A stretch of DNA of 64,000 bases from a bacterium (GTDB lineage Bacteria > Planctomycetota > Planctomycetia > Planctomycetales > Planctomycetaceae). The position numbers and the translations under genes are program-made. Under the pieces are notes generated by a model. That model did not search any database. It worked only from the letters and a program-made list of their open reading frames with translations, and was not told where the DNA came from. This document shows positions 1-64,000 of this stretch, piece after piece. Location of the stretch: positions 124,001 to 188,000 of the forward strand of contig WGME01000009.1 in the NCBI GenBank assembly GCA_016125225.1. The letters run 5' to 3'. Each line of letters begins with the position of its first letter. Position 1 is the first letter of the stretch.

Positions 1-2
1 TC

Positions 3-1061
3 GTCGTCACTGACGAAGGTGAAACGACATTGACCTTTACGCATCAGTATCTCGGACCACCCGACCCGGCCAACCCGGCCGCCGATATTCCGTTGACTGT
101 GACGGTGATCAACCCGAGCTTTACGTCGGGTACCATGCCATCGCCGACGGCCGGCACCAATCAGGTCACAACGTTGCCGTATGTGCCCAACATTCGCTTC
201 TATGCGAATGGTGACACGCCTGCGGACGACCCGGTCGGAGATCTGAATCAAACAACGGTGACTTCCGTGTTCAAAACGCCGGGCGATGGTTTGGCGACCT
301 TCGCGTTCGATTTGACCCCGCCGGTGGAATTGCTCGATTTCCCGCAACCATCGGTTCCTGATGCGTCTTTGCTGAATGTCTCGCAGCCTCCGGTACAGGG
401 GAATACAACGCACGATGTGGCTGGCCAAGTCGAGCAGCGACAACTTGAAGAGCGCGTGGTGCTGCTCGAAGTACTGTCGCCGAACGGCGAGCTGCGTGAA
501 ACGGTTCTGCTGCCCGAAGATGTGCTCGATAACCTGGATGGTGTGATCGGCAATCTTCCCGACGGCCGGTACCGCTTCCTGCTGAGAGAACCGGGCGAGA
601 CACAAACACGTCTGCTGCAAGACGTGGAAGTGCATGAAGGGAAAATCACCGACGATCTGGAATCTCTCCAGAACCGTCCGCGCTCATTACGGAACACCAT
701 GCCGCAGAATCAGGATCTTCCGGCAACGCCCGCCGACCCTGCGGGGACCGAAGGTAATTCCACTCCCGCAGATGCCCTCGACCCGGAAAATGCCTCGGTG
801 GATTCGGTCAGCCAGCCGACATCGACGGTGCTGTCCTGGCGTGGACAGCGGGCCTGGAGACAGGCCACGACCCGGTTGTTTGGCGCTGTGAGCGACTCCG
901 TGGACACTGATAACCATCAGTTTGGCGAGTCCGAAGCCGATGATTCGCACACACCGGAATGGAATGCTGACGAGACGGTTCCCCTGGCGGTGACCTCAGC
1001 GACTTCGGGCCGCTTCAGCCGCACAGCCCGATTATTCCGAAAGTATGCATCACAAGAGTAA
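3..1061 (+). CDS. C-terminal part of a secreted-type protein (5' end outside window)
   Basis: The frame is open to the left edge of the window, so this is the last 352 or so residues of a longer protein; the first available start, a TTG at 30, has no reason to be the true one. I do not recognise a family. The first third is Thr/Pro/Asp-rich with alternating hydrophobics, as in beta-sandwich repeats of planctomycete surface proteins. The middle (about residues 140-215) has a compact segment around LLEVLSPNGELRETVLLPED and LPDGRYRFLLREPGET, which resembles an Ig-like or carboxypeptidase-regulatory-like fold. The tail is Ser/Thr/Glu-rich and probably disordered. No transmembrane segment is visible in the part present. 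It is followed after about 120 bp by the WD40 kinase on the same strand. Extracellular location is inferred from composition only. Confidence 0.75.
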   Translation, partial: VVTDEGETTLTFTHQYLGPPDPANPAADIPLTVTVINPSFTSGTMPSPTAGTNQVTTLPYVPNIRFYANGDTPADDPVGDLNQTTVTSVFKTPGDGLATFAFDLTPPVELLDFPQPSVPDASLLNVSQPPVQGNTTHDVAGQVEQRQLEERVVLLEVLSPNGELRETVLLPEDVLDNLDGVIGNLPDGRYRFLLREPGETQTRLLQDVEVHEGKITDDLESLQNRPRSLRNTMPQNQDLPATPADPAGTEGNSTPADALDPENASVDSVSQPTSTVLSWRGQRAWRQATTRLFGAVSDSVDTDNHQFGESEADDSHTPEWNADETVPLAVTSATSGRFSRTARLFRKYASQE

Positions 1062-1184
1062 GATGAAGTTTATCTGCTGCGAAATTGCAACGCTTGTTTC
1101 CTTTCGGGATGGTATGACATCCGGGGGCGAGTCTATTAGTCGATCGGTACGTACAGGCAATCAGGATCGGCAGGGGGCGATTCC

Positions 1185-4100
1185 ATGTTGAAGTGTCCGC
1201 GATGCGGTGTTCGGGTGAAAGGCCCCGATCTGCTCACGGGCATTTGCTCGGCGTGCCAGCAACGGCTGTCGGTCAGTGAATCGGGTGATTTCCAGGACGG
1301 CGCCAAAACGTTCATCTCTTCTGAAGGGGTGTCGCCGGGCGAGCTCGGTTCTTCGCTGGAATCCTCGGACCCGCAATCCCCGTCCGACTCTGCCGCCAAG
1401 TTGTTGTCAGCCTCGCTGGACCAGAGTTTTGACTTGGGCCTCACCCCTGCGGTCGGAGCCGACGGCGTTAACGACCGTGATACGGCTACGCTCGATTCCG
1501 GCATGGGGAGTGACCAGTCGTCCGAGTCTGCCGAAGAAGCCCAAACCTACATCTCTGATGACTGGGTCGAAGCCCCTCCCGCAGCCCCGGCAACACCGTC
1601 TGCTTCGTCCGATGCCACCATCGAGCGCACCATCGCAGCCGATCTGGAATACGATGCGAATCGTACTCAAGAGGGGGATGTGGTTCACCCGGGCGACCCC
1701 GAAGCCGGACAACGGACGCTGAACGAGGATCTGCGGGCGCAGGTCAATCGCATTGACCGGACCATCATGCAGGATGTGTCCGAGGCCGTTGCCGATGATC
1801 GCACGATCTCGGGTACGGCATTCACCGGGAATGAGGCCGCGGCGGATAAGACCTTCATCTCCGATGAAGTCCCTGAAGCACTCCTGAAGACGCTGCAATC
1901 GAATTTTGATGACGGAGAATCGTCGGAGCAGCCCACACGGACCATTAAGGGTAAAGAACGCGACGGTGATACCGATCGGATCAAGAGTCCCAAGAGCACG
2001 TTGATCATCAAAACCCGTCAACTGCGCGACATGCAGGTGGCGGGACCGGGAACCGGCAAAGACCCGGAATACGAACTCCTGAAAGTCCTCGGCGAAGGGG
2101 GCATGGGGGTCGTCTTCGATGCACGGCAAACTTCGATCGACCGCAATGTCGCCCTGAAGATGATCAAAGGGGCCGCTGCAAAAAGTGAAAAGCAGCAGGC
2201 GAAGTTCCTGGCGGAAGCCGTCGTCACTGGCGACCTCGATCACCCGAACATCGTGCCGATTTACGATGTCGGCCGGAATGATCAGGGGGCGCTCTTCTAC
2301 TCGATGAAAAAGGTCTCCGGAACTCCGTGGGACCAGGTGATCGATCAGAAAACTGTCGCCGAGAATGTCGAGATTCTGCTGCGAGTCGCCGATGCCGTGG
2401 CCTTTGCCCATGCACGCGGCGTAGTGCATCGCGATCTGAAGCCCGAAAACACGATGCTCGGGGAATTCGGTGAAGTCCTGGTGATGGACTGGGGCTTGGC
2501 CCAACCCTCGCGCCGATTCCGCAAGTCATCGAGCATTACCGAAACCTCCACCATGGGGGGAACTCCGGCCTACATGGCACCGGAGATGGCCACCGGCCCG
2601 CTCGAACGCATCAGCCATCTAAGCGATATCTATCTGCTGGGGGCGATCCTTTTTGAAATTCTGACAGGCCGTCCTCCGCACACTGGCAAGAACGCCATGA
2701 AGTGCCTCATGGCGGCCGCTCGCAACGAAATTACACCGACGGAGAAAACGGGAGAACTCATCGACATCGCCCGGAAGGCGATGCAGACCGACCCGGCGAT
2801 GCGCTATCAGGATGTGCGTGCCTTTCAGACGGCGATTCGCGAATACCAGTCGCACTCGGAAAGTATTCTCTTATCAACCCGGGCCGAAGAAGATCTGGAA
2901 GAGGCCAAACTTTCGGACGACTATCAGGCTTACGCGAAAGCCTTGTTCGGCTTTCAGGAAGCCTATGATCTGTGGGCGGGTAATCAGCGGGCACGGGCCG
3001 GCATTCATATGGCGGAACTCGCCTATGCCGAAAGTGCCCGTCGCAAAGGCGACTTCGATCTCGGCCTATCGCTGCTCGATGCCACCCAGGTCGCGCACGA
3101 AGAACTCCGCAAGCTCCTGAAGCAAGACAAGCAGGAACGGGAAGCCCGCCTGCAGCGTATTGCCATGCAGCGGAAGATGCTGTACGGGGTAGGAACGGCC
3201 TTTGTCGCGGCGGTCACCATCGGCCTCTTCTGGGTGAGTTATGAAGCCGAACGGGCTCGCGCGGCAGAGAAGGTGGCTCGCGAGGAAAAAGATGCCGCCG
3301 ATGTCGCCCGTGAGAAGGAAGAACTTGCCAAGCAGGACGCGATCGGTGCCCGCGATCTGGCCGAGCAAAAACGGATCGAAGCAGAAGAGTCCCGTTTGAA
3401 GGAAGAGTTGGCCAAGAAGGACGCGGAATCGGCGCGTGACCTGGCGGAGACCAAGCGGCAGGAAGCCGAACAAGCCCGCAAGCTCGAAGAAATCGCCAAG
3501 CGGAAAGAAGAGTACGAAGCCTACATCGCCGAGATCGGGTTAGCTGCCGCCAAGATCAATGAAAACGCGTTTGAATCATCCCGGACCATCCTGGAAAACT
3601 GCACGCCCAGCCTGCGGAACTGGGAATGGGGCCGTTTGATGCATCTCTGCAGTCAGAGCATGCAGACGATTGCCGCCAAGGCGCCCCTTGATTCACTGGC
3701 CGTTTCTCCCGATGGCACGCAAGCAGCCACCGGGGGGTGGGATGGCTTTGCGCGCATCTGGAACCTGTCGACCGGGCAGCTCGTGCATGAACTCCGTCAT
3801 GGCGGGCTGTACGTCCACAGTGTGGCCTTCTCGCCGGATGGTCAGACGCTCGCGACCGGCAGCGACGATCCCACGGGCTATGTGCAATTGTGGAACTGCA
3901 AATCGGGCGAACGGACCACGATTCTCGATGGTCACGCCGATGCCGTTCTGAGTGTCGCCTTTTCACACGATGGGCAACGGCTGCTGACCTCATCCTATGA
4001 CAAGACGGCGCGCGTGTGGAAACTGGCCGATCCCAGCCGACCCCAGGTCCTGAGCGGCCATACCTGGTGGGTCTGGCAGGCGGCGTTTTCTCCGGATGAC

Positions 4101-6542
4101 TCGCGCGCGGTCACCGTCAGTCAAGATGCCACGGCCCTGGTGTGGGATCTCGCCTCCGGTAAGCCCAGCCCCCCGTTCACAGGACATCAGGGCCCCGTCT
4201 ATTGTGCCACGTTTACTCAGGATGGCGAGCGAGTCATCACCGGCGGCTACGATCATCGCCTGCTGACCTGGAACCCGGCGACTCTCAAGCCGTTCGAGTT
4301 TCGCAAGCTTGAAGAAGGGGCCGCGGTGGAGCCGCAACCCGAATATCAACTGCTGGGGACGCACTCCACCAGCATTCGCTGCCTCAATCTATCGTCCGAT
4401 GGTCAGTTCCTGTTGAGTGGCGGGCAGGACAACACGGTCCGCTTGTGGAATCTGACAACGAACAGCGTGGTGCAAACTTTCCGTGGCCACGATAGCTGGG
4501 TACGCGGTGTCGCGTTCGGTCATGATGGCCGGACGTTGGTCACCGCGAGCCAGGATGCCACGGTGCGAACCTGGAGCATCGCGGGGTACGAAGAACTTCG
4601 CAGCATTCAAGGCCGGGAACTGTCGGGGCATGCCGATGCCGTGCTGGCCGCGGCCTTCTCGCCCAATCAGGCTCATGTAGTGACCGCGAGTCGAGATCGG
4701 ACGGCTCGCACCTGGAACTCCCTGACCGGACAGCGCGAACACGTTTTCACGGAAGGCCACGCCTTCCTCGCTTCGTCGGCCATCTTTTTTGATCAGGGAC
4801 GGAAACTCGTCACGGCCGCTGTCGACAACACCACTCGCATCTGGGATGTCGCCACGGGGACCGAGCTGCATCATCTTGATCGCACCGGACGGTCCGCCGC
4901 TCTCGCCATCAGTTCCGATGGCCGTCTGCTGGTCACCGGAGGAGATCAACGGCAGGCCCAACTCTGGGACCCGCAAACGGGTCAACGGCTGCGCAGCTTT
5001 GACGGACATCTCGCCGAAGTCACCGCCGCCGCGATTTCTCCCGACGGCCGTTGGCTCCTCACGGGCGATGCCAAGGGTCACGGTCGCATCTGGCAAATGG
5101 AATCCGGCGAACTGCTGCACAGTCTGAAAGCCCATACCAGCCGGATTGGTGCTGCGGCCTGGCTCCCCGATGGCTCACGGGCCTTGCTCGCCAGCAGTGA
5201 CAAAACGGTCTCTCAATGGGACCCGCAGGCAGGGCTGGAAATCACGAAAGACATTCTCAAGCATCCCGATAGCGTCTTAACGATGGTCCTCTCTCCGGAG
5301 GGCGATCGCGTGATCACATCGTGTGCTGACCGGATCGTCCGCGTCTGGAATCGAGAGTCACTCGAAGTGGAACAGACCTTCGGGCCGTTTCCCGAATTGA
5401 TCCATTCGTTATCGATCGCGGCGGATGGTCAACGGTTGCTGACAGCCCATGCCGAAGAACGCGCTGTGCGATTGTGGGATTTAACCACCGGACAAGAACT
5501 GAAATCTCCCAAAGGTAACGGCGGTCTCGGCCCATTGCTCGATGTGCGTCGTATGGGCGGACAGGTCTGGGCCGCGATTTTTGCTCCGGGTGATGAAGTC
5601 CTCACGGTGGGGGGCAGTGATGCCCGGTTATGGGATACGAAATCGCAGCGGGAACGTATCACTTTCAGTCCCCATGCCGCCGTGGCCAGTGCTCACTATT
5701 CTCCGGATGGCCGCTGGATTGTGACGGGTAGTTGGGACAATTCCGCGAAGATCTGGAATGCGGAATCGGGACTGGCGGTCGTCAAACTCGATGGGGCCCA
5801 CCAGGGTTTCGTCAATTCCGCCGTCTTCTCGCCCGACGGTCAATACGTACTCACCGCGAGTGATGATGGCACCGCAAAATTGTGGCAGGTCGTGCTCCCC
5901 GCTGACAACAACCCGGAAATGTCAGCGTCCGCCACGGTGGTGCGCACCTTTACCGGGCATACCGACCGCGTGCGAACGGCGATCTTCTCACCACAGGGTG
6001 ACGCCGTGCTGACGACGTCGGACGATAAGACCGCCCGTCTGATGGCCCTCGCTGATGGCAAGCTGCTGCAGGAATTTACTGGCCATGAATGGTCTGTGCT
6101 GTCAGCTGACTTTTCGCCCGACGGACGCTTCCTGATCACCGGCAGCGAAGACAATTCGGCCAAGGTCTGGAACGTGGGCTCCGGGGCCTGCCTGCTGACG
6201 TTGTCCGGCCATACGGCACCCGTGGCGAGTGTCGCTTTTGCCCCCGATGGTGCCCGCGTGATTACCGGCAGCCAGGATCAAACCGCCAAACTCTGGGACG
6301 CCAAGACCGGCAAAGAAGTGCTGACACTCAACCGGCATACGGATGACGTCACCAGCGTGTCGTTCTCGCCGGACGGTCGCCAGGTGTTAACCAGCAGCCG
6401 CGATGGCACCGCAGTCATCTGGCTGACGGTCGACTGGACACCCCCGCCCGGAAACATGGTTTCACGGTCGCTCGGCATGGCAGGATCGCCGATGGCCAGG
6501 AATTCGCCGTCGGCACCCCTTCAAATGCTGCCGCACCGCTGA
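1185..6542 (+). CDS. Transmembrane Ser/Thr protein kinase with zinc ribbon and 21 WD40 repeats
   Basis: A 1785-residue signalling kinase of the planctomycete PknB/WD40 type. Order seen: N-terminal zinc ribbon (C4, C7, C21, C24); an acidic linker with repeated Thr motifs (T42, T121, T149, T193, T207, T223, T253); a Hanks-type kinase domain at about 295-560 with the glycine loop GEGGMG, catalytic HRDLKPEN near 414 and DWG instead of DFG near 433; a TPR-like helical stretch; one membrane segment at about 665-688; a charged coiled coil to about 785; then WD40 repeats from about 834 to 1755. I count 21 units, enough for three seven-bladed propellers. The single membrane segment places kinase and propellers on opposite sides of the membrane, or anchors both if it is re-entrant. 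Substrates are unknown. The ATG at 1185 follows a G-rich stretch (CAGGGGGCG) and opens directly on the zinc ribbon. Confidence 0.95.
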   Translation: MLKCPRCGVRVKGPDLLTGICSACQQRLSVSESGDFQDGAKTFISSEGVSPGELGSSLESSDPQSPSDSAAKLLSASLDQSFDLGLTPAVGADGVNDRDTATLDSGMGSDQSSESAEEAQTYISDDWVEAPPAAPATPSASSDATIERTIAADLEYDANRTQEGDVVHPGDPEAGQRTLNEDLRAQVNRIDRTIMQDVSEAVADDRTISGTAFTGNEAAADKTFISDEVPEALLKTLQSNFDDGESSEQPTRTIKGKERDGDTDRIKSPKSTLIIKTRQLRDMQVAGPGTGKDPEYELLKVLGEGGMGVVFDARQTSIDRNVALKMIKGAAAKSEKQQAKFLAEAVVTGDLDHPNIVPIYDVGRNDQGALFYSMKKVSGTPWDQVIDQKTVAENVEILLRVADAVAFAHARGVVHRDLKPENTMLGEFGEVLVMDWGLAQPSRRFRKSSSITETSTMGGTPAYMAPEMATGPLERISHLSDIYLLGAILFEILTGRPPHTGKNAMKCLMAAARNEITPTEKTGELIDIARKAMQTDPAMRYQDVRAFQTAIREYQSHSESILLSTRAEEDLEEAKLSDDYQAYAKALFGFQEAYDLWAGNQRARAGIHMAELAYAESARRKGDFDLGLSLLDATQVAHEELRKLLKQDKQEREARLQRIAMQRKMLYGVGTAFVAAVTIGLFWVSYEAERARAAEKVAREEKDAADVAREKEELAKQDAIGARDLAEQKRIEAEESRLKEELAKKDAESARDLAETKRQEAEQARKLEEIAKRKEEYEAYIAEIGLAAAKINENAFESSRTILENCTPSLRNWEWGRLMHLCSQSMQTIAAKAPLDSLAVSPDGTQAATGGWDGFARIWNLSTGQLVHELRHGGLYVHSVAFSPDGQTLATGSDDPTGYVQLWNCKSGERTTILDGHADAVLSVAFSHDGQRLLTSSYDKTARVWKLADPSRPQVLSGHTWWVWQAAFSPDDSRAVTVSQDATALVWDLASGKPSPPFTGHQGPVYCATFTQDGERVITGGYDHRLLTWNPATLKPFEFRKLEEGAAVEPQPEYQLLGTHSTSIRCLNLSSDGQFLLSGGQDNTVRLWNLTTNSVVQTFRGHDSWVRGVAFGHDGRTLVTASQDATVRTWSIAGYEELRSIQGRELSGHADAVLAAAFSPNQAHVVTASRDRTARTWNSLTGQREHVFTEGHAFLASSAIFFDQGRKLVTAAVDNTTRIWDVATGTELHHLDRTGRSAALAISSDGRLLVTGGDQRQAQLWDPQTGQRLRSFDGHLAEVTAAAISPDGRWLLTGDAKGHGRIWQMESGELLHSLKAHTSRIGAAAWLPDGSRALLASSDKTVSQWDPQAGLEITKDILKHPDSVLTMVLSPEGDRVITSCADRIVRVWNRESLEVEQTFGPFPELIHSLSIAADGQRLLTAHAEERAVRLWDLTTGQELKSPKGNGGLGPLLDVRRMGGQVWAAIFAPGDEVLTVGGSDARLWDTKSQRERITFSPHAAVASAHYSPDGRWIVTGSWDNSAKIWNAESGLAVVKLDGAHQGFVNSAVFSPDGQYVLTASDDGTAKLWQVVLPADNNPEMSASATVVRTFTGHTDRVRTAIFSPQGDAVLTTSDDKTARLMALADGKLLQEFTGHEWSVLSADFSPDGRFLITGSEDNSAKVWNVGSGACLLTLSGHTAPVASVAFAPDGARVITGSQDQTAKLWDAKTGKEVLTLNRHTDDVTSVSFSPDGRQVLTSSRDGTAVIWLTVDWTPPPGNMVSRSLGMAGSPMARNSPSAPLQMLPHR

Positions 6543-6559
6543 TAAAATCCAAATCCTGC

Positions 6560-6630
6560 GCGGGTGTAGCTCAATGGTAGAGTCCCAGCTTCCCAAGCTG
6601 GTTGTGCGGGTTCGATTCCCGTCACCCGCT
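6560..6630 (+). tRNA. tRNA-Gly (anticodon CCC)
   Basis: A cloverleaf folds over 71 nt. The acceptor stem GCGGGTG pairs with CACCCGC, followed by discriminator T. The anticodon stem CCAGC/GCTGG encloses loop TTCCCAA, giving anticodon CCC that reads GGG. The T arm holds GGTTCGATTCC. CCA is not encoded. It begins 17 nt after the kinase stop, so it may be cut from a read-through transcript unless a promoter lies inside the kinase gene. Confidence 0.95.
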
Positions 6631-6667
6631 TTCTTTCAGTCACTTTGGTGACCCGCTTAGGCAGCCG

Positions 6668-6889
6668 ATGATGGCAAGCCCTGCAAAACGACCGTCGTAT
6701 CTGCAAGTCACTCTACATTATTTACTTGTGATCGGTGCGGTCGTTTTTTTCCTGATCTACTTCGCATTTTCCGAGCGGCTTGTGCTTCTACAAATCATCG
6801 GTTGGATCAATGCGATTCTGTCTTGTGGGTTGGCTGGTACGTACCTGTACCGTTCCTTCCACAGCCTCCCCGTAGATGAAATCACATAG
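6668..6889 (+). CDS. Small two-helix membrane protein, unknown function
   Basis: A 73-residue protein starting at the tandem ATG at 6668; in-frame starts further upstream would run through the tRNA and are unlikely. Two strongly hydrophobic segments are visible: about residues 12-35 (LLVIGAVVFFLIYFAF) and 38-62 (IIGWINAILSCGLAGTYLY). The short basic N-terminus suggests it sits inside. I do not recognise the family. It lies 37 bp downstream of tRNA-Gly and is convergent with the Pro/Gly-rich gene at 6.9 kb, with only 13 bp between stops. It could be an unrelated short open frame, but the two clean helices and the tight, ordered gene spacing favour a real gene. Confidence 0.55.
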   Translation: MMASPAKRPSYLQVTLHYLLVIGAVVFFLIYFAFSERLVLLQIIGWINAILSCGLAGTYLYRSFHSLPVDEIT

Positions 6890-6902
6890 CCGGATTTCCG
6901 TG

Positions 6903-7418
6903 CTACGCCTTGGCGTCCAATCCAATAAGGGCCGACGTCAGGTATTGAGCGGTTTCTTCGGGCGTCGCATCGCTGTTGGTCTCGCTCCATTGCTCCAGTA
7001 ACTGTTGCAATGTCTCCTCCAGCGAAGTCGAAGACGAGTCGTCATAGCCGGAGTTGCCTCCTGATCCCGGCGGAGGTCCACCTGGAGGCGGTCCGGGCGG
7101 TGGCCCCAGACGCTGAGCCAACTGGTCGCCATCGAGACCATATTTCTCCAGCACGCCGGAGATGGCCGACTTGACCGATTCCGGGTCGGGCGGTGTTGCC
7201 GATCCGGAGTCAAACTGTTCCTGCAACGCCGCTTGCAGGTCTGACTTGAGTGATGCCTGCTGGTCTTCCGTCAAACCGGAACTGGCCAGTTCGGCATCCA
7301 GCCGTTTCTCCAGGCCCGGCGGCAAGCCATTTCCCTGAGACGCGCCCGCAGCACGCTGAAGATACGCCTGAGACAGGCTTTGTGTGCTGGAGCAGGCCAC
7401 ATTCTGAATGCTTGACAT
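6903..7418 (-). CDS. Hypothetical protein with Pro/Gly-rich linker
   Basis: 171 residues from the ATG at 7418, chosen because a purine-rich GAGAAAGAGAG lies just upstream and the protein then starts MSSIQNVACSS. The N-terminal half (about 30-115) is Leu/Gln/Glu-rich and predicted helical, with repeated aspartate-led helices (LTEDQQASLKSDLQ, LDGDQLAQRL) that look like EF-hand-style helix-loop-helix without the full calcium loop. A run GPPPGPPPGGPPPG follows, then an acidic Ser-rich spacer and a C-terminal helix (LEETLQQLLEQWSE). No signal peptide or membrane helix is seen. Function is unknown; scaffold or calcium-responsive roles are only guesses. It is divergent from the large dehydrogenase-type gene at 7.7 kb. 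Confidence 0.75.
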   Translation of the reverse strand: MSSIQNVACSSTQSLSQAYLQRAAGASQGNGLPPGLEKRLDAELASSGLTEDQQASLKSDLQAALQEQFDSGSATPPDPESVKSAISGVLEKYGLDGDQLAQRLGPPPGPPPGGPPPGSGGNSGYDDSSSTSLEETLQQLLEQWSETNSDATPEETAQYLTSALIGLDAKA

Positions 7419-7736
7419 GTGGGGACTCTCTTTCTCCACGCGGATGTGCAACCGCGTCTTCTGCAAGAGCTGCCCGGCGATAACAGGCCACTGCCGTGAC
7501 TCGGTAAACTCCCCGGTTCACGCGGTCTGCCGATCTCTTGTATTCTATTGATCGTCACAGCCGCCGCCGTCACACGATGTGCTCGCGTATCAAAAGCGTT
7601 AGCCTGCGTCTCGAACAGTAGGCTGCAGAGATGGCACGCCGCCATCGCCGCACGCGTGACCTCGCTTCTGCAACAGATTATCATCGACTCATCAACATCT
7701 GTTGCCGTTTCCTCGGCTGCTGCGGAGTTTTGCACC
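7419..7736. other. Divergent intergenic region, no gene recognised
   Basis: 318 bp between two divergent genes. An open frame in phase with the gene at 7737 extends left to 7548, but it has no plausible signal peptide and would push the clear signal sequence of the downstream protein inward, so I treat it as untranslated. It must hold promoters for both directions. I saw a possible -10 (TATTCT near 7541) but no convincing -35. Confidence 0.4.
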
Positions 7737-10700
7737 ATGCTGCGTTTCATGTTATCGCTCGCGTTGTCTCTCGGGTTCGTGGCGTTGGCCCACGGCGCTG
7801 ATCCCAAGCCTGTTTTTGATTCCGGTGTCATTACCTCTTCCACGCCCGGTCATAGCAAGTCGATCGATGTCGACGTCACGGGCAAGAAAGAGTTGTACCT
7901 CGTCGCGAAAGATGGCGGCGATGGCTTTGGCTGCGATTGGGCCGATTGGGTCGAACCGAAACTGATCGGACCGAACGGCGAAAAGAAACTGACTGAACTT
8001 AAGTGGAAGTCCGCCAGCACTGGTTACGGTCAGGTCCACATCAACGGCAATGCCCAGGGGCAGGCAATGTCGATTGATGGCAAAGCCGTCAGTTATGGGT
8101 TGGGCACGCATGCCAACTCGGTCATCGTGTTCGACATCCCCGAGGGTTCCACCAAATTCCAGGCGAAATGCGGACTGGATACCGCGGGGACCCGGCAGGG
8201 GTGTGGCAGCACGGTGCAATTCCTGGTCTTCGTTGAGAAGCCGACCGCCAAACAGCTGCAGGGTTCCGAAGGGCCTGAAGCCGCATCGCATGAAGCGGCT
8301 GATGCCCTGGCCGGTCTCGATGTCGGCGAAGGTCTGGAGGCCACGCTCTTCGCGGCCGAGCCGATGCTCAAGAACCCCTCGAATATCGATATAGATCACC
8401 TCGGTCGCGTGTGGGTGGTCGAACTGATGAACTACCGGCACTTTGCCAACCAGAATAACCCCGAGCGTCCCGAGGGGGATCGCATTCTGGTTCTGGTAGA
8501 CACGAATGGCGACGGCCAGGCCGACAAACAAACCGTCTTCTACCAGGGTCGCGACATGGATGGCGGCCACGGTATTTGCGTGCTGGGTGATCGGGTCATC
8601 GTCTCGGCTGGTGACAGCGTCTTCTCATTGTACGATCGCGATGGTGATCTGAAAGCCGACGCCGACTCCAAGGAATTCCTCTTCACCGGCATCAGCGGCA
8701 CTCAACACGATCACGGCATTCACGCCGTCGTCTTCGGCCCCGATGGCAAGCTCTACTTCAACTTCGGCAACTCGGGCAAGCAACTCAAAGACAAGAACGG
8801 CAACCCGATCCGCGACAAGGCGGGGAACTATATCAACGACAGCCGCCAGCCCTATCAGGAAGGCATGGTCTTCCGCTGCAATCTCGATGGCAGCGAAGTC
8901 GAAACACTCGGCTGGAACTTCCGAAACAACTGGGAAGTGGCTGTCGACAGCTTCGGTACCATGTGGCAGTCCGATAACGACGACGATGGCAACCGTGGCG
9001 TCCGCATCAACTATGTGATGGAGTTCGGCAACTACGGCTACCGCGACGAAATCACTGGTGCTGGCTGGCGCGATGCCCGCACAAACATCGAAGAGGAAAT
9101 TCCTCTCCGGCACTGGCATCTGAACGATCCCGGCGTGGTGCCGAACCTGCTGCAAACCGGAGCCGGTTCACCGACGGGCATGTGCGTCTACGAAGGCGCG
9201 TTGCTCCCCAAGATTTTCCAAGGTGCTCTGATTCACTGCGACGCCGGGCCGAACGTGGTGCGGGCTTACATCACCGAACCCGATGGAGCCGGTTACAAAG
9301 CGGAGATTGTGAACATCCTCGAAGGAACCCGCGACAAGTGGTTCCGGCCGAGTGACGTCTGCGTAGCTCCCGATGGTTCGCTGATCATCGCCGACTGGTA
9401 CGACCCCGGCGTCGGCGGTCATCGTCAGGGCGATGTCGACCACGGCCGGTTGTTCCGCGTGGCTCCACCAGGAGTGAAATACACCGTGCCGAAGACCGAC
9501 TTCACCACCGTGGAGGGAGCCATCGCGGCGATCAAAAGTCCGAACATGGCGACACGGTATCTGGCTTGGCAGGCGTTGCACAAAATGGGTGACAAGGCCG
9601 AAGCCGCTTTGGCAACCATGTACCGCGAAGATTCAAACCCGCGGAATCGCGCCCGCGCGTTCTGGTTGCTGGCTAAGTTCCCGCCCCGTGGTATGCAGTA
9701 CGTTCAACAGGCCTTGAATGATTCCAACACAGACATGCGATGTGCGGCGATCCGGGCTTTGCGAGAGATCGACACCAACAGAAGCAGCATGATTCCGCGT
9801 CCGATTGGTTTGAATGCCAAATTGCGACGTGAGGTTGCCATTCTGCTGCATGGCAAGGAGGGGGCTGGAGCCGATGCCATCTGGACGATTCTGGCAGCAG
9901 AGTACGATGGCCATGATCGCTGGGAACTGGAAGCTCTGGGAATTGGCGCAACGGGTCAATGGGACACGCGTCTGGAGGCTTATCTCAAAGCGATCCCTGA
10001 CGCCGCCAAAACCAAAGCCGGACGCGACATCATCTGGCGTTCACGCGGGACGAAGACCCCCGAGCTGCTGGCACAGATTATCGCCGATCCGAAGACACCG
10101 GCCGAAGAACTGCCGCGTTATTTCCGGGCCTTTGATTTTCTGACGGGGGACGGCAAGACCGCCGCTATCAACCAACTCGCTTTTAATACCAAAGTTGATG
10201 ACAACGCGCGGGCAGCCCTCATCATGACCGAGGCCCTCGATCGTGTGCCGGGCTTCGATATCAACCAGCATCCCGATAAGAAAGCGGCGGTGAATGCAGC
10301 ACTCGATAATGTCCGTGGCACAGTGCAGTTCCTGGCACTCATCGAACGTTTTCAGATGGCCGATCGCTACCCGGAAGTGATCGCGATGGTGCAGGAACAG
10401 CCCGATAGCCAGTTTGCCGTCGAAGCCGCTAAGGCTCTCTTCGGCAAGAAGAAGTTATTGCAGAACGCGTTGAACGATAAGGACCCGCTCAAAGCCGCTG
10501 CTGTCGCCCGGGCGATTGGCAACACCGGCGATAACCGGGCCGCTCAGATTCTGGCCCCGGTGCTCGATGACGTCGCGAGCCCCCTCGCCGTGCGTCAGGA
10601 AGTGGCCAAAGGTTTGGCGAAATCGAAGCAAGGGGTCATGCAACTGCTGGAACGGGCCAAGGGAAACAAGCTGACAGATGACGTGAAACCGGCCGTGGCC

Positions 10701-11240
10701 TTCGCGTTGCAGAACTCGCAGTTTGGCGAATTCCGGGGCGATATCGTCGCGTTGTTTCCGCTGCCGCCGTCTCGTAATGATCAGGCCTTGCCGCCGCTCG
10801 ATCAGTTGTACAAGCGGCAGGGCAACTTCGATAAAGGTAAAGTCGTCTTCAACACCGTCGGCAAGTGCAACACCTGCCACGTGGTCAACAACGAAGGCAA
10901 GGAAGTCGGCCCGAACCTCAGCGAGATCGGTTCCAAGCTCAGCCGCGAGGCGATGTTCGAATCGGTCCTCTATCCATCAGCAGGGATCAGTCACAACTAT
11001 GAAACATGGACCGCTGTCACAGCAGATGGCAATTCGGTGACGGGGATCAAAGTCTCGGAAACTGGCGATGAGTTGCAACTCAAAGGCTCGGACGCGATTG
11101 TCCGCACGCTGAAGAAGTCGGACATCGACGAACTGGTGAAGCAACCCGTTTCACTGATGCCCGCCGACCTGCAGAAGACGATGACCGTCGATGAACTGGT
11201 CGATGTCATCGAGTATGTGCAGACGCTGAAGAAGAAGTGA
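7737..11240 (+). CDS. NPCBM / membrane-bound dehydrogenase-type propeller / HEAT / cytochrome c protein
   Basis: A 1167-residue exported protein of the PVC-superphylum 'membrane-bound dehydrogenase plus haem-binding domain' group. The ATG at 7737 opens a signal peptide (LSLALSLGFVALAHG). Order: NPCBM-type beta-sandwich at about 25-150 (GLGTHANSVIVFDIPEG is typical); a propeller/dehydrogenase domain at about 165-570 with repeated Asp-rich blade motifs (VDTNGDGQADKQ, YDRDGDLKADADS); HEAT-like helical repeats at about 590-930; and a C-terminal cytochrome c domain with haem motif CNTCH near 1045 and GPNLSEIG downstream. NPCBM domains bind carbohydrate, so polysaccharide oxidation in the periplasm is a reasonable inference; substrate and electron acceptor are unknown. 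The stop lies in one arm of a long inverted repeat. Confidence 0.93.
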   Translation: MLRFMLSLALSLGFVALAHGADPKPVFDSGVITSSTPGHSKSIDVDVTGKKELYLVAKDGGDGFGCDWADWVEPKLIGPNGEKKLTELKWKSASTGYGQVHINGNAQGQAMSIDGKAVSYGLGTHANSVIVFDIPEGSTKFQAKCGLDTAGTRQGCGSTVQFLVFVEKPTAKQLQGSEGPEAASHEAADALAGLDVGEGLEATLFAAEPMLKNPSNIDIDHLGRVWVVELMNYRHFANQNNPERPEGDRILVLVDTNGDGQADKQTVFYQGRDMDGGHGICVLGDRVIVSAGDSVFSLYDRDGDLKADADSKEFLFTGISGTQHDHGIHAVVFGPDGKLYFNFGNSGKQLKDKNGNPIRDKAGNYINDSRQPYQEGMVFRCNLDGSEVETLGWNFRNNWEVAVDSFGTMWQSDNDDDGNRGVRINYVMEFGNYGYRDEITGAGWRDARTNIEEEIPLRHWHLNDPGVVPNLLQTGAGSPTGMCVYEGALLPKIFQGALIHCDAGPNVVRAYITEPDGAGYKAEIVNILEGTRDKWFRPSDVCVAPDGSLIIADWYDPGVGGHRQGDVDHGRLFRVAPPGVKYTVPKTDFTTVEGAIAAIKSPNMATRYLAWQALHKMGDKAEAALATMYREDSNPRNRARAFWLLAKFPPRGMQYVQQALNDSNTDMRCAAIRALREIDTNRSSMIPRPIGLNAKLRREVAILLHGKEGAGADAIWTILAAEYDGHDRWELEALGIGATGQWDTRLEAYLKAIPDAAKTKAGRDIIWRSRGTKTPELLAQIIADPKTPAEELPRYFRAFDFLTGDGKTAAINQLAFNTKVDDNARAALIMTEALDRVPGFDINQHPDKKAAVNAALDNVRGTVQFLALIERFQMADRYPEVIAMVQEQPDSQFAVEAAKALFGKKKLLQNALNDKDPLKAAAVARAIGNTGDNRAAQILAPVLDDVASPLAVRQEVAKGLAKSKQGVMQLLERAKGNKLTDDVKPAVAFALQNSQFGEFRGDIVALFPLPPSRNDQALPPLDQLYKRQGNFDKGKVVFNTVGKCNTCHVVNNEGKEVGPNLSEIGSKLSREAMFESVLYPSAGISHNYETWTAVTADGNSVTGIKVSETGDELQLKGSDAIVRTLKKSDIDELVKQPVSLMPADLQKTMTVDELVDVIEYVQTLKKK

Positions 11241-11317
11241 CAGAGTGTCAAAGTTTCAGAGTGACACAGGGAAATGCCTGGGAGTTCATTTCACTGGCAC
11301 TTTGATACTCTGTCACT
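11236..11317. repeat. Long imperfect inverted repeat between convergent genes (possible bidirectional terminator)
   Basis: The left arm AGTGACAGAGTGTCAAAGT (11236-11254) and right arm ACTTTGATACTCTGTCACT (11299-11317) are reverse complements over 19 positions with one mismatch. The 44-nt centre itself repeats the CAGAGTG/CACT theme (TTTCAGAGTGACAC and TTTCACTGGCAC). It sits between the ends of the genes at 7.7 and 13.2 kb and overlaps the first stop codon. No clear T-tract follows in either direction. It could be a terminator, a processing signal, or one copy of a dispersed repeat. Confidence 0.7.
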
Positions 11318-11353
11318 TTGGAACTTCGTTCCGTTGGCGGATGCCCTCGCTCA

Positions 11354-13195
11354 CTACTTCACGACGAAGTTCAGCGAGTAGCTGTTCATCTTGCCGCTGA
11401 GTTCGTCGAACACGGTCAGCTTCAGCACATGCGGGCCGAGCGGCATGCGCTCCGGAATGCGGAACTGATAATTGTGGAAGTAGTCGCGGCGGTAGGTGCT
11501 GCAGGCATCTTCCGTCGCGGGGAAGTCGATCCGTTTGCGGACCTCGCCCGACGGACTCATCAGTTCGATCGTCGATCGCAGCAGCGTGCGGTATTGTCCA
11601 TCGGCCGTGGGATCGCTTTTGAAGTTGTCGATGTCGGCATACATCAGCACTTCCTGACCGGGTGAGAATTCACTGCGAGCGAGTTTTTCATAGTTCCCGA
11701 AGCCGACAATCTGCTGGCAGAAGGTGACGTGCCGGACCTGCAGATCGGCCTGTTCCTGTAATCGCCGAATGGCCGAGTTGAGCTGCGCCATGGTTTGCGT
11801 GGCACGATCTTTGGCGAGGGGAATGTGCTCGGCATCGAGGGCGTTGATGGTGCCCCAGAAGAGTTGCTGCCAGAACTCCTGCTCCGCCGGTTCAATACCT
11901 GGAATCGCGGTCAATGCCCGCTCTTGGTGATTGCCGATCAGGTAGAGCATCCGTAATGACGTATGCAGCTTAAGCAGTTCCTGCTTGGCTTCCGGCGTGG
12001 TAGCGGGCGGCAAGGTTGCCAGTTGCTGTTCCAGGAGTCCGATGGTTTGCTCCAACGAGACATGCCAGTCGCCCGCCGGGGGCAGAGCCGAAGTCATCGT
12101 GGCCGGAACAGCCGCAGGCATGTTCGCACCAACGTTCTGTGTGCCCCGTCCTGGTACCAGATTCACCACGTTCTGCACCAGCCCGGAAGCAAACGGAACA
12201 TTGCCAAACGTGTTGTTATTGGTGGCCGGAGGTTCAACCCGGGGCGTGGGCCAGATGACCCCCGCCGGTTGAGCCGACTGTGCAGGCAATCGTTGGGGAT
12301 CACCTGCTGCGCTGGACAGAGTTGTTCCGGCAGTCGGCGGCAGCTCATGATTCTGCAGTACAATCGCCTGACTATTGGCGGGATTAGCCGGGTCCATCCG
12401 ATGGACGGCGTATTCGATCGCCTCCGATTCACCCATGCCACGGGTGTATCCCGCGGTCTGAATCCCAGACTCGGGGAGAGCTCCCTGATATCCCGCCTGC
12501 GTGATGAGGGGGGCTGCGGCCGGTTGGCTCCACGGGTTCGCGGGCGCTTCCATCATGGGTTGAGGACGTGGCCCCGGACCATTCATGGTGGGCGGAAATG
12601 CCGCTGAGGGAGTCGCAGCCGCTACTTGCGTCGGTGCCGTCGCCTGCAACGACATCCGACGCACTCGCAAGATATCGGGAATCAGGCTGGGATCGACCTT
12701 TTTGAGTTGTTCATACCATTCCTGACGCTCAGCTGCGGTGGCATCTTTGAGTTCAGTATTGATCAGTTGCAGGACTTCCGGCGTTAATGATCCGGCACTC
12801 GCCACGGTAGACGATGAACTGGCTTCGCCATCTTTGGATGGAGGAGGGTTGCCAAAGCTCCCGGCGTCATTCGGTCCCCCGGCAATCGCGAGCTTTTCTG
12901 GGGCTGTACCGGCTACAGATTTCGACTCTCCATCTCGTGATGATTTGAACGGAGTCTCTGGTGGAGTTTTGGTCGTACCAGCGGTTTTGTCCGAGGTTTG
13001 GGGTTCGGTTTTTGACCCAGTATCAGTCTTGGCGAGGCTTTCCGAGGTCTTTGTGTCGGTCTCTTTCGAGGTTTCGGTTGTCGGTTTCGGTGCCGCAACA
13101 ATCGGGCTTTGCCAAGCCCAGCGTGTTGACGAACACCCTGCGGCCATCGTGAGACACGCCGTCAGACCAACCAATAAGAGCAAGATCGCACGCAT
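11354..13195 (-). CDS. Planctomycete hypothetical lipoprotein
   Basis: 613 residues. The N-terminus has a basic start, a hydrophobic core and a lipobox (MAAGC, Cys at 21), so the protein is predicted to be lipid-anchored. After it comes a low-complexity Thr/Lys/Glu/Ser linker (to about 150), a helical segment near 150-185 (AERQEWYEQLKKVDPSLIPDI), a long Pro/Ala/Gln-rich stretch, and an ordered C-terminal domain (about 395-613) with a helical part followed by a beta-rich end (GPHVLKLTVFDELSGKMN). I do not recognise a named family. The start ATG is preceded by AGGA seven bases upstream. It is convergent with the dehydrogenase-type gene. A cell-envelope structural or scaffolding role is a guess from composition. 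Confidence 0.88.
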   Translation of the reverse strand: MRAILLLLVGLTACLTMAAGCSSTRWAWQSPIVAAPKPTTETSKETDTKTSESLAKTDTGSKTEPQTSDKTAGTTKTPPETPFKSSRDGESKSVAGTAPEKLAIAGGPNDAGSFGNPPPSKDGEASSSSTVASAGSLTPEVLQLINTELKDATAAERQEWYEQLKKVDPSLIPDILRVRRMSLQATAPTQVAAATPSAAFPPTMNGPGPRPQPMMEAPANPWSQPAAAPLITQAGYQGALPESGIQTAGYTRGMGESEAIEYAVHRMDPANPANSQAIVLQNHELPPTAGTTLSSAAGDPQRLPAQSAQPAGVIWPTPRVEPPATNNNTFGNVPFASGLVQNVVNLVPGRGTQNVGANMPAAVPATMTSALPPAGDWHVSLEQTIGLLEQQLATLPPATTPEAKQELLKLHTSLRMLYLIGNHQERALTAIPGIEPAEQEFWQQLFWGTINALDAEHIPLAKDRATQTMAQLNSAIRRLQEQADLQVRHVTFCQQIVGFGNYEKLARSEFSPGQEVLMYADIDNFKSDPTADGQYRTLLRSTIELMSPSGEVRKRIDFPATEDACSTYRRDYFHNYQFRIPERMPLGPHVLKLTVFDELSGKMNSYSLNFVVK

Positions 13196-13489
13196 CGCGA
13201 TGTCCTGCAGAAGCGGAAATAATGTTGCGGGAGAAGCGGGACGTTAACCAAAACATAAAAACGCCACAAGGGCAGTGACGGCAATCACTTGCGACGACGC
13301 GTACCGGCAGAAACTGCCGTTCGGGTCGCTGGAAAGACGTGCGTCACGCTGATCGCCCCGTGTTGACGAGGCATACTGCGGCAGATTGTGCCGGTCCGAG
13401 GAAGTTCTCTGAAACACTGGGGAGATCAAGTCGATTGTGAAAGATGCGATGCAAAATCGCAATCGGGAAGAATATGTCTGCAGAGGTGT

Positions 13490-14116
13490 ATGCAGCAGTC
13501 TGCAAGCTGCCGGGAAAATGCCGTGGGACCTGTTGCCAATCCACTTCCGAGTCACGGCCAGCCTGCGGCAGGTTGGCGGAGTGCTTTGTGGTTGCTGGCC
13601 TTCTGGTGTTCGTTATTGACGTCAGCGGTGGGGTATGGCGTGGTCGCGTTATCCCCCAAGCTCATCACCTGGTGTCAGTTACAGCAGCAGTATCAGTCTC
13701 AGCAACTGCGCCTGCTACAGCTTGAACAACAGACCGATCAACTCCGGCAGGTGGTTGATGCCCTTGACCATGATCCGGCTTTTGTCGCCGAGTTGACGCG
13801 CTGGGAACTTGCCGTGGCGGAACCCGGGGAGGAGATTATCCCGGTTGAGACGGCTCTCACCCTGCAAACGGATTCCTCGGCTCCGCTGGTGACAACTGTC
13901 ACTAACTTCCTGCCCGCCGCGTGGCTTCCGTGGCTAGAGGCCGTGGCAACCCGTGATCCCCTGCGCTGGTTCATCCTGTTCTCAGCTGCAGTTTTGGTCG
14001 TGACCGCCTTCACGTGGTTTCAGGAACCCTCTCCGCCCGACTTCGATCCGGTCCAGACAGCTAGTGCTACTTCCGCCCGCTGGTGGCAGCGGTATCGTCG
14101 GGTCACTGAAGAGTAA
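13490..14116 (+). CDS. Coiled-coil two-pass membrane protein, septum-initiator-like topology
   Basis: About 208 residues from the ATG at 13490, which follows GAGG; alternative starts are 13388 and a GTG at 13523 nearer the first membrane helix. Visible parts: a first membrane segment (ALWLLAFWCSLLTSAVGYGVV), then a Gln/Leu-rich coiled coil (YQSQQLRLLQLEQQTDQL), a short globular part containing DHDPAFVAELTRWEL, and a second membrane segment near the C-terminus (FILFSAAVLVVTAFTWF). The coil plus the D-P-x-F-V-x-E-L-x-R-x-E pattern recalls FtsL/DivIC-like 'septum formation initiator' proteins in planctomycetes, but this one has an extra C-terminal helix. Planctomycetes lack FtsZ, so a classical division role should not be assumed. 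Confidence 0.75.
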   Translation: MQQSASCRENAVGPVANPLPSHGQPAAGWRSALWLLAFWCSLLTSAVGYGVVALSPKLITWCQLQQQYQSQQLRLLQLEQQTDQLRQVVDALDHDPAFVAELTRWELAVAEPGEEIIPVETALTLQTDSSAPLVTTVTNFLPAAWLPWLEAVATRDPLRWFILFSAAVLVVTAFTWFQEPSPPDFDPVQTASATSARWWQRYRRVTEE

Positions 14117-14140
14117 CGGCTAGCTGAGTCTAATGCGGCG

Positions 14141-15034
14141 TTAAGTTAGCGACTTTGGCAGGGTTTGAAGAACGGCACGCAGGTTCTGCTCGATGTTCGC
14201 ACAGATCTTTTCCAACGGCAAATCATTGTCGTCGGTACCGAACGGGTCTTCAATTTCCACGCCAATTTCTTCAATGCCGTAGAGAATATAGGTGATCATG
14301 AGCGTTGCCAGGACCGTGTTCCATCCAAACCGGGCGACGAGCGCAAAAGGGAGCGTGAAGCAGTACAAGATGAGCGCCCTGCGCAGATGCACTGCATAGG
14401 CATAGGGCATGGGGGTGCTGTGAATTCGTTCGCAGGCTCCGATGTAATCGATAAGAAGTTGAACATTCTGATCGATCTGCATTTGTTGATATTCCCCGAC
14501 CAGGCCCCGGGCATGAGCTTCCCGCAGTAAACGGGTTATCTGTTGTGCGGTGGCTAAGGGGACGTGGTCAGCCGTCGCGATCTGATGCACCGTCGCTGGA
14601 TCAAGGTCGTGTTGAATCGGCCCCAGTCCTTTTTCCCCACGCAAACGATGCAGGCAGGCATACGGAAAGGCCGCGGTCCACAGGACAATCTCGCGGACGA
14701 GAGCGGCATCGGCAGCACACAAGACACTGGCCTGACGGGCCAGATTGCGTGTCTCATTGACAATTCCGCCCCACAATTTGCGACCTTCCCAGAAACGGTC
14801 GTAAGAGGCATTGGTGCGAAAGACGAGCAACAGGCCCAACGCGGCCCCGATCAGGCTGTGTGCCACCTCGGGTATTTCCAGAGACTTGCCCGCCGTGCCC
14901 CACCATTGATGGAGACCGGTGATCAGCAGGGCCCATACGACGCATAATGCCACCCGACCCAGGATTTCCTTGACCAGCGAGCCTTTGATATCGAAGAGAT
15001 GGCTGGTCCAGCGATGCGGATCGTACACCGACAT
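14141..15034 (-). CDS. Bestrophin-like chloride channel family protein
   Basis: 297 residues. Family-defining sequence is clear: the conserved GLLLVFRTNASYDRFWEGRK and WGGIVNETRNLARQ blocks (about residues 70-105), flanked by membrane helices (LGRVALCVVWALLITGL; ALILYCFTLPFALVARFGW) and an acidic C-terminal EDPFGTDDNDLPLEKIC, which matches the EDPFG motif of bacterial and eukaryotic bestrophins. Bacterial members form pentameric ion channels in the inner membrane. I chose the ATG at 15034 (MSVYDPHRW) because GGAG lies seven bases upstream; an upstream in-frame start at 15112 would add 26 polar residues. The gene is convergent with the coiled-coil protein. A palindromic hairpin lies about 115 bp upstream. 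Confidence 0.92.
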   Translation of the reverse strand: MSVYDPHRWTSHLFDIKGSLVKEILGRVALCVVWALLITGLHQWWGTAGKSLEIPEVAHSLIGAALGLLLVFRTNASYDRFWEGRKLWGGIVNETRNLARQASVLCAADAALVREIVLWTAAFPYACLHRLRGEKGLGPIQHDLDPATVHQIATADHVPLATAQQITRLLREAHARGLVGEYQQMQIDQNVQLLIDYIGACERIHSTPMPYAYAVHLRRALILYCFTLPFALVARFGWNTVLATLMITYILYGIEEIGVEIEDPFGTDDNDLPLEKICANIEQNLRAVLQTLPKSLT

Positions 15035-15148
15035 TCCCGTACTCCTGCTTGCAGAATTCCCGGCTTCCGGGCCTGGTAGGAATCCGTTGTTCGAATGGGC
15101 TGACTGAAACAATGCAGCCCGGGCCGATGGCGATCTGTCTCCATGGAA

Positions 15149-15169
15149 AAATCACCAACGTGGTGATTT
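15149..15169 (-). promoter_or_regulatory. Perfect 9-bp dyad upstream of the bestrophin-like gene (operator or attenuator-like hairpin)
   Basis: AAATCACCA and TGGTGATTT flank a 3-nt centre ACG. Read on the minus strand the second arm runs into TTTTTCC, as in a small intrinsic terminator, about 115 bp before the bestrophin-like start. It could equally be a repressor operator. The stem has only four G/C pairs. Confidence 0.4.
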
Positions 15170-16076
15170 CAGAAAAATGCTCACGAACATTTTGCGATCT
15201 CTGGCGGTAGTAACGTAGTGGAAGGGGCGTTCGGGCCATAGCCCATTCCTGAACCGCAGGAAAACCCTGCTTGATCAACCATCATGGAAATCAGGCAGTG
15301 GGTCACTGTTCCGGTTTGTGATTGACTGCCAGCGCGTCACTGTGTCTCACCGGCTCTATGGGTTGAGTGAGGCATGGTTCCAGAGTAGCAGCCCTCGACG
15401 AATCTCATTTTGCCCGAATCTTATCGATCCGCATCGTCGTGGCGGGAAACGCTTCGATTGCGCGGATTCCCGCCTGATACCCCTTTGCCAGTAGGCCGTG
15501 GTATCACCCTTGGCCGTTTTCCTCTTCTACCACGATTTCAAGGACCATGTTCAATTGCACTGAATGCCACCGCAGAGGTCGACAAGCCACCAGCTTGTAT
15601 TCATGGAATCAGGGCTTGTGAATGACCATTCGAAAAAAGTGTCGCGAACTGTCTCTGATTCGCGACAGAAACCTTTTCTTCCGGGTTGTGACCGCACAAA
15701 CCGGGAACTACAGGCAATCGTTTTCCCTCTAAAGCAAGCTCTTTCTACATTCTTCACTCGAGATTCCTGTTTTTCTTTAGGGTGATGAACAAATCGGAAT
15801 TGATTTTGCGTTACTGGGTTTCAGAGGCAATTTGAAGTCCCTGATGACCCTGTCGATGACAATTCCTCACGGTTCGCAATCCTCCCGTTTGTTGGCTTCC
15901 CTGTGATCTAACCGTTCTGGAATTCGTTGGCACTCATCGTACTTTCCTTTTGGCTGACGAGGTGCAACCCACCCCTGTCGGTCTATGAGCAAAATTCGAC
16001 ACCTATGGCGAAATTGAACAAGTCGGCCCGCATGACAAAACCTCGTCCCCGCTTTGGACAACGGGAGCTGGCAACC
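15170..16076. other. About 0.9 kb with no convincing protein gene
   Basis: Two short open frames on the plus strand (about 70 codons near 15410-15625 and 15564-15785) and one on the minus (15551-15757) have irregular composition, no recognisable motif and no good ribosome site, so I do not call them. The stretch is less GC-rich than the flanking genes toward 15.6-15.9 kb. It contains a strong hairpin at 15640-15667. It may hold a small RNA, decayed genes, or long 5' leaders for the divergent genes on each side. Confidence 0.5.
15632..15667 (-). terminator. Intrinsic-terminator-like hairpin on the minus strand with no gene upstream
   Basis: TGTCGCGAA (15640-15648) and TTCGCGACA (15659-15667) form a perfect 9-bp stem with a 10-nt loop. 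On the minus strand the stem is followed after one C by TTTTTT. No minus-strand protein gene precedes it (the next gene to the right is plus-strand), so if functional it ends an unannotated transcript from the 15.7-16.0 kb region. Confidence 0.55.
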
Positions 16077-17099
16077 ATGAATGGTTCCACGATGACTCAA
16101 CTCTGGATTACTCCCCAGTTCGCTGACGAAAGTCGCGTGCTGCTGGCCTGGAGCCACGTGCGCGATCGTTTCGAACTGCCGCAACTAGTGGGCGGGCCGC
16201 TGACACGAAAGTTGATCTGGCAGCGATTGGCGGAACGCGCCGGGACGGAACTGGCCCGCTCGCTGGTTCTGTCCGAACAACCCACCGCCGAACTCAGCTG
16301 GCCGCTGGAAACGGCATTGGCGAATCCCGGTATTCGTACGCAGGTTGTTTCGGCGTTCATGCCGGACGTGGCTTCCGCCTCGCAGATTCTGCGCGAACTT
16401 GACTGGGAATGGGTTTCCATCCGCGATGTCGCCATCGGCTTTACCACCGGGGCACGGACGATTGATCCGTCTTTGCGGAGCTATCTCGAACTGACCGGTC
16501 GCCATGCCGTGGCTCAAGGAACTTCGGAACGCACATTGTCGATTGGTGTGACCGGCCATCGTGATCTGTTTTCTGACGATGTCCCCGTCCTGTTCGACAA
16601 GTTACATCAGGCCATGGAAGATCTGGCCAAGGAATTTCCCGAGCATGAACTTCGCGTGTTGTCTCCCTTGGCGGAAGGGGCGGACCAGTTGCTCGCTGAT
16701 GTGGCGTTGGAACGTGGACTTCCGCTGTGGTCGCCGTTGCCCTTGCCGGTGGAGTTGTACGAAACGGATTTTACCTCGGCAGCAACGCTGACCGATTTCC
16801 GGGAGACGCTCAATCGGACTACGGGCTGGTTCTGCCTGCCGGCGGCAGAGGGGACATCACAGCAGGCGTTGCAGAGTCTGAAGGCCTGCCGCGACGATCA
16901 TTACCGGCGTCTGGGACGCTACATCGTCAATCGCAGCGATGTGCTGCTTGCCTTATGGGACGGCCATCCGTCGACAGCTGTCGGGGGCACCGCCGATGTC
17001 TTACGGTATGCCTTTGAAGCCCCGCGTCGTCCCGGCCATCGTCTTCTAGTCCGCCATGTGCCGACACGTCGAATGCGGCAGCGCGGCAGTGCCTATTAA
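16077..17099 (+). CDS. SLOG-superfamily (LOG/DprA-like) nucleotide-sensor-like protein
   Basis: 340 residues from the ATG at 16077, which has GGAG nine bases upstream; open frame extends further 5' but with unconvincing sequence. The C-terminal half (about 155-330) carries the SLOG-like Rossmannoid pattern: IGVTGHRDL, then LSPLAEGADQLLADVAL, LPLPVELYETDF, a DDHYRRLGRYIVNRSDVLLALWDG block, and GGTADVLRYA. The order GHRD, S.LAEGAD, DVLLALWDG, GGTADV matches a family of predicted ligand sensors often found with TIR or caspase-like effectors. The N-terminal 150 residues (RDRFELPQLVGG, then GFTTGARTIDPSLRSYLE) are unfamiliar and contain no effector I recognise. No membrane segment is seen. The last 20 or so residues are Arg-rich. 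The neighbour downstream is convergent with a 9-bp gap. Confidence 0.82.
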   Translation: MNGSTMTQLWITPQFADESRVLLAWSHVRDRFELPQLVGGPLTRKLIWQRLAERAGTELARSLVLSEQPTAELSWPLETALANPGIRTQVVSAFMPDVASASQILRELDWEWVSIRDVAIGFTTGARTIDPSLRSYLELTGRHAVAQGTSERTLSIGVTGHRDLFSDDVPVLFDKLHQAMEDLAKEFPEHELRVLSPLAEGADQLLADVALERGLPLWSPLPLPVELYETDFTSAATLTDFRETLNRTTGWFCLPAAEGTSQQALQSLKACRDDHYRRLGRYIVNRSDVLLALWDGHPSTAVGGTADVLRYAFEAPRRPGHRLLVRHVPTRRMRQRGSAY

Positions 17100-17108
17100 T
17101 GTCGGCGT

Positions 17109-17495
17109 TCAAGCCGCGCGGCGTTTCTTGCGACGATAGTACGTCACGGTGCTGACCCCGGGGGCCATGCCTGCCGCTCCATCTTGCGCTTCGACCACAT
17201 AGGAGTTGGACAGAATCCGGAAGAAGAGCAGGATAATGAACGCCCCTGCGGTTCCCGCGACAAATCCCATCGGACTAACCGGCGTGATGCGATAGCTCGA
17301 ATCGATCAGCAGCAACAGTCCGCAGCCAATGACGCTGCCGCCGATGCCCATCATCAGAGTGCCGATGGTGCCGCCAGGATCGCGGCCGGGCATGATGGCC
17401 TTGGCTGCCAGTCCCACCAATGTGCCGAAGCCGACCCATACCAGCAGATCATGAGCGGCTTGTTCAATCACAGTGAGTAAGCTGGCATCGACCAT
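17109..17495 (-). CDS. GlsB/YeaQ/YmgE-like (transglycosylase-associated) membrane protein
   Basis: 128 residues. Start chosen at the ATG at 17495 because GGAGG lies five bases upstream, a strong ribosome site; the frame opens earlier at 17549. Three membrane segments are visible: DLLVWVGFGTLVGLAAKAI, LMMGIGGSVIGCGLLLLI and MGFVAGTAGAFIILLFF. The first two with the intervening MPGRDPGGTIGTLMMGIGG are typical of the GlsB/YeaQ family of small stress-related inner-membrane proteins, which are usually near 80-90 residues. Here a basic tail ending KKRRAA is added. The molecular function of the family is not established. It is convergent with the SLOG gene. Confidence 0.82.
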   Translation of the reverse strand: MVDASLLTVIEQAAHDLLVWVGFGTLVGLAAKAIMPGRDPGGTIGTLMMGIGGSVIGCGLLLLIDSSYRITPVSPMGFVAGTAGAFIILLFFRILSNSYVVEAQDGAAGMAPGVSTVTYYRRKKRRAA

Positions 17496-17635
17496 TTCTG
17501 CCTCCGGGCGCACCATCTCCGGGGATGTGAGGGCGCTGGGTGTTTTCATCGGCAGAATCGCTACAGTCGCTTGAGCTGGTCTGCCCGGATTGTCGGGAAC
17601 TTCAACACCGGCAGAAACTGCCGATCAAGCACACA

Positions 17636-18634
17636 TCAGGGGCTCGGCAGTTCCCGGAGTTGTTCCCGTGCGGAAGTAAAGTCGTCGGGGAGCGGAGCCG
17701 TGATCTCCATCCACTCCTGTGTGATCGGATGGGGAAATCCCAACCCGATGGCATGCAGCGCCTGCCGGCCGATGTAGGGCGAAATATTCGATGGTTGACG
17801 AGTCCCATCGGGATTGAGCGGCGGCCGCGGCGGCTTCAGTTCTCCGAATGCCGCGTAGTATTCATCGCCGATGATGGGATGCCCGATCGAGGCCAGATGA
17901 ACCCGAATCTGGTGCAACCGCCCGGTGCGTGGTTTCGCTTTGACGACGGTATGCCGCGGCAGTCGTTCCAGCACTTCATAAGCCGTCTTGGAGGGCCGGG
18001 CGTCGATCGCATCCCCACGCGTGGTCATCAAGGCACTGCTGCAGCCACGTACCCGGCCGATGGGTTGGTCGATCACGCCGGTATCGTTTGACAAGAGGCC
18101 ATCCACAATCGCGACATAGGTTTTTGAGACCCGGCTGCGTTGGAATTCGACTGACAGTTGCCGATGCGAGAGGTGTTCCTTCGCCAACACGATCACGCCA
18201 CTGGTATCGCGGTCGAGGCGGTGAATCACGCCCGGTTTGTAGAGACCTTTGATGGGGCCCTGAGCATCCAGGTACCACTGCACGGCGTTCGTCAGCGTTC
18301 CTTTCGGACTTTCGCCGCAGGGATGGACGATCAACCCGGCGGGTTTATTCACCCCGATCAGCCATTCATCTTCGTAGATGATCTCCAGTGGAATGTCTTC
18401 CGGGGGCATCAAGTCATCGGGCGGTTCAAGCAACCGAATCGAAACTTCCTGCCCGGTGTGGACACGCTGCACCGGCTGAACAATTTCACCATTTACCGAT
18501 ACCGCCCCAGCGGCCACCATGCGATGCAGCCGCCAACTGGTATAGCTACGCAGTTGCTTCTCCAGAAACGTGTCAATCCGCACCCCGGAAAGGTAACGAT
18601 CTACAATGCAGGTGTATTGGTGGGGGTAGTGCAC
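17636..18634 (-). CDS. RluD-family RNA pseudouridine synthase
   Basis: 332 residues. An N-terminal S4 RNA-binding domain (about 15-75, RIDTFLEKQL and VNGEIVQPVQRVHTGQEVSI) precedes the RluA/RluD catalytic domain. The signature HRLDRDTSGVIVLAK near 137-151 contains the catalytic Asp, and KPRTGRLHQIRVHLASIGHP follows near 235. Members isomerise specific uridines in 23S rRNA or tRNA; RluD itself acts on helix 69 of 23S rRNA, but the exact target cannot be read from sequence, so no symbol is given. It is divergent from leuC with about 200 bp between starts. Confidence 0.92.
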   Translation of the reverse strand: MHYPHQYTCIVDRYLSGVRIDTFLEKQLRSYTSWRLHRMVAAGAVSVNGEIVQPVQRVHTGQEVSIRLLEPPDDLMPPEDIPLEIIYEDEWLIGVNKPAGLIVHPCGESPKGTLTNAVQWYLDAQGPIKGLYKPGVIHRLDRDTSGVIVLAKEHLSHRQLSVEFQRSRVSKTYVAIVDGLLSNDTGVIDQPIGRVRGCSSALMTTRGDAIDARPSKTAYEVLERLPRHTVVKAKPRTGRLHQIRVHLASIGHPIIGDEYYAAFGELKPPRPPLNPDGTRQPSNISPYIGRQALHAIGLGFPHPITQEWMEITAPLPDDFTSAREQLRELPSP

Positions 18635-18841
18635 GGACGTCGGCTACGATTGCAGGACAATGCGAGTGCAACCGGTCGGTAGAGTTCGCGGTTGCGGGCA
18701 TGATCCTATCGAACCTGCGGGAATTTTTCGTGTCCGCCCAAAGCCATTCGCCCTCCGCGATTGTCCACGTTACAATAGTCCGGATTCAACGCGGATTCTC
18801 TACCCACCGCGTAACTGCTGACCACGCCAAGAGATCGATCG

Positions 18842-20248
18842 ATGAGCGACCGTCGTAATCTGTTCCACAAAGTTTGGGATCTGCACACTGTCCGCACGTT
18901 GCCTTCGGGGCAAACGCAACTTTTCATCGGGTTGCACCTGATCCACGAAGTCACCAGCCCGCAAGCCTTTGCGATTCTTCGTGAGCGCGGGTTGAAGGTG
19001 CCATTCCCGGAACGGACCGTGGCCACGGTCGACCATATTGTGCCCACCGACAACCAGGCCCGCCCGTTTGCGGATGTCCTTGCCGAAGAAATGATGTCGG
19101 CGATCGAGCAGAACTGCCGCGATTTTGGTGTGCGGTTGTTCGACCTCAAGGACAACCGTCAAGGTGTGGTCCACATCGTGGGGCCTGAGCAGGGTCTGAC
19201 ACTGCCTGGCATGACCATCGTCTGTGGTGACAGCCACACCAGCACGCACGGGGCGTTCGGTTCGATCGCGTTCGGCATCGGTACCAGCCAGGTGGCGGAT
19301 GTCCTCGCCACACAGACTTTGGCCTTGGCCCGACCCAAGGTGCGTCGCATCGAAGTCAACGGCCAACTGCGGCCAGGGGTCTTTGCCAAGGATGTCATCC
19401 TGCACATCATCCGCAAGCTCGGCGTGCAGGGGGGCGTGGGATATGCCTACGAGTATGCGGGCGAAGTCTTCGATGCCATGACGATGGAAGAACGCATGAC
19501 GGTCTGCAACATGAGCATCGAAGGGGGTGCTCGTTGCGGTTATGTGAACCCCGATCAGACGACGGTCGACTACATCCGCGGCCGTCCGTTTGCTCCGCAG
19601 GGGGAAGAGTTTGAACGTGCTGCCCAGTGGTGGGTGAGTCTCGCTTCCGGTCCCGATGCCGAATTCGATGACCACGTTTCGTTCAATGCGGCGGACATCG
19701 AGCCAACGGTCACGTGGGGCATCAATCCTGAGCAAGCGATCGGCGTGTCGGAACTCTTGCCGGCTGTGTCGGGCTTTCCCGCCGATGATCAAAAGGGCAT
19801 CCGCGAAGCCTTCGAGTATATGGATCTGCAGGAACAGAAACCGATCAAGGGGCTGAAAATCGATGTCGCCTTCATCGGCTCCTGCACCAACGGCCGCATC
19901 AGTGATCTGCGGGAAGCCGCCGCCTTAGTGAAAGGACGGCATGTGGCCGATGGCGTAAAAGCCCTTGTGGTGCCGGGATCGCAACAGGTCCGTGAACAGG
20001 CGATGAAAGAGGGGCTCGACAAGGTCTTCGAAGCCGCCGGTTTCCAATGGCGTGAAGCGGGCTGCTCGATGTGTCTGGCCATGAACCCGGACAAGCTGAA
20101 AGGCCGCGAAATTTGTGCGTCCTCCAGCAATCGCAATTTCAAAGGCCGCCAAGGCAGTCCCACCGGCCGTACCTTGCTGATGAGCCCCGCGATGGTCGCC
20201 GCCGCCGCCCTCACTGGCCAGGTGACCGATGTCAGAGAGTTGTTATAG
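18842..20248 (+). CDS. leuC: 3-isopropylmalate dehydratase large subunit
   Basis: 468 residues, the normal length for LeuC. It isomerises 2-isopropylmalate to 3-isopropylmalate in leucine synthesis, as a heterodimer with LeuD, using a [4Fe-4S] cluster. Cluster ligands are visible as the Cys in IGSCTNGR (about 345) and the pair in [10 protein letters not shown] (about 408 and 411). The substrate-site block [21 protein letters not shown] is intact at about 128-148. The ATG at 18842 has only a weak purine stretch (AAGAGATCG) upstream. Its partner leuD lies 3 kb downstream on the same strand, with four unrelated genes between; the usual arrangement is immediate adjacency. No leu attenuator or leader peptide with Leu codons was seen in the 200 bp upstream. 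Confidence 0.97.
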
Positions 20249-20273
20249 CCGAAGTCCGATGGGAGGTCGTTTG

Positions 20274-20711
20274 ATGACGGAGACGATCGAGATGGGCCGA
20301 GTGCTGGTTCCTGCATTGGTGGAAAGTGTCGAGGATCTTTTTCGGTCAGCTCGGGGAGAAATCCCTCAAGAGGAAGTCCGTCGTGTAGCCATCAATGAAG
20401 CCCTTGTTGATACCGGAGCAACCACGCTCTGTCTGCCGGCCTCGATGATCGAGGAACTGGGATTGGTGTCATTCGGAGAACGGGTATCGATGTCGAGCCA
20501 GGGCCCCCGAAAGGCTCGGATCTTTGGCCCCGTCAAGCTGACCATTCAAGGCCGTGATTGTAATGTCGACGTGCTGGAATTGCCCGATGGCATACCGGCC
20601 CTGATTGGCCAGGTCCCGCTGGAACTGCTCGATTTCGTCGTCGATCCCCCCGGACGCCGCTTGATCGGCAACCCCGCCCACGGCGGCGAGCAGATGCTGG
20701 AGATGTATTGA
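20274..20711 (+). CDS. Retropepsin-like aspartic protease family protein
   Basis: 145 residues from the ATG at 20274, which has GGGAGG seven bases upstream. The aspartic protease signature is LVDTGATTLCLP (catalytic Asp near residue 46), followed by LIGQVPLELLDFVVDPPGRRLIGNP. This is one lobe, so by analogy with retropepsins it would work as a homodimer. Close relatives ending in GNPAHGGE are common in planctomycetes and cyanobacteria, often beside toxin-antitoxin or Uma2 genes, and have no defined substrate. It starts 25 bp after leuC and ends one base before the Uma2 start, so the two are probably translated from the leu transcript. Confidence 0.88.
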   Translation: MTETIEMGRVLVPALVESVEDLFRSARGEIPQEEVRRVAINEALVDTGATTLCLPASMIEELGLVSFGERVSMSSQGPRKARIFGPVKLTIQGRDCNVDVLELPDGIPALIGQVPLELLDFVVDPPGRRLIGNPAHGGEQMLEMY

Positions 20712-20712
20712 G

Positions 20713-21303
20713 ATGACTTCGACCGACATGCTCACGGCACGTCCTGAGATCGAACGGTTGTTTGATCAGCTTCTGCACATCGATGGCAAAGCGGAGATCG
20801 TGGACGGAAGGATTGTGATCATGTCACCGACACAGCCTTGGTCCGGAGAAGTGGCTGCGGAAATCTACTCCGCGCTCCGCAGTTATGCACGCCAGGTTCG
20901 ACGTGGTTGGGCAGTGACTGATGGTCAGACTTTTCGGGTGAATCTCCCGCATCGCGAATCCTTCTCGCCCGATGCTGCTTATCATGTTGGTGGCCGACAT
21001 CCGCAACATTATTACGAAGGGGCACCTGTTTTCGCTGCCGAAGTGCGCAGCCTCGGTGACTATGGTCCCCGCGCTGAACGATTGCTCGCCGAGAAACGCG
21101 AAGACTATTTTGCTTGTGGCACGCAAGTGGTGTGGGATGTCGATCTGCGCTCCAACGAGGTGATCCGCATGTATCGGGCAAGTGATCCCCTCACGCCAAT
21201 TATTTTTCATCCGAGTGACATCGCCCATGCGGAACCGGCAGTCCCGGGGTGGACCGTGCCAGTGAACGAATTGCTGCCGGATGACTGGGAACCGCTGGAA
21301 TAA
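20713..21303 (+). CDS. Uma2-family (DUF820) PD-(D/E)XK nuclease-like protein
   Basis: 196 residues. The fold signature is visible: an N-terminal helix-strand block with AEIVDGRIVIMSPT, then SPDAAYH, the PVFAAEVRS strand and the EKREDYFACGTQVVWDVDL segment, equivalent to the D, E and K of the PD-(D/E)XK active site. Uma2 proteins expand in cyanobacteria and planctomycetes; they are annotated as putative restriction endonucleases, but activity has rarely been tested. The start codon follows the protease stop by one base, which suggests coupling. The core has VRSLGDYG where VLSPSD is usual, a small deviation near the catalytic strand. Confidence 0.88.
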   Translation: MTSTDMLTARPEIERLFDQLLHIDGKAEIVDGRIVIMSPTQPWSGEVAAEIYSALRSYARQVRRGWAVTDGQTFRVNLPHRESFSPDAAYHVGGRHPQHYYEGAPVFAAEVRSLGDYGPRAERLLAEKREDYFACGTQVVWDVDLRSNEVIRMYRASDPLTPIIFHPSDIAHAEPAVPGWTVPVNELLPDDWEPLE

Positions 21304-21348
21304 GAAATTGTCTTTTTATTCACTCGACGAAGAGTTACGAGTTTTCAG

Positions 21349-22617
21349 ATGATAACTCTGATCGAAGCCCTAAATTATCGTTGTTTGCACTATATCCGAC
21401 AGCCACTTGATCGGTTTCACGTACTCGTAGGTCCAAATGCGAGTGGAAAAACAACATTTCTGGATGTCGTTGCCTTCTGCTCGGATTTTGTGACTGGGGG
21501 CTTGAAGCTGGCCTTGGAAAAACGTTCTCCAAATTTTCAGGATCTGGTTTTTGGACGAGCGGGAAAACGATTCGAGCTGGCCTTGGAATTTGCTGTTCCA
21601 GAAAACTTAAAGGCGCGAACCGCATTCTCGGAAACTGATCTCATTTGTCGTTACGAACTAGCCGTTGCGGCGAACTCCTCTTCAAACGAAGTTCTGGTTG
21701 ATTCTGAAGCTGTAAGATTCTTGTCAGCCTTGAATCGTAGCAAGCGGGCTGCTGTTGAGAGGAGTTTATTCCCAGATGAAGTTGATGCACCAGACAGCCT
21801 CGTGATGAAATCCGTGAAAGGTGTCAGGAAGGGACTTAGCAAGTCATTGACTGGAATTACGAACTTCTATTCCGAAGCAGACAAAAAGGCAGGCAAAGGC
21901 TGGACAATCAACCTAAGATTAGGTCCGCAGAAATCCGCACTCGCAAATCTACCCGAAGATCAAGACAAATTCCCCGTCTCGACATGGCTGAAAGAGTTGC
22001 TTACCAGTGGGGTTCAAACGCTGGCCTTAGACGGTCGAACTTTGAGAAGCGCAAGCCCTCCTAATCAGCCACGTCAATTCAAGACGGATGCATCAAACAT
22101 TCCTTGGGTAATTGAGGATTTCCGTTCGAAGTATCCGCAACGTTTTCAGAAATGGTTGATGCATCTTCGTGAAGCGCTACCAACCTTGCACGATGTTGAT
22201 ACTTATGAGCAACCGTGGGACAAGCATCGGTATATTCGTCTAGAGTACGACGACGGCCTAAAGATCCCTTCATGGACGGCTTCTGATGGTACACTTCGCC
22301 TATTAGCGCTCACTTTGCCAGCATTCTTGCCTGAATTGCATGGTGTGTTTCTCATCGAAGAACCAGAGAATGGTATCCACCCGAAGGCCGTTGAGATTTT
22401 GTACGAGGCATTGTCTTGCGTTTATCACGCCCAAATTCTTGTTGCTACGCATTCCCCGGTGCTCTTGGGGATGGTGAAACCTGAACAAATCTTGCGCTTC
22501 GCTCGCAACGATGCCGGTGCTACGGACATTGTCCGTGGTGACCGGCATCCAATGCTGACGGATTGGCAACAGGAGGTCAGCCTGCAAGATTACTTTGTGT
22601 CGGGCGTCTTGGGATGA
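21349..22617 (+). CDS. AAA family ATPase (SMC/OLD/RecF-like, AAA15/AAA21 type)
   Basis: 422 residues. Walker A GPNASGKTT is at 28-36, an ABC-like signature SDGTLRLLALTL at about 312-323, Walker B VFLIEEPENGIHP at about 333-345, and the H-loop ATHSPVLL near 366. These features, with a long variable insertion between Walker A and the signature and no coiled-coil arms, place it with the compact AAA15/AAA21 ATPases found in many defence systems. It overlaps the next gene by four bases (ATGA), indicating translational coupling and probably a physical complex. The DNA is GC-poorer than its surroundings: 28/60 G+C in the line starting at 21481, against 41/60 in leuC at 19321. The ribosome site is weak. 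Transfer from another genome is likely. Confidence 0.93.
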   Translation: MITLIEALNYRCLHYIRQPLDRFHVLVGPNASGKTTFLDVVAFCSDFVTGGLKLALEKRSPNFQDLVFGRAGKRFELALEFAVPENLKARTAFSETDLICRYELAVAANSSSNEVLVDSEAVRFLSALNRSKRAAVERSLFPDEVDAPDSLVMKSVKGVRKGLSKSLTGITNFYSEADKKAGKGWTINLRLGPQKSALANLPEDQDKFPVSTWLKELLTSGVQTLALDGRTLRSASPPNQPRQFKTDASNIPWVIEDFRSKYPQRFQKWLMHLREALPTLHDVDTYEQPWDKHRYIRLEYDDGLKIPSWTASDGTLRLLALTLPAFLPELHGVFLIEEPENGIHPKAVEILYEALSCVYHAQILVATHSPVLLGMVKPEQILRFARNDAGATDIVRGDRHPMLTDWQQEVSLQDYFVSGVLG

Positions 22618-23246
22618 ATCATTCTAAGCCGCTGAAAGACATTATCGTCCTTGTTGCCGACAAGCAAATGAAGGCCACAATTGAGGGCTTGCTGGGTGAG
22701 CGATCCAATTCTTTGCAAATTCGCAGACTGACGTTTGATGTGAAAGCACACCCGGAAAAGGACTCAGGTTGCTGCCAGAATTCAGCAGAGTTTCTCCGAC
22801 CTATGGTGAGACAATATGCCCACTGCCTAGTCATATTTGACTACGAAGGGTGCGGGAGAGAAAAGAAAGAACCACCGACTGCTATCGAAAATGCCGTTCA
22901 TGAACAACTTTCACGATCCGGATGGCAGGATCGCTGTTCAGTGATCGTAGTCGTGCCAGAACTTGAGAGCTGGGTCTGGTCCTCTTCCAGGAAAGTCGAT
23001 GAAGTTTGTGGTTGGAGCGCGCGTGATCCCGATTTAAGAACGTGGGTCGCTCAGCGATTCATGCTGTCATCATCGGGGAAGCCGACACGCCCGAAAGAGG
23101 CTTTAGAAGCGGCCCTTCAAGAGGTTAGTGAAGTTCTTTCATCCAGTTTATTTCGGCAGATGGCCCAAAAGGTCAGTTGGAAAAGCTGCCAGGATGAGTC
23201 GTTTCAGCGACTTGTAAGCGTTCTCCAGAATTGGTTCCCTGAATAG
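22614..23246 (+). CDS. Toprim/DUF4276-like protein resembling MAD4 of methylation-associated defence systems
   Basis: 210 residues from the ATG at 22614, overlapping the ATPase stop as ATGA. Visible: a first strand IIVLVADKQM (10-19), KAHPEKDSGCC (45-54), a second strand with acidic turn LVIFDYEGCG (72-81), a third with VIVVVPELESWVW (110-122), then a basic helical segment KPTRPKEALEAAL (156-168) and a C-terminal helix to WF. The alternation of hydrophobic strands ending in acidic residues is Toprim-like. From memory, the FDYEGCG and PELE.WVW blocks resemble proteins annotated MAD4; I could not check this. Like its partner it is GC-poor (26/60 in the line at 22861). A nuclease or effector role triggered by the ATPase is an inference from two-gene systems of similar layout. 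Confidence 0.8.
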   Translation: MNHSKPLKDIIVLVADKQMKATIEGLLGERSNSLQIRRLTFDVKAHPEKDSGCCQNSAEFLRPMVRQYAHCLVIFDYEGCGREKKEPPTAIENAVHEQLSRSGWQDRCSVIVVVPELESWVWSSSRKVDEVCGWSARDPDLRTWVAQRFMLSSSGKPTRPKEALEAALQEVSEVLSSSLFRQMAQKVSWKSCQDESFQRLVSVLQNWFPE

Positions 23247-23265
23247 TAAGGATTGACTAGCAATC

Positions 23266-23862
23266 ATGCCTCAACAAATTCTAACCGTCGTGGGTCGTAG
23301 TGTTCCGCTGGTGTTGGATGACATCGATACCGACCGCATCATTCCCGCGCGGTTTCTGCGTTGCGTGACGTTCGATGGTCTGGGCGAACATGCCTTTGAA
23401 GATGATCGCCAGCAGGACCCGCAGCATCCGTTCAATCTGCCGCAGTATCAAGGGGGCAAGATTCTGGTGGCGGGACGGAACTTCGGTTGCGGTTCGTCGC
23501 GTGAACATGCTCCGCAGGCATTGGCTCGCTGGGGCATTCAAGCCATCGTTGCCGAGTCGTTCGCCGAGATCTTTTTCGGCAACTGCACAGGCATGGGAAT
23601 TCCGTGCCTGCGGGCGAGTCGTGCCGATCTGGATCGGTTAGCCGCTGCCATCACTGCGAATCCACAAGCCGAAGTCACGGTCGATTTGCAGGCGTTGGAA
23701 GTCCGCTGCGGCGACATTGTGGCGAAGGTAGAAACGCTCGATTCCGCCCGGCAATCACTGATGTCCGGCAACTGGGACTTCCTCGGCCAACTGCTCGATG
23801 GACTCGACGCCGTGAAAGCTCGGACCAGTCAAATTCCGTATCTCAGCGGCTATTCCGTCTGA
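23266..23862 (+). CDS. leuD: 3-isopropylmalate dehydratase small subunit
   Basis: 198 residues, normal for LeuD. The swivelling-domain signatures are present: [13 protein letters not shown] near 19-31 and [14 protein letters not shown] near 69-82, which form the substrate-recognition loop that docks on LeuC. GC content returns to the local norm (37/60 in the line at 23461). It starts 19 bp after the Toprim/MAD4-like gene and has AAGGA 13 bases before the ATG, so it may depend on transcription through the four inserted genes. Its stop overlaps the end of the opposing phosphoesterase gene by 13 bp. Confidence 0.96.
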
Positions 23863-24728
23863 GTTGGCTCATCGTCCGCGGTGGTGCGGCGGAGTTTCGC
23901 GCGAATCATCGGATGGTCCGACGCTTCGGTCTCGAAGATGTCGGCGGTCATCGTGGTCAGCCCCTTGGCAAAAATCCAATCGATATTGCCTGCGGGAACG
24001 CCATCGTTCATGACATCGTGCAAGGGACTCGTCACCTGCGGTTGTCGGCGGAGATCGTCCAGTAGCGGGTCATTCGCAGGGGTATTCAGGTCGCCGACCA
24101 GAATCGCCGGGGCCTCCAGCGCGAGAAAAAGTTGCGTGATCAACTGGAGCTGCATCTGCCGATCCTGCTCGCGGTCGATATGGACTGCGAGCAGCTTCAG
24201 CGTCTGATCTTTCCAGGGGACATAGGCCAGAATCGCATTACGGAAGGCCTTGCCGCGAGTTCCCGGCAGTGGCAGCCGCTGGACTTGAGTCACGGCAACC
24301 CGCGACAGTAACGCATTCCCGAAATGTTCGTGGTACCAGTGTCGTTCGGTCGCCGCGAACCATGCCTCTCGGTAGATTTTGGGCGAGAGCTGCGTCGCCT
24401 GATTCTCTGCCAGAAGCGGAGCCCGCACCTCATAAAGGGCGGCGAGGTCGCAACCGCCAATGAGGTCTTGAATGCGGGACAAGTCGGTCTGGCCGTCGGT
24501 CCCTTTGCCGCTGTGGATGTTGAAGCTGGCAATCGTCACGAAGTTGCTGGTGAGCGGTCGGGACAGCGGCGTGGCCCCGTTGGTTGTCGATTCATTGGCA
24601 TGATGAACCAATGGCCGCGAAGCATCAGCGGGGTCGCGATCGGCCCCTTCGTAGATGACTCCGCCCACAATCACCGCCAGCAGCGACAATATCAGCAGGC
24701 GTCGTGAACGGGGAGCCGTGGTTGTCAT
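23850..24728 (-). CDS. Endonuclease/exonuclease/phosphatase (EEP) family protein, membrane-anchored
   Basis: 292 residues. An N-terminal membrane segment ([19 protein letters not shown]) with Arg residues before it suggests a signal anchor and an external catalytic domain. The EEP fold is supported by [13 protein letters not shown] near 68, a strand with Glu (LAALYEVR) for metal binding, [25 protein letters not shown] and the terminal [10 protein letters not shown], which supply the Asn, His and Asp residues of the active site. Substrates in this superfamily range from nucleic acids to phospholipids and inositol phosphates; none can be assigned here. It is convergent with leuD with a 13-bp overlap. 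Its start is about 35 bp beyond the end of cinA on the same strand, so they may share a transcript. Confidence 0.88.
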
Positions 24729-24763
24729 CCTGACACACGCTTCCTGTTGAAACTGCGATCCGG

Positions 24764-26017
24764 TTATACGCCTTCAATCAGGCTGAGACGCAACAGATTC
24801 ATGGCCGATTTGGCGGTGCGGCTTTTGGCGATTGCCGGGTCGCCGAAGTGCTGTACCTGTTCGGTCCGTTGCCAGTTCGGTCCTGCGACGGCGACATACG
24901 AAGCCGGAACCGGTGCCAGCGGATCGTTGGGATCGAACTCCGGCACTTCGGTCACGGCGATCGCAAAGTCGGTGCCAAACCGGGCCCGGCAACCTTCCGC
25001 CATCGCCTGGGCGACTTCCGCGCTAATGGGGCCCTGATCCGCGAGTAAATCGGCTGGGACGGAAACGAGTTCGCGCTTGGCGATATTCGTCGGTACCACC
25101 ACGCCCCCCATGTAACAGGCCTCGAAACCTTTCACGCCGGTCAGTCGGTGAGCGAGCAAGCCGCCGGTTCCCGATTCGGCTGTGGAAAGAGATGCACGAC
25201 GCTGTTGCAGCAATCGGATCACGGCATGTTCCAGTTCCTCATCCTCTTCGCCAAAGACTAAAGTTCCCAGCCGATTGACGATCGCCACGCGAGACTTGTC
25301 GATCTTTTCCCGGCATTCTTCGATCGAAGAACCTTGGGCGGTGACGCGCATGGTGATGGTGGCTTCATGGGCGGTGATGCCGATGTCGGGGTCGCGGCCT
25401 CGTGCCGTCAAATCGCCGAGCATCTCTTCAATCTGCGATTCTCCGCCTCCAAAGCAGTTGATGCGGGCCCGCCGGATGACACGGTCGCCGCCATCCAGCC
25501 GGCTGAGCACCTGCTGCCGAAACATCATTTTCATTTCGCTGGGAACGCCGGGCATGGCGGCAATGCGGCAGGGCGAAAATCGATTGGGTCGCGGTACCAC
25601 CACCCAGATGCCCGGTGCCGTCCCGCGCGGATTGCTCAACGGTTCGCTCCCCTCGGGGAACATCGCCTGAATAACATTCCGCTCCGGCATGGCCCGGTTA
25701 CGGCGCGAAAACATCTGCTTCACATGTTCCAGTGAGGGTTCGTGCATCACCAGCGGTTTACCGAGAAAGGCCGACAGGGCATCCCGGGTGAGATCATCGA
25801 GCGTCGGCCCAAGTCCGCCCGTCATCAGCACAATGTCGGAGCGTTCCGAGGCAATCCGCAGGGCGCCAATCATGGCGTCGAGATCGTCGGAGATCGTAGT
25901 GTGCGCGACCACGGGAATGCCGATTTCGGCAAGTTCCAGGCTGAGCCACTGGCTATTGGTATCGAGCTTGGCTCCCGTGGTGATTTCAGAACCGACGCTC
26001 AGAATTTCGGCGTGCAT
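24764..26017 (-). CDS. cinA: CinA family nicotinamide-nucleotide amidase/competence-damage protein
   Basis: 417 residues, the length of two-domain CinA. The N-terminal MoaB/MogA-like domain (COG1058) is shown by EILSVGSEITTGAKLDTNSQWL, then LMTGGLGPTLDDLTRDAL and PGIWV/MPGVPSEMK. The C-terminal domain contains STAESGTGGLLAHRLT and a MGGVVVPTNIAKRELV block, the site that deamidates NMN to nicotinic acid mononucleotide in pyridine nucleotide salvage; the N-terminal domain in some members is an ADP-ribose pyrophosphatase. The canonical SCTGG of the amidase is SGTGG here, so the cysteine is replaced by glycine; the catalytic Ser/Lys pattern otherwise looks present. It is divergent from the PPC gene. 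Confidence 0.93.
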   Translation of the reverse strand: MHAEILSVGSEITTGAKLDTNSQWLSLELAEIGIPVVAHTTISDDLDAMIGALRIASERSDIVLMTGGLGPTLDDLTRDALSAFLGKPLVMHEPSLEHVKQMFSRRNRAMPERNVIQAMFPEGSEPLSNPRGTAPGIWVVVPRPNRFSPCRIAAMPGVPSEMKMMFRQQVLSRLDGGDRVIRRARINCFGGGESQIEEMLGDLTARGRDPDIGITAHEATITMRVTAQGSSIEECREKIDKSRVAIVNRLGTLVFGEEDEELEHAVIRLLQQRRASLSTAESGTGGLLAHRLTGVKGFEACYMGGVVVPTNIAKRELVSVPADLLADQGPISAEVAQAMAEGCRARFGTDFAIAVTEVPEFDPNDPLAPVPASYVAVAGPNWQRTEQVQHFGDPAIAKSRTAKSAMNLLRLSLIEGV

Positions 26018-26166
26018 GCGGGCATCTATGATCTAATGAGGTAAAGCGACAGCGCCCGTGTATTGTGGGGTACCGGCCATCTGACTGTCAAAGGCGGAAC
26101 CACCGGCGGACTCTTCCTGCCCGTCTCGACCCTTCCGCAGGATTTGCTGAGAACATCCCTTTCCGT

Positions 26167-26196
26167 TTGACGACCGTGAGGGGAGTAACGTATGAT
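26167..26196 (+). promoter_or_regulatory. Predicted sigma70-type promoter for the PPC and DUF1549/DUF1553 genes
   Basis: TTGACG, an 18-bp spacer and TATGAT lie in the 331-bp divergent region between cinA and the PPC gene. Five of six bases match at each box. The predicted start near 26203 leaves a leader of about 145 nt before the ATG at 26349. No other strong signal was seen in this intergenic stretch. Confidence 0.5.
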
Positions 26197-26348
26197 CCTA
26201 TCAACAGGGTTTGATGGTTAACGACTGTTGAGCCCTCCCGCCGGAAGTTGCTGGATGATCCACGGCTTCCCACTGTTTGCCCAGCCCGATATGCATCGGC
26301 CCTGTCGATGCCCACGATTTCGTTCACTCCTGCCGAGGCACCCACGGC

Positions 26349-28631
26349 ATGCATGACATGCGATCACGATTGGTCAGTTGCGGATGCCTGCTGGTTTCAG
26401 CCGCCGTTGCTGGGGCTCAGGAACCGGTTATCAACCAACTGACGCCGTCAGCGATTTTGCCCGGTCAGGGGACCGCCATTGCGGTCTCTGGTGGCAATCT
26501 GAATGGTGCCAAGGGTGTGTGGACCAGTTTTGCAGGGTCCGCCGGTCTGACCGAAGCTCCAGAAAATGGAACCAAGGCCGATCAGGTTTCGATCACCATC
26601 ACGCCGGGTTCCGATGTCCCCGTCGGGATTCATGCGGTCCGCATTCTGACGGATCACGGTGTCTCGCCCATTCGGTTTCTCCTGGTCGATGACTTGCCGA
26701 CGGTAGCCCAGGCCGGCAACAACACCGCGGCGGAAACGGCTCAGGCACTGACGTTACCCACCGCTGTCGATGGCAACGTGGGCAATCTCAGCGTGCAGTA
26801 CTTCAAATTCACGGCGACCGAAGGCCAGCGGTTGTCATTCGAAGTGCTGGCCCGACGGATTGGCTCGCCGCTCGATCCCATGATTCGCCTGCTGAACCTT
26901 CAAGGACGTGAACTCGCCTTCAGTGATGACGCTCCGGGCCTGAGTGGCGATGCCCAATTGTCGCACACGTTCACTGTTGCGGGTGATTATCTGCTGGAAC
27001 TGCGGGACATTAAGTATCAGGGTGGCCCCTACCGCTTGCGTATCGGTGATTTTCCCGCGGCCACCACGGCCTACCCCATGGCGATTCAACGGGGGAAACC
27101 GGCTCAACTGACGCTGACCGGCAGTGGTGTTGAAGGCTTGGCCCCCTTGGCCATCACGGCTCCGACCGATGCCGCTGTCGCTTTCTGGCCGGTCAGTCTG
27201 AAAGCCCCGAATGGGCAGGCCAGCGGTTTCAGTTATGTCGAAGTGGTCGATCGCCCGCAGGCATTGGATGCGGAACCCAACAACACCGCCGAACAGCCTC
27301 AGCGTGTCGAACTGACGCACGATATCAACGGACGTCTCGAGCAACCGGGCGATGTCGATCGCTTTGTGTTCAAAGCCGCGAAAGACAGCTCGTTTGTCTT
27401 CACCGGGGTGACTCGCACGCAGGGATCGCCGACCGATTTGAACATGAAAGTGCTGAAGGCCGACGGCAGTCAAATTGCTATTGTTGATGACACGGGAACC
27501 GATGAAGGGACCGTGACGGTCAAGTTCCCGGAAGAAGCCGACTACACACTGGTCGTCAATGACTTGGCGAACCGTGGTGGCCCCGACTATGCCTATCGCG
27601 TGGCGATTGCTCCGTCGGCTCCGGCATTCTCGCTCACGGCCTCGACCGACACGTTGAACATTCCAGCGGGGGGATCGGTCATGGTGACCGTGACCACGAA
27701 GCGCGCGGGCTATGGCGGGCCGATTGAATTGACTGTGAATGGTCTGCCGGAAGGGGTCACCGCGAGCCGTTCGGTGATCGGCCCTGGTCGCAATGACGCC
27801 GTGATCACATTGACCGCTGGTCCGAACTATGCGGCTGGATCGCTGCAGACCGCGACCCTCGCGGGAACGGGGATGATGGGAGCTTCGCCGGTCACATCGA
27901 CCGCGGAATTCACCGGCGTCCTGAAGCAACGCTTCGCCAATATGCGGTTCCCACCGCAGACCATCGCGAGCACCCTGGCGATCTCGGCCACAGGGGCCTC
28001 GGGTTACTCCTGGAAAGCCGAACCAGCGGAAGTGACGTTGGGCAAGCAGTTGTCATCGAAATTCCAGATCACGGCCACCCGCAGGATGGGCAACGATGAA
28101 GCCATCACCGTCGCTTTGCAACCGGCTCAAAACGGCTTGCCCGCAGGCATCACCGTGGCTGTCAAGAACATCGACAAAGGTGCGAACACTGCGGAAATCG
28201 TGGTCACCGCCGACGACAAAGCCGCCGTGGGGGATTACACCATCGCGATGGTGGGGACCTTAAAGCAAGACAAGACGACGCACACTCAACCCATTGCCGT
28301 TCGCGTCATCATCGCCGACCCGTTGAAATCACAGGTCGAACTGGGCGAAGGCAAACTCGCTGTTGGTGGTGAACTGCTGGCCAAAGTCAAAGTCGAACGT
28401 AATCCGGCCTTGTCCGGCCCCGTGGAAGTCGCCTTTGTGAATCTCCCGGCGGGTGTGACTGCGGAAGCAGCCACCATTCCCGCAGATCAAACTGAAACGA
28501 TGGTCAAGCTCACCGCCTCGGCCGATGCGGCCAAGGGGGCTGTGAATAACGTGCAGGTGAAACTGACGGCGGCGGCAGGAAATGCCAAGTTCGAAGCCGT
28601 ATCGCCGAACGCGACCTTGACCGTTGAATAA
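26349..28631 (+). CDS. Secreted PPC-domain protein with Ig-like repeats
   Basis: About 760 residues. I chose the ATG at 26349, giving a signal peptide (RLVSCGCLLVSAAVAGAQ); a second ATG is nine bases on, and an upstream start at 26277 would bury the signal. After an IPT/Ig-like N-terminal domain (INQLTPSAILPGQGTAIAVS) come two bacterial pre-peptidase C-terminal (PPC) domains, at about 155-245 (FKFTATEGQRLSFEVLARR) and 325-420 (DRFVFKAAKDSSFVFTGV), then three or so Ig-like beta-sandwich units to the end. PPC domains usually help secreted proteins bind or fold and are not catalytic. It is followed after 55 bp by the DUF1549/DUF1553 gene, a pairing that recurs across planctomycetes. External surface location is likely. 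Confidence 0.87.
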   Translation: MHDMRSRLVSCGCLLVSAAVAGAQEPVINQLTPSAILPGQGTAIAVSGGNLNGAKGVWTSFAGSAGLTEAPENGTKADQVSITITPGSDVPVGIHAVRILTDHGVSPIRFLLVDDLPTVAQAGNNTAAETAQALTLPTAVDGNVGNLSVQYFKFTATEGQRLSFEVLARRIGSPLDPMIRLLNLQGRELAFSDDAPGLSGDAQLSHTFTVAGDYLLELRDIKYQGGPYRLRIGDFPAATTAYPMAIQRGKPAQLTLTGSGVEGLAPLAITAPTDAAVAFWPVSLKAPNGQASGFSYVEVVDRPQALDAEPNNTAEQPQRVELTHDINGRLEQPGDVDRFVFKAAKDSSFVFTGVTRTQGSPTDLNMKVLKADGSQIAIVDDTGTDEGTVTVKFPEEADYTLVVNDLANRGGPDYAYRVAIAPSAPAFSLTASTDTLNIPAGGSVMVTVTTKRAGYGGPIELTVNGLPEGVTASRSVIGPGRNDAVITLTAGPNYAAGSLQTATLAGTGMMGASPVTSTAEFTGVLKQRFANMRFPPQTIASTLAISATGASGYSWKAEPAEVTLGKQLSSKFQITATRRMGNDEAITVALQPAQNGLPAGITVAVKNIDKGANTAEIVVTADDKAAVGDYTIAMVGTLKQDKTTHTQPIAVRVIIADPLKSQVELGEGKLAVGGELLAKVKVERNPALSGPVEVAFVNLPAGVTAEAATIPADQTETMVKLTASADAAKGAVNNVQVKLTAAAGNAKFEAVSPNATLTVE

Positions 28632-28686
28632 TTGAAGAATCCTTGTGTCGCTCAAGATCCGTGACCTCCGTCCTGGAGTGGAATCG

Positions 28687-31146
28687 ATGATCCGAAATCT
28701 GGTGTGTGGATTGCTCGTCGCTGGCGGCCTGTCGCTGTCCAGCAGCTCCGCATGGGCTGAAGAAACGGCTGCGGCCATCGATGTCGGCACTCCTCAACAG
28801 ATCGTGCTGGAACCGAACGGGTTCACGCTGCGGGGGCCACGCGCCAAGCAGCAACTCATCGTCACGGGAAGCTATTCCGAAAATGCCGTCCGTGATCTGA
28901 CGCCAGCGGTTCAGTACACGTCGTCGAACGAAGCGGTGGCGAAAATCGTCAATGCCATCGTCATCCCGACGGGCAATGGCGAATGCACCATCACCGCCAC
29001 CGTAGGACCAGCGACCTCTGCCGTGACCTGCAAGGTCGAACGCTTTGACCAACCGGCTCCCATCAGTTTTCAGTATGAAACACAGATGGCGTTGACCAAG
29101 TCGAGCTGCAACATGGGGGCTTGCCACGGTTCACCATCAGGCAAAGGGGGCTTCCGTCTGTCACTGCGGGCCTACGACAACGAACTCGATATCATGACGC
29201 TCCGCAGCGAGTTCTTCGGTCGCCGCACCAACATCATGGAACCCTCGGAAAGTCTGCTGCTCCGCAAGCCGCTGATGGACGTGGCTCACGGTGGCGGCAA
29301 GCGCTTGTGGAAAGGCGATGTCAGCCATCGCGTGCTGGAACAATGGATCGCCGAAGGGATGAAACTCGACCCGCCGGAAGAACCCGCGCTGCTGCGTATT
29401 GAAACCTTGCCCTCTCGCCGCGTACTGCGGGCACCGGCCGCCCGTCAGCAACTGGTCGTCTTAGGGCATTTCTCCGATGGTTCGGTTCGCGATTTGACCG
29501 AACTGGCCGACTTCAGCTCCTCCAGTGAACCCGTGGGCAAAGTCGATGGCACCGGACTGGTCATCAAGCAAGGCCGGGGAGAAACGGCGGTGCTGGCCCG
29601 TTATCTCGACAAAATGGCCACCTGCCAGTTGATGTTCCTGGAAGACGTTCCCGGTTTTGCCTGGACGAATCCTGCGGAGCACAACGTGATTGACACGCTG
29701 GTCTTCAACAAGCTGAAAACGTTGCAGATTCAGCCATCGGAACTTTGTACCGATGATGAGTTTCTCCGCCGCGCCTATCTCGACACCACCGGTCGTCTCC
29801 CGACAACCGCGGAAGCGGAAGTCTTCCTGAATGATGCCAGCCCATCCAAGCGGCAAGTGCTGATCGATACGCTGCTCGATACCGACGATTTTGCGTCGTT
29901 CTGGGCATTGAAATGGTGCGATATCCTGCGTTCGAACAGCAAGAAACTGAAACTGGCGGGCGTGCATAAATTCCGTCGCTGGGTCTTTGAGACCATTCGC
30001 GATGACCGGCCGCTCGATGAATTTGCCCGCGAATTGCTGACGGCCAGTGGCAGCGTGTTCGAAAACCCCGCTGCGAACTACTGGCGTGCCAGCCGTGATC
30101 CGCAGGATGCGACGGAAACCACCGCTCAACTGTTCCTGGGCGTGCGGATTCAATGTGCCAAGTGCCACAACCATCCGTTTGAACGCTGGACCCAAGACAA
30201 TTATTACGGTATCGCCGCCGCCTTTGCCCGGGTGGGTCGCAAGAACACCGTGGACGGCGAAGAAGAAGTGATTTTCACGCAGGCAAACGGTGAAGTGACA
30301 CAACCCCGCACCGGCCAGCAGATGAAAGTCCACCTGCTGCTGAAGGGCGATGTCGATGTGCCGCCCGAGCAGGATCGCCGTGAAGTCTTTGCTCAGTGGT
30401 TAACGGAGCCAGACAATCCGTTCTTTGCGAAGTCGCTGGTGAACCGGATGTGGGGTCACATGATGGGCCGCGGTCTGGTGGAACCGGTCGATGATTTCCG
30501 TGATTCCAACCCGCCCTCGAATGCGGAACTGCTGGACGAGCTGGCACGGCAATTCGTGCAAAGCGGCTTCCGTCAGAAGCATGTGCTGCGTCTGATCATG
30601 AACAGCCGCGTGTATCAGCTCAGCTCGCGCAGCAACGAATTCAACAAGCAGGACGAGTTGTACAACTCGCATGCCATTACACGCCTGTTGGCGGCCGAGC
30701 AGTTGCTCGACGCGATTTGTGCGGTAACGCAGGTGCCTGAAGCATTCCCCGGCGTCCCGGCAGGCATGCGGGCCACTCAGCTCTCGGAACCGCCGACCGA
30801 TAATTACTTCCTCAAGATATTTGGTCAGCCGCAGCGGGAAATGGCCTGCCAATGTGAGCGGTCCAGTGAATCGAACCTGTCGCAGGCTCTGCAGATGATT
30901 AACGGTCCCGTCGTGCATAACAAACTGCGTGACGACAAAGGCCGCATTGCCCAGATGATGGCCGCCATGAAGACCGATGACGAAATCATCACCGCGATCT
31001 ACATGGCGGCGGTCTCACGAGCACCGCTCCCCGAAGAGCTGGCATCGGCCAAGGCCCACATCGCGGCTCAGGCTGACCGTCGCCAAGGTTTGGAAGATGT
31101 GGGTTGGGCCGTGCTGAACTCGAAGGAGTTCCTGTTCCAGCATTAA
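28687..31146 (+). CDS. DUF1549/DUF1553 protein with N-terminal Ig-like domains
   Basis: 819 residues from the ATG at 28687 (GGAG eight bases before), giving a signal peptide (LVCGLLVAGGLSLSSSSAWA); a start 42 bases earlier is possible. Two Big_2-like Ig domains lie at about 35-125 and 240-325, separated by a CNMGACHG block with unusual CX4CH spacing that is typical of this subfamily. DUF1549 follows (about 345-530), with FLRRAYLDTTGRLPT and a true haem-type CAKCH in RIQCAKCHNHPFERW. DUF1553 (about 565-815) has NRMWGHMMGRGLVEPVDDFR. These proteins are PVC-specific, exported and thought to bind haem or metal and act in polysaccharide or sulfated-polymer breakdown, but this is not proven. It forms a unit with the preceding PPC gene. 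Confidence 0.93.
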   Translation: MIRNLVCGLLVAGGLSLSSSSAWAEETAAAIDVGTPQQIVLEPNGFTLRGPRAKQQLIVTGSYSENAVRDLTPAVQYTSSNEAVAKIVNAIVIPTGNGECTITATVGPATSAVTCKVERFDQPAPISFQYETQMALTKSSCNMGACHGSPSGKGGFRLSLRAYDNELDIMTLRSEFFGRRTNIMEPSESLLLRKPLMDVAHGGGKRLWKGDVSHRVLEQWIAEGMKLDPPEEPALLRIETLPSRRVLRAPAARQQLVVLGHFSDGSVRDLTELADFSSSSEPVGKVDGTGLVIKQGRGETAVLARYLDKMATCQLMFLEDVPGFAWTNPAEHNVIDTLVFNKLKTLQIQPSELCTDDEFLRRAYLDTTGRLPTTAEAEVFLNDASPSKRQVLIDTLLDTDDFASFWALKWCDILRSNSKKLKLAGVHKFRRWVFETIRDDRPLDEFARELLTASGSVFENPAANYWRASRDPQDATETTAQLFLGVRIQCAKCHNHPFERWTQDNYYGIAAAFARVGRKNTVDGEEEVIFTQANGEVTQPRTGQQMKVHLLLKGDVDVPPEQDRREVFAQWLTEPDNPFFAKSLVNRMWGHMMGRGLVEPVDDFRDSNPPSNAELLDELARQFVQSGFRQKHVLRLIMNSRVYQLSSRSNEFNKQDELYNSHAITRLLAAEQLLDAICAVTQVPEAFPGVPAGMRATQLSEPPTDNYFLKIFGQPQREMACQCERSSESNLSQALQMINGPVVHNKLRDDKGRIAQMMAAMKTDDEIITAIYMAAVSRAPLPEELASAKAHIAAQADRRQGLEDVGWAVLNSKEFLFQH

Positions 31147-31151
31147 TCCAC

Positions 31152-31170
31152 ATCGCACTACGGGTGCGAT
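31152..31170. terminator. Short hairpin in the gap between convergent genes
   Basis: ATCGCAC and GTGCGAT form a 7-bp stem with loop TACGG. It fills the 23-bp space between the DUF1549/DUF1553 stop and the stop of the sigma54 activator, so it may serve both. No T-tract follows on either strand, so it is at best a weak intrinsic terminator. Confidence 0.4.
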
Positions 31171-33164
31171 CAGCCCTCGCGTTTGCGTTCCACATCGTAC
31201 CGCTTCAGCTTGCGGTCGAGTGTGGAGCGCTCGATGCCCAGGGTTTGTGCCGCCTGAGATTTGTTGCCTTGCGTCCAGTCCAGCACCGCGAGGATATGTT
31301 CCCGCTCGACAATGTCGAGCGGCACCGGGCGGAACGGCTTCTTGACTTCGACGTCAAGTGGAGCATCCAGCCGTCGTGCCCCCAAGGCCGACAGTTGAAT
31401 GTCTTCGGCGTCGACCAATGTTTCATGCGCGAGAATGACAGCGCGCTCGATGGTGTTCTGCAATTCCCGCACATTCCCGGGCCAATCATAGGCGGTCAGC
31501 ATCTGCACGGCCTGGGGTGTGAAGTCGCGAATCGGACGGCCGATCTTCCGGGCAAAGCGTTCCAGAAAGAAGCGGGCCAGTAACGCCACATCATCGTGCC
31601 GCATCCGCAAAGGTTCGACAGTCAGCTCCACGACCTGCAAGCGGAAATAAAGGTCTTTACGAAAGACCCCGTCCTCCACGGCTTGTTCCAGTTCGCGATT
31701 GGTGGCGGCGACGACACGGACATCGACCTGTACCGCTGCCGCACCCCCAACACGTTCAAATTTGTGGCCTTCCAGCACCCGCAGGAACTTGGCCTGAATG
31801 GCCGGGCTCATTTCGCCCACTTCATCGAGGAAAATCGTCCCGCGATCAGCCTGCTCGAACTTGCCGATCTTGCGATTTACGGCTCCGGTGAAGGCACCAC
31901 GTTCGTGCCCAAACAGTTCGCTCTCCAGTAACGTCTCGCTCAAGGCGGCACAATTCATGGTGACAAACGGCCCATGCCTGCGTGAGCTGTTGGTATGCAG
32001 AGCCCGTGCGACAAGTTCCTTACCCACACCGCTTTCTCCACGAATGAGGACCGTGGCATCCGTGGGGGCAATGCGGGCGATGCGATCGCGCAGCTTCTGA
32101 ATCGAGGGGCTATTGCCGATCAGTTCTGTTTCAACACGCAGTTGCTCGCGTAAAGTTCGATTTTCAATCTCCGCGCGGGCCAGTCCCACCGCCAGCTCTT
32201 CGCGCTGATGCAGTTTTTCGAGCGCGAGGGCAAACTGATCGGCCACGGCGAGTGTAAAGTCGAGGTGCTCGGGTTCGAGGGAATTGTCGAGGTCCGTCGA
32301 GTAAAGGTGAATCAGCCCCAGCAGCATTTCGCGGACACGCAGGGGAGCACAAATCACGCTTTGAGCGCTGATCTCGTGCACGCTTTCAGATTTGAGCCGA
32401 ACGTCACCCGTGACATCGCGCGCCAGAATTGCGTCGCGTTCGTCGATGGCCAATCGAGAGAGGGAATCCGAGACGCGCTCGTATTTCGTTCCATGCCTCG
32501 ACTTGTAGGCAATCACCCGTAGCTGCTCGGAATTTGGGGTACGGTTTCCGGCACCATCGAAGATGAGCACAGCACCCAGGTCTGCCACCGTCCCCGTCAG
32601 CAAACCTTCGAGAACGGCTTCTGCGAGACCGCTGATATCGGGGGCGGCCCCCATTTCGATGGCCAGTTTGTACAGCCGTGCAAGGTCACGTCCCAACCGA
32701 TCACGGGTATCCTTCTCGGCGGTGCGGAAACGTGAGTCGCGGGTGCGATGCAGAATCTCTGGTTGCTGACCATCCAACCGCAATTCAGACGCCGTATCCG
32801 CATCGAGCGGATTCCGTCCGCCGGGCTCGGGCGTGGGGGGAGTCGGGTCAAGCGTGTACCACAGCACCGTCGACCCGAGTTGAATCTGTTCCCCCGGCGT
32901 GAGGATATGATCTTTCTCGATGAACTCGCCCTGCACGCGCGTGCCATTGCGGCTGTCGAGATCGCGGATCACCCAGCGACCACCTGAGTAGAAGACTTCA
33001 CAATGGTTCCGGCTGCAGACTTCGTCGGGAACGGCAATCCGATTCGTGGGTGCCCGGCCGATGGTGGCGATCTGTCCGGAAGACAGCTTGTATTCACGGC
33101 CTTCCAGCGGCCCCGTTTTCACGACGAGGTACGCTTCATCGGTCGTCGGTTCACGCATTGCCAC
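31170..33164 (-). CDS. FHA-GAF-AAA+-Fis sigma54-dependent transcriptional activator
   Basis: 664 residues. Order: N-terminal FHA domain at about 10-105 (IGRAPTNRIAVPDEVCSRNH, then RDLDSRNGTRVQG), which binds phosphothreonine; a GAF domain at about 165-330 (SVICAPLRVREMLLGLIHLYS); the sigma54-interacting AAA+ domain with Walker A GESGVGKE near 375, GAFTGA near 420 and Walker B GTIFLDEVGEM; and a C-terminal Fis-type HTH (NKSQAAQTLGIERSTLDRKL). It lacks a response-regulator receiver, so its input is probably a phosphorylated partner plus a small molecule or redox cue. GAFTGA is intact, so it should open sigma54 promoters. I start it at the GTG at 33164, six bases before an ATG; both follow GGAG. 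The obvious candidate phosphodonors are Hanks kinases such as the one at 1.2 kb, but no direct link is shown. Confidence 0.95.
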   Translation of the reverse strand: MAMREPTTDEAYLVVKTGPLEGREYKLSSGQIATIGRAPTNRIAVPDEVCSRNHCEVFYSGGRWVIRDLDSRNGTRVQGEFIEKDHILTPGEQIQLGSTVLWYTLDPTPPTPEPGGRNPLDADTASELRLDGQQPEILHRTRDSRFRTAEKDTRDRLGRDLARLYKLAIEMGAAPDISGLAEAVLEGLLTGTVADLGAVLIFDGAGNRTPNSEQLRVIAYKSRHGTKYERVSDSLSRLAIDERDAILARDVTGDVRLKSESVHEISAQSVICAPLRVREMLLGLIHLYSTDLDNSLEPEHLDFTLAVADQFALALEKLHQREELAVGLARAEIENRTLREQLRVETELIGNSPSIQKLRDRIARIAPTDATVLIRGESGVGKELVARALHTNSSRRHGPFVTMNCAALSETLLESELFGHERGAFTGAVNRKIGKFEQADRGTIFLDEVGEMSPAIQAKFLRVLEGHKFERVGGAAAVQVDVRVVAATNRELEQAVEDGVFRKDLYFRLQVVELTVEPLRMRHDDVALLARFFLERFARKIGRPIRDFTPQAVQMLTAYDWPGNVRELQNTIERAVILAHETLVDAEDIQLSALGARRLDAPLDVEVKKPFRPVPLDIVEREHILAVLDWTQGNKSQAAQTLGIERSTLDRKLKRYDVERKREG

Positions 33165-33728
33165 GTTGTCTCTATCTCCTGCGTTTCACAAAGAGACCGC
33201 ATTCCCGAGCTGTTGAACCAAGGTCACCAGCTGAAGCGGAATCCGAATTCTTTGTGAAGTGACCTGCGTCGCATGAAAGCTCGAATCGATGAACAGCAGT
33301 CAATGCGTTCTTGATTCCGAGATCGAATGGAAAGGCGTTGTCCATCCTGGACGAACCCGACTGGCAACCTGGCCCAGTTGCTCCACCACCAAGATACTGC
33401 TGAACACATTGCCGGGGCAAGCGTTGAGACGCAACTCCTATCAGCATTAGGCTCTGCGACTGAACAGCCACCCTTTCGATAAGCGTGCGAGGCCGGAAGC
33501 CTCTCCACGGAATCTTACCCCTCCCGTCATGTGGGCAGGGTGTCCGACTGTCAAAATAGGAGAAGTCTAGCGACGGCATACTCGCTACTTCCCTTGGAAT
33601 CGGTACATCCCGGGAAACCGGATTCAGCGCTGCAATCGTGAAAACCGAACCGAAGAGAGACCGGATTATCTCGGCTCTAGGGCGGTAATTAACACTGTTC
33701 GCGGGCCCGGGTTCTGAGAGAGAGTGCC
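33165..33728. other. Divergent intergenic region, no gene recognised
   Basis: 564 bp between the sigma54 activator and the Pro-rich membrane protein. A minus-strand open frame fills much of it (33172-33738) but has no motif, no good start and a composition rich in Ser/Arg/Gly typical of non-coding frames. I looked for a sigma54 promoter: TGGCCCAGTTGCT near 33370 has the GG and GC elements only seven bases apart instead of ten, so I do not call it. A 5-bp stem GAGGC/GCCTC is near 33490. Confidence 0.45.
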
Positions 33729-35822
33729 ATGCTGACACCGAATTCCCCCCGCTGGAATACCGTCATTCAATGCCTGTTGACCCGGGTGGCTCCGCCGGTG
33801 GTTGCAGCCACCGTGTTATTGACCGCGACTCCCGGTAGTTCGCCGGCCCAAAGCGGGTGGAAATGGGGTCGCCCGCATGCCAGCCCCGCAGTCCCGGCAC
33901 CGGCTCCGAAAAACGGGTTTGCGACGTCGGTTACGCGATTGATGGAACAGGCCCGGCGGGAAGCCGAACAGGGCCAGCTTGACGCCGCGGTCCAAACGGC
34001 TGAGCGAGCACAAAAACTGGCGGATGCAGCACAAGGGGTTCTCGGGCCGCATGCCGATTGCTCACCGGAAGCTGCCCGGCAACTGGTTCAAGACCTGCAA
34101 GTCCTGCAAGCTCATCAGGGTGGATCACCTGTTGCGATGCCGCAGCGTCAGATCGCCACGACAACACCCAGCGTCACGCCTGCCCCAGTCAAGGTGGCTC
34201 TGACGAAACCGGCTCCCGCGCCGGGCGTGTCGGTCCCCGTGCGACCACAACCCGTAAAACCGCCGGTCAATCTGGTTCAGAGGCCGACTCCTGCGGTCAG
34301 AACACAGTATCCGCAACCGCCGGTGATTGAACGTCCCGAGCAACGCGAACGCCCGGCCATCGCTGCGACGGTTCCTCAAGCCCCCACGTATACGCCCTAC
34401 GTTGCTCCTCCCCTGACACCGGCCCCTGCTTCCGCACAAGCATTGCCAATGGCGGTCGCTGTCGGGGCGGCAAACGCTGTCTCCGGCGCACCAATCGCGC
34501 TACGGCGTCAGTATGAGACGACCCATCCGGTCATCTCGGCCGAACACACGACAATGCAACCGCACTCGACGCCGACTCAACAGTCTTATCTTCCCTTCGG
34601 TGGGTTCGCGATTGTGGATGGCGATCAGGGCGGCTCTGCTCTGCTGGATAACGCGGCTGCTCCTGCCTTGCCCGATCATGCCGTGGCCAGTCCGCTTACA
34701 GCCTCGGCCCCTGCCTTTCCGGAAGATGCCCCGCTGACGACTTTGGCGATGAGCCCGTATGTCGCGACGTTTTCTGAATCGATGACGCTCGATGACGAAC
34801 CGGCCCAACCGGAACTCGCGGAGGCATCCCTTCCCGACGATCCCATGGGGCTGGTGTTTGCGATGGATGACACAGAGCCGAGCAAGGCAAATGTGATCCA
34901 AGTCCCGGAGTTAGCTCAAGCGGCCGAAGCACCAGCAGAAGCGGACAACTGGGACTTTCCAGTCGTCACCGTGGCACGTTCTTATGAGCAGCCCGTGCCG
35001 GCTGCGGTGAATGATTCCCTGGCCATCGAACCCGACGAGACCTTTGTCGCGCCGCAGCCACTTGTCACGGAAGTACTGCCGCTGGTGGAAACGGAGCCCG
35101 TGGCCACCCCTCAGCCAGCCACCAAACAGCCACAAACAGTCGACTTGGCACACAAGCCGCAGCCGACTCGGACACCAGCTTCCCCAGTTACCGATAGTGA
35201 AAACCAGCAGGCCGTCATTGATGCCTCGTTGATGGAATGGTCCTCGGCCAATGGAGGCCGGAAGCCCATCTCTCGCACCCGGCATGAAGAGGTAGAATCG
35301 GCCTGGGAACCCGTGCGACCACAGTCTGCTCCGGTCAACACGTCGCAGGAGCCCGACTACGAAGCCCCCATCACCGATCCCTCATCGGCACAGACTTCGC
35401 AGAAGTCCGCCAGTGTCGTTGTGGCCTACTCACCGACTGCGAATTCAGGTTCCTCGGTGATCACCACCGGGATGACCGTGACCGCCAATTCGGCCTTGCC
35501 GGTGGTGGTGACTCCGTTGGATGGAAGCCAGCCGGCTCCAACCGTAGCACCGAAACCCGCAGTGGTTGTGCCGGACGAATTGATGTTACCAACTGGCCCC
35601 ACGGCCTGGATGCAAACGGTCTCTTCACCCACGGAGACAGCGGCGCAAAGTGTCGCCGTGAGTCGCTCGGAAACGTTGTCCACTTCGCTGATTCACCACT
35701 TATCTCAAACGTGGAAAGTGCCGCCCCGCGTGGTCGGCCTGATCTTCGCCGGGGGCGGACTCCTGTTGTGCGGAGCGGGACTCATGCTCTTCCGTGGTTC
35801 TCGAACAGAAGAGCGTGCCTGA
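33729..35822 (+). CDS. Pro-rich exported protein with C-terminal membrane anchor
   Basis: 697 residues, family unknown to me. A signal-like N-terminus (VAPPVVAATVLLTATPGSSPAQS) is followed by a helical segment at about 60-130 with a TPR-like look (LMEQARREAEQGQLDAAVQTAE), then about 500 residues of low-complexity Pro/Ala/Thr/Val sequence, and a C-terminal membrane helix (VVGLIFAGGGLLLCGAGLMLF) with a short basic tail. The arrangement suggests a protein spanning the envelope with its bulk outside the cytoplasm. The start follows GAGAGAG four bases upstream. It is divergent from the sigma54 activator, which often marks regulator-target pairs, but no sigma54 site was found between them. Confidence 0.85.
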   Translation: MLTPNSPRWNTVIQCLLTRVAPPVVAATVLLTATPGSSPAQSGWKWGRPHASPAVPAPAPKNGFATSVTRLMEQARREAEQGQLDAAVQTAERAQKLADAAQGVLGPHADCSPEAARQLVQDLQVLQAHQGGSPVAMPQRQIATTTPSVTPAPVKVALTKPAPAPGVSVPVRPQPVKPPVNLVQRPTPAVRTQYPQPPVIERPEQRERPAIAATVPQAPTYTPYVAPPLTPAPASAQALPMAVAVGAANAVSGAPIALRRQYETTHPVISAEHTTMQPHSTPTQQSYLPFGGFAIVDGDQGGSALLDNAAAPALPDHAVASPLTASAPAFPEDAPLTTLAMSPYVATFSESMTLDDEPAQPELAEASLPDDPMGLVFAMDDTEPSKANVIQVPELAQAAEAPAEADNWDFPVVTVARSYEQPVPAAVNDSLAIEPDETFVAPQPLVTEVLPLVETEPVATPQPATKQPQTVDLAHKPQPTRTPASPVTDSENQQAVIDASLMEWSSANGGRKPISRTRHEEVESAWEPVRPQSAPVNTSQEPDYEAPITDPSSAQTSQKSASVVVAYSPTANSGSSVITTGMTVTANSALPVVVTPLDGSQPAPTVAPKPAVVVPDELMLPTGPTAWMQTVSSPTETAAQSVAVSRSETLSTSLIHHLSQTWKVPPRVVGLIFAGGGLLLCGAGLMLFRGSRTEERA

Positions 35823-35875
35823 TCCGGCGGAGCAGACCGTTCGTTCCGCATGGTCCAACATCGGAAGCGCGAAAC

Positions 35876-36295
35876 TCACTCGCCGTGCAACGTCAGAATG
35901 AGGGACCGGGAGCCGCCGTGGTTGCGGTGCTCGCACAGATAAATGCCCTGCCATGTCCCGAGCAGTAACCGCCCTCGTTCGACCGGGATGGTCAGCGAGT
36001 TCCCCAGCAGTGACGCCTTCACATGGGCCGGCATGTCATCCGGCCCCTCGCACGTGTGCTGATAGGGAAAGTCTTCCGGTGCGATGGCATTGAACGACGA
36101 TTCCAGATCGACGGGCACATCCGGGTCTGCATTCTCGTTGATCGACAGCGATGCCGACGTATGCTGAATGAAGACGTGCAACGTGCCGATCTGAATGGTA
36201 CTCAGTTCCGGCAGGGCGTCGACAACCTGTCGGGTGATGATATGAAACCCGCGACGAAAGGCGGGAAGCGTGAGTCGATGGCGAATCCAGGGCAT
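35876..36295 (-). CDS. YjbQ/UPF0047 family protein
   Basis: 139 residues, normal for the family. The defining block is HVFIQHTSASLSINENADPDVPVDLE at about 41-66, followed by the metal-site histidines in FPYQHTCEGPDDMPAHVKASL and the end SLTIPVERGRLLLGTWQGIYLCEHR. Escherichia coli YjbQ has weak thiamine phosphate synthase activity, but the physiological role is unsettled. It is convergent with the Pro-rich protein and divergent from the operon starting at 36.4 kb. The conserved His residues are all in place. Confidence 0.93.
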   Translation of the reverse strand: MPWIRHRLTLPAFRRGFHIITRQVVDALPELSTIQIGTLHVFIQHTSASLSINENADPDVPVDLESSFNAIAPEDFPYQHTCEGPDDMPAHVKASLLGNSLTIPVERGRLLLGTWQGIYLCEHRNHGGSRSLILTLHGE

Positions 36296-36372
36296 AGTCC
36301 AACTCGATCCGGAAGCATGGCCAACATCTTCGCGATAGCCTAGCGTTTCCCGCGGGCGACCGCACTTCGTTC

Positions 36373-36401
36373 TTGCCGAGCAGTGACCACACGTCTATCA
36401 T
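36373..36401 (+). promoter_or_regulatory. Predicted sigma70-type promoter for the 36.4-45.4 kb operon
   Basis: TTGCCG (four of six), a 17-bp spacer and TATCAT (five of six) end about 50 bp before the ATG at 36454. Transcription would begin near 36408. This position also argues against a start codon upstream of 36454, since the longer frame would begin inside the -35 box. Confidence 0.5.
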
Positions 36402-36453
36402 GTGGGGAAGTATGACGAGGTCGCAAATCGCGATCCCCTTTGGAGACTGGGCT

Positions 36454-38121
36454 ATGCCGACCGCTCCGCACTCATTCCAATTGCTCAAGCACGTGGGTCG
36501 CCGGTTGCGTCTGCAATCCTTCGTGACCACCTTGCACTGGTCGCTGATCATCACATGCGGGGTCTACCTGGCCGCTTTGTTGATGAGCCGGTTGACGGGC
36601 CTGTTTCCGGAATGGTTCTCACCGATGTCACTGGTGACGATTCCGGTTGTGGCCTTGGTCAGTGCCGTGGTGTTGCATCGGCGGCCGGGGTTGCGAGACG
36701 CCGCCCGTGTGGTGGATCAGTCGTCGGGCGTTCGTGATCTCTATCTCACTTTATCGCTGCTGGAGACAGCGGCCGGGGAATATCAGCCGCTGGTGGTGCA
36801 GGCCGCCGAATCGCAAGCTCCGAAGGTGCAACCCGCACGCGTGGTGCCTCTGACCTGGCAACGCCGTCATTGGCAAGCCGTCGCCTTCGCTGGCGTGGTG
36901 GCTCTCGCGATGGTCTTCCTGCCGCAACTCGACCCGTTCGGCAAAGTGGCAGCGGCGTCTTTGTCGACAGAACGGCAAGACCGGCTCAATGACAGCCGTG
37001 TCGCGACGCAGCTTCGAATTGCGGAAATCAAAAAGGGCGCCGATGAGCTCGGCGAAGCCACCGAAGCTGACCAATCGATCGACCAGCTCAAGCTGACTTT
37101 CAATAAGATGCAACCGCAAGAGAAACGGTTGAACATGGAATCGCTGATGGATCGTCAGCGGGAACTGGCCGACCAATGGAAAAAGCTCGCGACCGATCCT
37201 CTGCAGAACCTGCTCAAGGCGGACCGGCAGGCGCAGCAACAGTTCGGTCAGGCTGAGGAAGAACTCTTGCAGAAGTGGAACAAAGAGTTGCAATCGGGTT
37301 CCACGGAGGGGCTGCAACAGGAACTGCAATCGCTGAAAGATCAGCTGCAGAAACTCGCGAAGGCTCAAGACCCGCTGGAGAAGCAGGAGCTGCAGAAGAA
37401 GATTCAGAAGAAGTTGGAAACCTTGGAAAAATTCGCCCAGAAGAACTTGGATTCCAAGCCCCTCGCGTCGGCATTACAGCGGGCGATGCAGCAGATGGAT
37501 TTGTCGAGTCTCGACAACCTGTCGTCGGAAGCGCTCGAAGGGGCCATGGAATCCCTGGAACTCTCCGAGATGGAGCTCGAAGACCTGGCTAAAACGGCGC
37601 AGGAGCTGAAGAAGCTGGAAGAAGCTCTCAAAACCCTACGCATGGCGAAGCGTCTCAACGACCATGAGAAGCTCGACGGTAAGGAATGCCAGAAGTGCAA
37701 ATCGCTTAGCGACTATGAAAAGCTCTATCGAGAAATGCTGTCCAAGTGCGAAGGCGGCCAATGCCAGGGCAAAGGCAAATGTGCCGGTTGCGGCCAATGC
37801 CAGGGCGGCAACGGTAATGGCGCGGGAATGGGGGGCCGTGGTATCGGCGAAGGCAATATCGCTCCCGAAGACAACAGCATCACCACCGAGTTTCAAACCG
37901 AACAATCCAAGTCGGCCGTGACCGCTGGGAAAGTCCTCCTCTCCATGAAATCGAAAGGTCAGGGGGAACGAGGCAACGTCGCAGTCGATTATCAGCAACT
38001 GGTCAATCAAGTAAAACTCGGCGTCAGCGAAGCCATTCTGCAAGAACAGGTGCCGCCCGGTTATCACGACCAGATCAAGAAGTACTTCGACGCGTTGGAA
38101 CCGGCGGATGCCCCGAAATAA
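36454..38121 (+). CDS. Coiled-coil membrane protein with Cys/Gly-rich segment
   Basis: About 555 residues from the ATG at 36454, which has GGAG eight bases upstream. Two N-terminal membrane segments at about 25-75 (LHWSLIITCGVYLAALLM; MSLVTIPVVALVSAVVLH) and one near 140 (AVAFAGVVALAMVFLP) are followed by some 220 residues of Glu/Lys/Gln/Leu-rich coiled coil, then a Cys/Gly-rich patch (CQKCKSL, then CEGGQCQGKGKCAGCGQCQGG) that looks like a metal- or redox-binding knot, and a conserved C-terminal domain (EQVPPGYHDQIKKYF). The family occurs in planctomycete clusters with MoxR ATPases and von Willebrand A proteins. It overlaps the ABC binding-protein gene by 14 bp. Function unknown; an envelope complex with the VWA protein is an inference. 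Confidence 0.85.
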   Translation: MPTAPHSFQLLKHVGRRLRLQSFVTTLHWSLIITCGVYLAALLMSRLTGLFPEWFSPMSLVTIPVVALVSAVVLHRRPGLRDAARVVDQSSGVRDLYLTLSLLETAAGEYQPLVVQAAESQAPKVQPARVVPLTWQRRHWQAVAFAGVVALAMVFLPQLDPFGKVAAASLSTERQDRLNDSRVATQLRIAEIKKGADELGEATEADQSIDQLKLTFNKMQPQEKRLNMESLMDRQRELADQWKKLATDPLQNLLKADRQAQQQFGQAEEELLQKWNKELQSGSTEGLQQELQSLKDQLQKLAKAQDPLEKQELQKKIQKKLETLEKFAQKNLDSKPLASALQRAMQQMDLSSLDNLSSEALEGAMESLELSEMELEDLAKTAQELKKLEEALKTLRMAKRLNDHEKLDGKECQKCKSLSDYEKLYREMLSKCEGGQCQGKGKCAGCGQCQGGNGNGAGMGGRGIGEGNIAPEDNSITTEFQTEQSKSAVTAGKVLLSMKSKGQGERGNVAVDYQQLVNQVKLGVSEAILQEQVPPGYHDQIKKYFDALEPADAPK

Positions 38122-39130
38122 CGCTGGTCCATTAGCTCTTCTGGCGAGTGTCTCTGCGGTCGTGTTACTCGTGCTCTGGTGGAGCACTTCGTCGACCTCC
38201 GCGCTCGTCGTCTACTGTGCGCACGACGCCGTGTACTCCGACGAAATTCTGGAAGAATTCGAACGGCAGACCGGCATTCAAGTCGAACCCCGTTTTGATA
38301 CGGAAGCCACCAAATCGCTGGGTCTGGTGCAGCTCATTCAGCGGGAACGGGCTCATCCGCAATGCGATGTGATCTGGAACAACGAGCTTCTCGGCACGTT
38401 GGCCTTGCAGGCTGAGGGATTGCTGGAACCCTACCAGGGCCCAGGCTGGGAACGCATCCCTCCGAAGTTTCGAGATCCGCAGGGAAACTGGGTGGGCATT
38501 GGCGCACGGTTGCGGGTCTGGATTGTCAATCACCGGCAGATGACCGCCAGCGAATCCGACATCGCTCAACTGCTGGAACTGGAACCCAGCCGCATCGCCA
38601 TGGCCCAACCGATGTTCGGTACTACGTTGACACATTACTGCGTCCTCGCGCGGGAATGGGGACTGCCTCGGTTGCAGGAATGGCACGCCGACCTTCGCCT
38701 GCGCGATCTCCGTGAAGTCCCTGGAAATGGTTTGGTGAAAGACCTGGTGGCCGCAGGAACGTGTGATGCCGGTTGGACCGATACCGACGATACCTTCGTG
38801 GCCAAGGACGCCGGGTTCCCCGTTGATATGCTGCCCATTCGCGTGTCCAGGCAAACCATCGCCATCCCCAACACCGTGGCCATCATTCGCGGCACGAAGC
38901 ATCGCCAGGAAGCCGAGCAACTGGTCGACTTCTTGACTTCGAAAGAGATCGAGTTGCGACTGGCGAAGTCGACCGCTCGGCAGATTCCCCTCGGCCCAAC
39001 GGAAGCCGGTGAACTACCAGACGATGTCCGGCAACTGGCCACCTGGGCCAGCGAATCGGTCGAACTGGGCGATCTGTTACCCATCCGCGGGCAAGTGCTC
39101 GATTGGTTACGGCAGGAGTACGCCCCGTGA
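38108..39130 (+). CDS. Iron(III)-type ABC transporter substrate-binding protein
   Basis: 340 residues. A single N-terminal hydrophobic stretch (LLASVSAVVLLVLWWSTS) without a lipobox anchors or exports it. The mature part begins VVYCAHDAVYSDEILEEFE, a close match to the start of FbpA/FutA-type periplasmic iron-binding proteins and their relatives that import thiamine or polyamines, followed by QCDVIWNNELLGTLAL and TDDTFVAKDAGFPVD. The paired tyrosines that bind Fe(III) near the C-terminus in FbpA are not evident, so the cargo may differ. It overlaps its neighbours (14 bp upstream, GTGA downstream), so all are made from one transcript. Confidence 0.88.
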   Translation: MPRNNAGPLALLASVSAVVLLVLWWSTSSTSALVVYCAHDAVYSDEILEEFERQTGIQVEPRFDTEATKSLGLVQLIQRERAHPQCDVIWNNELLGTLALQAEGLLEPYQGPGWERIPPKFRDPQGNWVGIGARLRVWIVNHRQMTASESDIAQLLELEPSRIAMAQPMFGTTLTHYCVLAREWGLPRLQEWHADLRLRDLREVPGNGLVKDLVAAGTCDAGWTDTDDTFVAKDAGFPVDMLPIRVSRQTIAIPNTVAIIRGTKHRQEAEQLVDFLTSKEIELRLAKSTARQIPLGPTEAGELPDDVRQLATWASESVELGDLLPIRGQVLDWLRQEYAP

Positions 39131-40518
39131 CCTACACGGTGGCCGTGTGGGGCACGCTGGTCCGCGCGGTGCTCGTCACCCTCGCTGCCTGGCCCGTGGT
39201 GCAGAACCTCGAAGCCTGGGTCTCGTCGGTTGATGGATCGCCCCGTCGCTGGCGGTTAGCAGCCGTGCTGTTGCCGTTTTTGTTCCCCGAACTCTTGGTC
39301 GGCTATGCCTATGCCCCGGCCGTCGCCGGTCTGCCAATACCAGCCGAAATCGCCACCAAGTTGCTCCTGATCATTCGCATCATTCCCGTGGGGGTGGTGG
39401 CGCGGATGCTGACGCCGACCACGCTGGTGACGCCCTCCGCCATCCACTGTCGACGTCTACAACTGCGCACCTGGCATGACCGTTATCAACTGTGGCGGTT
39501 GTGGTGCCTCGGCCCGCTGCGGCAAGCTTGTCCGGCCCTCATGCTGATGCTGCTCGTCAACTTTCAGGAGTTCGAACTGGCGGCGTTACTGAAGTCGACC
39601 AGTTGGACCGACTGGCTGTTCGTGCAACAAGTCGGGGGACTCTCGCTGGGAGCCTCATTGCAGGCCTGTGGGCTGCCCTTGCTGTTGCAACTGGCGATGA
39701 TTGGTGTGGCCATTGTGGCCGTCGAACGAACCCCTTTGGTTCCGGGATCGACGACCCCGGGCGTTGCTCCGCGCGCTCACTCCCGAGCAGCCGTCGTCCT
39801 GCTGGGTTTGATGTGGATCTTTGGCATTGTCATTCCCGCAGGAGTCTTGGTCGCAGGCTTGCCAACAGGGCTTTGGCAACTGGCTGGGCAACCCTCGCGT
39901 GGACAGGGATTGATTCGCGAAATGCTGACGGGCCTGGCTGTCGCAGGGGCTGCGGCTTCCGCAGCTTGGGTTGCCGCGGGAGTCTTCATCACTCGGTTCC
40001 GACGTCCGGTCATCGGTTTGGTGTGTTGCCTGCCGGGTCTGCTGGGCTCACTGATCCTCGGGCTCGCACTGGTGGCGATGTTTCAATGGCCACTCCTTGC
40101 GTGGGTCTATGCCACTCCCGTACGCTGGTTAATCGGAGCCTCGCTGGCAACATTACCCCGCGCCATGTTGCTGAGACTTTGGCTCGAGCGAAATCAGACC
40201 GCCGGACTGCATTTGTCACAGCTACTCAGTGATTCCCCAATTGCAGCACAACGCCGTCAGGGTCAGCAACTTCATTGGCGACTGGTCGAACAACCCATCG
40301 CCTTGGCCCTTGGACTATTAACCTGCTGGAGTTACCTGGACCTGACGACGGCGTATCTGCTCGCCCCGAATGGGATGCCGTCTGGCATGGTGCGGTTGTA
40401 CAATTTCATGCACTTCGGACGGACCAGTGCCCTGTCGGCCGAAGCCCTGGTGCTGATGGTCGGACCTTGGGGGTTGATGTGGGGGCTGGCACGACTCTGG
40501 CGAGGACTTCGTTCGTGA
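39127..40518 (+). CDS. ABC transporter permease, FbpB/ThiP type
   Basis: 463 residues from the GTG at 39127, which shares GTGA with the upstream stop. At least ten hydrophobic segments are visible in two halves (for example LAAVLLPFLFPELLVGYAYA; AVVLLGLMWIFGIVIPAGVL; VIGLVCCLPGLLGSLILGLAL), the double-permease layout of FbpB and ThiP. The EAA loop that contacts the ATPase is recognisable in the first half (RLWCLGPLRQACPALML), weaker in the second. It should form the channel for the binding protein just upstream. Its stop again overlaps the ATPase start as GTGA. Confidence 0.9.
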   Translation: MTYTVAVWGTLVRAVLVTLAAWPVVQNLEAWVSSVDGSPRRWRLAAVLLPFLFPELLVGYAYAPAVAGLPIPAEIATKLLLIIRIIPVGVVARMLTPTTLVTPSAIHCRRLQLRTWHDRYQLWRLWCLGPLRQACPALMLMLLVNFQEFELAALLKSTSWTDWLFVQQVGGLSLGASLQACGLPLLLQLAMIGVAIVAVERTPLVPGSTTPGVAPRAHSRAAVVLLGLMWIFGIVIPAGVLVAGLPTGLWQLAGQPSRGQGLIREMLTGLAVAGAAASAAWVAAGVFITRFRRPVIGLVCCLPGLLGSLILGLALVAMFQWPLLAWVYATPVRWLIGASLATLPRAMLLRLWLERNQTAGLHLSQLLSDSPIAAQRRQGQQLHWRLVEQPIALALGLLTCWSYLDLTTAYLLAPNGMPSGMVRLYNFMHFGRTSALSAEALVLMVGPWGLMWGLARLWRGLRS

Positions 40519-42353
40519 CCCCCGATGACCTCTGGGAATTCGATGCGGTCACGCTCGCTGGCGGCACACGGCCCCGGTTAGATCAGATCACGTGTTCCAT
40601 CCCGCATGGAGTCACGGCGATCCTGGGCCCCTCTGGCTCAGGCAAGACGTCGTTGCTGAATCTGCTGGTCGGCTTTGAACAACCGACTGCCGGACGCCTG
40701 AAGGCAGCCGCGCCAGATGCTACTCGGCTGCCCTTGTTCTGGAGTCCTGCCGATCATGGCTTGTGGCCTCATCTGACGGTCGCGGAACACATCACGGCGG
40801 TGGGTGCGCCAGCCACAAACAACTGGCTGGAACGGTTTGAATTGACGTCTGTAGCCACGGCCTCTCCGGCGACACTTTCGCTCGGCGAACGCTCTCGACT
40901 CAGTGTTGCCAGGGCTTTAGCCACAGAGGCCGCGATCATCGTTCTCGATGAGCCGCTGGCTCATATCGATGCCCCACGCACCGCACGCTGCTGGCAACAG
41001 ATTCGACAAGTCGTAGAAGAACGCGAACTGTCGCTCGTCTTTTCCACACACGATCCGCAAGTGGCGATGCGTGAAGCCGACTGGTGCCTGCTGTTGTCCG
41101 AGGGGCGTTGTCTGGCAGCGGGCACGCCGCAGGAACTGTATCATTACCCGCTGACGCGCGAAATTGCCGAACTGTTAGGCCCCATCACCTGGTTGACACA
41201 GGATGAATGGGATGTGTGGTTTGATCGAATGCCGTTGCCGGAAACGGCATTTCCCGGCGGTGTGCGAATACGGCCGCATCAGCTCGGCATTGAACCCTGT
41301 GCTCAAAGTCCGATCGAAGTAGTCCAGGCCGATTTTGTCGGCAGTCGCGAAGAAGTCCGCTTGCGGCACCGAGCCACGGGACAGCAACTGACGACGGCCT
41401 ATCAACCCGCACAACCAACCTTGCAACCGGGTCACACCGTGCGATTAGTCTGGCTCGCGTTGCTGCTCTGCCTGCTCTGGCTTCCTGGATGTGGTAGCTC
41501 TGCGACCGATCCAGAGTTGTCGGTCACTCATGAGACCTATTGGTCTCCGCCGCCGGAAGGCCTGAAGATTCCTGCCCCTCGTGCGGTCACCGCGGCCCCC
41601 GACAATCAGGTGTATGTTCTGGACAATGCCGGTCGCATCCTGGTTTTCAATGATCATGGCCAAGTGCAAAAGTCCTGGTTCATGCCCGAGTACAGCGTCG
41701 GTAAGCCCGAACGCATTCTGGTCACGAGCACGGGCGAACTCGTCATTGCCGACACGCATTACCACCGGATCGTCGTCTTCAACCAGCAGGGCGAAGTGCT
41801 GCGGATGTTTGGCCGAAAAGGCGAAGCCCCCGGCGAGTTCATTTATCCCGTAGCCGTGGCGGAAGATGATCGTGGGCAACTTTATGTGTGCGAATATGGC
41901 GGCCACGATCGCGTGCAGATCTTCCGCCCCGATGGCACTTATGTCTCGGAATTTGGCAGCTTCGGGACCGCTGCCGGACAGTTTCAACGACCGAGTGGCA
42001 TCGTCTGGCAGGATGGTCGACTCTACATTGCCGACGCGTTCAACAATCGCATCCATGTTGTCGATGAACAAGGGCAACCCGTGCCGCTCGATCCGCAGGC
42101 GTTCGCGGCCGATCTGCATTACCCCTACGATATCGCCCTCGGTCCGCAGGGGCATTTCTTTGTGGTGGAATACGGAGCTGGCCGGGTGACACGGTTTTCC
42201 GCCGAAGGTGCATTGCTGGGGCGGTATGGTCATTCCGGTGCGGATGAGGGAGAATTCAGCACGCCGTGGGGTCTGAGTGTGATGCCCGATGGTCGCGTGT
42301 TAGTGGCTGATACAGGCAACCGGCGGATCGTGGAACTGACACCGGCGAATTGA
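40515..42353 (+). CDS. ABC transporter ATPase fused in frame to a membrane segment and NHL-repeat propeller
   Basis: 612 residues from the GTG at 40515 (GTGA overlap). Residues 1-305 are an ABC ATPase: Walker A GPSGSGKTS, signature LSLGERSRLSVARAL (LSGGQ changed to LSLGE), Walker B AIIVLDEPLAHID, H-loop FSTHDP, then a TOBE-like end. The usual Q-loop Gln is absent (FWSPADHGLWPHLTV). At about 310 comes a hydrophobic run ending in a lipobox-like LPGC (RLVWLALLLCLLWLPGC), followed by four or five NHL blades to the end (GEFIYPVAVAEDDRGQLYV; GQFQRPSGIVWQDGRLYIA). No stop separates the parts. Either this is a true fusion carrying an external propeller, or a GTG at 41439 starts an independent lipoprotein within the same frame. 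Confidence 0.88.
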   Translation: MTPDDLWEFDAVTLAGGTRPRLDQITCSIPHGVTAILGPSGSGKTSLLNLLVGFEQPTAGRLKAAAPDATRLPLFWSPADHGLWPHLTVAEHITAVGAPATNNWLERFELTSVATASPATLSLGERSRLSVARALATEAAIIVLDEPLAHIDAPRTARCWQQIRQVVEERELSLVFSTHDPQVAMREADWCLLLSEGRCLAAGTPQELYHYPLTREIAELLGPITWLTQDEWDVWFDRMPLPETAFPGGVRIRPHQLGIEPCAQSPIEVVQADFVGSREEVRLRHRATGQQLTTAYQPAQPTLQPGHTVRLVWLALLLCLLWLPGCGSSATDPELSVTHETYWSPPPEGLKIPAPRAVTAAPDNQVYVLDNAGRILVFNDHGQVQKSWFMPEYSVGKPERILVTSTGELVIADTHYHRIVVFNQQGEVLRMFGRKGEAPGEFIYPVAVAEDDRGQLYVCEYGGHDRVQIFRPDGTYVSEFGSFGTAAGQFQRPSGIVWQDGRLYIADAFNNRIHVVDEQGQPVPLDPQAFAADLHYPYDIALGPQGHFFVVEYGAGRVTRFSAEGALLGRYGHSGADEGEFSTPWGLSVMPDGRVLVADTGNRRIVELTPAN

Positions 42354-42439
42354 TCATCACCCTTCGTGATCGACTTCGTGCAGCGAACTTGCTTTGATAC
42401 GGGAACCTCGTTGGCATCACGGATACAAAGAACCGTCCC

Positions 42440-45436
42440 GTGAAGTGGATTCAGCAGTTCTGGCATCGACTCTGTCCCGTGCCGCGCAAGCGGTTGACGA
42501 TGTGGGACGGCGTGCCGATCGTGCTGTTTGGTCTGCTGTTCGCTTCGCTGGTCATCGGACTGGAATGGGGCGGGGTGGTGCTGTTTGCCCGACCGCTGGC
42601 CTTCACGCTGTCGGTTTTCGCCATCTGGATCTGGTGGCTGCACGTGGCCGGTTATGGCGGTCTGCCGAAGATTCGCGGGCTAGTCGCCTTGTGGATTCGG
42701 TTCGGAATTTTTGCCCTGCTGGTGATGGTGCTCGCAGAACCCCGGTCGGTCCGCACACGCGATGTCGTCTCTGCCATGTTCCTGGTCGACGTTTCGGATT
42801 CCGTCCGTGGAGACGCAGTCGATAGTGCGATGCGCTATGTCGTGGAGTCTTCCGCCGAAAAGCCTGCGAAAGATGAAATCGGCCTGTTGATTTTCGGAGA
42901 AACACCCGCCGTTGAACAGCCGCCGCGGATGAACTACATCGTTGAAGCAGTGAATTCCCAGGTCGATAAAGGCTCGACGAATGTCGAACAGGCGATGTCC
43001 CTCGCCGCAGCCATGTTACCGGCGGATAACCAGGGACGGCTGGTGGTCATCAGTGACGGCGTCGAGACGGCGGGCAACCTGTCGCGCGTGCTCGATGATC
43101 TGAAATCCCGGGGCATCGCCGTCGATGTCTTGCCGATCGACTATTCCTATGAAGATGAAGTCTGGCTGGAACGAATCGATCTTCCGCAGCAGGTGAAACT
43201 GGGCGAGACATACGAAGCCGCGATGGTGCTGTCTTCTCTGAAGGCCGGTCAGGGTAAACTCACCTTGCGTGAAAACGGAGAAATCATCGCCGAGCAACCG
43301 GTCGAACTTCAGCCCGGGAAGAACCGGTACACCGTGCCGATTACGTTGCGGAATGCGGGCTATTATGAGTACTCCGCGACGATTGAAGTTGATCGGGAAT
43401 ATGACAGTCTGACGCAGAACAACGAAGTGCTCGGATACATCTTCGTCGAAGGCGAAGGCCAGGTGCTGCTGGTCACCGACCCTGCAGGCAGCGAGCAGGA
43501 CTGGCAACGGTTAAAAGAGGTGATTGAACAATCGGAGCGTGCCGTCCGCGTGATCCCGGCCTACGACTTTCCGTCCGACACTGCTGCCTTGTTGCCTTAT
43601 GACTGCATCATCTTCTGCAATGTGCCCCACGATGCGTTCGACTTTGGTCAACTGAATGGCTTGAAAGACGCCGTCTTCAATGTGGGCATCGGTTTCCTGA
43701 TGGTGGGGGGCGATGCGAGCTTTGGTCCGGGGGGCTGGAACCGCACCGTGGTGGAAGAGATTCTGCCGGTGACGATGGACATCTCGAACAAAAAGGTGCT
43801 GCCCAAGGGGGCCCTCGCCATCATCCTGCATACCTGCGAATTCGCTTCCGGCAATACCTGGGCCAAGCGCATCACCAAGCAGGCGATTAAGGTTCTCAAC
43901 AGTCGCGATGAAGCCGGCGTGCTGGCCTATACCAATACCGGCGAAGACTGGATCTTTGAGCTGACGCCGGTCAGTGAGTACGAGAAATTTGCCCCGTTGA
44001 TCGATGGAGCCGAGATCGGCGACATGCCCAGTTTCGCGACCACCATGCAACTCGGGCTGACCGGGTTGCAAAAGAGCGACGCGTCGACCAAGCACATGAT
44101 CATCATTTCGGATGGTGATCCTTCGCCCCCCGCTCCCGAACTGCTCGGCCAGTTTGTCGCTGGCAAGATCAGCGTCTCCACCGTCGCGGTCTTCCCTCAT
44201 GGGGGATTTGAAGAGACCTCGCTGCAGTCGATCGCCGGGGCCACGGGGGGCCGGTATTACTTTGTGAACGACAACCCCGATGTGCTCCCTGCGATCTTCA
44301 TTAAAGAGTCGAAGACGCTGAAGCGGAGCATGCTTCAGAACAAGATCTTCACGCCAGAAGTCAGCTTTGCTTCCCCGGTGCTCAAAGGCATCACCGAACT
44401 GCCGGAACTCAAGGGCTACGTGATTACCTCGGCCAAATCGTCGCCCGCCATGACGATTCTGAACGCGCCGCCCGATGAACAAGACCCCTCGCAGCAAGAT
44501 CCGATCCTCGCCATCTGGCAACATGGCCTGGGAAAAACCGCGGCGTTCACATCGGACCTGTCGCCAAAGTGGGCCGCCAACTGGCAAGACTGGAACGAGT
44601 TTCAGGTCTTCATCAAGCAGTTGCTCATCGATATCTCACGCGTGCAGAAATCGGGGGAACTGCGGCTCTCCACATATACGACCGGAAATCAGGCGGTCAT
44701 TGTCGCGGAAGATTTTCATCCCGATGAAAGCTTCCTGGAAGTGCAGGCTCAACTCTCGGGGCCGGATGGCAAAAGTGAATCGGTCACCTTGCAACAGGTT
44801 TCACCCCGTCGGTATCAGGCGACGGTTCCGTTGTGGGGTCATGGTCGGTATCACGCCGTTGCGAGCAGCACCGGCGGCGGCCGCAAGGAGCAGGCCTTTG
44901 GTGGTTTCATCGTCCCTTATTCTCCCGAATATCTTCGCTTCCGTTCGAACCGCCAGACGTTGACCGAAATCGCGGAACGGACAGGGGGGCGATTGCTCAC
45001 CGGTGAGTCCAAGCAGGACGACGTTTACCACGCCGGTCGCGAAGTGAAACAGACCACGCGGCCGATCTTCGACTGGTTTCTCATCGCCTTGGTGTGTCTC
45101 ATTCCACTCGATGTCGCCATCCGTCGGATTCAAATCGATCTGTCTGCGATCACGTCTCTATTCCGGCGCAAACGTGTGGAGCAACGAGCGACCATGGGCA
45201 CCTTGCTCGAACGCAAACAGCAGGTACAGACCACGCTGGAACGCAAACCCGAACGCCCACTGAGCCCGCCCAGCACACCCGTCAAACCGAAGCCGCCGCG
45301 ATCAGCCACGACACCAGCGGCTCAAACACCCACATCGCCGCCCCCCCCCGCGACGCCAACGGATGGTCAAAGCCAACCCGAATCGACCATGGAACGCTTG
45401 CTGAGAATGAAGAAGCAACGCGAAGAAGAGAAGTAG
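42440..45436 (+). CDS. Large membrane protein with von Willebrand A and glutamine-amidotransferase-like domains
   Basis: 998 residues from a GTG at 42440 (an ATG at 42500 is the alternative). Two N-terminal membrane helices (IVLFGLLFASLVIGLEWGGV; FGIFALLVMVLAEP) precede a VWA domain with a metal-site DVSDSVRGD near 117 and VISDGVETAG near 198. A Rossmann-like class-I amidotransferase-type domain follows (FLMVGGDASFGPGGW), with no catalytic Cys evident, and a second VWA-like part with IIISDGDPSPP near 555. A late membrane helix (PIFDWFLIALVCLIPLDVAI) and a Pro-rich basic tail end it. VWA domains bind proteins through a metal ion; clusters with MoxR ATPases use them in complex assembly. It closes the operon begun at 36.4 kb and ends convergent with a secreted protein. 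Confidence 0.9.
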   Translation: MKWIQQFWHRLCPVPRKRLTMWDGVPIVLFGLLFASLVIGLEWGGVVLFARPLAFTLSVFAIWIWWLHVAGYGGLPKIRGLVALWIRFGIFALLVMVLAEPRSVRTRDVVSAMFLVDVSDSVRGDAVDSAMRYVVESSAEKPAKDEIGLLIFGETPAVEQPPRMNYIVEAVNSQVDKGSTNVEQAMSLAAAMLPADNQGRLVVISDGVETAGNLSRVLDDLKSRGIAVDVLPIDYSYEDEVWLERIDLPQQVKLGETYEAAMVLSSLKAGQGKLTLRENGEIIAEQPVELQPGKNRYTVPITLRNAGYYEYSATIEVDREYDSLTQNNEVLGYIFVEGEGQVLLVTDPAGSEQDWQRLKEVIEQSERAVRVIPAYDFPSDTAALLPYDCIIFCNVPHDAFDFGQLNGLKDAVFNVGIGFLMVGGDASFGPGGWNRTVVEEILPVTMDISNKKVLPKGALAIILHTCEFASGNTWAKRITKQAIKVLNSRDEAGVLAYTNTGEDWIFELTPVSEYEKFAPLIDGAEIGDMPSFATTMQLGLTGLQKSDASTKHMIIISDGDPSPPAPELLGQFVAGKISVSTVAVFPHGGFEETSLQSIAGATGGRYYFVNDNPDVLPAIFIKESKTLKRSMLQNKIFTPEVSFASPVLKGITELPELKGYVITSAKSSPAMTILNAPPDEQDPSQQDPILAIWQHGLGKTAAFTSDLSPKWAANWQDWNEFQVFIKQLLIDISRVQKSGELRLSTYTTGNQAVIVAEDFHPDESFLEVQAQLSGPDGKSESVTLQQVSPRRYQATVPLWGHGRYHAVASSTGGGRKEQAFGGFIVPYSPEYLRFRSNRQTLTEIAERTGGRLLTGESKQDDVYHAGREVKQTTRPIFDWFLIALVCLIPLDVAIRRIQIDLSAITSLFRRKRVEQRATMGTLLERKQQVQTTLERKPERPLSPPSTPVKPKPPRSATTPAAQTPTSPPPPATPTDGQSQPESTMERLLRMKKQREEEK

Positions 45437-45663
45437 GCGAGCGGTGAGACTCGACTCTTAATGCTTGCCGTCACAGCACACGTCAACACGCACAGAACAG
45501 CTCCCAGCGTACGATTTACACTGCAGAACCATCCAACAGTGGCACCTGCATGCGGATTCTTGTGGTCTGTACAGAGGTTTGCCGTGGCGGGCGGACTGGT
45601 CTTCCCTCGGAATACCAGCCTTCAAGACGGACAGAACCGCATCAACAAGCAGACCAATGTCAG

Positions 45664-45699
45664 CGGCCTCTCGACAATCCGCAGATCATCGAGAGGCCG
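45664..45699. terminator. Hairpin in the convergent gap after the VWA gene
   Basis: CGGCCTCTCGA (45664-45674) and TCGAGAGGCCG (45689-45699) form a perfect 11-bp stem with a 14-nt loop. It is the only strong structure in the 298 bp between the VWA gene and the opposing secreted-protein gene, both of which end here. There is no T-tract, so Rho-independent activity would be weak. No convincing gene was seen in the rest of this gap. Confidence 0.5.
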
Positions 45700-45734
45700 G
45701 AGATGAAGTCGCTGACATTTCGAAATTCATGTGA

Positions 45735-46775
45735 TCACGGGATGAGGAAGATCAATCCGGTGACCGTGGCGGCTTCGACAGCCGCAGCCTGAGCGTTCCA
45801 GGGGATTTGATATTTCAGCTTCGGTGCGCATTCGCCTGGCCGGTACCAGCCGAGGGCATACTTCGGCGTGGTGATGGGGTCGAGCGTCATCTGGTACGGC
45901 AACGCCAGCAACTGGCCCGTGAACTTCGCTCCCGAGACAAACGGCTGAATCAGGAACGGATAAGTATGGCCGTACCGTTCCAGCGTCGCATCTTCAAAGT
46001 AGAGCGGATAGTGGTAGTAGTTCGTCGGTTCCCAAGTCATGGCGGTGTCTGGGAAAATCCGTGGCTGGTATTCTTCCGCACCAAACTTCACGTCGTACTC
46101 GGCCGCCTTTTCATTGGCATAGGTGCGGATATCCTGATCAACCATCCGGTCATAGAACGGATTGATTTCGTTCATCTGACGAACGGCCTTACGGACAGTG
46201 GTGTCCATCGGGTTGCCGTTCATGCTGGGCATTGGGGGAAGACTGGATTCCGATTGAGCGGCCACTGTTGAAACCAACCCGCCGCGTAACTCCACGGGTT
46301 CAACCACTTCCGCCATGGGTGCCGGGTATGGCTGAGCGACAGGTTGCGGGGCCGGAGATTCGTTCAATGGTTCCGTCAACACTTCGACGGGTGCTGCGGT
46401 TTTGACCCAAGCGGGCTCATCGCTGCCGTCGGGCAGGGGGGGAGCCGAAATCGGTCGGGTCGGTCCCCAGCCATAGGCATCGGCCGATTCAGGAATCGGC
46501 TGAGTGCTGCCCGGAATCTTTGCGGATTGCGATTCGGTCGCCGTCGCGTCCACGGTCATAGGCTGATACTTGGCCTTCAACCGTTCCCAGCGCTGCTGGG
46601 CTGTTTCCTGCTTCAATTGTTCCAGCGGCGTGACTGTGGCTCGTCCTACGTCATCGGCTGCCACTGCTGATACGCAAGTAGCAAACACGAGAGACGCGGT
46701 GGCCAACTCACGCGGTTTCCGCAGGAGCATGCTCCACGGAGTAGTTCGGGGACTCTTCAACGATCGTGATGTCAT
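45735..46775 (-). CDS. Planctomycete hypothetical secreted protein
   Basis: 346 residues. Starting at the ATG at 46775 (GGGAGAG upstream) gives a long basic n-region, a hydrophobic core ([18 protein letters not shown]) and likely export; a start at 46730 is possible. The middle is Pro/Glu/Ala-rich. The C-terminal 150 residues look conserved and ordered, with many Tyr/Pro ([23 protein letters not shown], in part; [15 protein letters not shown]). I do not recognise a family with known function. Its start overlaps the end of guaB by 68 bp on the same strand, so they are likely coupled. It is convergent with the VWA gene. Confidence 0.85.
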
Positions 46776-48195
46776 GGGGATGACTCTCCCTCACCGTAGC
46801 CGGTGAGACCTGAATGAACTTGGCTTCCGTGCGCAGTTCGGCGATCGTACGAACGCCACAATACCCCATCCCGGCTCGCAACCCACCAATCAGTTGATAC
46901 AGCAGGCTATGCAACGAACCTCGATAGGGAACCCGGCCTTCAACCCCTTCTGGAACCAGTTTCGACGCTCCAGCCCTGCCGTCTTCAATTCTTCCTTGGC
47001 GATAGCGCTCGCTACTCCCTTTCACCATCGCGCCCAAAGACCCCATTCCCCGATATCGCTTGTAGCTTCGCCCCTGATACAGGACCGTTTCCCCCGGGCT
47101 TTCATCCAAGCCCGCAAGTAACCCGCCGAGCATCACTGAAAATGCCCCGGCGGCAATGGCTTTGGTGATATCGCCGCTGTACCGAATCCCACCATCGGCA
47201 ATAATCGGCACATCGGTGCCTTGCACGGCTTTCACCGCATTCGCAATCGCGGAAAGCTGCGGGACGCCGACACCGGCGATGATCCGTGTTGTACAAATGG
47301 AACCCGGGCCAATGCCCACCTTGATTGCATCGGCCCCGGCTTCCACCAGATCCCGTGCGCCTGTCGTGGTGGCAATGTTCCCCGCGATGACATCAATGCT
47401 CCAACGCTTCTTGAGTTCACGCACGGTGTCGATCACGTTTCTGGAGTGACCGTGGGCACTGTCGACGCATAGCACATCGACACCCTTTTCGATCAGAATC
47501 GCGGCCCGATCGTAATCGTGAACGCCAATCGCCGCTCCGACACGCAGTCGGCCACGGGCATCTTTCGAGGCTTTGGGATACCGCAGGTTCTTGTCGATAT
47601 CCTTTATGGTGATCAGCCCTTTGAGCTGATAGGCATCGTCCACCAGCAGCAGTTTCTCGACCTTGTTCTCCAGCAAAATCTGCTCGGCCGCTTCCAGCGT
47701 GGTGGTTTCCGGAGCGGTGACCAGATTCTCCTTGGTCATCACCTCGGAAATCGGGACGTCGCGCGAGGGCAGGAAGCGCAAGTCGCGCCGCGTGAGGATG
47801 CCCATCAACCGGCCATTCTGCGTCACCGGCACACCGCCGATGTTGCGTTGTTCCATGATTTCCCAGGCCGATCCCGCCGTCGCATCGGGTGGCAGAGTGA
47901 CCGGGTCAACGATCACGCCGTGTTCGGCGCGCTTCACGCGTTCGACCTGCAGGGCCTGCTGGTCGATCGGCATGTTCTTGTGGATGATGCCGATGCCCCC
48001 TTCCTGGGCCATCGCGACTGCCATATCGCTTTCGCTGACCGTGTCCATCGGGCTGGACAGAATGGGCACGTTCAGGCGGATATGTCGCGTCAATTGCGTC
48101 GCGGTTTCGACTTCGCTCGGCATGAATTCGCTGTAGCCGGGTTCGAGCAACACATCGTCGAAGGTAATGCCGCGGTAAGCAATGCGATCATCCAT
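46708..48195 (-). CDS. guaB: Inosine-5'-monophosphate dehydrogenase
   Basis: 495 residues from the ATG at 48195 (AGGA nine bases upstream). Converts IMP to XMP with NAD, the first step to GMP. The TIM-barrel start ([15 protein letters not shown]) and catalytic-Cys loop [12 protein letters not shown] are present, as is the flap [10 protein letters not shown]. Two CBS domains are inserted at about 95-215 ([40 protein letters not shown]), so regulation by adenine/guanine nucleotides is likely. It follows rsmA by 35 bp on the same strand and is overlapped at its 3' end by a secreted-protein gene. Confidence 0.97.
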
Positions 48196-48230
48196 GGCGA
48201 TCAATCCTGTTCTATCAGAGGCGTCGGCGA

Positions 48231-49271
48231 TCAGGCTTTCGCAGTGAGTGTTGGTTGAGGGGCCAGTCGGTTGCTGAGAGCTACAAACTGGGCCACAGAT
48301 AATTGTTCGGGGCGAGCCGTCGGTGCGATCTGCAATGCCCCCAGCACATCCGATAACGCTTCCCGTGTATACACGGGTTGAGGTGCTGAATGATGAGCGG
48401 TTCGCTCGGCAACAGTCTTTTCACTGAATTGCTGCGTGAGCACACCGAGGATCTGTTTCCGTCGCAGGGTAAACACATCGCGAACGAACGCATGAAACCA
48501 GTCGCGCTGTTCGATCTGTTGCTGTAATTGCGGGGAACGATCGACCCGCAACACGGCAGAATCGACTTTCGGCGGCGGCCAGAAGACACCCGGCGGCAGC
48601 TTGCGGATCAGCTTCAATTCTGCCTGGCTTTGCATCCAGACCGTGAGTGCGCTGTAATCTCCCGTGCCGGGTTTGGCTAGCATTCGCTCAGCGAGTTCAT
48701 ACTGAATGGTGACCACCATCTTTGACCACGGCCAGTCCCCCGCGATCAGATTCGACATCACCGGCGTCGCAATGTTGTACGGCAGGTTGGCCACCAGCTT
48801 CAGCGTGGTCACCGCTGGTTGCATCAGCCAAGGGTTATCGGCATCAGTAACGGCATCGCCGAGGCCGCCATAGTTGCGTTGTTCGGCCGCGCGGACTTTC
48901 ACCAGCGATTGTTCGATGGCGGTGATGACTTCCGGTGCGAGCGTGCTTTTGTTGGCGAGGGCATCACCATGAATCAACGTGACATTGTTGCGGCCCGCCA
49001 GCAGATGTTTTGCATGGCCATAAACGTGTTCATCGAATTCGACCGAGATCACATGCCCGGCATGATCGGCGAGCTGAGCCGTCAGACCGCCGGTTCCGGT
49101 GCCCACTTCAAGGACAACATCGGCCGTAGAGAGAGCCGCATGTTTGACGATCAACTGGTGCAGATTGAGATCGACGAGAAAATTCTGGCCCAAATCATGG
49201 CGCGGCTGTTTTCCCTGCTGCTCAAAGAGCCGCATCAAACGAGAGCGGGTTTGCCGGTCGGCTTCGTCCAT
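48231..49271 (-). CDS. rsmA: 16S rRNA (adenine1518-N6/adenine1519-N6)-dimethyltransferase
   Basis: 346 residues, rather long for RsmA/KsgA (usually about 270-300) because of an insertion around residues 120-165. The methyltransferase start [13 protein letters not shown] is typical, followed by the SAM-binding [22 protein letters not shown] and the catalytic [27 protein letters not shown] confirms the family. It dimethylates two adjacent adenosines at the 3' end of 16S rRNA during small-subunit assembly. It sits between ribE and guaB on the minus strand, with about 120 bp and 35 bp gaps. Confidence 0.95.
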
Positions 49272-49391
49272 GTTCGGGTAAGAAAACGCTCGAATTCGGG
49301 ATCAATCCGCTAAGCATACCCGACAGCGGATGAACTTTCGATGATGTTCCGCAGAAAAATTGCAGGCTCGATCGCAGGGCTGTCCGTGACA

Positions 49392-49997
49392 TCATTTCCC
49401 GAGCAGTTTCTGCACATATTTGCCGAGGATATCGGTTTCGATATTCACGGCATCGCCGACTTTCCGTCGGCCGAGGGTGGTGACTTCGAGCGTATGCGGG
49501 ATGAGGGCGATACTGAACTGCCGACTGTTCACATCGACAATCGTCAAACTGACACCATCGACCGCAACCGAACCTTTGGGCACCATCAGCTTCGCCCAAT
49601 CTGGAGAAACCTGGAATCGCATGGTGATCCAGTCCCCATCCGTTTCAATGGCAGTCACGGTTCCCACGCCATCGACATGCCCCTGGACAAAGTGGCCGCC
49701 CAGCCGACCCTGAACCGGCAGTGAGCGTTCAAGATTCACCACATCGTCCGCGGTTAAGCGGCCCAGATTGGTCTTCGACAGCGTTTCCGTCCCCGCCTGA
49801 AACGACCATTCACCATCATGAATTTCAATCACAGTGAGACAACATCCATTAACCGCGACGCTGTCTCCCAACTGGCAGCGGTCATGATCGGGAGCGGCGA
49901 TCATGATTTCCGGGGGACGCAACGTCAGCCGAATGCCCGCCACTTCGGGAACTACGGCTGTGATGCTGCCTAAGCCTTCAACGAGTCCGGTGAACAT
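49392..49997 (-). CDS. ribE: Riboflavin synthase alpha chain
   Basis: 201 residues beginning MFTGLVEGLGSI, the standard N-terminus of the enzyme; an upstream in-frame start at 50057 is not supported. Two homologous lumazine-binding repeats are visible, each with a VNGCCLTV / VDGVSLTIVD core and a GHFVQGHVDG / PHTLEVTTLGRRKVGDAVNIE segment. It converts two 6,7-dimethyl-8-ribityllumazine molecules to riboflavin. The gene follows rpiB by 46 bp and precedes rsmA. No FMN riboswitch was recognised upstream. Confidence 0.96.
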   Translation of the reverse strand: MFTGLVEGLGSITAVVPEVAGIRLTLRPPEIMIAAPDHDRCQLGDSVAVNGCCLTVIEIHDGEWSFQAGTETLSKTNLGRLTADDVVNLERSLPVQGRLGGHFVQGHVDGVGTVTAIETDGDWITMRFQVSPDWAKLMVPKGSVAVDGVSLTIVDVNSRQFSIALIPHTLEVTTLGRRKVGDAVNIETDILGKYVQKLLGK

Positions 49998-50043
49998 GCT
50001 GAGATTGTTCCGGTAGCGCTCGGCATTCGCCTCGCGGCTAAGA

Positions 50044-50508
50044 TTAGTTGAAATCACCCGATGTGGCCCGGCGTTCGATTTCCAGAACCTTGTTCAACCG
50101 GCGGACATGGCGTTCTTCGTGAGTAAACTCGGCGGCGATGTAGGCTTTCACCAACTCGACCGCGAGTTCTTCACCCACAATGCGAGCCCCGAGGCAGAGC
50201 ACGTTCATGTCATCATGCTCGACCCCTTGGTGAGCCGAGTACGTGTCGTGACAGACCCCCGCTCGGATGCCAGGGATTTTGTTGGCGGCGACGCTGATGC
50301 CGACCCCGCTGCCGCACAGCAGAATCCCACGATCCGCCTGGCCGGATCGAATCACCTCGCCCACCTTCAACGCGAAGTCGGGGTAATCGACGGAGCAGTC
50401 GGAATCGGTGCCGCAATCGACAACGGTATGCCCCGCCGCTTCGATGAGCGTGCGAATGCGTTGCTTGAGCGGAAACCCGCCATGATCACAACCAAGAGCG
50501 ATACGCAT
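50044..50508 (-). CDS. rpiB: Ribose-5-phosphate isomerase B
   Basis: 154 residues, normal for RpiB. Family features: N-terminal ALGCDHGGFPLKQ, the active-site CGSGVGISVAANKIPGIRAG (catalytic Cys near 66), the anion-hole region and HDDMNVLCLGARIVG. It interconverts ribose 5-phosphate and ribulose 5-phosphate in the pentose phosphate pathway; ribulose 5-phosphate is also a riboflavin precursor, which fits the ribE gene next to it. It is the first recognisable metabolic gene after the toxin-antitoxin pair in the minus-strand run. Confidence 0.96.
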   Translation of the reverse strand: MRIALGCDHGGFPLKQRIRTLIEAAGHTVVDCGTDSDCSVDYPDFALKVGEVIRSGQADRGILLCGSGVGISVAANKIPGIRAGVCHDTYSAHQGVEHDDMNVLCLGARIVGEELAVELVKAYIAAEFTHEERHVRRLNKVLEIERRATSGDFN

Positions 50509-50534
50509 GCTGAACGCCTGAAAGTTTGCAATGG

Positions 50535-50831
50535 TTACGAAAGATCTGGATCGCGACGCGCACTATGCCAGATGGAAAGGATGTCGATGCGATCTGACTC
50601 CGCAACAAAACGATAGAGTATTCGATATCGGCCACTGACCAATTGCCTGGCGGGTCGTCCTGCAGCATCAGTATAAGGCGCCCCAATTTGCGGGACTGAT
50701 TCTAGTAGTGAGACTTGCTTCAAGATTCGTTCTGTCACCTGCGTTGCAGCGTACTCATTATGCTCTGCGATGTAATCTCGAATCGTCTGGAGTTCTTTTG
50801 TTGCCCGGCGTGACCAGCGAATTTGGTACAA
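50535..50831 (-). CDS. RelE/ParE-family toxin
   Basis: 98 residues, starting from a TTG at 50831. The ParE/RelE pattern is clear: WSRRATKELQTIRDYIAEHN at the N-terminus, QIGAPYTDAAGRPARQLV in the middle and the terminal YRILYRFVAESDRIDILSIW plus HSARR. ParE members poison DNA gyrase, RelE members cut mRNA on the ribosome; the HSARR ending fits the ParE side. The unusual start codon and lack of a strong ribosome site may keep toxin output low relative to the antitoxin, which lies 33 bp upstream on the same strand. Confidence 0.9.
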   Translation of the reverse strand: MYQIRWSRRATKELQTIRDYIAEHNEYAATQVTERILKQVSLLESVPQIGAPYTDAAGRPARQLVSGRYRILYRFVAESDRIDILSIWHSARRDPDLS

Positions 50832-50864
50832 AGGTTAGCCAGTCACTGACATGAAGATGCGAGA

Positions 50865-51089
50865 TTATTCACTAGCTGCAGCGGCATCCGGTTGGCTGAA
50901 CTCAGGGAGTGGAGTCCCAGCTTGAAAGTGAGCTAAAACGTCTTCATGCCGGTAGACCCGGCCCGCATCGATATCAGCCAAAGCCTCGTCGACGGCCAGG
51001 CAAACCTGCAATTCCTCAATGATCTCAGGCAAAGTGACTTCATCGGGCAGTTGCGAGATCATTTGGCTTGCCAGTTCCTTGTGCGTCAT
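50865..51089 (-). CDS. Putative antitoxin of the RelE/ParE pair
   Basis: 74 residues from the ATG at 51089, which has GGAG six bases upstream; the frame opens earlier but without support. The protein is acidic and small, with [20 protein letters not shown] followed by [21 protein letters not shown], a helix pattern commonly found in antitoxins encoded just before ParE-like toxins. I see no obvious DNA-binding HTH or ribbon-helix-helix in the N-terminal part. Its position and spacing upstream of the toxin, and a much stronger ribosome site, are the main evidence. A DNA-binding autoregulatory role is inferred. Confidence 0.82.
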
Positions 51090-51137
51090 ATCTCGCTCCG
51101 GACTGATATGGGGCCGACGATTGATTGTCAAGAATTA

Positions 51138-52664
51138 TTATGGCAGATCACTCGACCCCATCAAGGCCTTGTCGACTTCGCGGGCGACGGCGCGGCCTTC
51201 GTTGATGGCCCAGACGACGAGGCTTTGGCCGCGACGGCAGTCACCGGCCGCGAAGACCTTATCGACATTGGTGGTGAACTTGCCGTAGTCGGCGGCGTAA
51301 TTGGTCCGTGGATCGAAGGTCACGCCGAGTTGTTCGGCCACGGTCGGTTCCGGACCGCGGAAGCCGAGCGCGAAGAGGCACAGTTGGGCGGGCCATTCTT
51401 CTTCGCTGCCGGGAACCTGCGAGAAGGGGGTCTTCTTCTCGGGATCGGGCTTGGACCAGTCGAGCCGCATGGTTTTCACGGCACGGAGGTTGCCATTGTC
51501 GTCACCGAGGAATTCGACGGTCTGAATGGCATACTCGCGCGGATCGTTCAGCAGGGTCTTGCCGGGCACCTTCGAATAATCGAAGAGGGCAGCTCCTTCT
51601 TCGTGGCCGTAGTCCTTCTTGTAAACACGGGGCCATTGCGGCCAGGGATTGTTGGGTGCCCGATTGTCCGGAGATTGCGCGACGACTTCGAAATTAACGA
51701 GCGACTTGCAGCCATGACGCAGCGAGGTGCCGCAGCAGTCGGTGCCAGTATCACCACCGCCGATGACGACGACGTCTTTGCCTTTGGCGGAAATGTACTT
51801 GCCGTCCTCGAGTCGAGAATCGAGCAGGCTTTTAGTATTCGCATGCAGGAATTCCATCGCCATGTGAATCCCCTTGAGGTTGCGGCCCGGGGTTTTGGCG
51901 AAGAAATCGTTGGGGTTGGTCGCACCGGTGCAGAGGACGATGGCGTCGAACTCTTTGAGTAACTGCTGAGCAGGAATGGTCTTGCCGATGTCGCAGTTTG
52001 TTTGGAAGATCACGCCTTCATCAGCCAGGAGATTGACGCGGCGCTGCACGACATCCTGCTTGTCGAGCTTCATGTTAGGAATGCCGTACATCAGCAGGCC
52101 GCCGATGCGGTCGGACCGTTCAAAGACCGTGACCAGATGGCCGACACTGTTGAGTTGAGCGGCGGCAGCGAGACCGGCAGGGCCTGAACCAATCACCGCC
52201 ACTTTCTTCCCGGTACGGACCGGCGGCGGGCAAGGCGTGACCCAGCCTTCTTCGAAACCCTTGTCGATGATCGAGCATTCGATGTTCTTGATCGTCACGG
52301 GCGGATTGGTGATGCCCAAGACGCACGAACCTTCGCACGGAGCCGGGCAGACGCGGCCTGTGAATTCCGGGAAGTTGTTCGTCTTATGCAGACGATCGAG
52401 GGCTTCCCGCCAATGGCCGCGGTAAACCAGATCATTCCATTCCGGAATGAGATTATTCACCGGGCAGCCAGCCGCCATGCCATTCAGGAGCGATCCCGTA
52501 TGACAAAATGGCACGCCACAGTCCATGCAGCGAGCCCCCTGGCGTTTCAGCGAGGGTTCATCCATGTGCTCGTGGAATTCATTCCAGTCGAGGACGCGGA
52601 GCGACGGCTCGCGATCGGTGGGGATCTGGCGGGTGAACTCTTTGAATCCGGTGGGCTTGCCCAT
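51138..52664 (-). CDS. gltD: Glutamate synthase small subunit
   Basis: 508 residues, slightly longer than usual. N-terminal cysteine-rich part ([13 protein letters not shown]) carries the 4Fe-4S ligands that pass electrons to the large subunit, then the FAD-binding [16 protein letters not shown] and the NADPH-binding [12 protein letters not shown]. It supplies electrons from NADPH to GltB, which makes two glutamates from glutamine and 2-oxoglutarate. It is separated from gltB by a DUF1559 gene, an uncommon arrangement; the three genes are on the same strand. The start is the ATG at 52664. Confidence 0.96.
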
Positions 52665-52706
52665 GATCGTGGGTCGTCTCTTCTAAAGGTGTCTCAAATG
52701 ACTTCG

Positions 52707-53753
52707 CTAGAAATCCAGCGAAGCCACCTCATTCAAATTTCTGCTACTCAGTTTCTTCAGTAACTGCAGATCCATGTTTTCCGAGAGGAAATTGACGCGG
52801 CCGTCTCCAAACACCCAGTGGCAACCGCCGACGTGCTCGCTGCCGAAGCTGACGTCATTGGCATACCAGATGGTGAATTTCCGCTGGAAAAAATGGTACT
52901 TGATGTTCTTGGAGCCGCCCGTGCCGCAGCCGTTCACGCCACGGAACCAGCAGCGATAGACGTTTGCCGAGTTCCAGGACAATTCGCCCACGAGGAGGGT
53001 ATTCGACACTCCATCGGTGACTTCGCCGATGCGTGTCGCTTTATCGAGAGTGAGGATGCCGGTGTTTCCGAAGCCGCCGTGCGTGTTCGGTCCGCCCTTG
53101 CAGTAATCGGCTTCCGGGAATGTCCCATCGTTGCCAGGGCCACCCGGGTCGAAACGGGGGAAATTGTTTTGCGGGTCGCCGCTGCTGGGGCCCCCATTGG
53201 TGCTGGGTCCCGTGGGATCGTTCGGATTTGTGTTCGGCTTGCCAGGGCCATTGTTGGGTCCCGCATAGGGATTCGGTGCCAATGGTCCGAGCACTCCGTA
53301 GTAGTGAGCCGACACGGTGAAGACCTGAGGCTTACCCACATTGGCAGTATCCCACCAGACGGGCCAGAATTCGCGCGGACTTCTTTCAATGCCACCGCTC
53401 GGGCAGAAATAGGTGGGAATGCGTTGCAGACACAGCTCACCATTCGGTTGAGAACCGTAGATGCCGTCCTGAAACTGAAAGCGGTTGTATAACGGGGCCT
53501 GATCCAGGTCGGGCAAAATGAAGGCATGCCAGCTCAATTGGCTGTTGGTTTCTGTCACGCCAATCGGAAAGGACTGGTGGCGGTCGTGATAGTTGTGTAA
53601 TGCCAGTCCGATCTGCTTCATGTGATTGCGACATTGTGTACGCCGAGCCGCCTCTCGTGCCTGTTGCACAGCAGGAAGCAGCAAAGCGATCAGAATGGCA
53701 ATAATGGCGATCACGACCAGCAACTCAATCAGTGTGAAACCTCGCCGACGCAT
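52707..53753 (-). CDS. DUF1559 protein with type IV pilin-like N-terminus
   Basis: 348 residues. The N-terminus is a prepilin signal (RRRG before [20 protein letters not shown]), cleaved after Gly5 by a prepilin peptidase and leaving an N-terminal hydrophobic helix. The DUF1559 body has the conserved [15 protein letters not shown] and a C-terminal [21 protein letters not shown]. This family is highly expanded in planctomycetes, with dozens of copies per genome, and probably forms pseudopili or surface fibres. A low-complexity Asn/Pro/Gly insert (about 165-225) interrupts the body. GGGGAG lies eight bases before the ATG. It sits between gltB and gltD on the same strand. Confidence 0.94.
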
Positions 53754-53963
53754 GTAAAACGCTCCCCTTCAACTGAAACCGCGTAGGACGCAATGAGTTT
53801 TCAGTGTAGGGATGGCATTTCAGATGCTCAAGAAATTCCACTCAATTCGCGAGACTTTTCCCCGCATTTTTTGTTCACAAATTGTTCATGCACGCGCATG
53901 AAGCCTCAGCCAAGGCAAACCGTGAATAAGAGTCACAACGATTCGCCTTATAACGTTAATGAA
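53754..53963. other. AT-rich spacer between the DUF1559 gene and gltB
   Basis: 210 bp, clearly AT-richer than its neighbours, with CATTTTTTGTTCACAAATTG near 53870. It may carry the DUF1559 gene's own promoter, which would let gltD be transcribed separately from gltB. I could not place -35 and -10 boxes with confidence, and no terminator-like stem was seen for gltB. Confidence 0.4.
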
Positions 53964-56900
53964 TCAATTCTGGCCGGCGGACGAGGTTAACACTGTGGCC
54001 GAAGCACCGTGACCGGACTTCGCAGCCAACGCTTCCTGTGCCTGTTGGGCCAGGGCTCGCTTGTAATCGATGGGCATGACCTTCTTGAACTGAGGCAATT
54101 CAGTGTCCCAGTTCTTCAGGATGGCGGCGGCAACACTTGAATTGGTGTACTTCAGATGTTTTTCAATCAACATCTTAAGTTCCGCGATATCGGTTGCATC
54201 ATTCACCGATTCCAACTCGACCATTTCCAGATTGCAGTTGCCGAGGAGTTCGCTTGCACGATCCCAGACATAAGCGATCCCGCCCGACATCCCGGCGGCG
54301 AAGTTGCGGCCCGTCGGTCCCAGGATGATGGCCCGACCACCGGTCATGTATTCCAGACCATGATCGCCAACCCCTTCCACCACGGTCACGGCCCCCGAGT
54401 TCCGCACGCAGAACCGCTCGGCCGCCCGACCACGGAAGTAAGCCTCGCCAGCAGTGGCCCCATACAGCGCGACGTTACCGATGAGGATGTTGTCTTCCGG
54501 CACGATGTCGCAGTTGGCGGGGGGATAGACAATAATCCGACCGCCACAGAGGCCCTTGCCGACGAAGTCGTTTGCATCACCATCCACTTCCAGAGTCACG
54601 CCCGGCACCATCCAGGCCCCCAGGCTTTGTCCGGCCGAACCACGGCAATGGACATGAATGGTTCCTTCGGGCAGCCCCTTCTCTCCCCACTTCTTGGAGA
54701 TTTCGTGGCTGAGCATGGTCCCTAAAGCCCGGTCGATATTCTGAACTTCAATGTCGAGCCGCACAGGCTTGGCATCTTGAATGGCGGGTTGGCATTCCTT
54801 GATCAAATCGTTATCGAGCTGGAACTCCATTCCATGCTGCTGGCTGATCTGACAGTACGTGCCCACATTGGGATGCGGCTTAGTCGCCGGCGCGAGCACT
54901 TGCGTCAGATCGAGGTGCTTGGACTTCCAGTGAGCGATCGTCGGGTCCTGTTCCAGCAGATCTGATCGACCGACCATTTCATTGATCGTGCGGAAACCGA
55001 GTTGTGCCATAATTTCGCGAGTGTCTTCCGCCACCATGAAGAAGTAGTTGATGACGTGCTCGGGTTGGCCGTGGAACTTGGCCCGCAACTCAGGATCTTG
55101 CGTGGCAATGCCGACCGGGCAGGTGTTGAGGTGGCACTTCCGCATCATGATGCAGCCCATCGTGATGAGCGGAGCCGTGGAGAAGCCGTATTCCTCGGCT
55201 CCCAGCAGCGTGGCGATCACGACATCGCGTCCGGTCTTCAATTGACCATCGGTCTGCAACCGCACGCGGCTGCGGAGATCATTAAGGACCAGCGTTTGAT
55301 GGGTTTCCGCAATGCCAAGTTCCCACGGCAGTCCTGCATGCTTGATGCTGGTCAAAGGCGAGGCACCCGTACCGCCGGAATCGCCCGAGATCAGGATGTT
55401 GTCGGCATGACCTTTCGCGACACCAGCGGCGATGGTTCCAACACCGACTTCGGAGACCAGCTTGACGCTGATACGGGCACTCGGGTTGCTGTTCTTCAAA
55501 TCGAAGATCAATTGAGCCAGATCTTCGATCGAGTAGATGTCGTGGTGAGGCGGCGGACTGATGAGCCCCACGCCCGGCGTCGAATGTCGGGTCGCGGCAA
55601 TCACCTTGTCGACCTTGTGACCCGGCAGTTCGCCCCCTTCACCTGGCTTGGCCCCCTGCGAAATCTTGATTTGGATTTCATTGGCATTGGTAAGATACCA
55701 ACTGGTCACGCCGAAGCGGCCCGACGCCACCTGCTTGATGGCCGAACGCTTGGAGTCACCATTGGGCAGCGGAGCGAATCGCCGGTAATCTTCGCCCCCT
55801 TCGCCCGTGTTGCTTTTGCCACCCAGACGGTTCATGGCAATGGCCAGGGTTTCATGGGCTTCCGCGGAGATGGAGCCATAGCTCATCGCTCCGGTGCAGA
55901 AACGCTTGACGATTTCGACGGCAGGTTCCACTTCTTCGATGGGAATCGCCTTGGCCGGCTTGAAACGGACCACGCCCCGCAGATGACATTCTCGCGCGAC
56001 CTGTTCGTTGATCAGCCGAGAAAACTCTTTGAAGGCCGCCTTGTCACCACTGGTGGCCGCCCGTTGAATATGGGCGATGGTCAGCGGATTCCAGGCATGT
56101 TTTTCGCCGGACGAACGCCAGTGGAACAACCCGAAGTTCGATAGCACCGGCAGACGATTTTCGGCACGTTCGGGGTAACCGATCCCATGACGTCGTAAGG
56201 TTTCTTCGCCCAGGATTTCGAAGTTCACGCCTTTGATGCGGCTGGCGGTACCACGGAAGCAGAGGTCGACCACGTCGCTGCTGAGGCCGACCGCTTCGAA
56301 GATCTGGGCTCCCTTGTAACTCTGCAGGGTGGAGATACCCATCTTGGCCATCACCTTCAGGATGCCCTGCTTGGTCGCCTTGCGATAGGCCGCGGTAATC
56401 TGGTCGTGATCCCATTCTCCCGGCAGTTCGCCACTATCCTGCAATTGCCACAAGGCTTCGAAAGCGAGGTATGGGTTGATGGCATCAGCCCCGTAGCCGA
56501 CGAGGCAGCAGAAGTGATGAACTTCGCGAGCTTCACCCGACTCCACAACGATGCCGATGCGTGTCCGCTCTTCATTCCGCACGAGGTGGTGGTGGACTGC
56601 ACCGGTTGCCAGCAGCGATGAGACCGGCACCCGCTCTTGACCCGCTGCACGGTCCGAGAGAATAACCAGGCTGTAACCATCGGCAATGGCCTGACTGGCT
56701 TCCTTGCACAACCGTTCCAATGCGGGCTTCAGACCCTTGGGGCCTTCCGTCCGTGGGTAGGTGGCGTCAATGGTCTTGGTTTTCCAACCCCGATAATCGA
56801 GCTGCTTGAGGGCCGCAAGTTCCTCGTTGGTCAGAATGGGATGAGGCACGGCGAGGCGATGACATTGTGCCTCGGTCGTCTCCAGCACATTCCCTTCCGG

Positions 56901-58592
56901 ACCGATGTAGCATTCCAGAGACATGATGACTTCTTCCCGCGTCGAATCGATCGCCGGATTGGTCACCTGTGCGAAAAGCTGCTTGAAGTAATCGTACAAT
57001 GGCCGGGGCTGGTCGCTCATGCAGGCCAATGCCGTATCATCACCCATCGATCCCAGCGGATCTTTCTTGGTGGTGATCATGGGTACGAGCATGAACTGCA
57101 AGGTTTCGGTGGTATAACCGAAGGCCTGCAGGTGCCGCAGCAGTTCGTCGCCGGTCATGCGTCCCGGAGGAGTGGCGGCAGGCAATTCGTTAAGCAGCAA
57201 CCGCTGATTCTTCAGCCAAGTGCGATAATCGCGTCGGTTGGCGTAATCGCTTTTGAGTTCGGCGTCGGGAATCAAACGCCCCTGTTCGAAGTCGACCAGG
57301 AACATCTTGCCCGGTTGCAAACGCCCCTTGAACTTCACGTTTTCCGGAGCGATATCGAGCACGCCCACTTCGCTGGCCATCACCACGCGATCATCTTTAG
57401 TGACGTAGTAACGGCTCGGACGCAAACCGTTACGGTCGAGCGTCGCGCCGATGATGCGGCCATCGGTAAACGACACGCTGGCAGGGCCATCCCACGGTTC
57501 CTGCAAGGCCGAGTGGTATTCGTAGAAGGCCCGCTTGTCTTCCGGCATGGAGTCGTGATTCTGCCACGCCTCGGGAATCATCATCATGGCGGCTTCCGGC
57601 AGGCTGCGGCCGGACATCACGAGCATTTCGAGGGCATTATCGAAGTTGCCCGAGTCGCTGCAGTGCGGTTCGACAATCGGGAAAAGCTTGGCGAGATCGT
57701 CACCAAACAGTTCCGTTTTCATCATGCCCTGCCGGGCGAACATCCAGTTCGAGTTGCCACGCACGGTATTGATTTCGCCATTGTGGGCAATGTACCGCTG
57801 CGGATGGGCCCGGTCCCAACTGGGGAATGTATTTGTTGAGAACCGCGAATGGACCATCGCCAGGTGCGTGGTGTAATCAGGGGCTTGCAGATCGACGTAG
57901 AACTTTTCCACCTGCTCAGGGGTCAGCATTCCCTTGTAAATCAGAGTCCGGCTCGACAACGAGCAGATGTAGAACATCAGCGCCTGCGGCAGATTGCCCT
58001 CACGAATGAGATGGCTCGCCTGCTTGCGGATGATGAACAACTGCCGTTCAAAGGCATCTTGCGACAAGCCTTCAGCCGTAGCAACAATTAATTGTTCGAA
58101 GGCGGGCATGGCGGCCAGAGCGGACGGACCGACATCGGCTTCCTTGGGAGCCACCGGCACCTTCCGCCAGCCGACGAGTTTTTGCCCCTGCTCTTCGATC
58201 AGGCGGTTCACTTTCTTGCGACATTCGGCCCGTTCTTCCGGATTGGTCGGCAGGAAGACCAACCCCACTCCATATTTGCCCGCGGCAGGCAAATCGAGAC
58301 CCAGATCGCGTTTGACCGAGGCTCGCAGATAGTCATGGGGAATCGAGGTGAGAATGCCTGCCCCGTCGCCAGTATTCGGCTCGCAACCACAGGCCCCGCG
58401 ATGGGTCATATGACGCAGAATCCGCAGGGCATCGTCGACAATCTGGCGGGACCGTTGACCCTTAATATGAGCCACAAACCCGACCCCGCAGCTATCGTGC
58501 TCTTGTGCCGGGTCGTATAACCCTTGGGCCTTGGGCCGACCATCAGAGGTAAACAGCTCGGGACGACGTTGCATCAGGGGGGTGTCAGCCAT
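53964..58592 (-). CDS. gltB: Glutamate synthase large subunit
   Basis: 1542 residues, the normal size for NADPH-GOGAT alpha. The N-terminal class-II glutamine amidotransferase domain begins at DSCGVGFVAHIKG after a 35-residue propeptide; the Cys becomes the catalytic N-terminus. The central and FMN-binding barrel domain contain GEGGEDYRRFAP, GTGASPLTSIKHAGLPWELG, and the 3Fe-4S ligands in MRKCHLNTCPVGIATQDPELR. A C-terminal GXGXG beta-helix follows (GGRIIVYPPANCDIVPEDN). It transfers glutamine amide nitrogen to 2-oxoglutarate. The preceding gene on the same strand is a LysR regulator 130 bp upstream, a common arrangement for gltB control. Confidence 0.97.
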   Translation of the reverse strand: MADTPLMQRRPELFTSDGRPKAQGLYDPAQEHDSCGVGFVAHIKGQRSRQIVDDALRILRHMTHRGACGCEPNTGDGAGILTSIPHDYLRASVKRDLGLDLPAAGKYGVGLVFLPTNPEERAECRKKVNRLIEEQGQKLVGWRKVPVAPKEADVGPSALAAMPAFEQLIVATAEGLSQDAFERQLFIIRKQASHLIREGNLPQALMFYICSLSSRTLIYKGMLTPEQVEKFYVDLQAPDYTTHLAMVHSRFSTNTFPSWDRAHPQRYIAHNGEINTVRGNSNWMFARQGMMKTELFGDDLAKLFPIVEPHCSDSGNFDNALEMLVMSGRSLPEAAMMMIPEAWQNHDSMPEDKRAFYEYHSALQEPWDGPASVSFTDGRIIGATLDRNGLRPSRYYVTKDDRVVMASEVGVLDIAPENVKFKGRLQPGKMFLVDFEQGRLIPDAELKSDYANRRDYRTWLKNQRLLLNELPAATPPGRMTGDELLRHLQAFGYTTETLQFMLVPMITTKKDPLGSMGDDTALACMSDQPRPLYDYFKQLFAQVTNPAIDSTREEVIMSLECYIGPEGNVLETTEAQCHRLAVPHPILTNEELAALKQLDYRGWKTKTIDATYPRTEGPKGLKPALERLCKEASQAIADGYSLVILSDRAAGQERVPVSSLLATGAVHHHLVRNEERTRIGIVVESGEAREVHHFCCLVGYGADAINPYLAFEALWQLQDSGELPGEWDHDQITAAYRKATKQGILKVMAKMGISTLQSYKGAQIFEAVGLSSDVVDLCFRGTASRIKGVNFEILGEETLRRHGIGYPERAENRLPVLSNFGLFHWRSSGEKHAWNPLTIAHIQRAATSGDKAAFKEFSRLINEQVARECHLRGVVRFKPAKAIPIEEVEPAVEIVKRFCTGAMSYGSISAEAHETLAIAMNRLGGKSNTGEGGEDYRRFAPLPNGDSKRSAIKQVASGRFGVTSWYLTNANEIQIKISQGAKPGEGGELPGHKVDKVIAATRHSTPGVGLISPPPHHDIYSIEDLAQLIFDLKNSNPSARISVKLVSEVGVGTIAAGVAKGHADNILISGDSGGTGASPLTSIKHAGLPWELGIAETHQTLVLNDLRSRVRLQTDGQLKTGRDVVIATLLGAEEYGFSTAPLITMGCIMMRKCHLNTCPVGIATQDPELRAKFHGQPEHVINYFFMVAEDTREIMAQLGFRTINEMVGRSDLLEQDPTIAHWKSKHLDLTQVLAPATKPHPNVGTYCQISQQHGMEFQLDNDLIKECQPAIQDAKPVRLDIEVQNIDRALGTMLSHEISKKWGEKGLPEGTIHVHCRGSAGQSLGAWMVPGVTLEVDGDANDFVGKGLCGGRIIVYPPANCDIVPEDNILIGNVALYGATAGEAYFRGRAAERFCVRNSGAVTVVEGVGDHGLEYMTGGRAIILGPTGRNFAAGMSGGIAYVWDRASELLGNCNLEMVELESVNDATDIAELKMLIEKHLKYTNSSVAAAILKNWDTELPQFKKVMPIDYKRALAQQAQEALAAKSGHGASATVLTSSAGQN

Positions 58593-58722
58593 CGGTTTAT
58601 CTCACAACTAACGCTTCCGGCCTTTGACAATTCACAGGGCCGGTGGACAGATCAGGAAGCACACGAAGGGTTGGCGATCCATCGCCTCGGTTACAGGTCA
58701 GCAGAGGGGGCACTTGACGGCG

Positions 58723-59685
58723 TCATGCCGGGGCCGCATCTGCTGCGGATACAGCACGTTTGCTGGCCCCTGCATCCTCGGGACCGGCGTAGAAGAACGA
58801 TTCCGGCGGTTCATGCAGCAGTTCCAGAAACCGCTGCACGGCCGTGGTCAGCACTTTGTGTTTGCGATGCACAATTCCCAGCGGTCGCACCCACCGCACA
58901 TCATCCAGATGCAGCACCTTCAGCGAGCCGATTTCCAACTCGCGGCGTACTGTGGGAATGGGGAGCAGCGCCACGCCCGAACCCACTTCTACCGCCCGTT
59001 TGATGTTTTCAATGTTATCGAATTCGTGCACCATGTCGACGGAGACTTTCGCCTGTTTCAGCCAGCGATCCATCTCGGTTCGAATCTGCAGTTCGGGTGT
59101 AAACGCTACCAGCGATTCCCCGTCCAACTCGATCGACTTCATCGAGGAACGCACGGCCAGTCGATGCTGTGGCGGCACCACCACCACAATCTCCTGCTCT
59201 TGCCAGGAAATACAGGTCAGGTCAGCGCTGCGGCGGGGTGGGAACGACACCAAGCCCAGATCAACCTCGTCATTGAGCACGCGCTCAACCACCGCGTCGG
59301 GATGGATATAACGCAGTTCCAGAGCCGCATCGGGATAGAGATGCTCGAACTGCTTGACGTAACAATCCATCTGCAGGAGGCCGACCGAATAAATCGCCGC
59401 GACTCGGACGGGACCAACCACTTTGTCCCGAAGTTGCAGCACCCGATCTTCCAGACGCCGGAACGATTCGAGCAGTTCGCGCGAGCCTTCCATATACATA
59501 CGGCCGGCCGGTGTCAGTTCAAGAGGCCGCTTCCCTCGATTGATCAATGGCAAGCCGAGGCGATCCTCCAGCATCTTTACGGTTTCGCTGGCTACCGGCT
59601 GTGAAACACCCAGCGCCTTCGCAGCCCGTGAAAAGCTGCGCAGCGTGGCGACTTCACAAAAGAGTTCCAGATCCCGGAGATGCAT
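58723..59685 (-). CDS. LysR-family transcriptional regulator
   Basis: 320 residues. N-terminal winged HTH (LRDLELFCEVATLRSFSRAA, KALGVSQPVASETVKMLEDR) followed by the periplasmic-binding-protein-like effector domain (VGPVRVAAIYSVGL, LGLVSFPPRRSADL, AVRSSMKSIELDGESLVAF). A short Ala-rich tail follows. Family members bind a T-N11-A operator and respond to a small-molecule coinducer. Position upstream of gltB on the same strand points to a nitrogen or glutamate role by analogy with GltC/GltR, but co-oriented placement is not the usual divergent arrangement, and the coinducer cannot be read from sequence. Confidence 0.93.
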   Translation of the reverse strand: MHLRDLELFCEVATLRSFSRAAKALGVSQPVASETVKMLEDRLGLPLINRGKRPLELTPAGRMYMEGSRELLESFRRLEDRVLQLRDKVVGPVRVAAIYSVGLLQMDCYVKQFEHLYPDAALELRYIHPDAVVERVLNDEVDLGLVSFPPRRSADLTCISWQEQEIVVVVPPQHRLAVRSSMKSIELDGESLVAFTPELQIRTEMDRWLKQAKVSVDMVHEFDNIENIKRAVEVGSGVALLPIPTVRRELEIGSLKVLHLDDVRWVRPLGIVHRKHKVLTTAVQRFLELLHEPPESFFYAGPEDAGASKRAVSAADAAPA

Positions 59686-59750
59686 GAGCGACTCTTTATC
59701 GAAAATTCCAATAGACAGACAGGATGAGTATCGGAAGTTTACGTGCGGAG

Positions 59751-59780
59751 ATTTTAGGAATCTGAGATATTAGACGTCAA
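59751..59780 (-). promoter_or_regulatory. Predicted sigma70-type promoter for the lysR gene
   Basis: On the minus strand, TTGACG (59780-59775), an 18-bp spacer and TAAAAT (59756-59751). Five of six bases match at each box. The start would be near 59744, leaving a leader of about 60 nt before the ATG at 59685. The -35 and spacing equal those at 26167, supporting a housekeeping promoter type. Confidence 0.5.
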
Positions 59781-60207
59781 GCGCCTTCTTGATTTCCGAT
59801 GGAATTTCCCCGCTTTCCCTCCCGCGGACCGGGCCACTCTCTCAGGATTTCCCCTTATTTCCTGAGGGAAATCTCATGGTTCGCATGCGGGAAACAATAA
59901 CAATTGCATGCAATGCTGTTCCACGGCAAGACTTATTACGACAGAGACTCATCCGCATCCGGATGGACAGCTTTTTCCTGCAGACGCACGAACCACTTGC
60001 GAGTACTGATATTGTGAGCATGTGCGAACCCATAGACCAACGAGAAGCACATTTCATTCGAAAACCAAGTTCACCGGGCGCAAATTCAAGACTGGTGGAT
60101 TAGACTGAGGCGGTTCTTCTGAGTTGGCAACAAAATTCATCGAACTCCCTGCCTGCTCTCAGGTTCCGAATCGACAGCCCTACACGTTCTCGCTGAGGAC
60201 TCTTGTC
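59781..60207. other. Intergenic region with overlapping dyads and a 12-bp palindrome
   Basis: The 427 bp between the lysR promoter and the next gene hold no convincing coding sequence. Notable elements: repeated TTTCC motifs between about 59793 and 59862; the inverted pair GATTTCCC/GGGAAATC (59846-59853, 59866-59873) interleaved with TCAGGA/TCCTGA (59842-59847, 59860-59865); and the perfect palindrome ATTGCATGCAAT (59904-59915). These are candidate binding sites for the adjacent LysR protein or another regulator of the lipoprotein gene. Confidence 0.45.
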
Positions 60208-61467
60208 ATGAGATTGCACGGCTTTTACAGACTCGGCCTCGCCCTTGGGATCATGTTCTGTGTAGGCTGTGGCACATCACAGCCGACAACCGAGCCTGGT
60301 GCATCTGTGCCCTCCGATGCGGCCCCGATGAGCGAAGAAGAGATGTTCGCTGCGGGCGGCATGCGACCGCCGGGTATGGGTCCAAGCACTTACTCGGCTG
60401 AAACCGCTGTTCGCAATGCCATTGATGCGGTGCAGACAGGCCGACTGCAGTATGCCTACGACTTTCTGCCGCCGAACTTTCAGTCAGACATCGATGGCGT
60501 GGTGCATGATTTTGCTGAGCGCATGGACCCGGAACTCTGGGAAGAACTCTTTGTTACTCTGCAAAGCGGCGTCAAAGTTCTACGTGAGCAGAAGGATCTC
60601 ATTCTCGCCAGCATGCCGAACTCTGATCAGCCGGAACAACAGGAACAGCAGAAGCAGCTCGCCAAAAACTGGGACGGCATTGTCGATGCGCTGGAACAGG
60701 CCATCGACAGCGATCTTTCGCGTCTCGATAAGTTAAAGACGATCCGTACGCGAGAATTTCTGGCTGGGACCGGCAACAAGCTGTTAGCCGCTCTTCGTGA
60801 ATTGAGTTCGGCGGCCGGACAGAATCCGATCGACCAACTCAGTCAGACCGAAATCAAGATGACCGCTTCGACGGGAGGCGAAACGTCAATTGTCAGCCTG
60901 AAATTCCCGAGCGATCCTTATCCGCAGGACATAGAGTTTGTGCTGGTTGAGGGACGCTGGATTCCCAAGTCGCTGGCCAACTCGTGGACGGATACGATTC
61001 ACTCCAGTCATGAGCGGCTGGAGTCGCTGACACCTAAATCCATTGCTGCACAAAAAGAACCGCTGATGCAGACTCTCGGGCTGTTGAATGGGGTCTTTCA
61101 GCAGATGCTGATTGCCAAGACCCCGGAAGATCTGCAGGCCGCGGCTTTTCCACTGATTCTTCAGGGAATGCAGATGGCTTCGCAGTTCACGCCCAAGCAG
61201 AAGGGGCCGTCTGATGGCGTGATGCTGATCATCGAGGGAGAGGTCGATAACGAGACTTACACAAAGCTTCTGAATGATCTCGAACAGTTGTCTGACCAGC
61301 CCGACCGTGCGACGCGTACATCGAGTAACAGCAACGGTCAAATGGTGATTGAACTTCGGCCTGTTGCCGATCCGGCGGCATTCGCTGAAAAGCTGACGAT
61401 GGGAACGAACAAAGAGGTCGATGTTTCCAGCCGCACCATCCGGATGAAGTGGGGTTCCGGCCAGTAG
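60208..61467 (+). CDS. Hypothetical lipoprotein
   Basis: About 419 residues from the ATG at 60208, chosen because it opens a signal peptide with a lipobox (LGIMFCVGC) and has GAGG nine bases upstream; the frame opens earlier at 60124. After a Pro/Ser/Thr linker, a helical domain begins (AVRNAIDAVQTGRLQYAYDFL). Later segments include IVSLKFPSDPYPQDIEFVLVEGRWIPKSL and a C-terminal part LIIEGEVDNETYTKLLNDLEQL. I do not recognise the family. It stands alone between the divergent lysR gene and a minus-strand small gene, and ends about 45 bp before a hairpin that seems to serve the opposite strand. Confidence 0.87.
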   Translation: MRLHGFYRLGLALGIMFCVGCGTSQPTTEPGASVPSDAAPMSEEEMFAAGGMRPPGMGPSTYSAETAVRNAIDAVQTGRLQYAYDFLPPNFQSDIDGVVHDFAERMDPELWEELFVTLQSGVKVLREQKDLILASMPNSDQPEQQEQQKQLAKNWDGIVDALEQAIDSDLSRLDKLKTIRTREFLAGTGNKLLAALRELSSAAGQNPIDQLSQTEIKMTASTGGETSIVSLKFPSDPYPQDIEFVLVEGRWIPKSLANSWTDTIHSSHERLESLTPKSIAAQKEPLMQTLGLLNGVFQQMLIAKTPEDLQAAAFPLILQGMQMASQFTPKQKGPSDGVMLIIEGEVDNETYTKLLNDLEQLSDQPDRATRTSSNSNGQMVIELRPVADPAAFAEKLTMGTNKEVDVSSRTIRMKWGSGQ

Positions 61468-61508
61468 TCTTACCGCCAAAGTGACCTGGAGATTTACGCC
61501 CTGAAAGG

Positions 61509-61541
61509 AAAAAGGTCTCGCAGAGCGAAGTCTGCGAGACC
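61509..61541 (-). terminator. Strong Rho-independent terminator on the minus strand
   Basis: GGTCTCGCAGA (61514-61524) and TCTGCGAGACC (61531-61541) form a perfect 11-bp stem with a 6-nt loop that reads CTTCGC on the minus strand. There the stem runs directly into TTTTTCC. It would end transcripts of the small gene at 61.8-62.0 kb. It may also act weakly on the plus-strand lipoprotein transcript. Confidence 0.75.
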
Positions 61542-61786
61542 TGTCAGCATGCGGTCTGTGCCGTCCTTGCCACAAACGCTCATGGCGTTTTAATTAAGCG
61601 GTTCAACAGTTCCCTATTGCCGCTGTGCGAGCATCGAATTGTCGGACAGGTTGACGGCCAACCGCACGGGCGGGATTGGTCACCGTCAACAGTGACCATG
61701 GAGACACTTGTCATGATGTTTGCGTTGCTCCAGGCGGAGGAGTGCCGCAAACGCACGTCAGAATTGTCTACACTGGTCGATAAAAC

Positions 61787-61972
61787 TCAGGCTGCCAAGT
61801 TATCGGAGCCTTCATCGTCATCGTAAACGAGGTAGTAGATGTTCGTGGAACATTCTTCCAGGAACGCTTTAATCGTTTCGCTGTTGACGGAACTCGAAAG
61901 GTCTTCGAGCGCCGCTACAATCCGATCCACATCGTCGCTGTTGATTTCTTCGTATTCAATCTCTTCTGACAC
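61787..61972 (-). CDS. Small acidic protein, unknown function
   Basis: 61 residues from the GTG at 61972, which has a perfect AGGAGG five bases upstream; the longer frame to 62056 has no such support. The protein is very acidic (EEIEYEEINSDDVDRIVAAL) and predicted mostly helical, with a C-terminal CSTNIYYLVYDDDEGSD. No signal peptide or membrane helix. I do not recognise a family. A Rho-independent terminator follows about 245 bp downstream on the same strand. The unusually good ribosome site on a GTG start is the best evidence that it is real. Confidence 0.72.
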   Translation of the reverse strand: MSEEIEYEEINSDDVDRIVAALEDLSSSVNSETIKAFLEECSTNIYYLVYDDDEGSDNLAA

Positions 61973-62129
61973 GGCCGCCTCCTGGGTGCCTGGAATACTG
62001 TCGAGCCGATAAATCGAGTCGGCAAGGCAGGTTATCGGCGGTGTGGCGTGTGGCATTGAGACGAGCGTGCGATTCTGTCACACAAGCCCCGGAGATAGCA
62101 ATCAAGCTTTCCCCAGCCCGCAAAGTCTC

Positions 62130-62297
62130 TCATTTCTTGGCCGACTTTTTGCTCTTTTTCGCGGCCTTCTTCGACGATTTAGCGGTTTCTTCTTTGGCAA
62201 CCGCCGCTTTGGTGGCCTTCTTGCCGCCTTGGAAGATGTTGTCCCAGCCCTTGGAAAACTTGTCGTTCGAGCCGGTATGCACTGTGTAGCCGGTCAT
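62130..62297 (-). CDS. Small planctomycete protein with Lys-rich tail
   Basis: 55 residues from the ATG at 62297 (AAGGAG seven bases upstream); a longer frame upstream is not credible. The N-terminus MTGYTVHTGSNDKFSKGWD with IFQGGKK is, from memory, highly conserved in planctomycetes, followed by a tail of alternating Lys/Ala (KKAAKKSKKSAKK) like bacterial histone H1-like proteins. It probably binds nucleic acid through the tail; I know of no experimental function. It is divergent from the TolB-like gene. A 13-bp dyad GAAGATAATCTTC lies about 45 bp upstream. Confidence 0.85.
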   Translation of the reverse strand: MTGYTVHTGSNDKFSKGWDNIFQGGKKATKAAVAKEETAKSSKKAAKKSKKSAKK

Positions 62298-62340
62298 GGC
62301 GTTGCTCCTTGCGGTATGGGTCAATCGGCGATTTTGACTC

Positions 62341-62353
62341 GAAGATAATCTTC
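62341..62353. promoter_or_regulatory. 13-bp dyad between two divergent genes
   Basis: GAAGAT-A-ATCTTC is a perfect inverted repeat about 45 bp upstream of the Lys-tailed gene and about 120 bp upstream of the TolB-like gene. It could be an operator or part of a promoter; nothing in the sequence decides between these. Confidence 0.3.
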
Positions 62354-62473
62354 TCCCGGGGTTGTGCAAACCATGCAGGCAACCATGGATGCGGGTCTCC
62401 GCTTTGCTCAGGTGGTCCTGTCTCTGGTAAGTTAGACATTGACCGGTCTGAAAATCGTTCAAGGACACCGAAG

Positions 62474-63502
62474 ATGCTGACCACCGCCCTGTTGACCCTG
62501 ATTCTGACTCAACCCCCGAAAGACGCCGTTACCGATACCGCTGCCGAATCCCAACACATCACCAATCTGCGGCAGGTGACGGCGGGGTTGCCTCGGGCAG
62601 GTGAAGGTTACTTCTCACCCGATGGCCAGTGGATCGTTTATCAGGCTTACCCCGTCGGTTATCCGTTCTATCAGATCTATGTGCAGAAGCTCGATGAAAC
62701 AACACCCCGTTTGTTGAGCACCGGCCGTGGTCGCACCACCTGTGCCTACTTCTCACCCGACCAGAAGCAGATTCTGTTCGCCTCGGCTCATACCGATCCG
62801 CAGATCGATCAGACGGAACTCTCCGCGCGGGAAGAGGCCGCTAAAGGGGGCCGTCGCCGTTACATGTGGGACTTTGATCCGCATATGGATCTCTACGTTA
62901 TCGACTTCAACGGTACCGGTATGAAACGGCTGACCGATACGCCGGGTTACGATGCCGAAGGGAGCTATTCGCGCGATGGCAAGCAGATTGTCTTTACCTC
63001 CTCGCGCGATGGCGATGCCGATCTCTACATCATGGATGCTGATGGCAGCAACACGCGGCAGCTGACGAACCAGCCGGGATATGACGGCGGCCCCTTTTTC
63101 TCACCGGATGGTCAATGGGTAATCTTTCGCAGCGATCGCGACAAAGAGCACATGCTGCAACTCTATGCGATCTCGATGGATGGCAAGACTGAAGTGCAGC
63201 TCACCAACAACCTCGATGAGGTCAACTGGTGCCCGTACTTCCATCCGTCGGGGAAATACATCATCTGGTCCCGGGCCGATTACAGTCGCGGACCGACGGG
63301 TGCTCACTTCAACTTATTTCAGATGGATCTGAACTGGGAGAAGGGTACGGTCTCGTCCGGCATGATCACGCAGATCACCCACAGCACCGCAGCCGATGTG
63401 CTGCCGGTCTTCAGTCCCGATGGCACCAAGCTGATGTGGACTTCCACCCGCGGGGCCGATGGCACCAGTCAACTCTGGATTGCCGATTGGAAGGCGGAGT
63501 AA
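62474..63502 (+). CDS. TolB-like beta-propeller (PD40) protein
   Basis: 342 residues from the ATG at 62474 (AAGGA eight bases upstream), giving a short signal-like N-terminus (LTTALLTLILTQPP). Repeated PD40 blades are visible: YFSPDGQWIVYQA, YFSPDQKQILFAS, SYSRDGKQIVFTSSRDGDAD, FFSPDGQWVIFRSDRD, YFHPSGKYIIWSR and VFSPDGTKLMWTS, six units that would close one propeller, with a DADLYIMDADGSN-type repeat. TolB-like propellers bind proteins or peptides at their top face; many planctomycete members stand alone, without Tol-Pal genes, as here. Its 3' end overlaps the opposing HisA-like gene by 34 bp. Confidence 0.9.
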   Translation: MLTTALLTLILTQPPKDAVTDTAAESQHITNLRQVTAGLPRAGEGYFSPDGQWIVYQAYPVGYPFYQIYVQKLDETTPRLLSTGRGRTTCAYFSPDQKQILFASAHTDPQIDQTELSAREEAAKGGRRRYMWDFDPHMDLYVIDFNGTGMKRLTDTPGYDAEGSYSRDGKQIVFTSSRDGDADLYIMDADGSNTRQLTNQPGYDGGPFFSPDGQWVIFRSDRDKEHMLQLYAISMDGKTEVQLTNNLDEVNWCPYFHPSGKYIIWSRADYSRGPTGAHFNLFQMDLNWEKGTVSSGMITQITHSTAADVLPVFSPDGTKLMWTSTRGADGTSQLWIADWKAE

Positions 63503-63999
63503 CGTTGCCAGTCGTCTGGTGAGATGCGGCAATCGTGCAAGGCCGAGGCGACGAGGACTTGTGAAACCCCGTGTTCCCGCCAGTGAGCCACGTCATCGAG
63601 GCAGCGCACACCGCCACCGGCGATGAGTGACAACTTGGGATGTGATTGTAGCAACTGGCGACACAGGCTGACTGTGCTGCCACCGGTCCCCATACCGACA
63701 TCGTGGAGATCGAGCACAATCATCCGGGTGATGCCCCGGGAAATCGCGATGTCTGCAATAGCGGTGGGATCGCACGGCCATGTCGTGCTCGCCATCGGTT
63801 GACCGTTCCGCAGGTCGAGACTGAAGACCCAGCGGGATGGATCAGTCTGCTGCAAAAGTTCCTGCAGCACTTGCGGGCTGGCTAACGATTCCAGTCCAGC
63901 GACAAGCGTGATCTGCGGTTGTGCCAGCAATGCTTGAGCAGAGACAGCATCCACAATGCCCGCATCGATGACCAGTTCAAACCCTTGTTCGATAAGTTG
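63469..63999 (-). CDS. HisA-like TIM-barrel protein (partial, 5' end outside window)
   Basis: At least 176 residues; the frame stays open to the right edge (…ELVIDAGIVDAV before the first listed start), so this is the C-terminal part of a gene running in from the right. The HisA/HisF pattern is visible: a phosphate-loop strand LIAGGGVRCLDDVAHW followed by HGVSQVLVASALHD, and an earlier strand MIVLDLHDVGMGTGG equivalent to the second catalytic Asp region. No other his gene is in the window. Close relatives outside histidine operons occur in archaea and in bacteria with tetrahydromethanopterin-dependent C1 metabolism, which planctomycetes have; assignment to that pathway is only suggestive. It overlaps the TolB-like gene by 34 bp. 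Confidence 0.85.
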   Translation of the reverse strand, partial: QLIEQGFELVIDAGIVDAVSAQALLAQPQITLVAGLESLASPQVLQELLQQTDPSRWVFSLDLRNGQPMASTTWPCDPTAIADIAISRGITRMIVLDLHDVGMGTGGSTVSLCRQLLQSHPKLSLIAGGGVRCLDDVAHWREHGVSQVLVASALHDCRISPDDWQRYSAFQSAIQS

Positions 64000-64000
64000 C

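Follow-up and report, generated by a model that had tools for sequence, protein, structure and literature searches.

A probable bacterial polyprotein in Planctomycetes joining an FbpC-like ABC ATPase to an NHL-propeller lipoprotein

The FbcH cytochrome b/c1 polyprotein of Bradyrhizobium japonicum, attributed to Thony-Meyer and co-workers (1989 and 1991), is reportedly encoded by one gene with an internal signal sequence and processed by signal peptidase into two mature proteins, while its equivalents in other species are said to be encoded by two genes. To our knowledge bacterial polyproteins cut by a signal peptidase are rare, and we know of none that is cut by signal peptidase II after a soluble cytoplasmic enzyme. 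In transporters of the MalK/FbpC type the TOBE domain is positioned away from the membrane, and the known FbpC, the ATPase of FbpABC-type ferric iron importers, stops after this domain. A further related design is PknD (Mbk) of Mycobacterium tuberculosis, encoded in the pst phosphate-importer operon and described as a membrane-spanning receptor in which a transmembrane segment joins a kinase to an NHL domain (PMC1262709).

The locus analysed here resembles each of these systems in part. An internal signal within one reading frame and the presence of separate genes in relatives are shared with FbcH; in FbcH, however, a membrane cytochrome is separated from an exported one by signal peptidase I, whereas the putative cleavage here would be at a signal peptidase II lipobox that follows a soluble cytoplasmic ATPase. 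With the FbpABC-type importers (FbpC; Thermus thermophilus FbpBC, 9j4r) it shares the ATPase fold with its TOBE domain, as well as an iron-type binding protein and a probable permease in the operon, but the ATPase continues into a signal and a propeller. A cytoplasmic nucleotide-using domain, a hydrophobic segment, external NHL repeats and an adjoining ABC importer are common to PknD and the present protein; PknD, in contrast, is a protein kinase and not an ABC ATPase, is described without a lipobox, and differs in that the link between the two parts is absent in many relatives of the fusion.

Features of the window (the whole stretch of 64,000 nucleotides that was analysed) are listed in Table 1. 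The frame of the fusion gene contains no stop other than the terminal one, and it is open upstream of GTG 40515 as far as TTG 40275. GTG 40515, however, agrees with the starts of the homologues; it overlaps the permease stop (40518) by 4 nt (GTGA), as expected inside an operon. Pfam matches follow one another along the protein in the order ABC_tran (residues 23-149, 1.4e-21), TOBE_2 (residues 252-314, 21.5 bits, just over the cut-off of 21) and NHL (4.4e-25), and a hydrophobic segment that includes LPGC occupies residues 309-326. An AlphaFold model was built from a 68-row alignment (mean pLDDT 94; pTM 0.55, too low to fix how the domains sit relative to one another) and contains a propeller besides a nucleotide-binding domain with its TOBE domain. 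No linker separates the final TOBE strand (308-313) from the helix that directly follows it (314-322), and at the lipobox (residues 324-330) pLDDT is below 50. In Foldseek searches the ATPase part matched the T. thermophilus FbpBC ATPase (9j4r_B), TOBE domain included, and the propeller part matched the NHL domains of Thin and TRIM71. Pfam, the high-confidence model and Foldseek thus agree on a six-bladed propeller of NHL repeats.

Table 1. Positions of the fusion gene, its parts and its neighbours in the window.
Feature	Position	Strand	Basis
Extracytoplasmic solute-binding protein, ferric-iron type (probably FbpA-like), same operon, upstream	38108..39130	+	SBP_bac_11/8/6/1
Probable importer permease, 471 residues, hydrophobic	39103..40518	+	Position and hydrophobicity
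Fusion gene: ABC ATPase, predicted internal lipoprotein signal, NHL propeller; 612 residues	40515..42353	+	
FbpC-like ATPase with TOBE domain, residues 1-313	40515..41453	+	
Predicted signal sequence inside the protein, VRLVWLALLLCLLWLPG (residues 309-325), overlapping the last TOBE strand at its start	41439..41489	+	Model, charge-to-Cys span
Lipobox Cys326 codon	41490..41492	+	Cys in 79/79 fused homologues
Six-bladed NHL beta-propeller, residues 337-610	41523..42344	+	Pfam NHL, model, Foldseek
VWA / GATase1-like membrane protein, downstream neighbour	42440..45436	+	

After removal of duplicates, the homologue set comprised 79 fused and 35 split loci, 34 of the latter being scorable for the lipobox. 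The same in-frame junction is found in all 79 fused homologues, mostly 40-57% identical, which span many genera and share kinship, so that counts among them are not independent samples. Four further families of this phylum also yielded frames of the fused length. Comparison of close pairs gave 51, 37 and 167 junction substitutions at codon positions 1, 2 and 3, and this third-position bias indicates that the junction is translated through. A single-frame fusion of ATPase, hydrophobic segment, LPGC and NHL propeller, as proposed in an earlier note made from the sequence of this locus, is therefore confirmed. One fused locus (L021, the same locus as L054) has an in-frame TAA within the ATPase part, reflecting either a sequencing error in a metagenome assembly or decay of the gene.

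All 79 fused homologues have the lipobox Cys; C326 does not vary across the 68 aligned fused proteins, in which G325 and G306 are nearly invariant. The residue preceding the Cys is Gly in 75 homologues, Ser in three and Ala in one (LPGC in the present protein), and position -3 is less strict, with Leu in 28 of the 79. Lys or Arg is found 12-20 residues N-terminal of the Cys in every fused homologue, and between the last charged residue and the Cys there is a span of 11-18 residues (median 13). The segment therefore has the Cys at +1 and small residue at -1 of a lipoprotein, together with a positive n-region and a short h-region; the signal, however, is not N-terminal but internal (residues 309-325), with no conserved internal start. 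In its anatomy the junction segment resembles a lipoprotein signal, yet the protein is no standard lipoprotein precursor. The short span and the invariant Cys make a cleavable lipoprotein signal likelier than a stable membrane anchor. The genome encodes LspA, two Lgt and several M50 proteases.

Our favoured reading, which we regard as probable, is that the gene encodes a polyprotein that is lipidated by Lgt and cut by LspA at C326. The ribosome would produce the ATPase portion first, and the hydrophobic stretch would then act as an internal Sec signal, with the last TOBE strand serving as its positive n-region, through which the propeller would be exported. Lgt would lipidate C326 and LspA would subsequently cleave on its N-terminal side, leaving a cytoplasmic ATPase that initially retains a membrane-inserted C-terminal signal tail. 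This tail may be trimmed by a protease of the S2P/RseP type, a step made plausible by analogy with Escherichia coli, in which RseP clears remnant signal peptides (PMC8144685). The NHL lipoprotein would reside on the external face of the cytoplasmic membrane or farther out, in a 1:1 ratio with the ATPase. As the earlier note had supposed, the propeller almost certainly lies across the membrane from the ATPase. What counts against the polyprotein reading is the unusual distance of 325 residues between the N-terminus and the lipobox. Our literature searches returned no example of LspA acting after a folded cytoplasmic domain, nor a directly relevant report of an internal lipobox, a signal peptidase II polyprotein or a Planctomycetes NHL-ABC fusion; a preprint on lipidated peptides (PMC12636315) deals with an N-terminal signal, and hence offers no precedent. 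The anatomy of the junction and its evolutionary pattern are already demonstrated; it is the cleavage that we infer.

The ATPase and NHL parts are encoded together at 79 loci and by separate genes at 34. The split ATPase/NHL-lipoprotein pairs of other Planctomycetes (for example L100, L110 and L115) amount to the same two proteins from adjacent genes, usually followed by the same VWA gene. The two genes often overlap by 4 nt between start and stop (16 of 34 pairs), and each split propeller begins with a lipobox signal of its own, a hydrophobic sequence ending in GC (34 of 34 cases). Most split ATPases terminate shortly after the same TOBE strand; the TOBE domain is absent in a few split relatives (L026, L076, L174 and L175). 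One genus includes both states: L020 is fused, whereas the split L174, found in a genome assembled as one contig, lacks the TOBE domain and has a different signal sequence. In some genomes the ATPase and propeller genes are found on different contigs. A quick tree was calculated, in which some branches are long (and some of these meet) and the root is uncertain. A single clade containing all fused genes was ruled out by an AU test on this tree (p 0.0003), and its well-supported branches require at least four changes between the fused and split states, which with this root may be fusions or fissions. The conserved feature is an ATPase inside and a lipoprotein outside, rather than the bond that joins them. 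The broader proposal of a conserved polyprotein, in which signal peptidase II would split ATPase and lipoprotein 1:1 and lineages would repeatedly switch between this state and two genes, we hold with confidence only slightly better than even.

An alternative, which we consider unlikely, is that the fusion stays intact and that a transmembrane helix permanently joins the ATPase to an external NHL sensor that regulates import, in the manner of PknD. The kinase-transmembrane-NHL protein of the M. tuberculosis pst operon sets a precedent for such a design (PMC1262709), the fusion is kept across many genera, and the maximum 19-residue hydropathy at the junction (median 2.1) is compatible with a membrane helix. 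An intact anchor, on the other hand, needs no Cys, yet the Cys is found in 79 of 79 homologues with Gly before it in 75, and an uncharged span of just 11-18 residues is short for a transmembrane helix. The absence of a linker between TOBE strand and helix also disagrees with this alternative: with the TOBE domain generally known to lie away from the membrane, an uncut junction would be ill-suited to normal docking, although this is an argument and not a measurement. Moreover, the 34 split relatives keep both parts without a covalent link, even with the genes on different contigs in some genomes. A permanent covalent link between sensing and import is disfavoured because relatives repeatedly do without the link; the bridge coupling external sensing to import that the earlier note had envisaged is thus not upheld, in view of the split relatives, the scattering of the fused genes over more than one clade, and the signal-like span with its invariant Cys.

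The possibility that a second in-frame start at GTG 41439 yields a separate lipoprotein beside the full-length chain, also raised in the earlier note, appears improbable. The product of this start would begin MRLVWLALLLCLLWLPGC, a good lipoprotein signal, and 63 of 79 fused homologues hold some start-like codon in the junction stretch, defined as 30 to 13 codons 5' of the Cys and scored for canonical starts only. That number, however, is close to the 58.6 expected from the residues encoded, and the remaining 16 sequences lack a start codon there; in L157 none occurs across 54 codons 5' of the Cys. At the position of GTG 41439 itself, 11 of 17 aligned homologues carry a codon other than a start (GTC, GTT, GGT or ATC, for example). 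Neither GTG among Val codons (38% in the stretch, 36% elsewhere in the genes), nor TTG among Leu codons (22% and 20%), nor Met among the residues (1.0% and 1.2%) is appreciably enriched. No Shine-Dalgarno-like motif precedes GTG 41439, and such motifs are not enriched before junction start-like codons (9%, against 12% elsewhere in the genes); they are present at 9 of 16 true propeller starts with a 4-nt overlap in the split relatives. Taken together, the start-codon and Shine-Dalgarno statistics indicate that internal initiation is not maintained by selection, and it may occur in single species. The idea of two products from one gene consequently survives by way of probable proteolysis, but not by way of internal initiation. 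Finally, an assembly or sequencing error that erased a stop between two genes, the case that the earlier note had named as refuting the fusion, has nothing in its favour and was rejected as practically excluded, as the in-frame junction recurs in 79 homologues, among which are sequences from single-contig genomes and from isolates (Thalassoglobus neptunius KOR42 and Alienimonas chondri LzC2).

Residues of Walker A, the signature and Walker B (G38, G43, K44, S122, G124, D145 and E146) are present in 68 of 68 fused proteins, and the H-loop H179 in 67 of 68. The Q-loop Gln is replaced by Ala in this ATPase (residue 79, 40749-40751), an odd absence in a residue that is normally conserved. In contrast to the known FbpC, this Gln is mostly replaced in the fused homologues; it is kept by 10 of the 79 fused homologues but by 26 of the 34 split ones, an association with fusion that is strong in raw counts and inseparable from kinship (four supported independent pairs). 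Lacking this residue of FbpC-type importer ATPases, the protein is here named FbpC-like.

The best solved relatives of the upstream binding protein are iron-binding periplasmic proteins (E 1.5e-11). Upstream DNA was sufficient at 32 fused loci; the binding protein is found there in 28, and the position of the probable permease is kept in 30. Searches of Pfam and NCBIfam matched neither of the proteins encoded at 36373-38121 and 39103-40518, even though both hold a conserved place in the cluster across the family. Together with the two upstream genes, the ATPase probably powers an importer of ferric-iron type. Several split lineages (L100, L107, L115 and L117), however, carry the ATPase-NHL-VWA trio without upstream importer genes and with unrelated housekeeping-type genes in their place, which makes the partnership of ATPase and importer less certain there; the importer subunits of these lineages may have their genes at other loci, or the ATPase may serve a different partner. 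The VWA/GATase1-like gene lies downstream at 34 of 36 fused loci, 28 of 29 split loci and 5 of 6 loci with a propeller and no ATPase. As this neighbour is kept even where the ATPase is absent, the VWA protein is the steadiest partner of the propeller, and the two probably work together as a functional pair.

If the polyprotein reading is true, annotation that seeks lipoprotein signals at N-termini alone overlooks proteins of this kind, and the fused and split sister lineages would constitute a natural experiment for asking why a pair of proteins working on opposite sides of the membrane is made as one chain.
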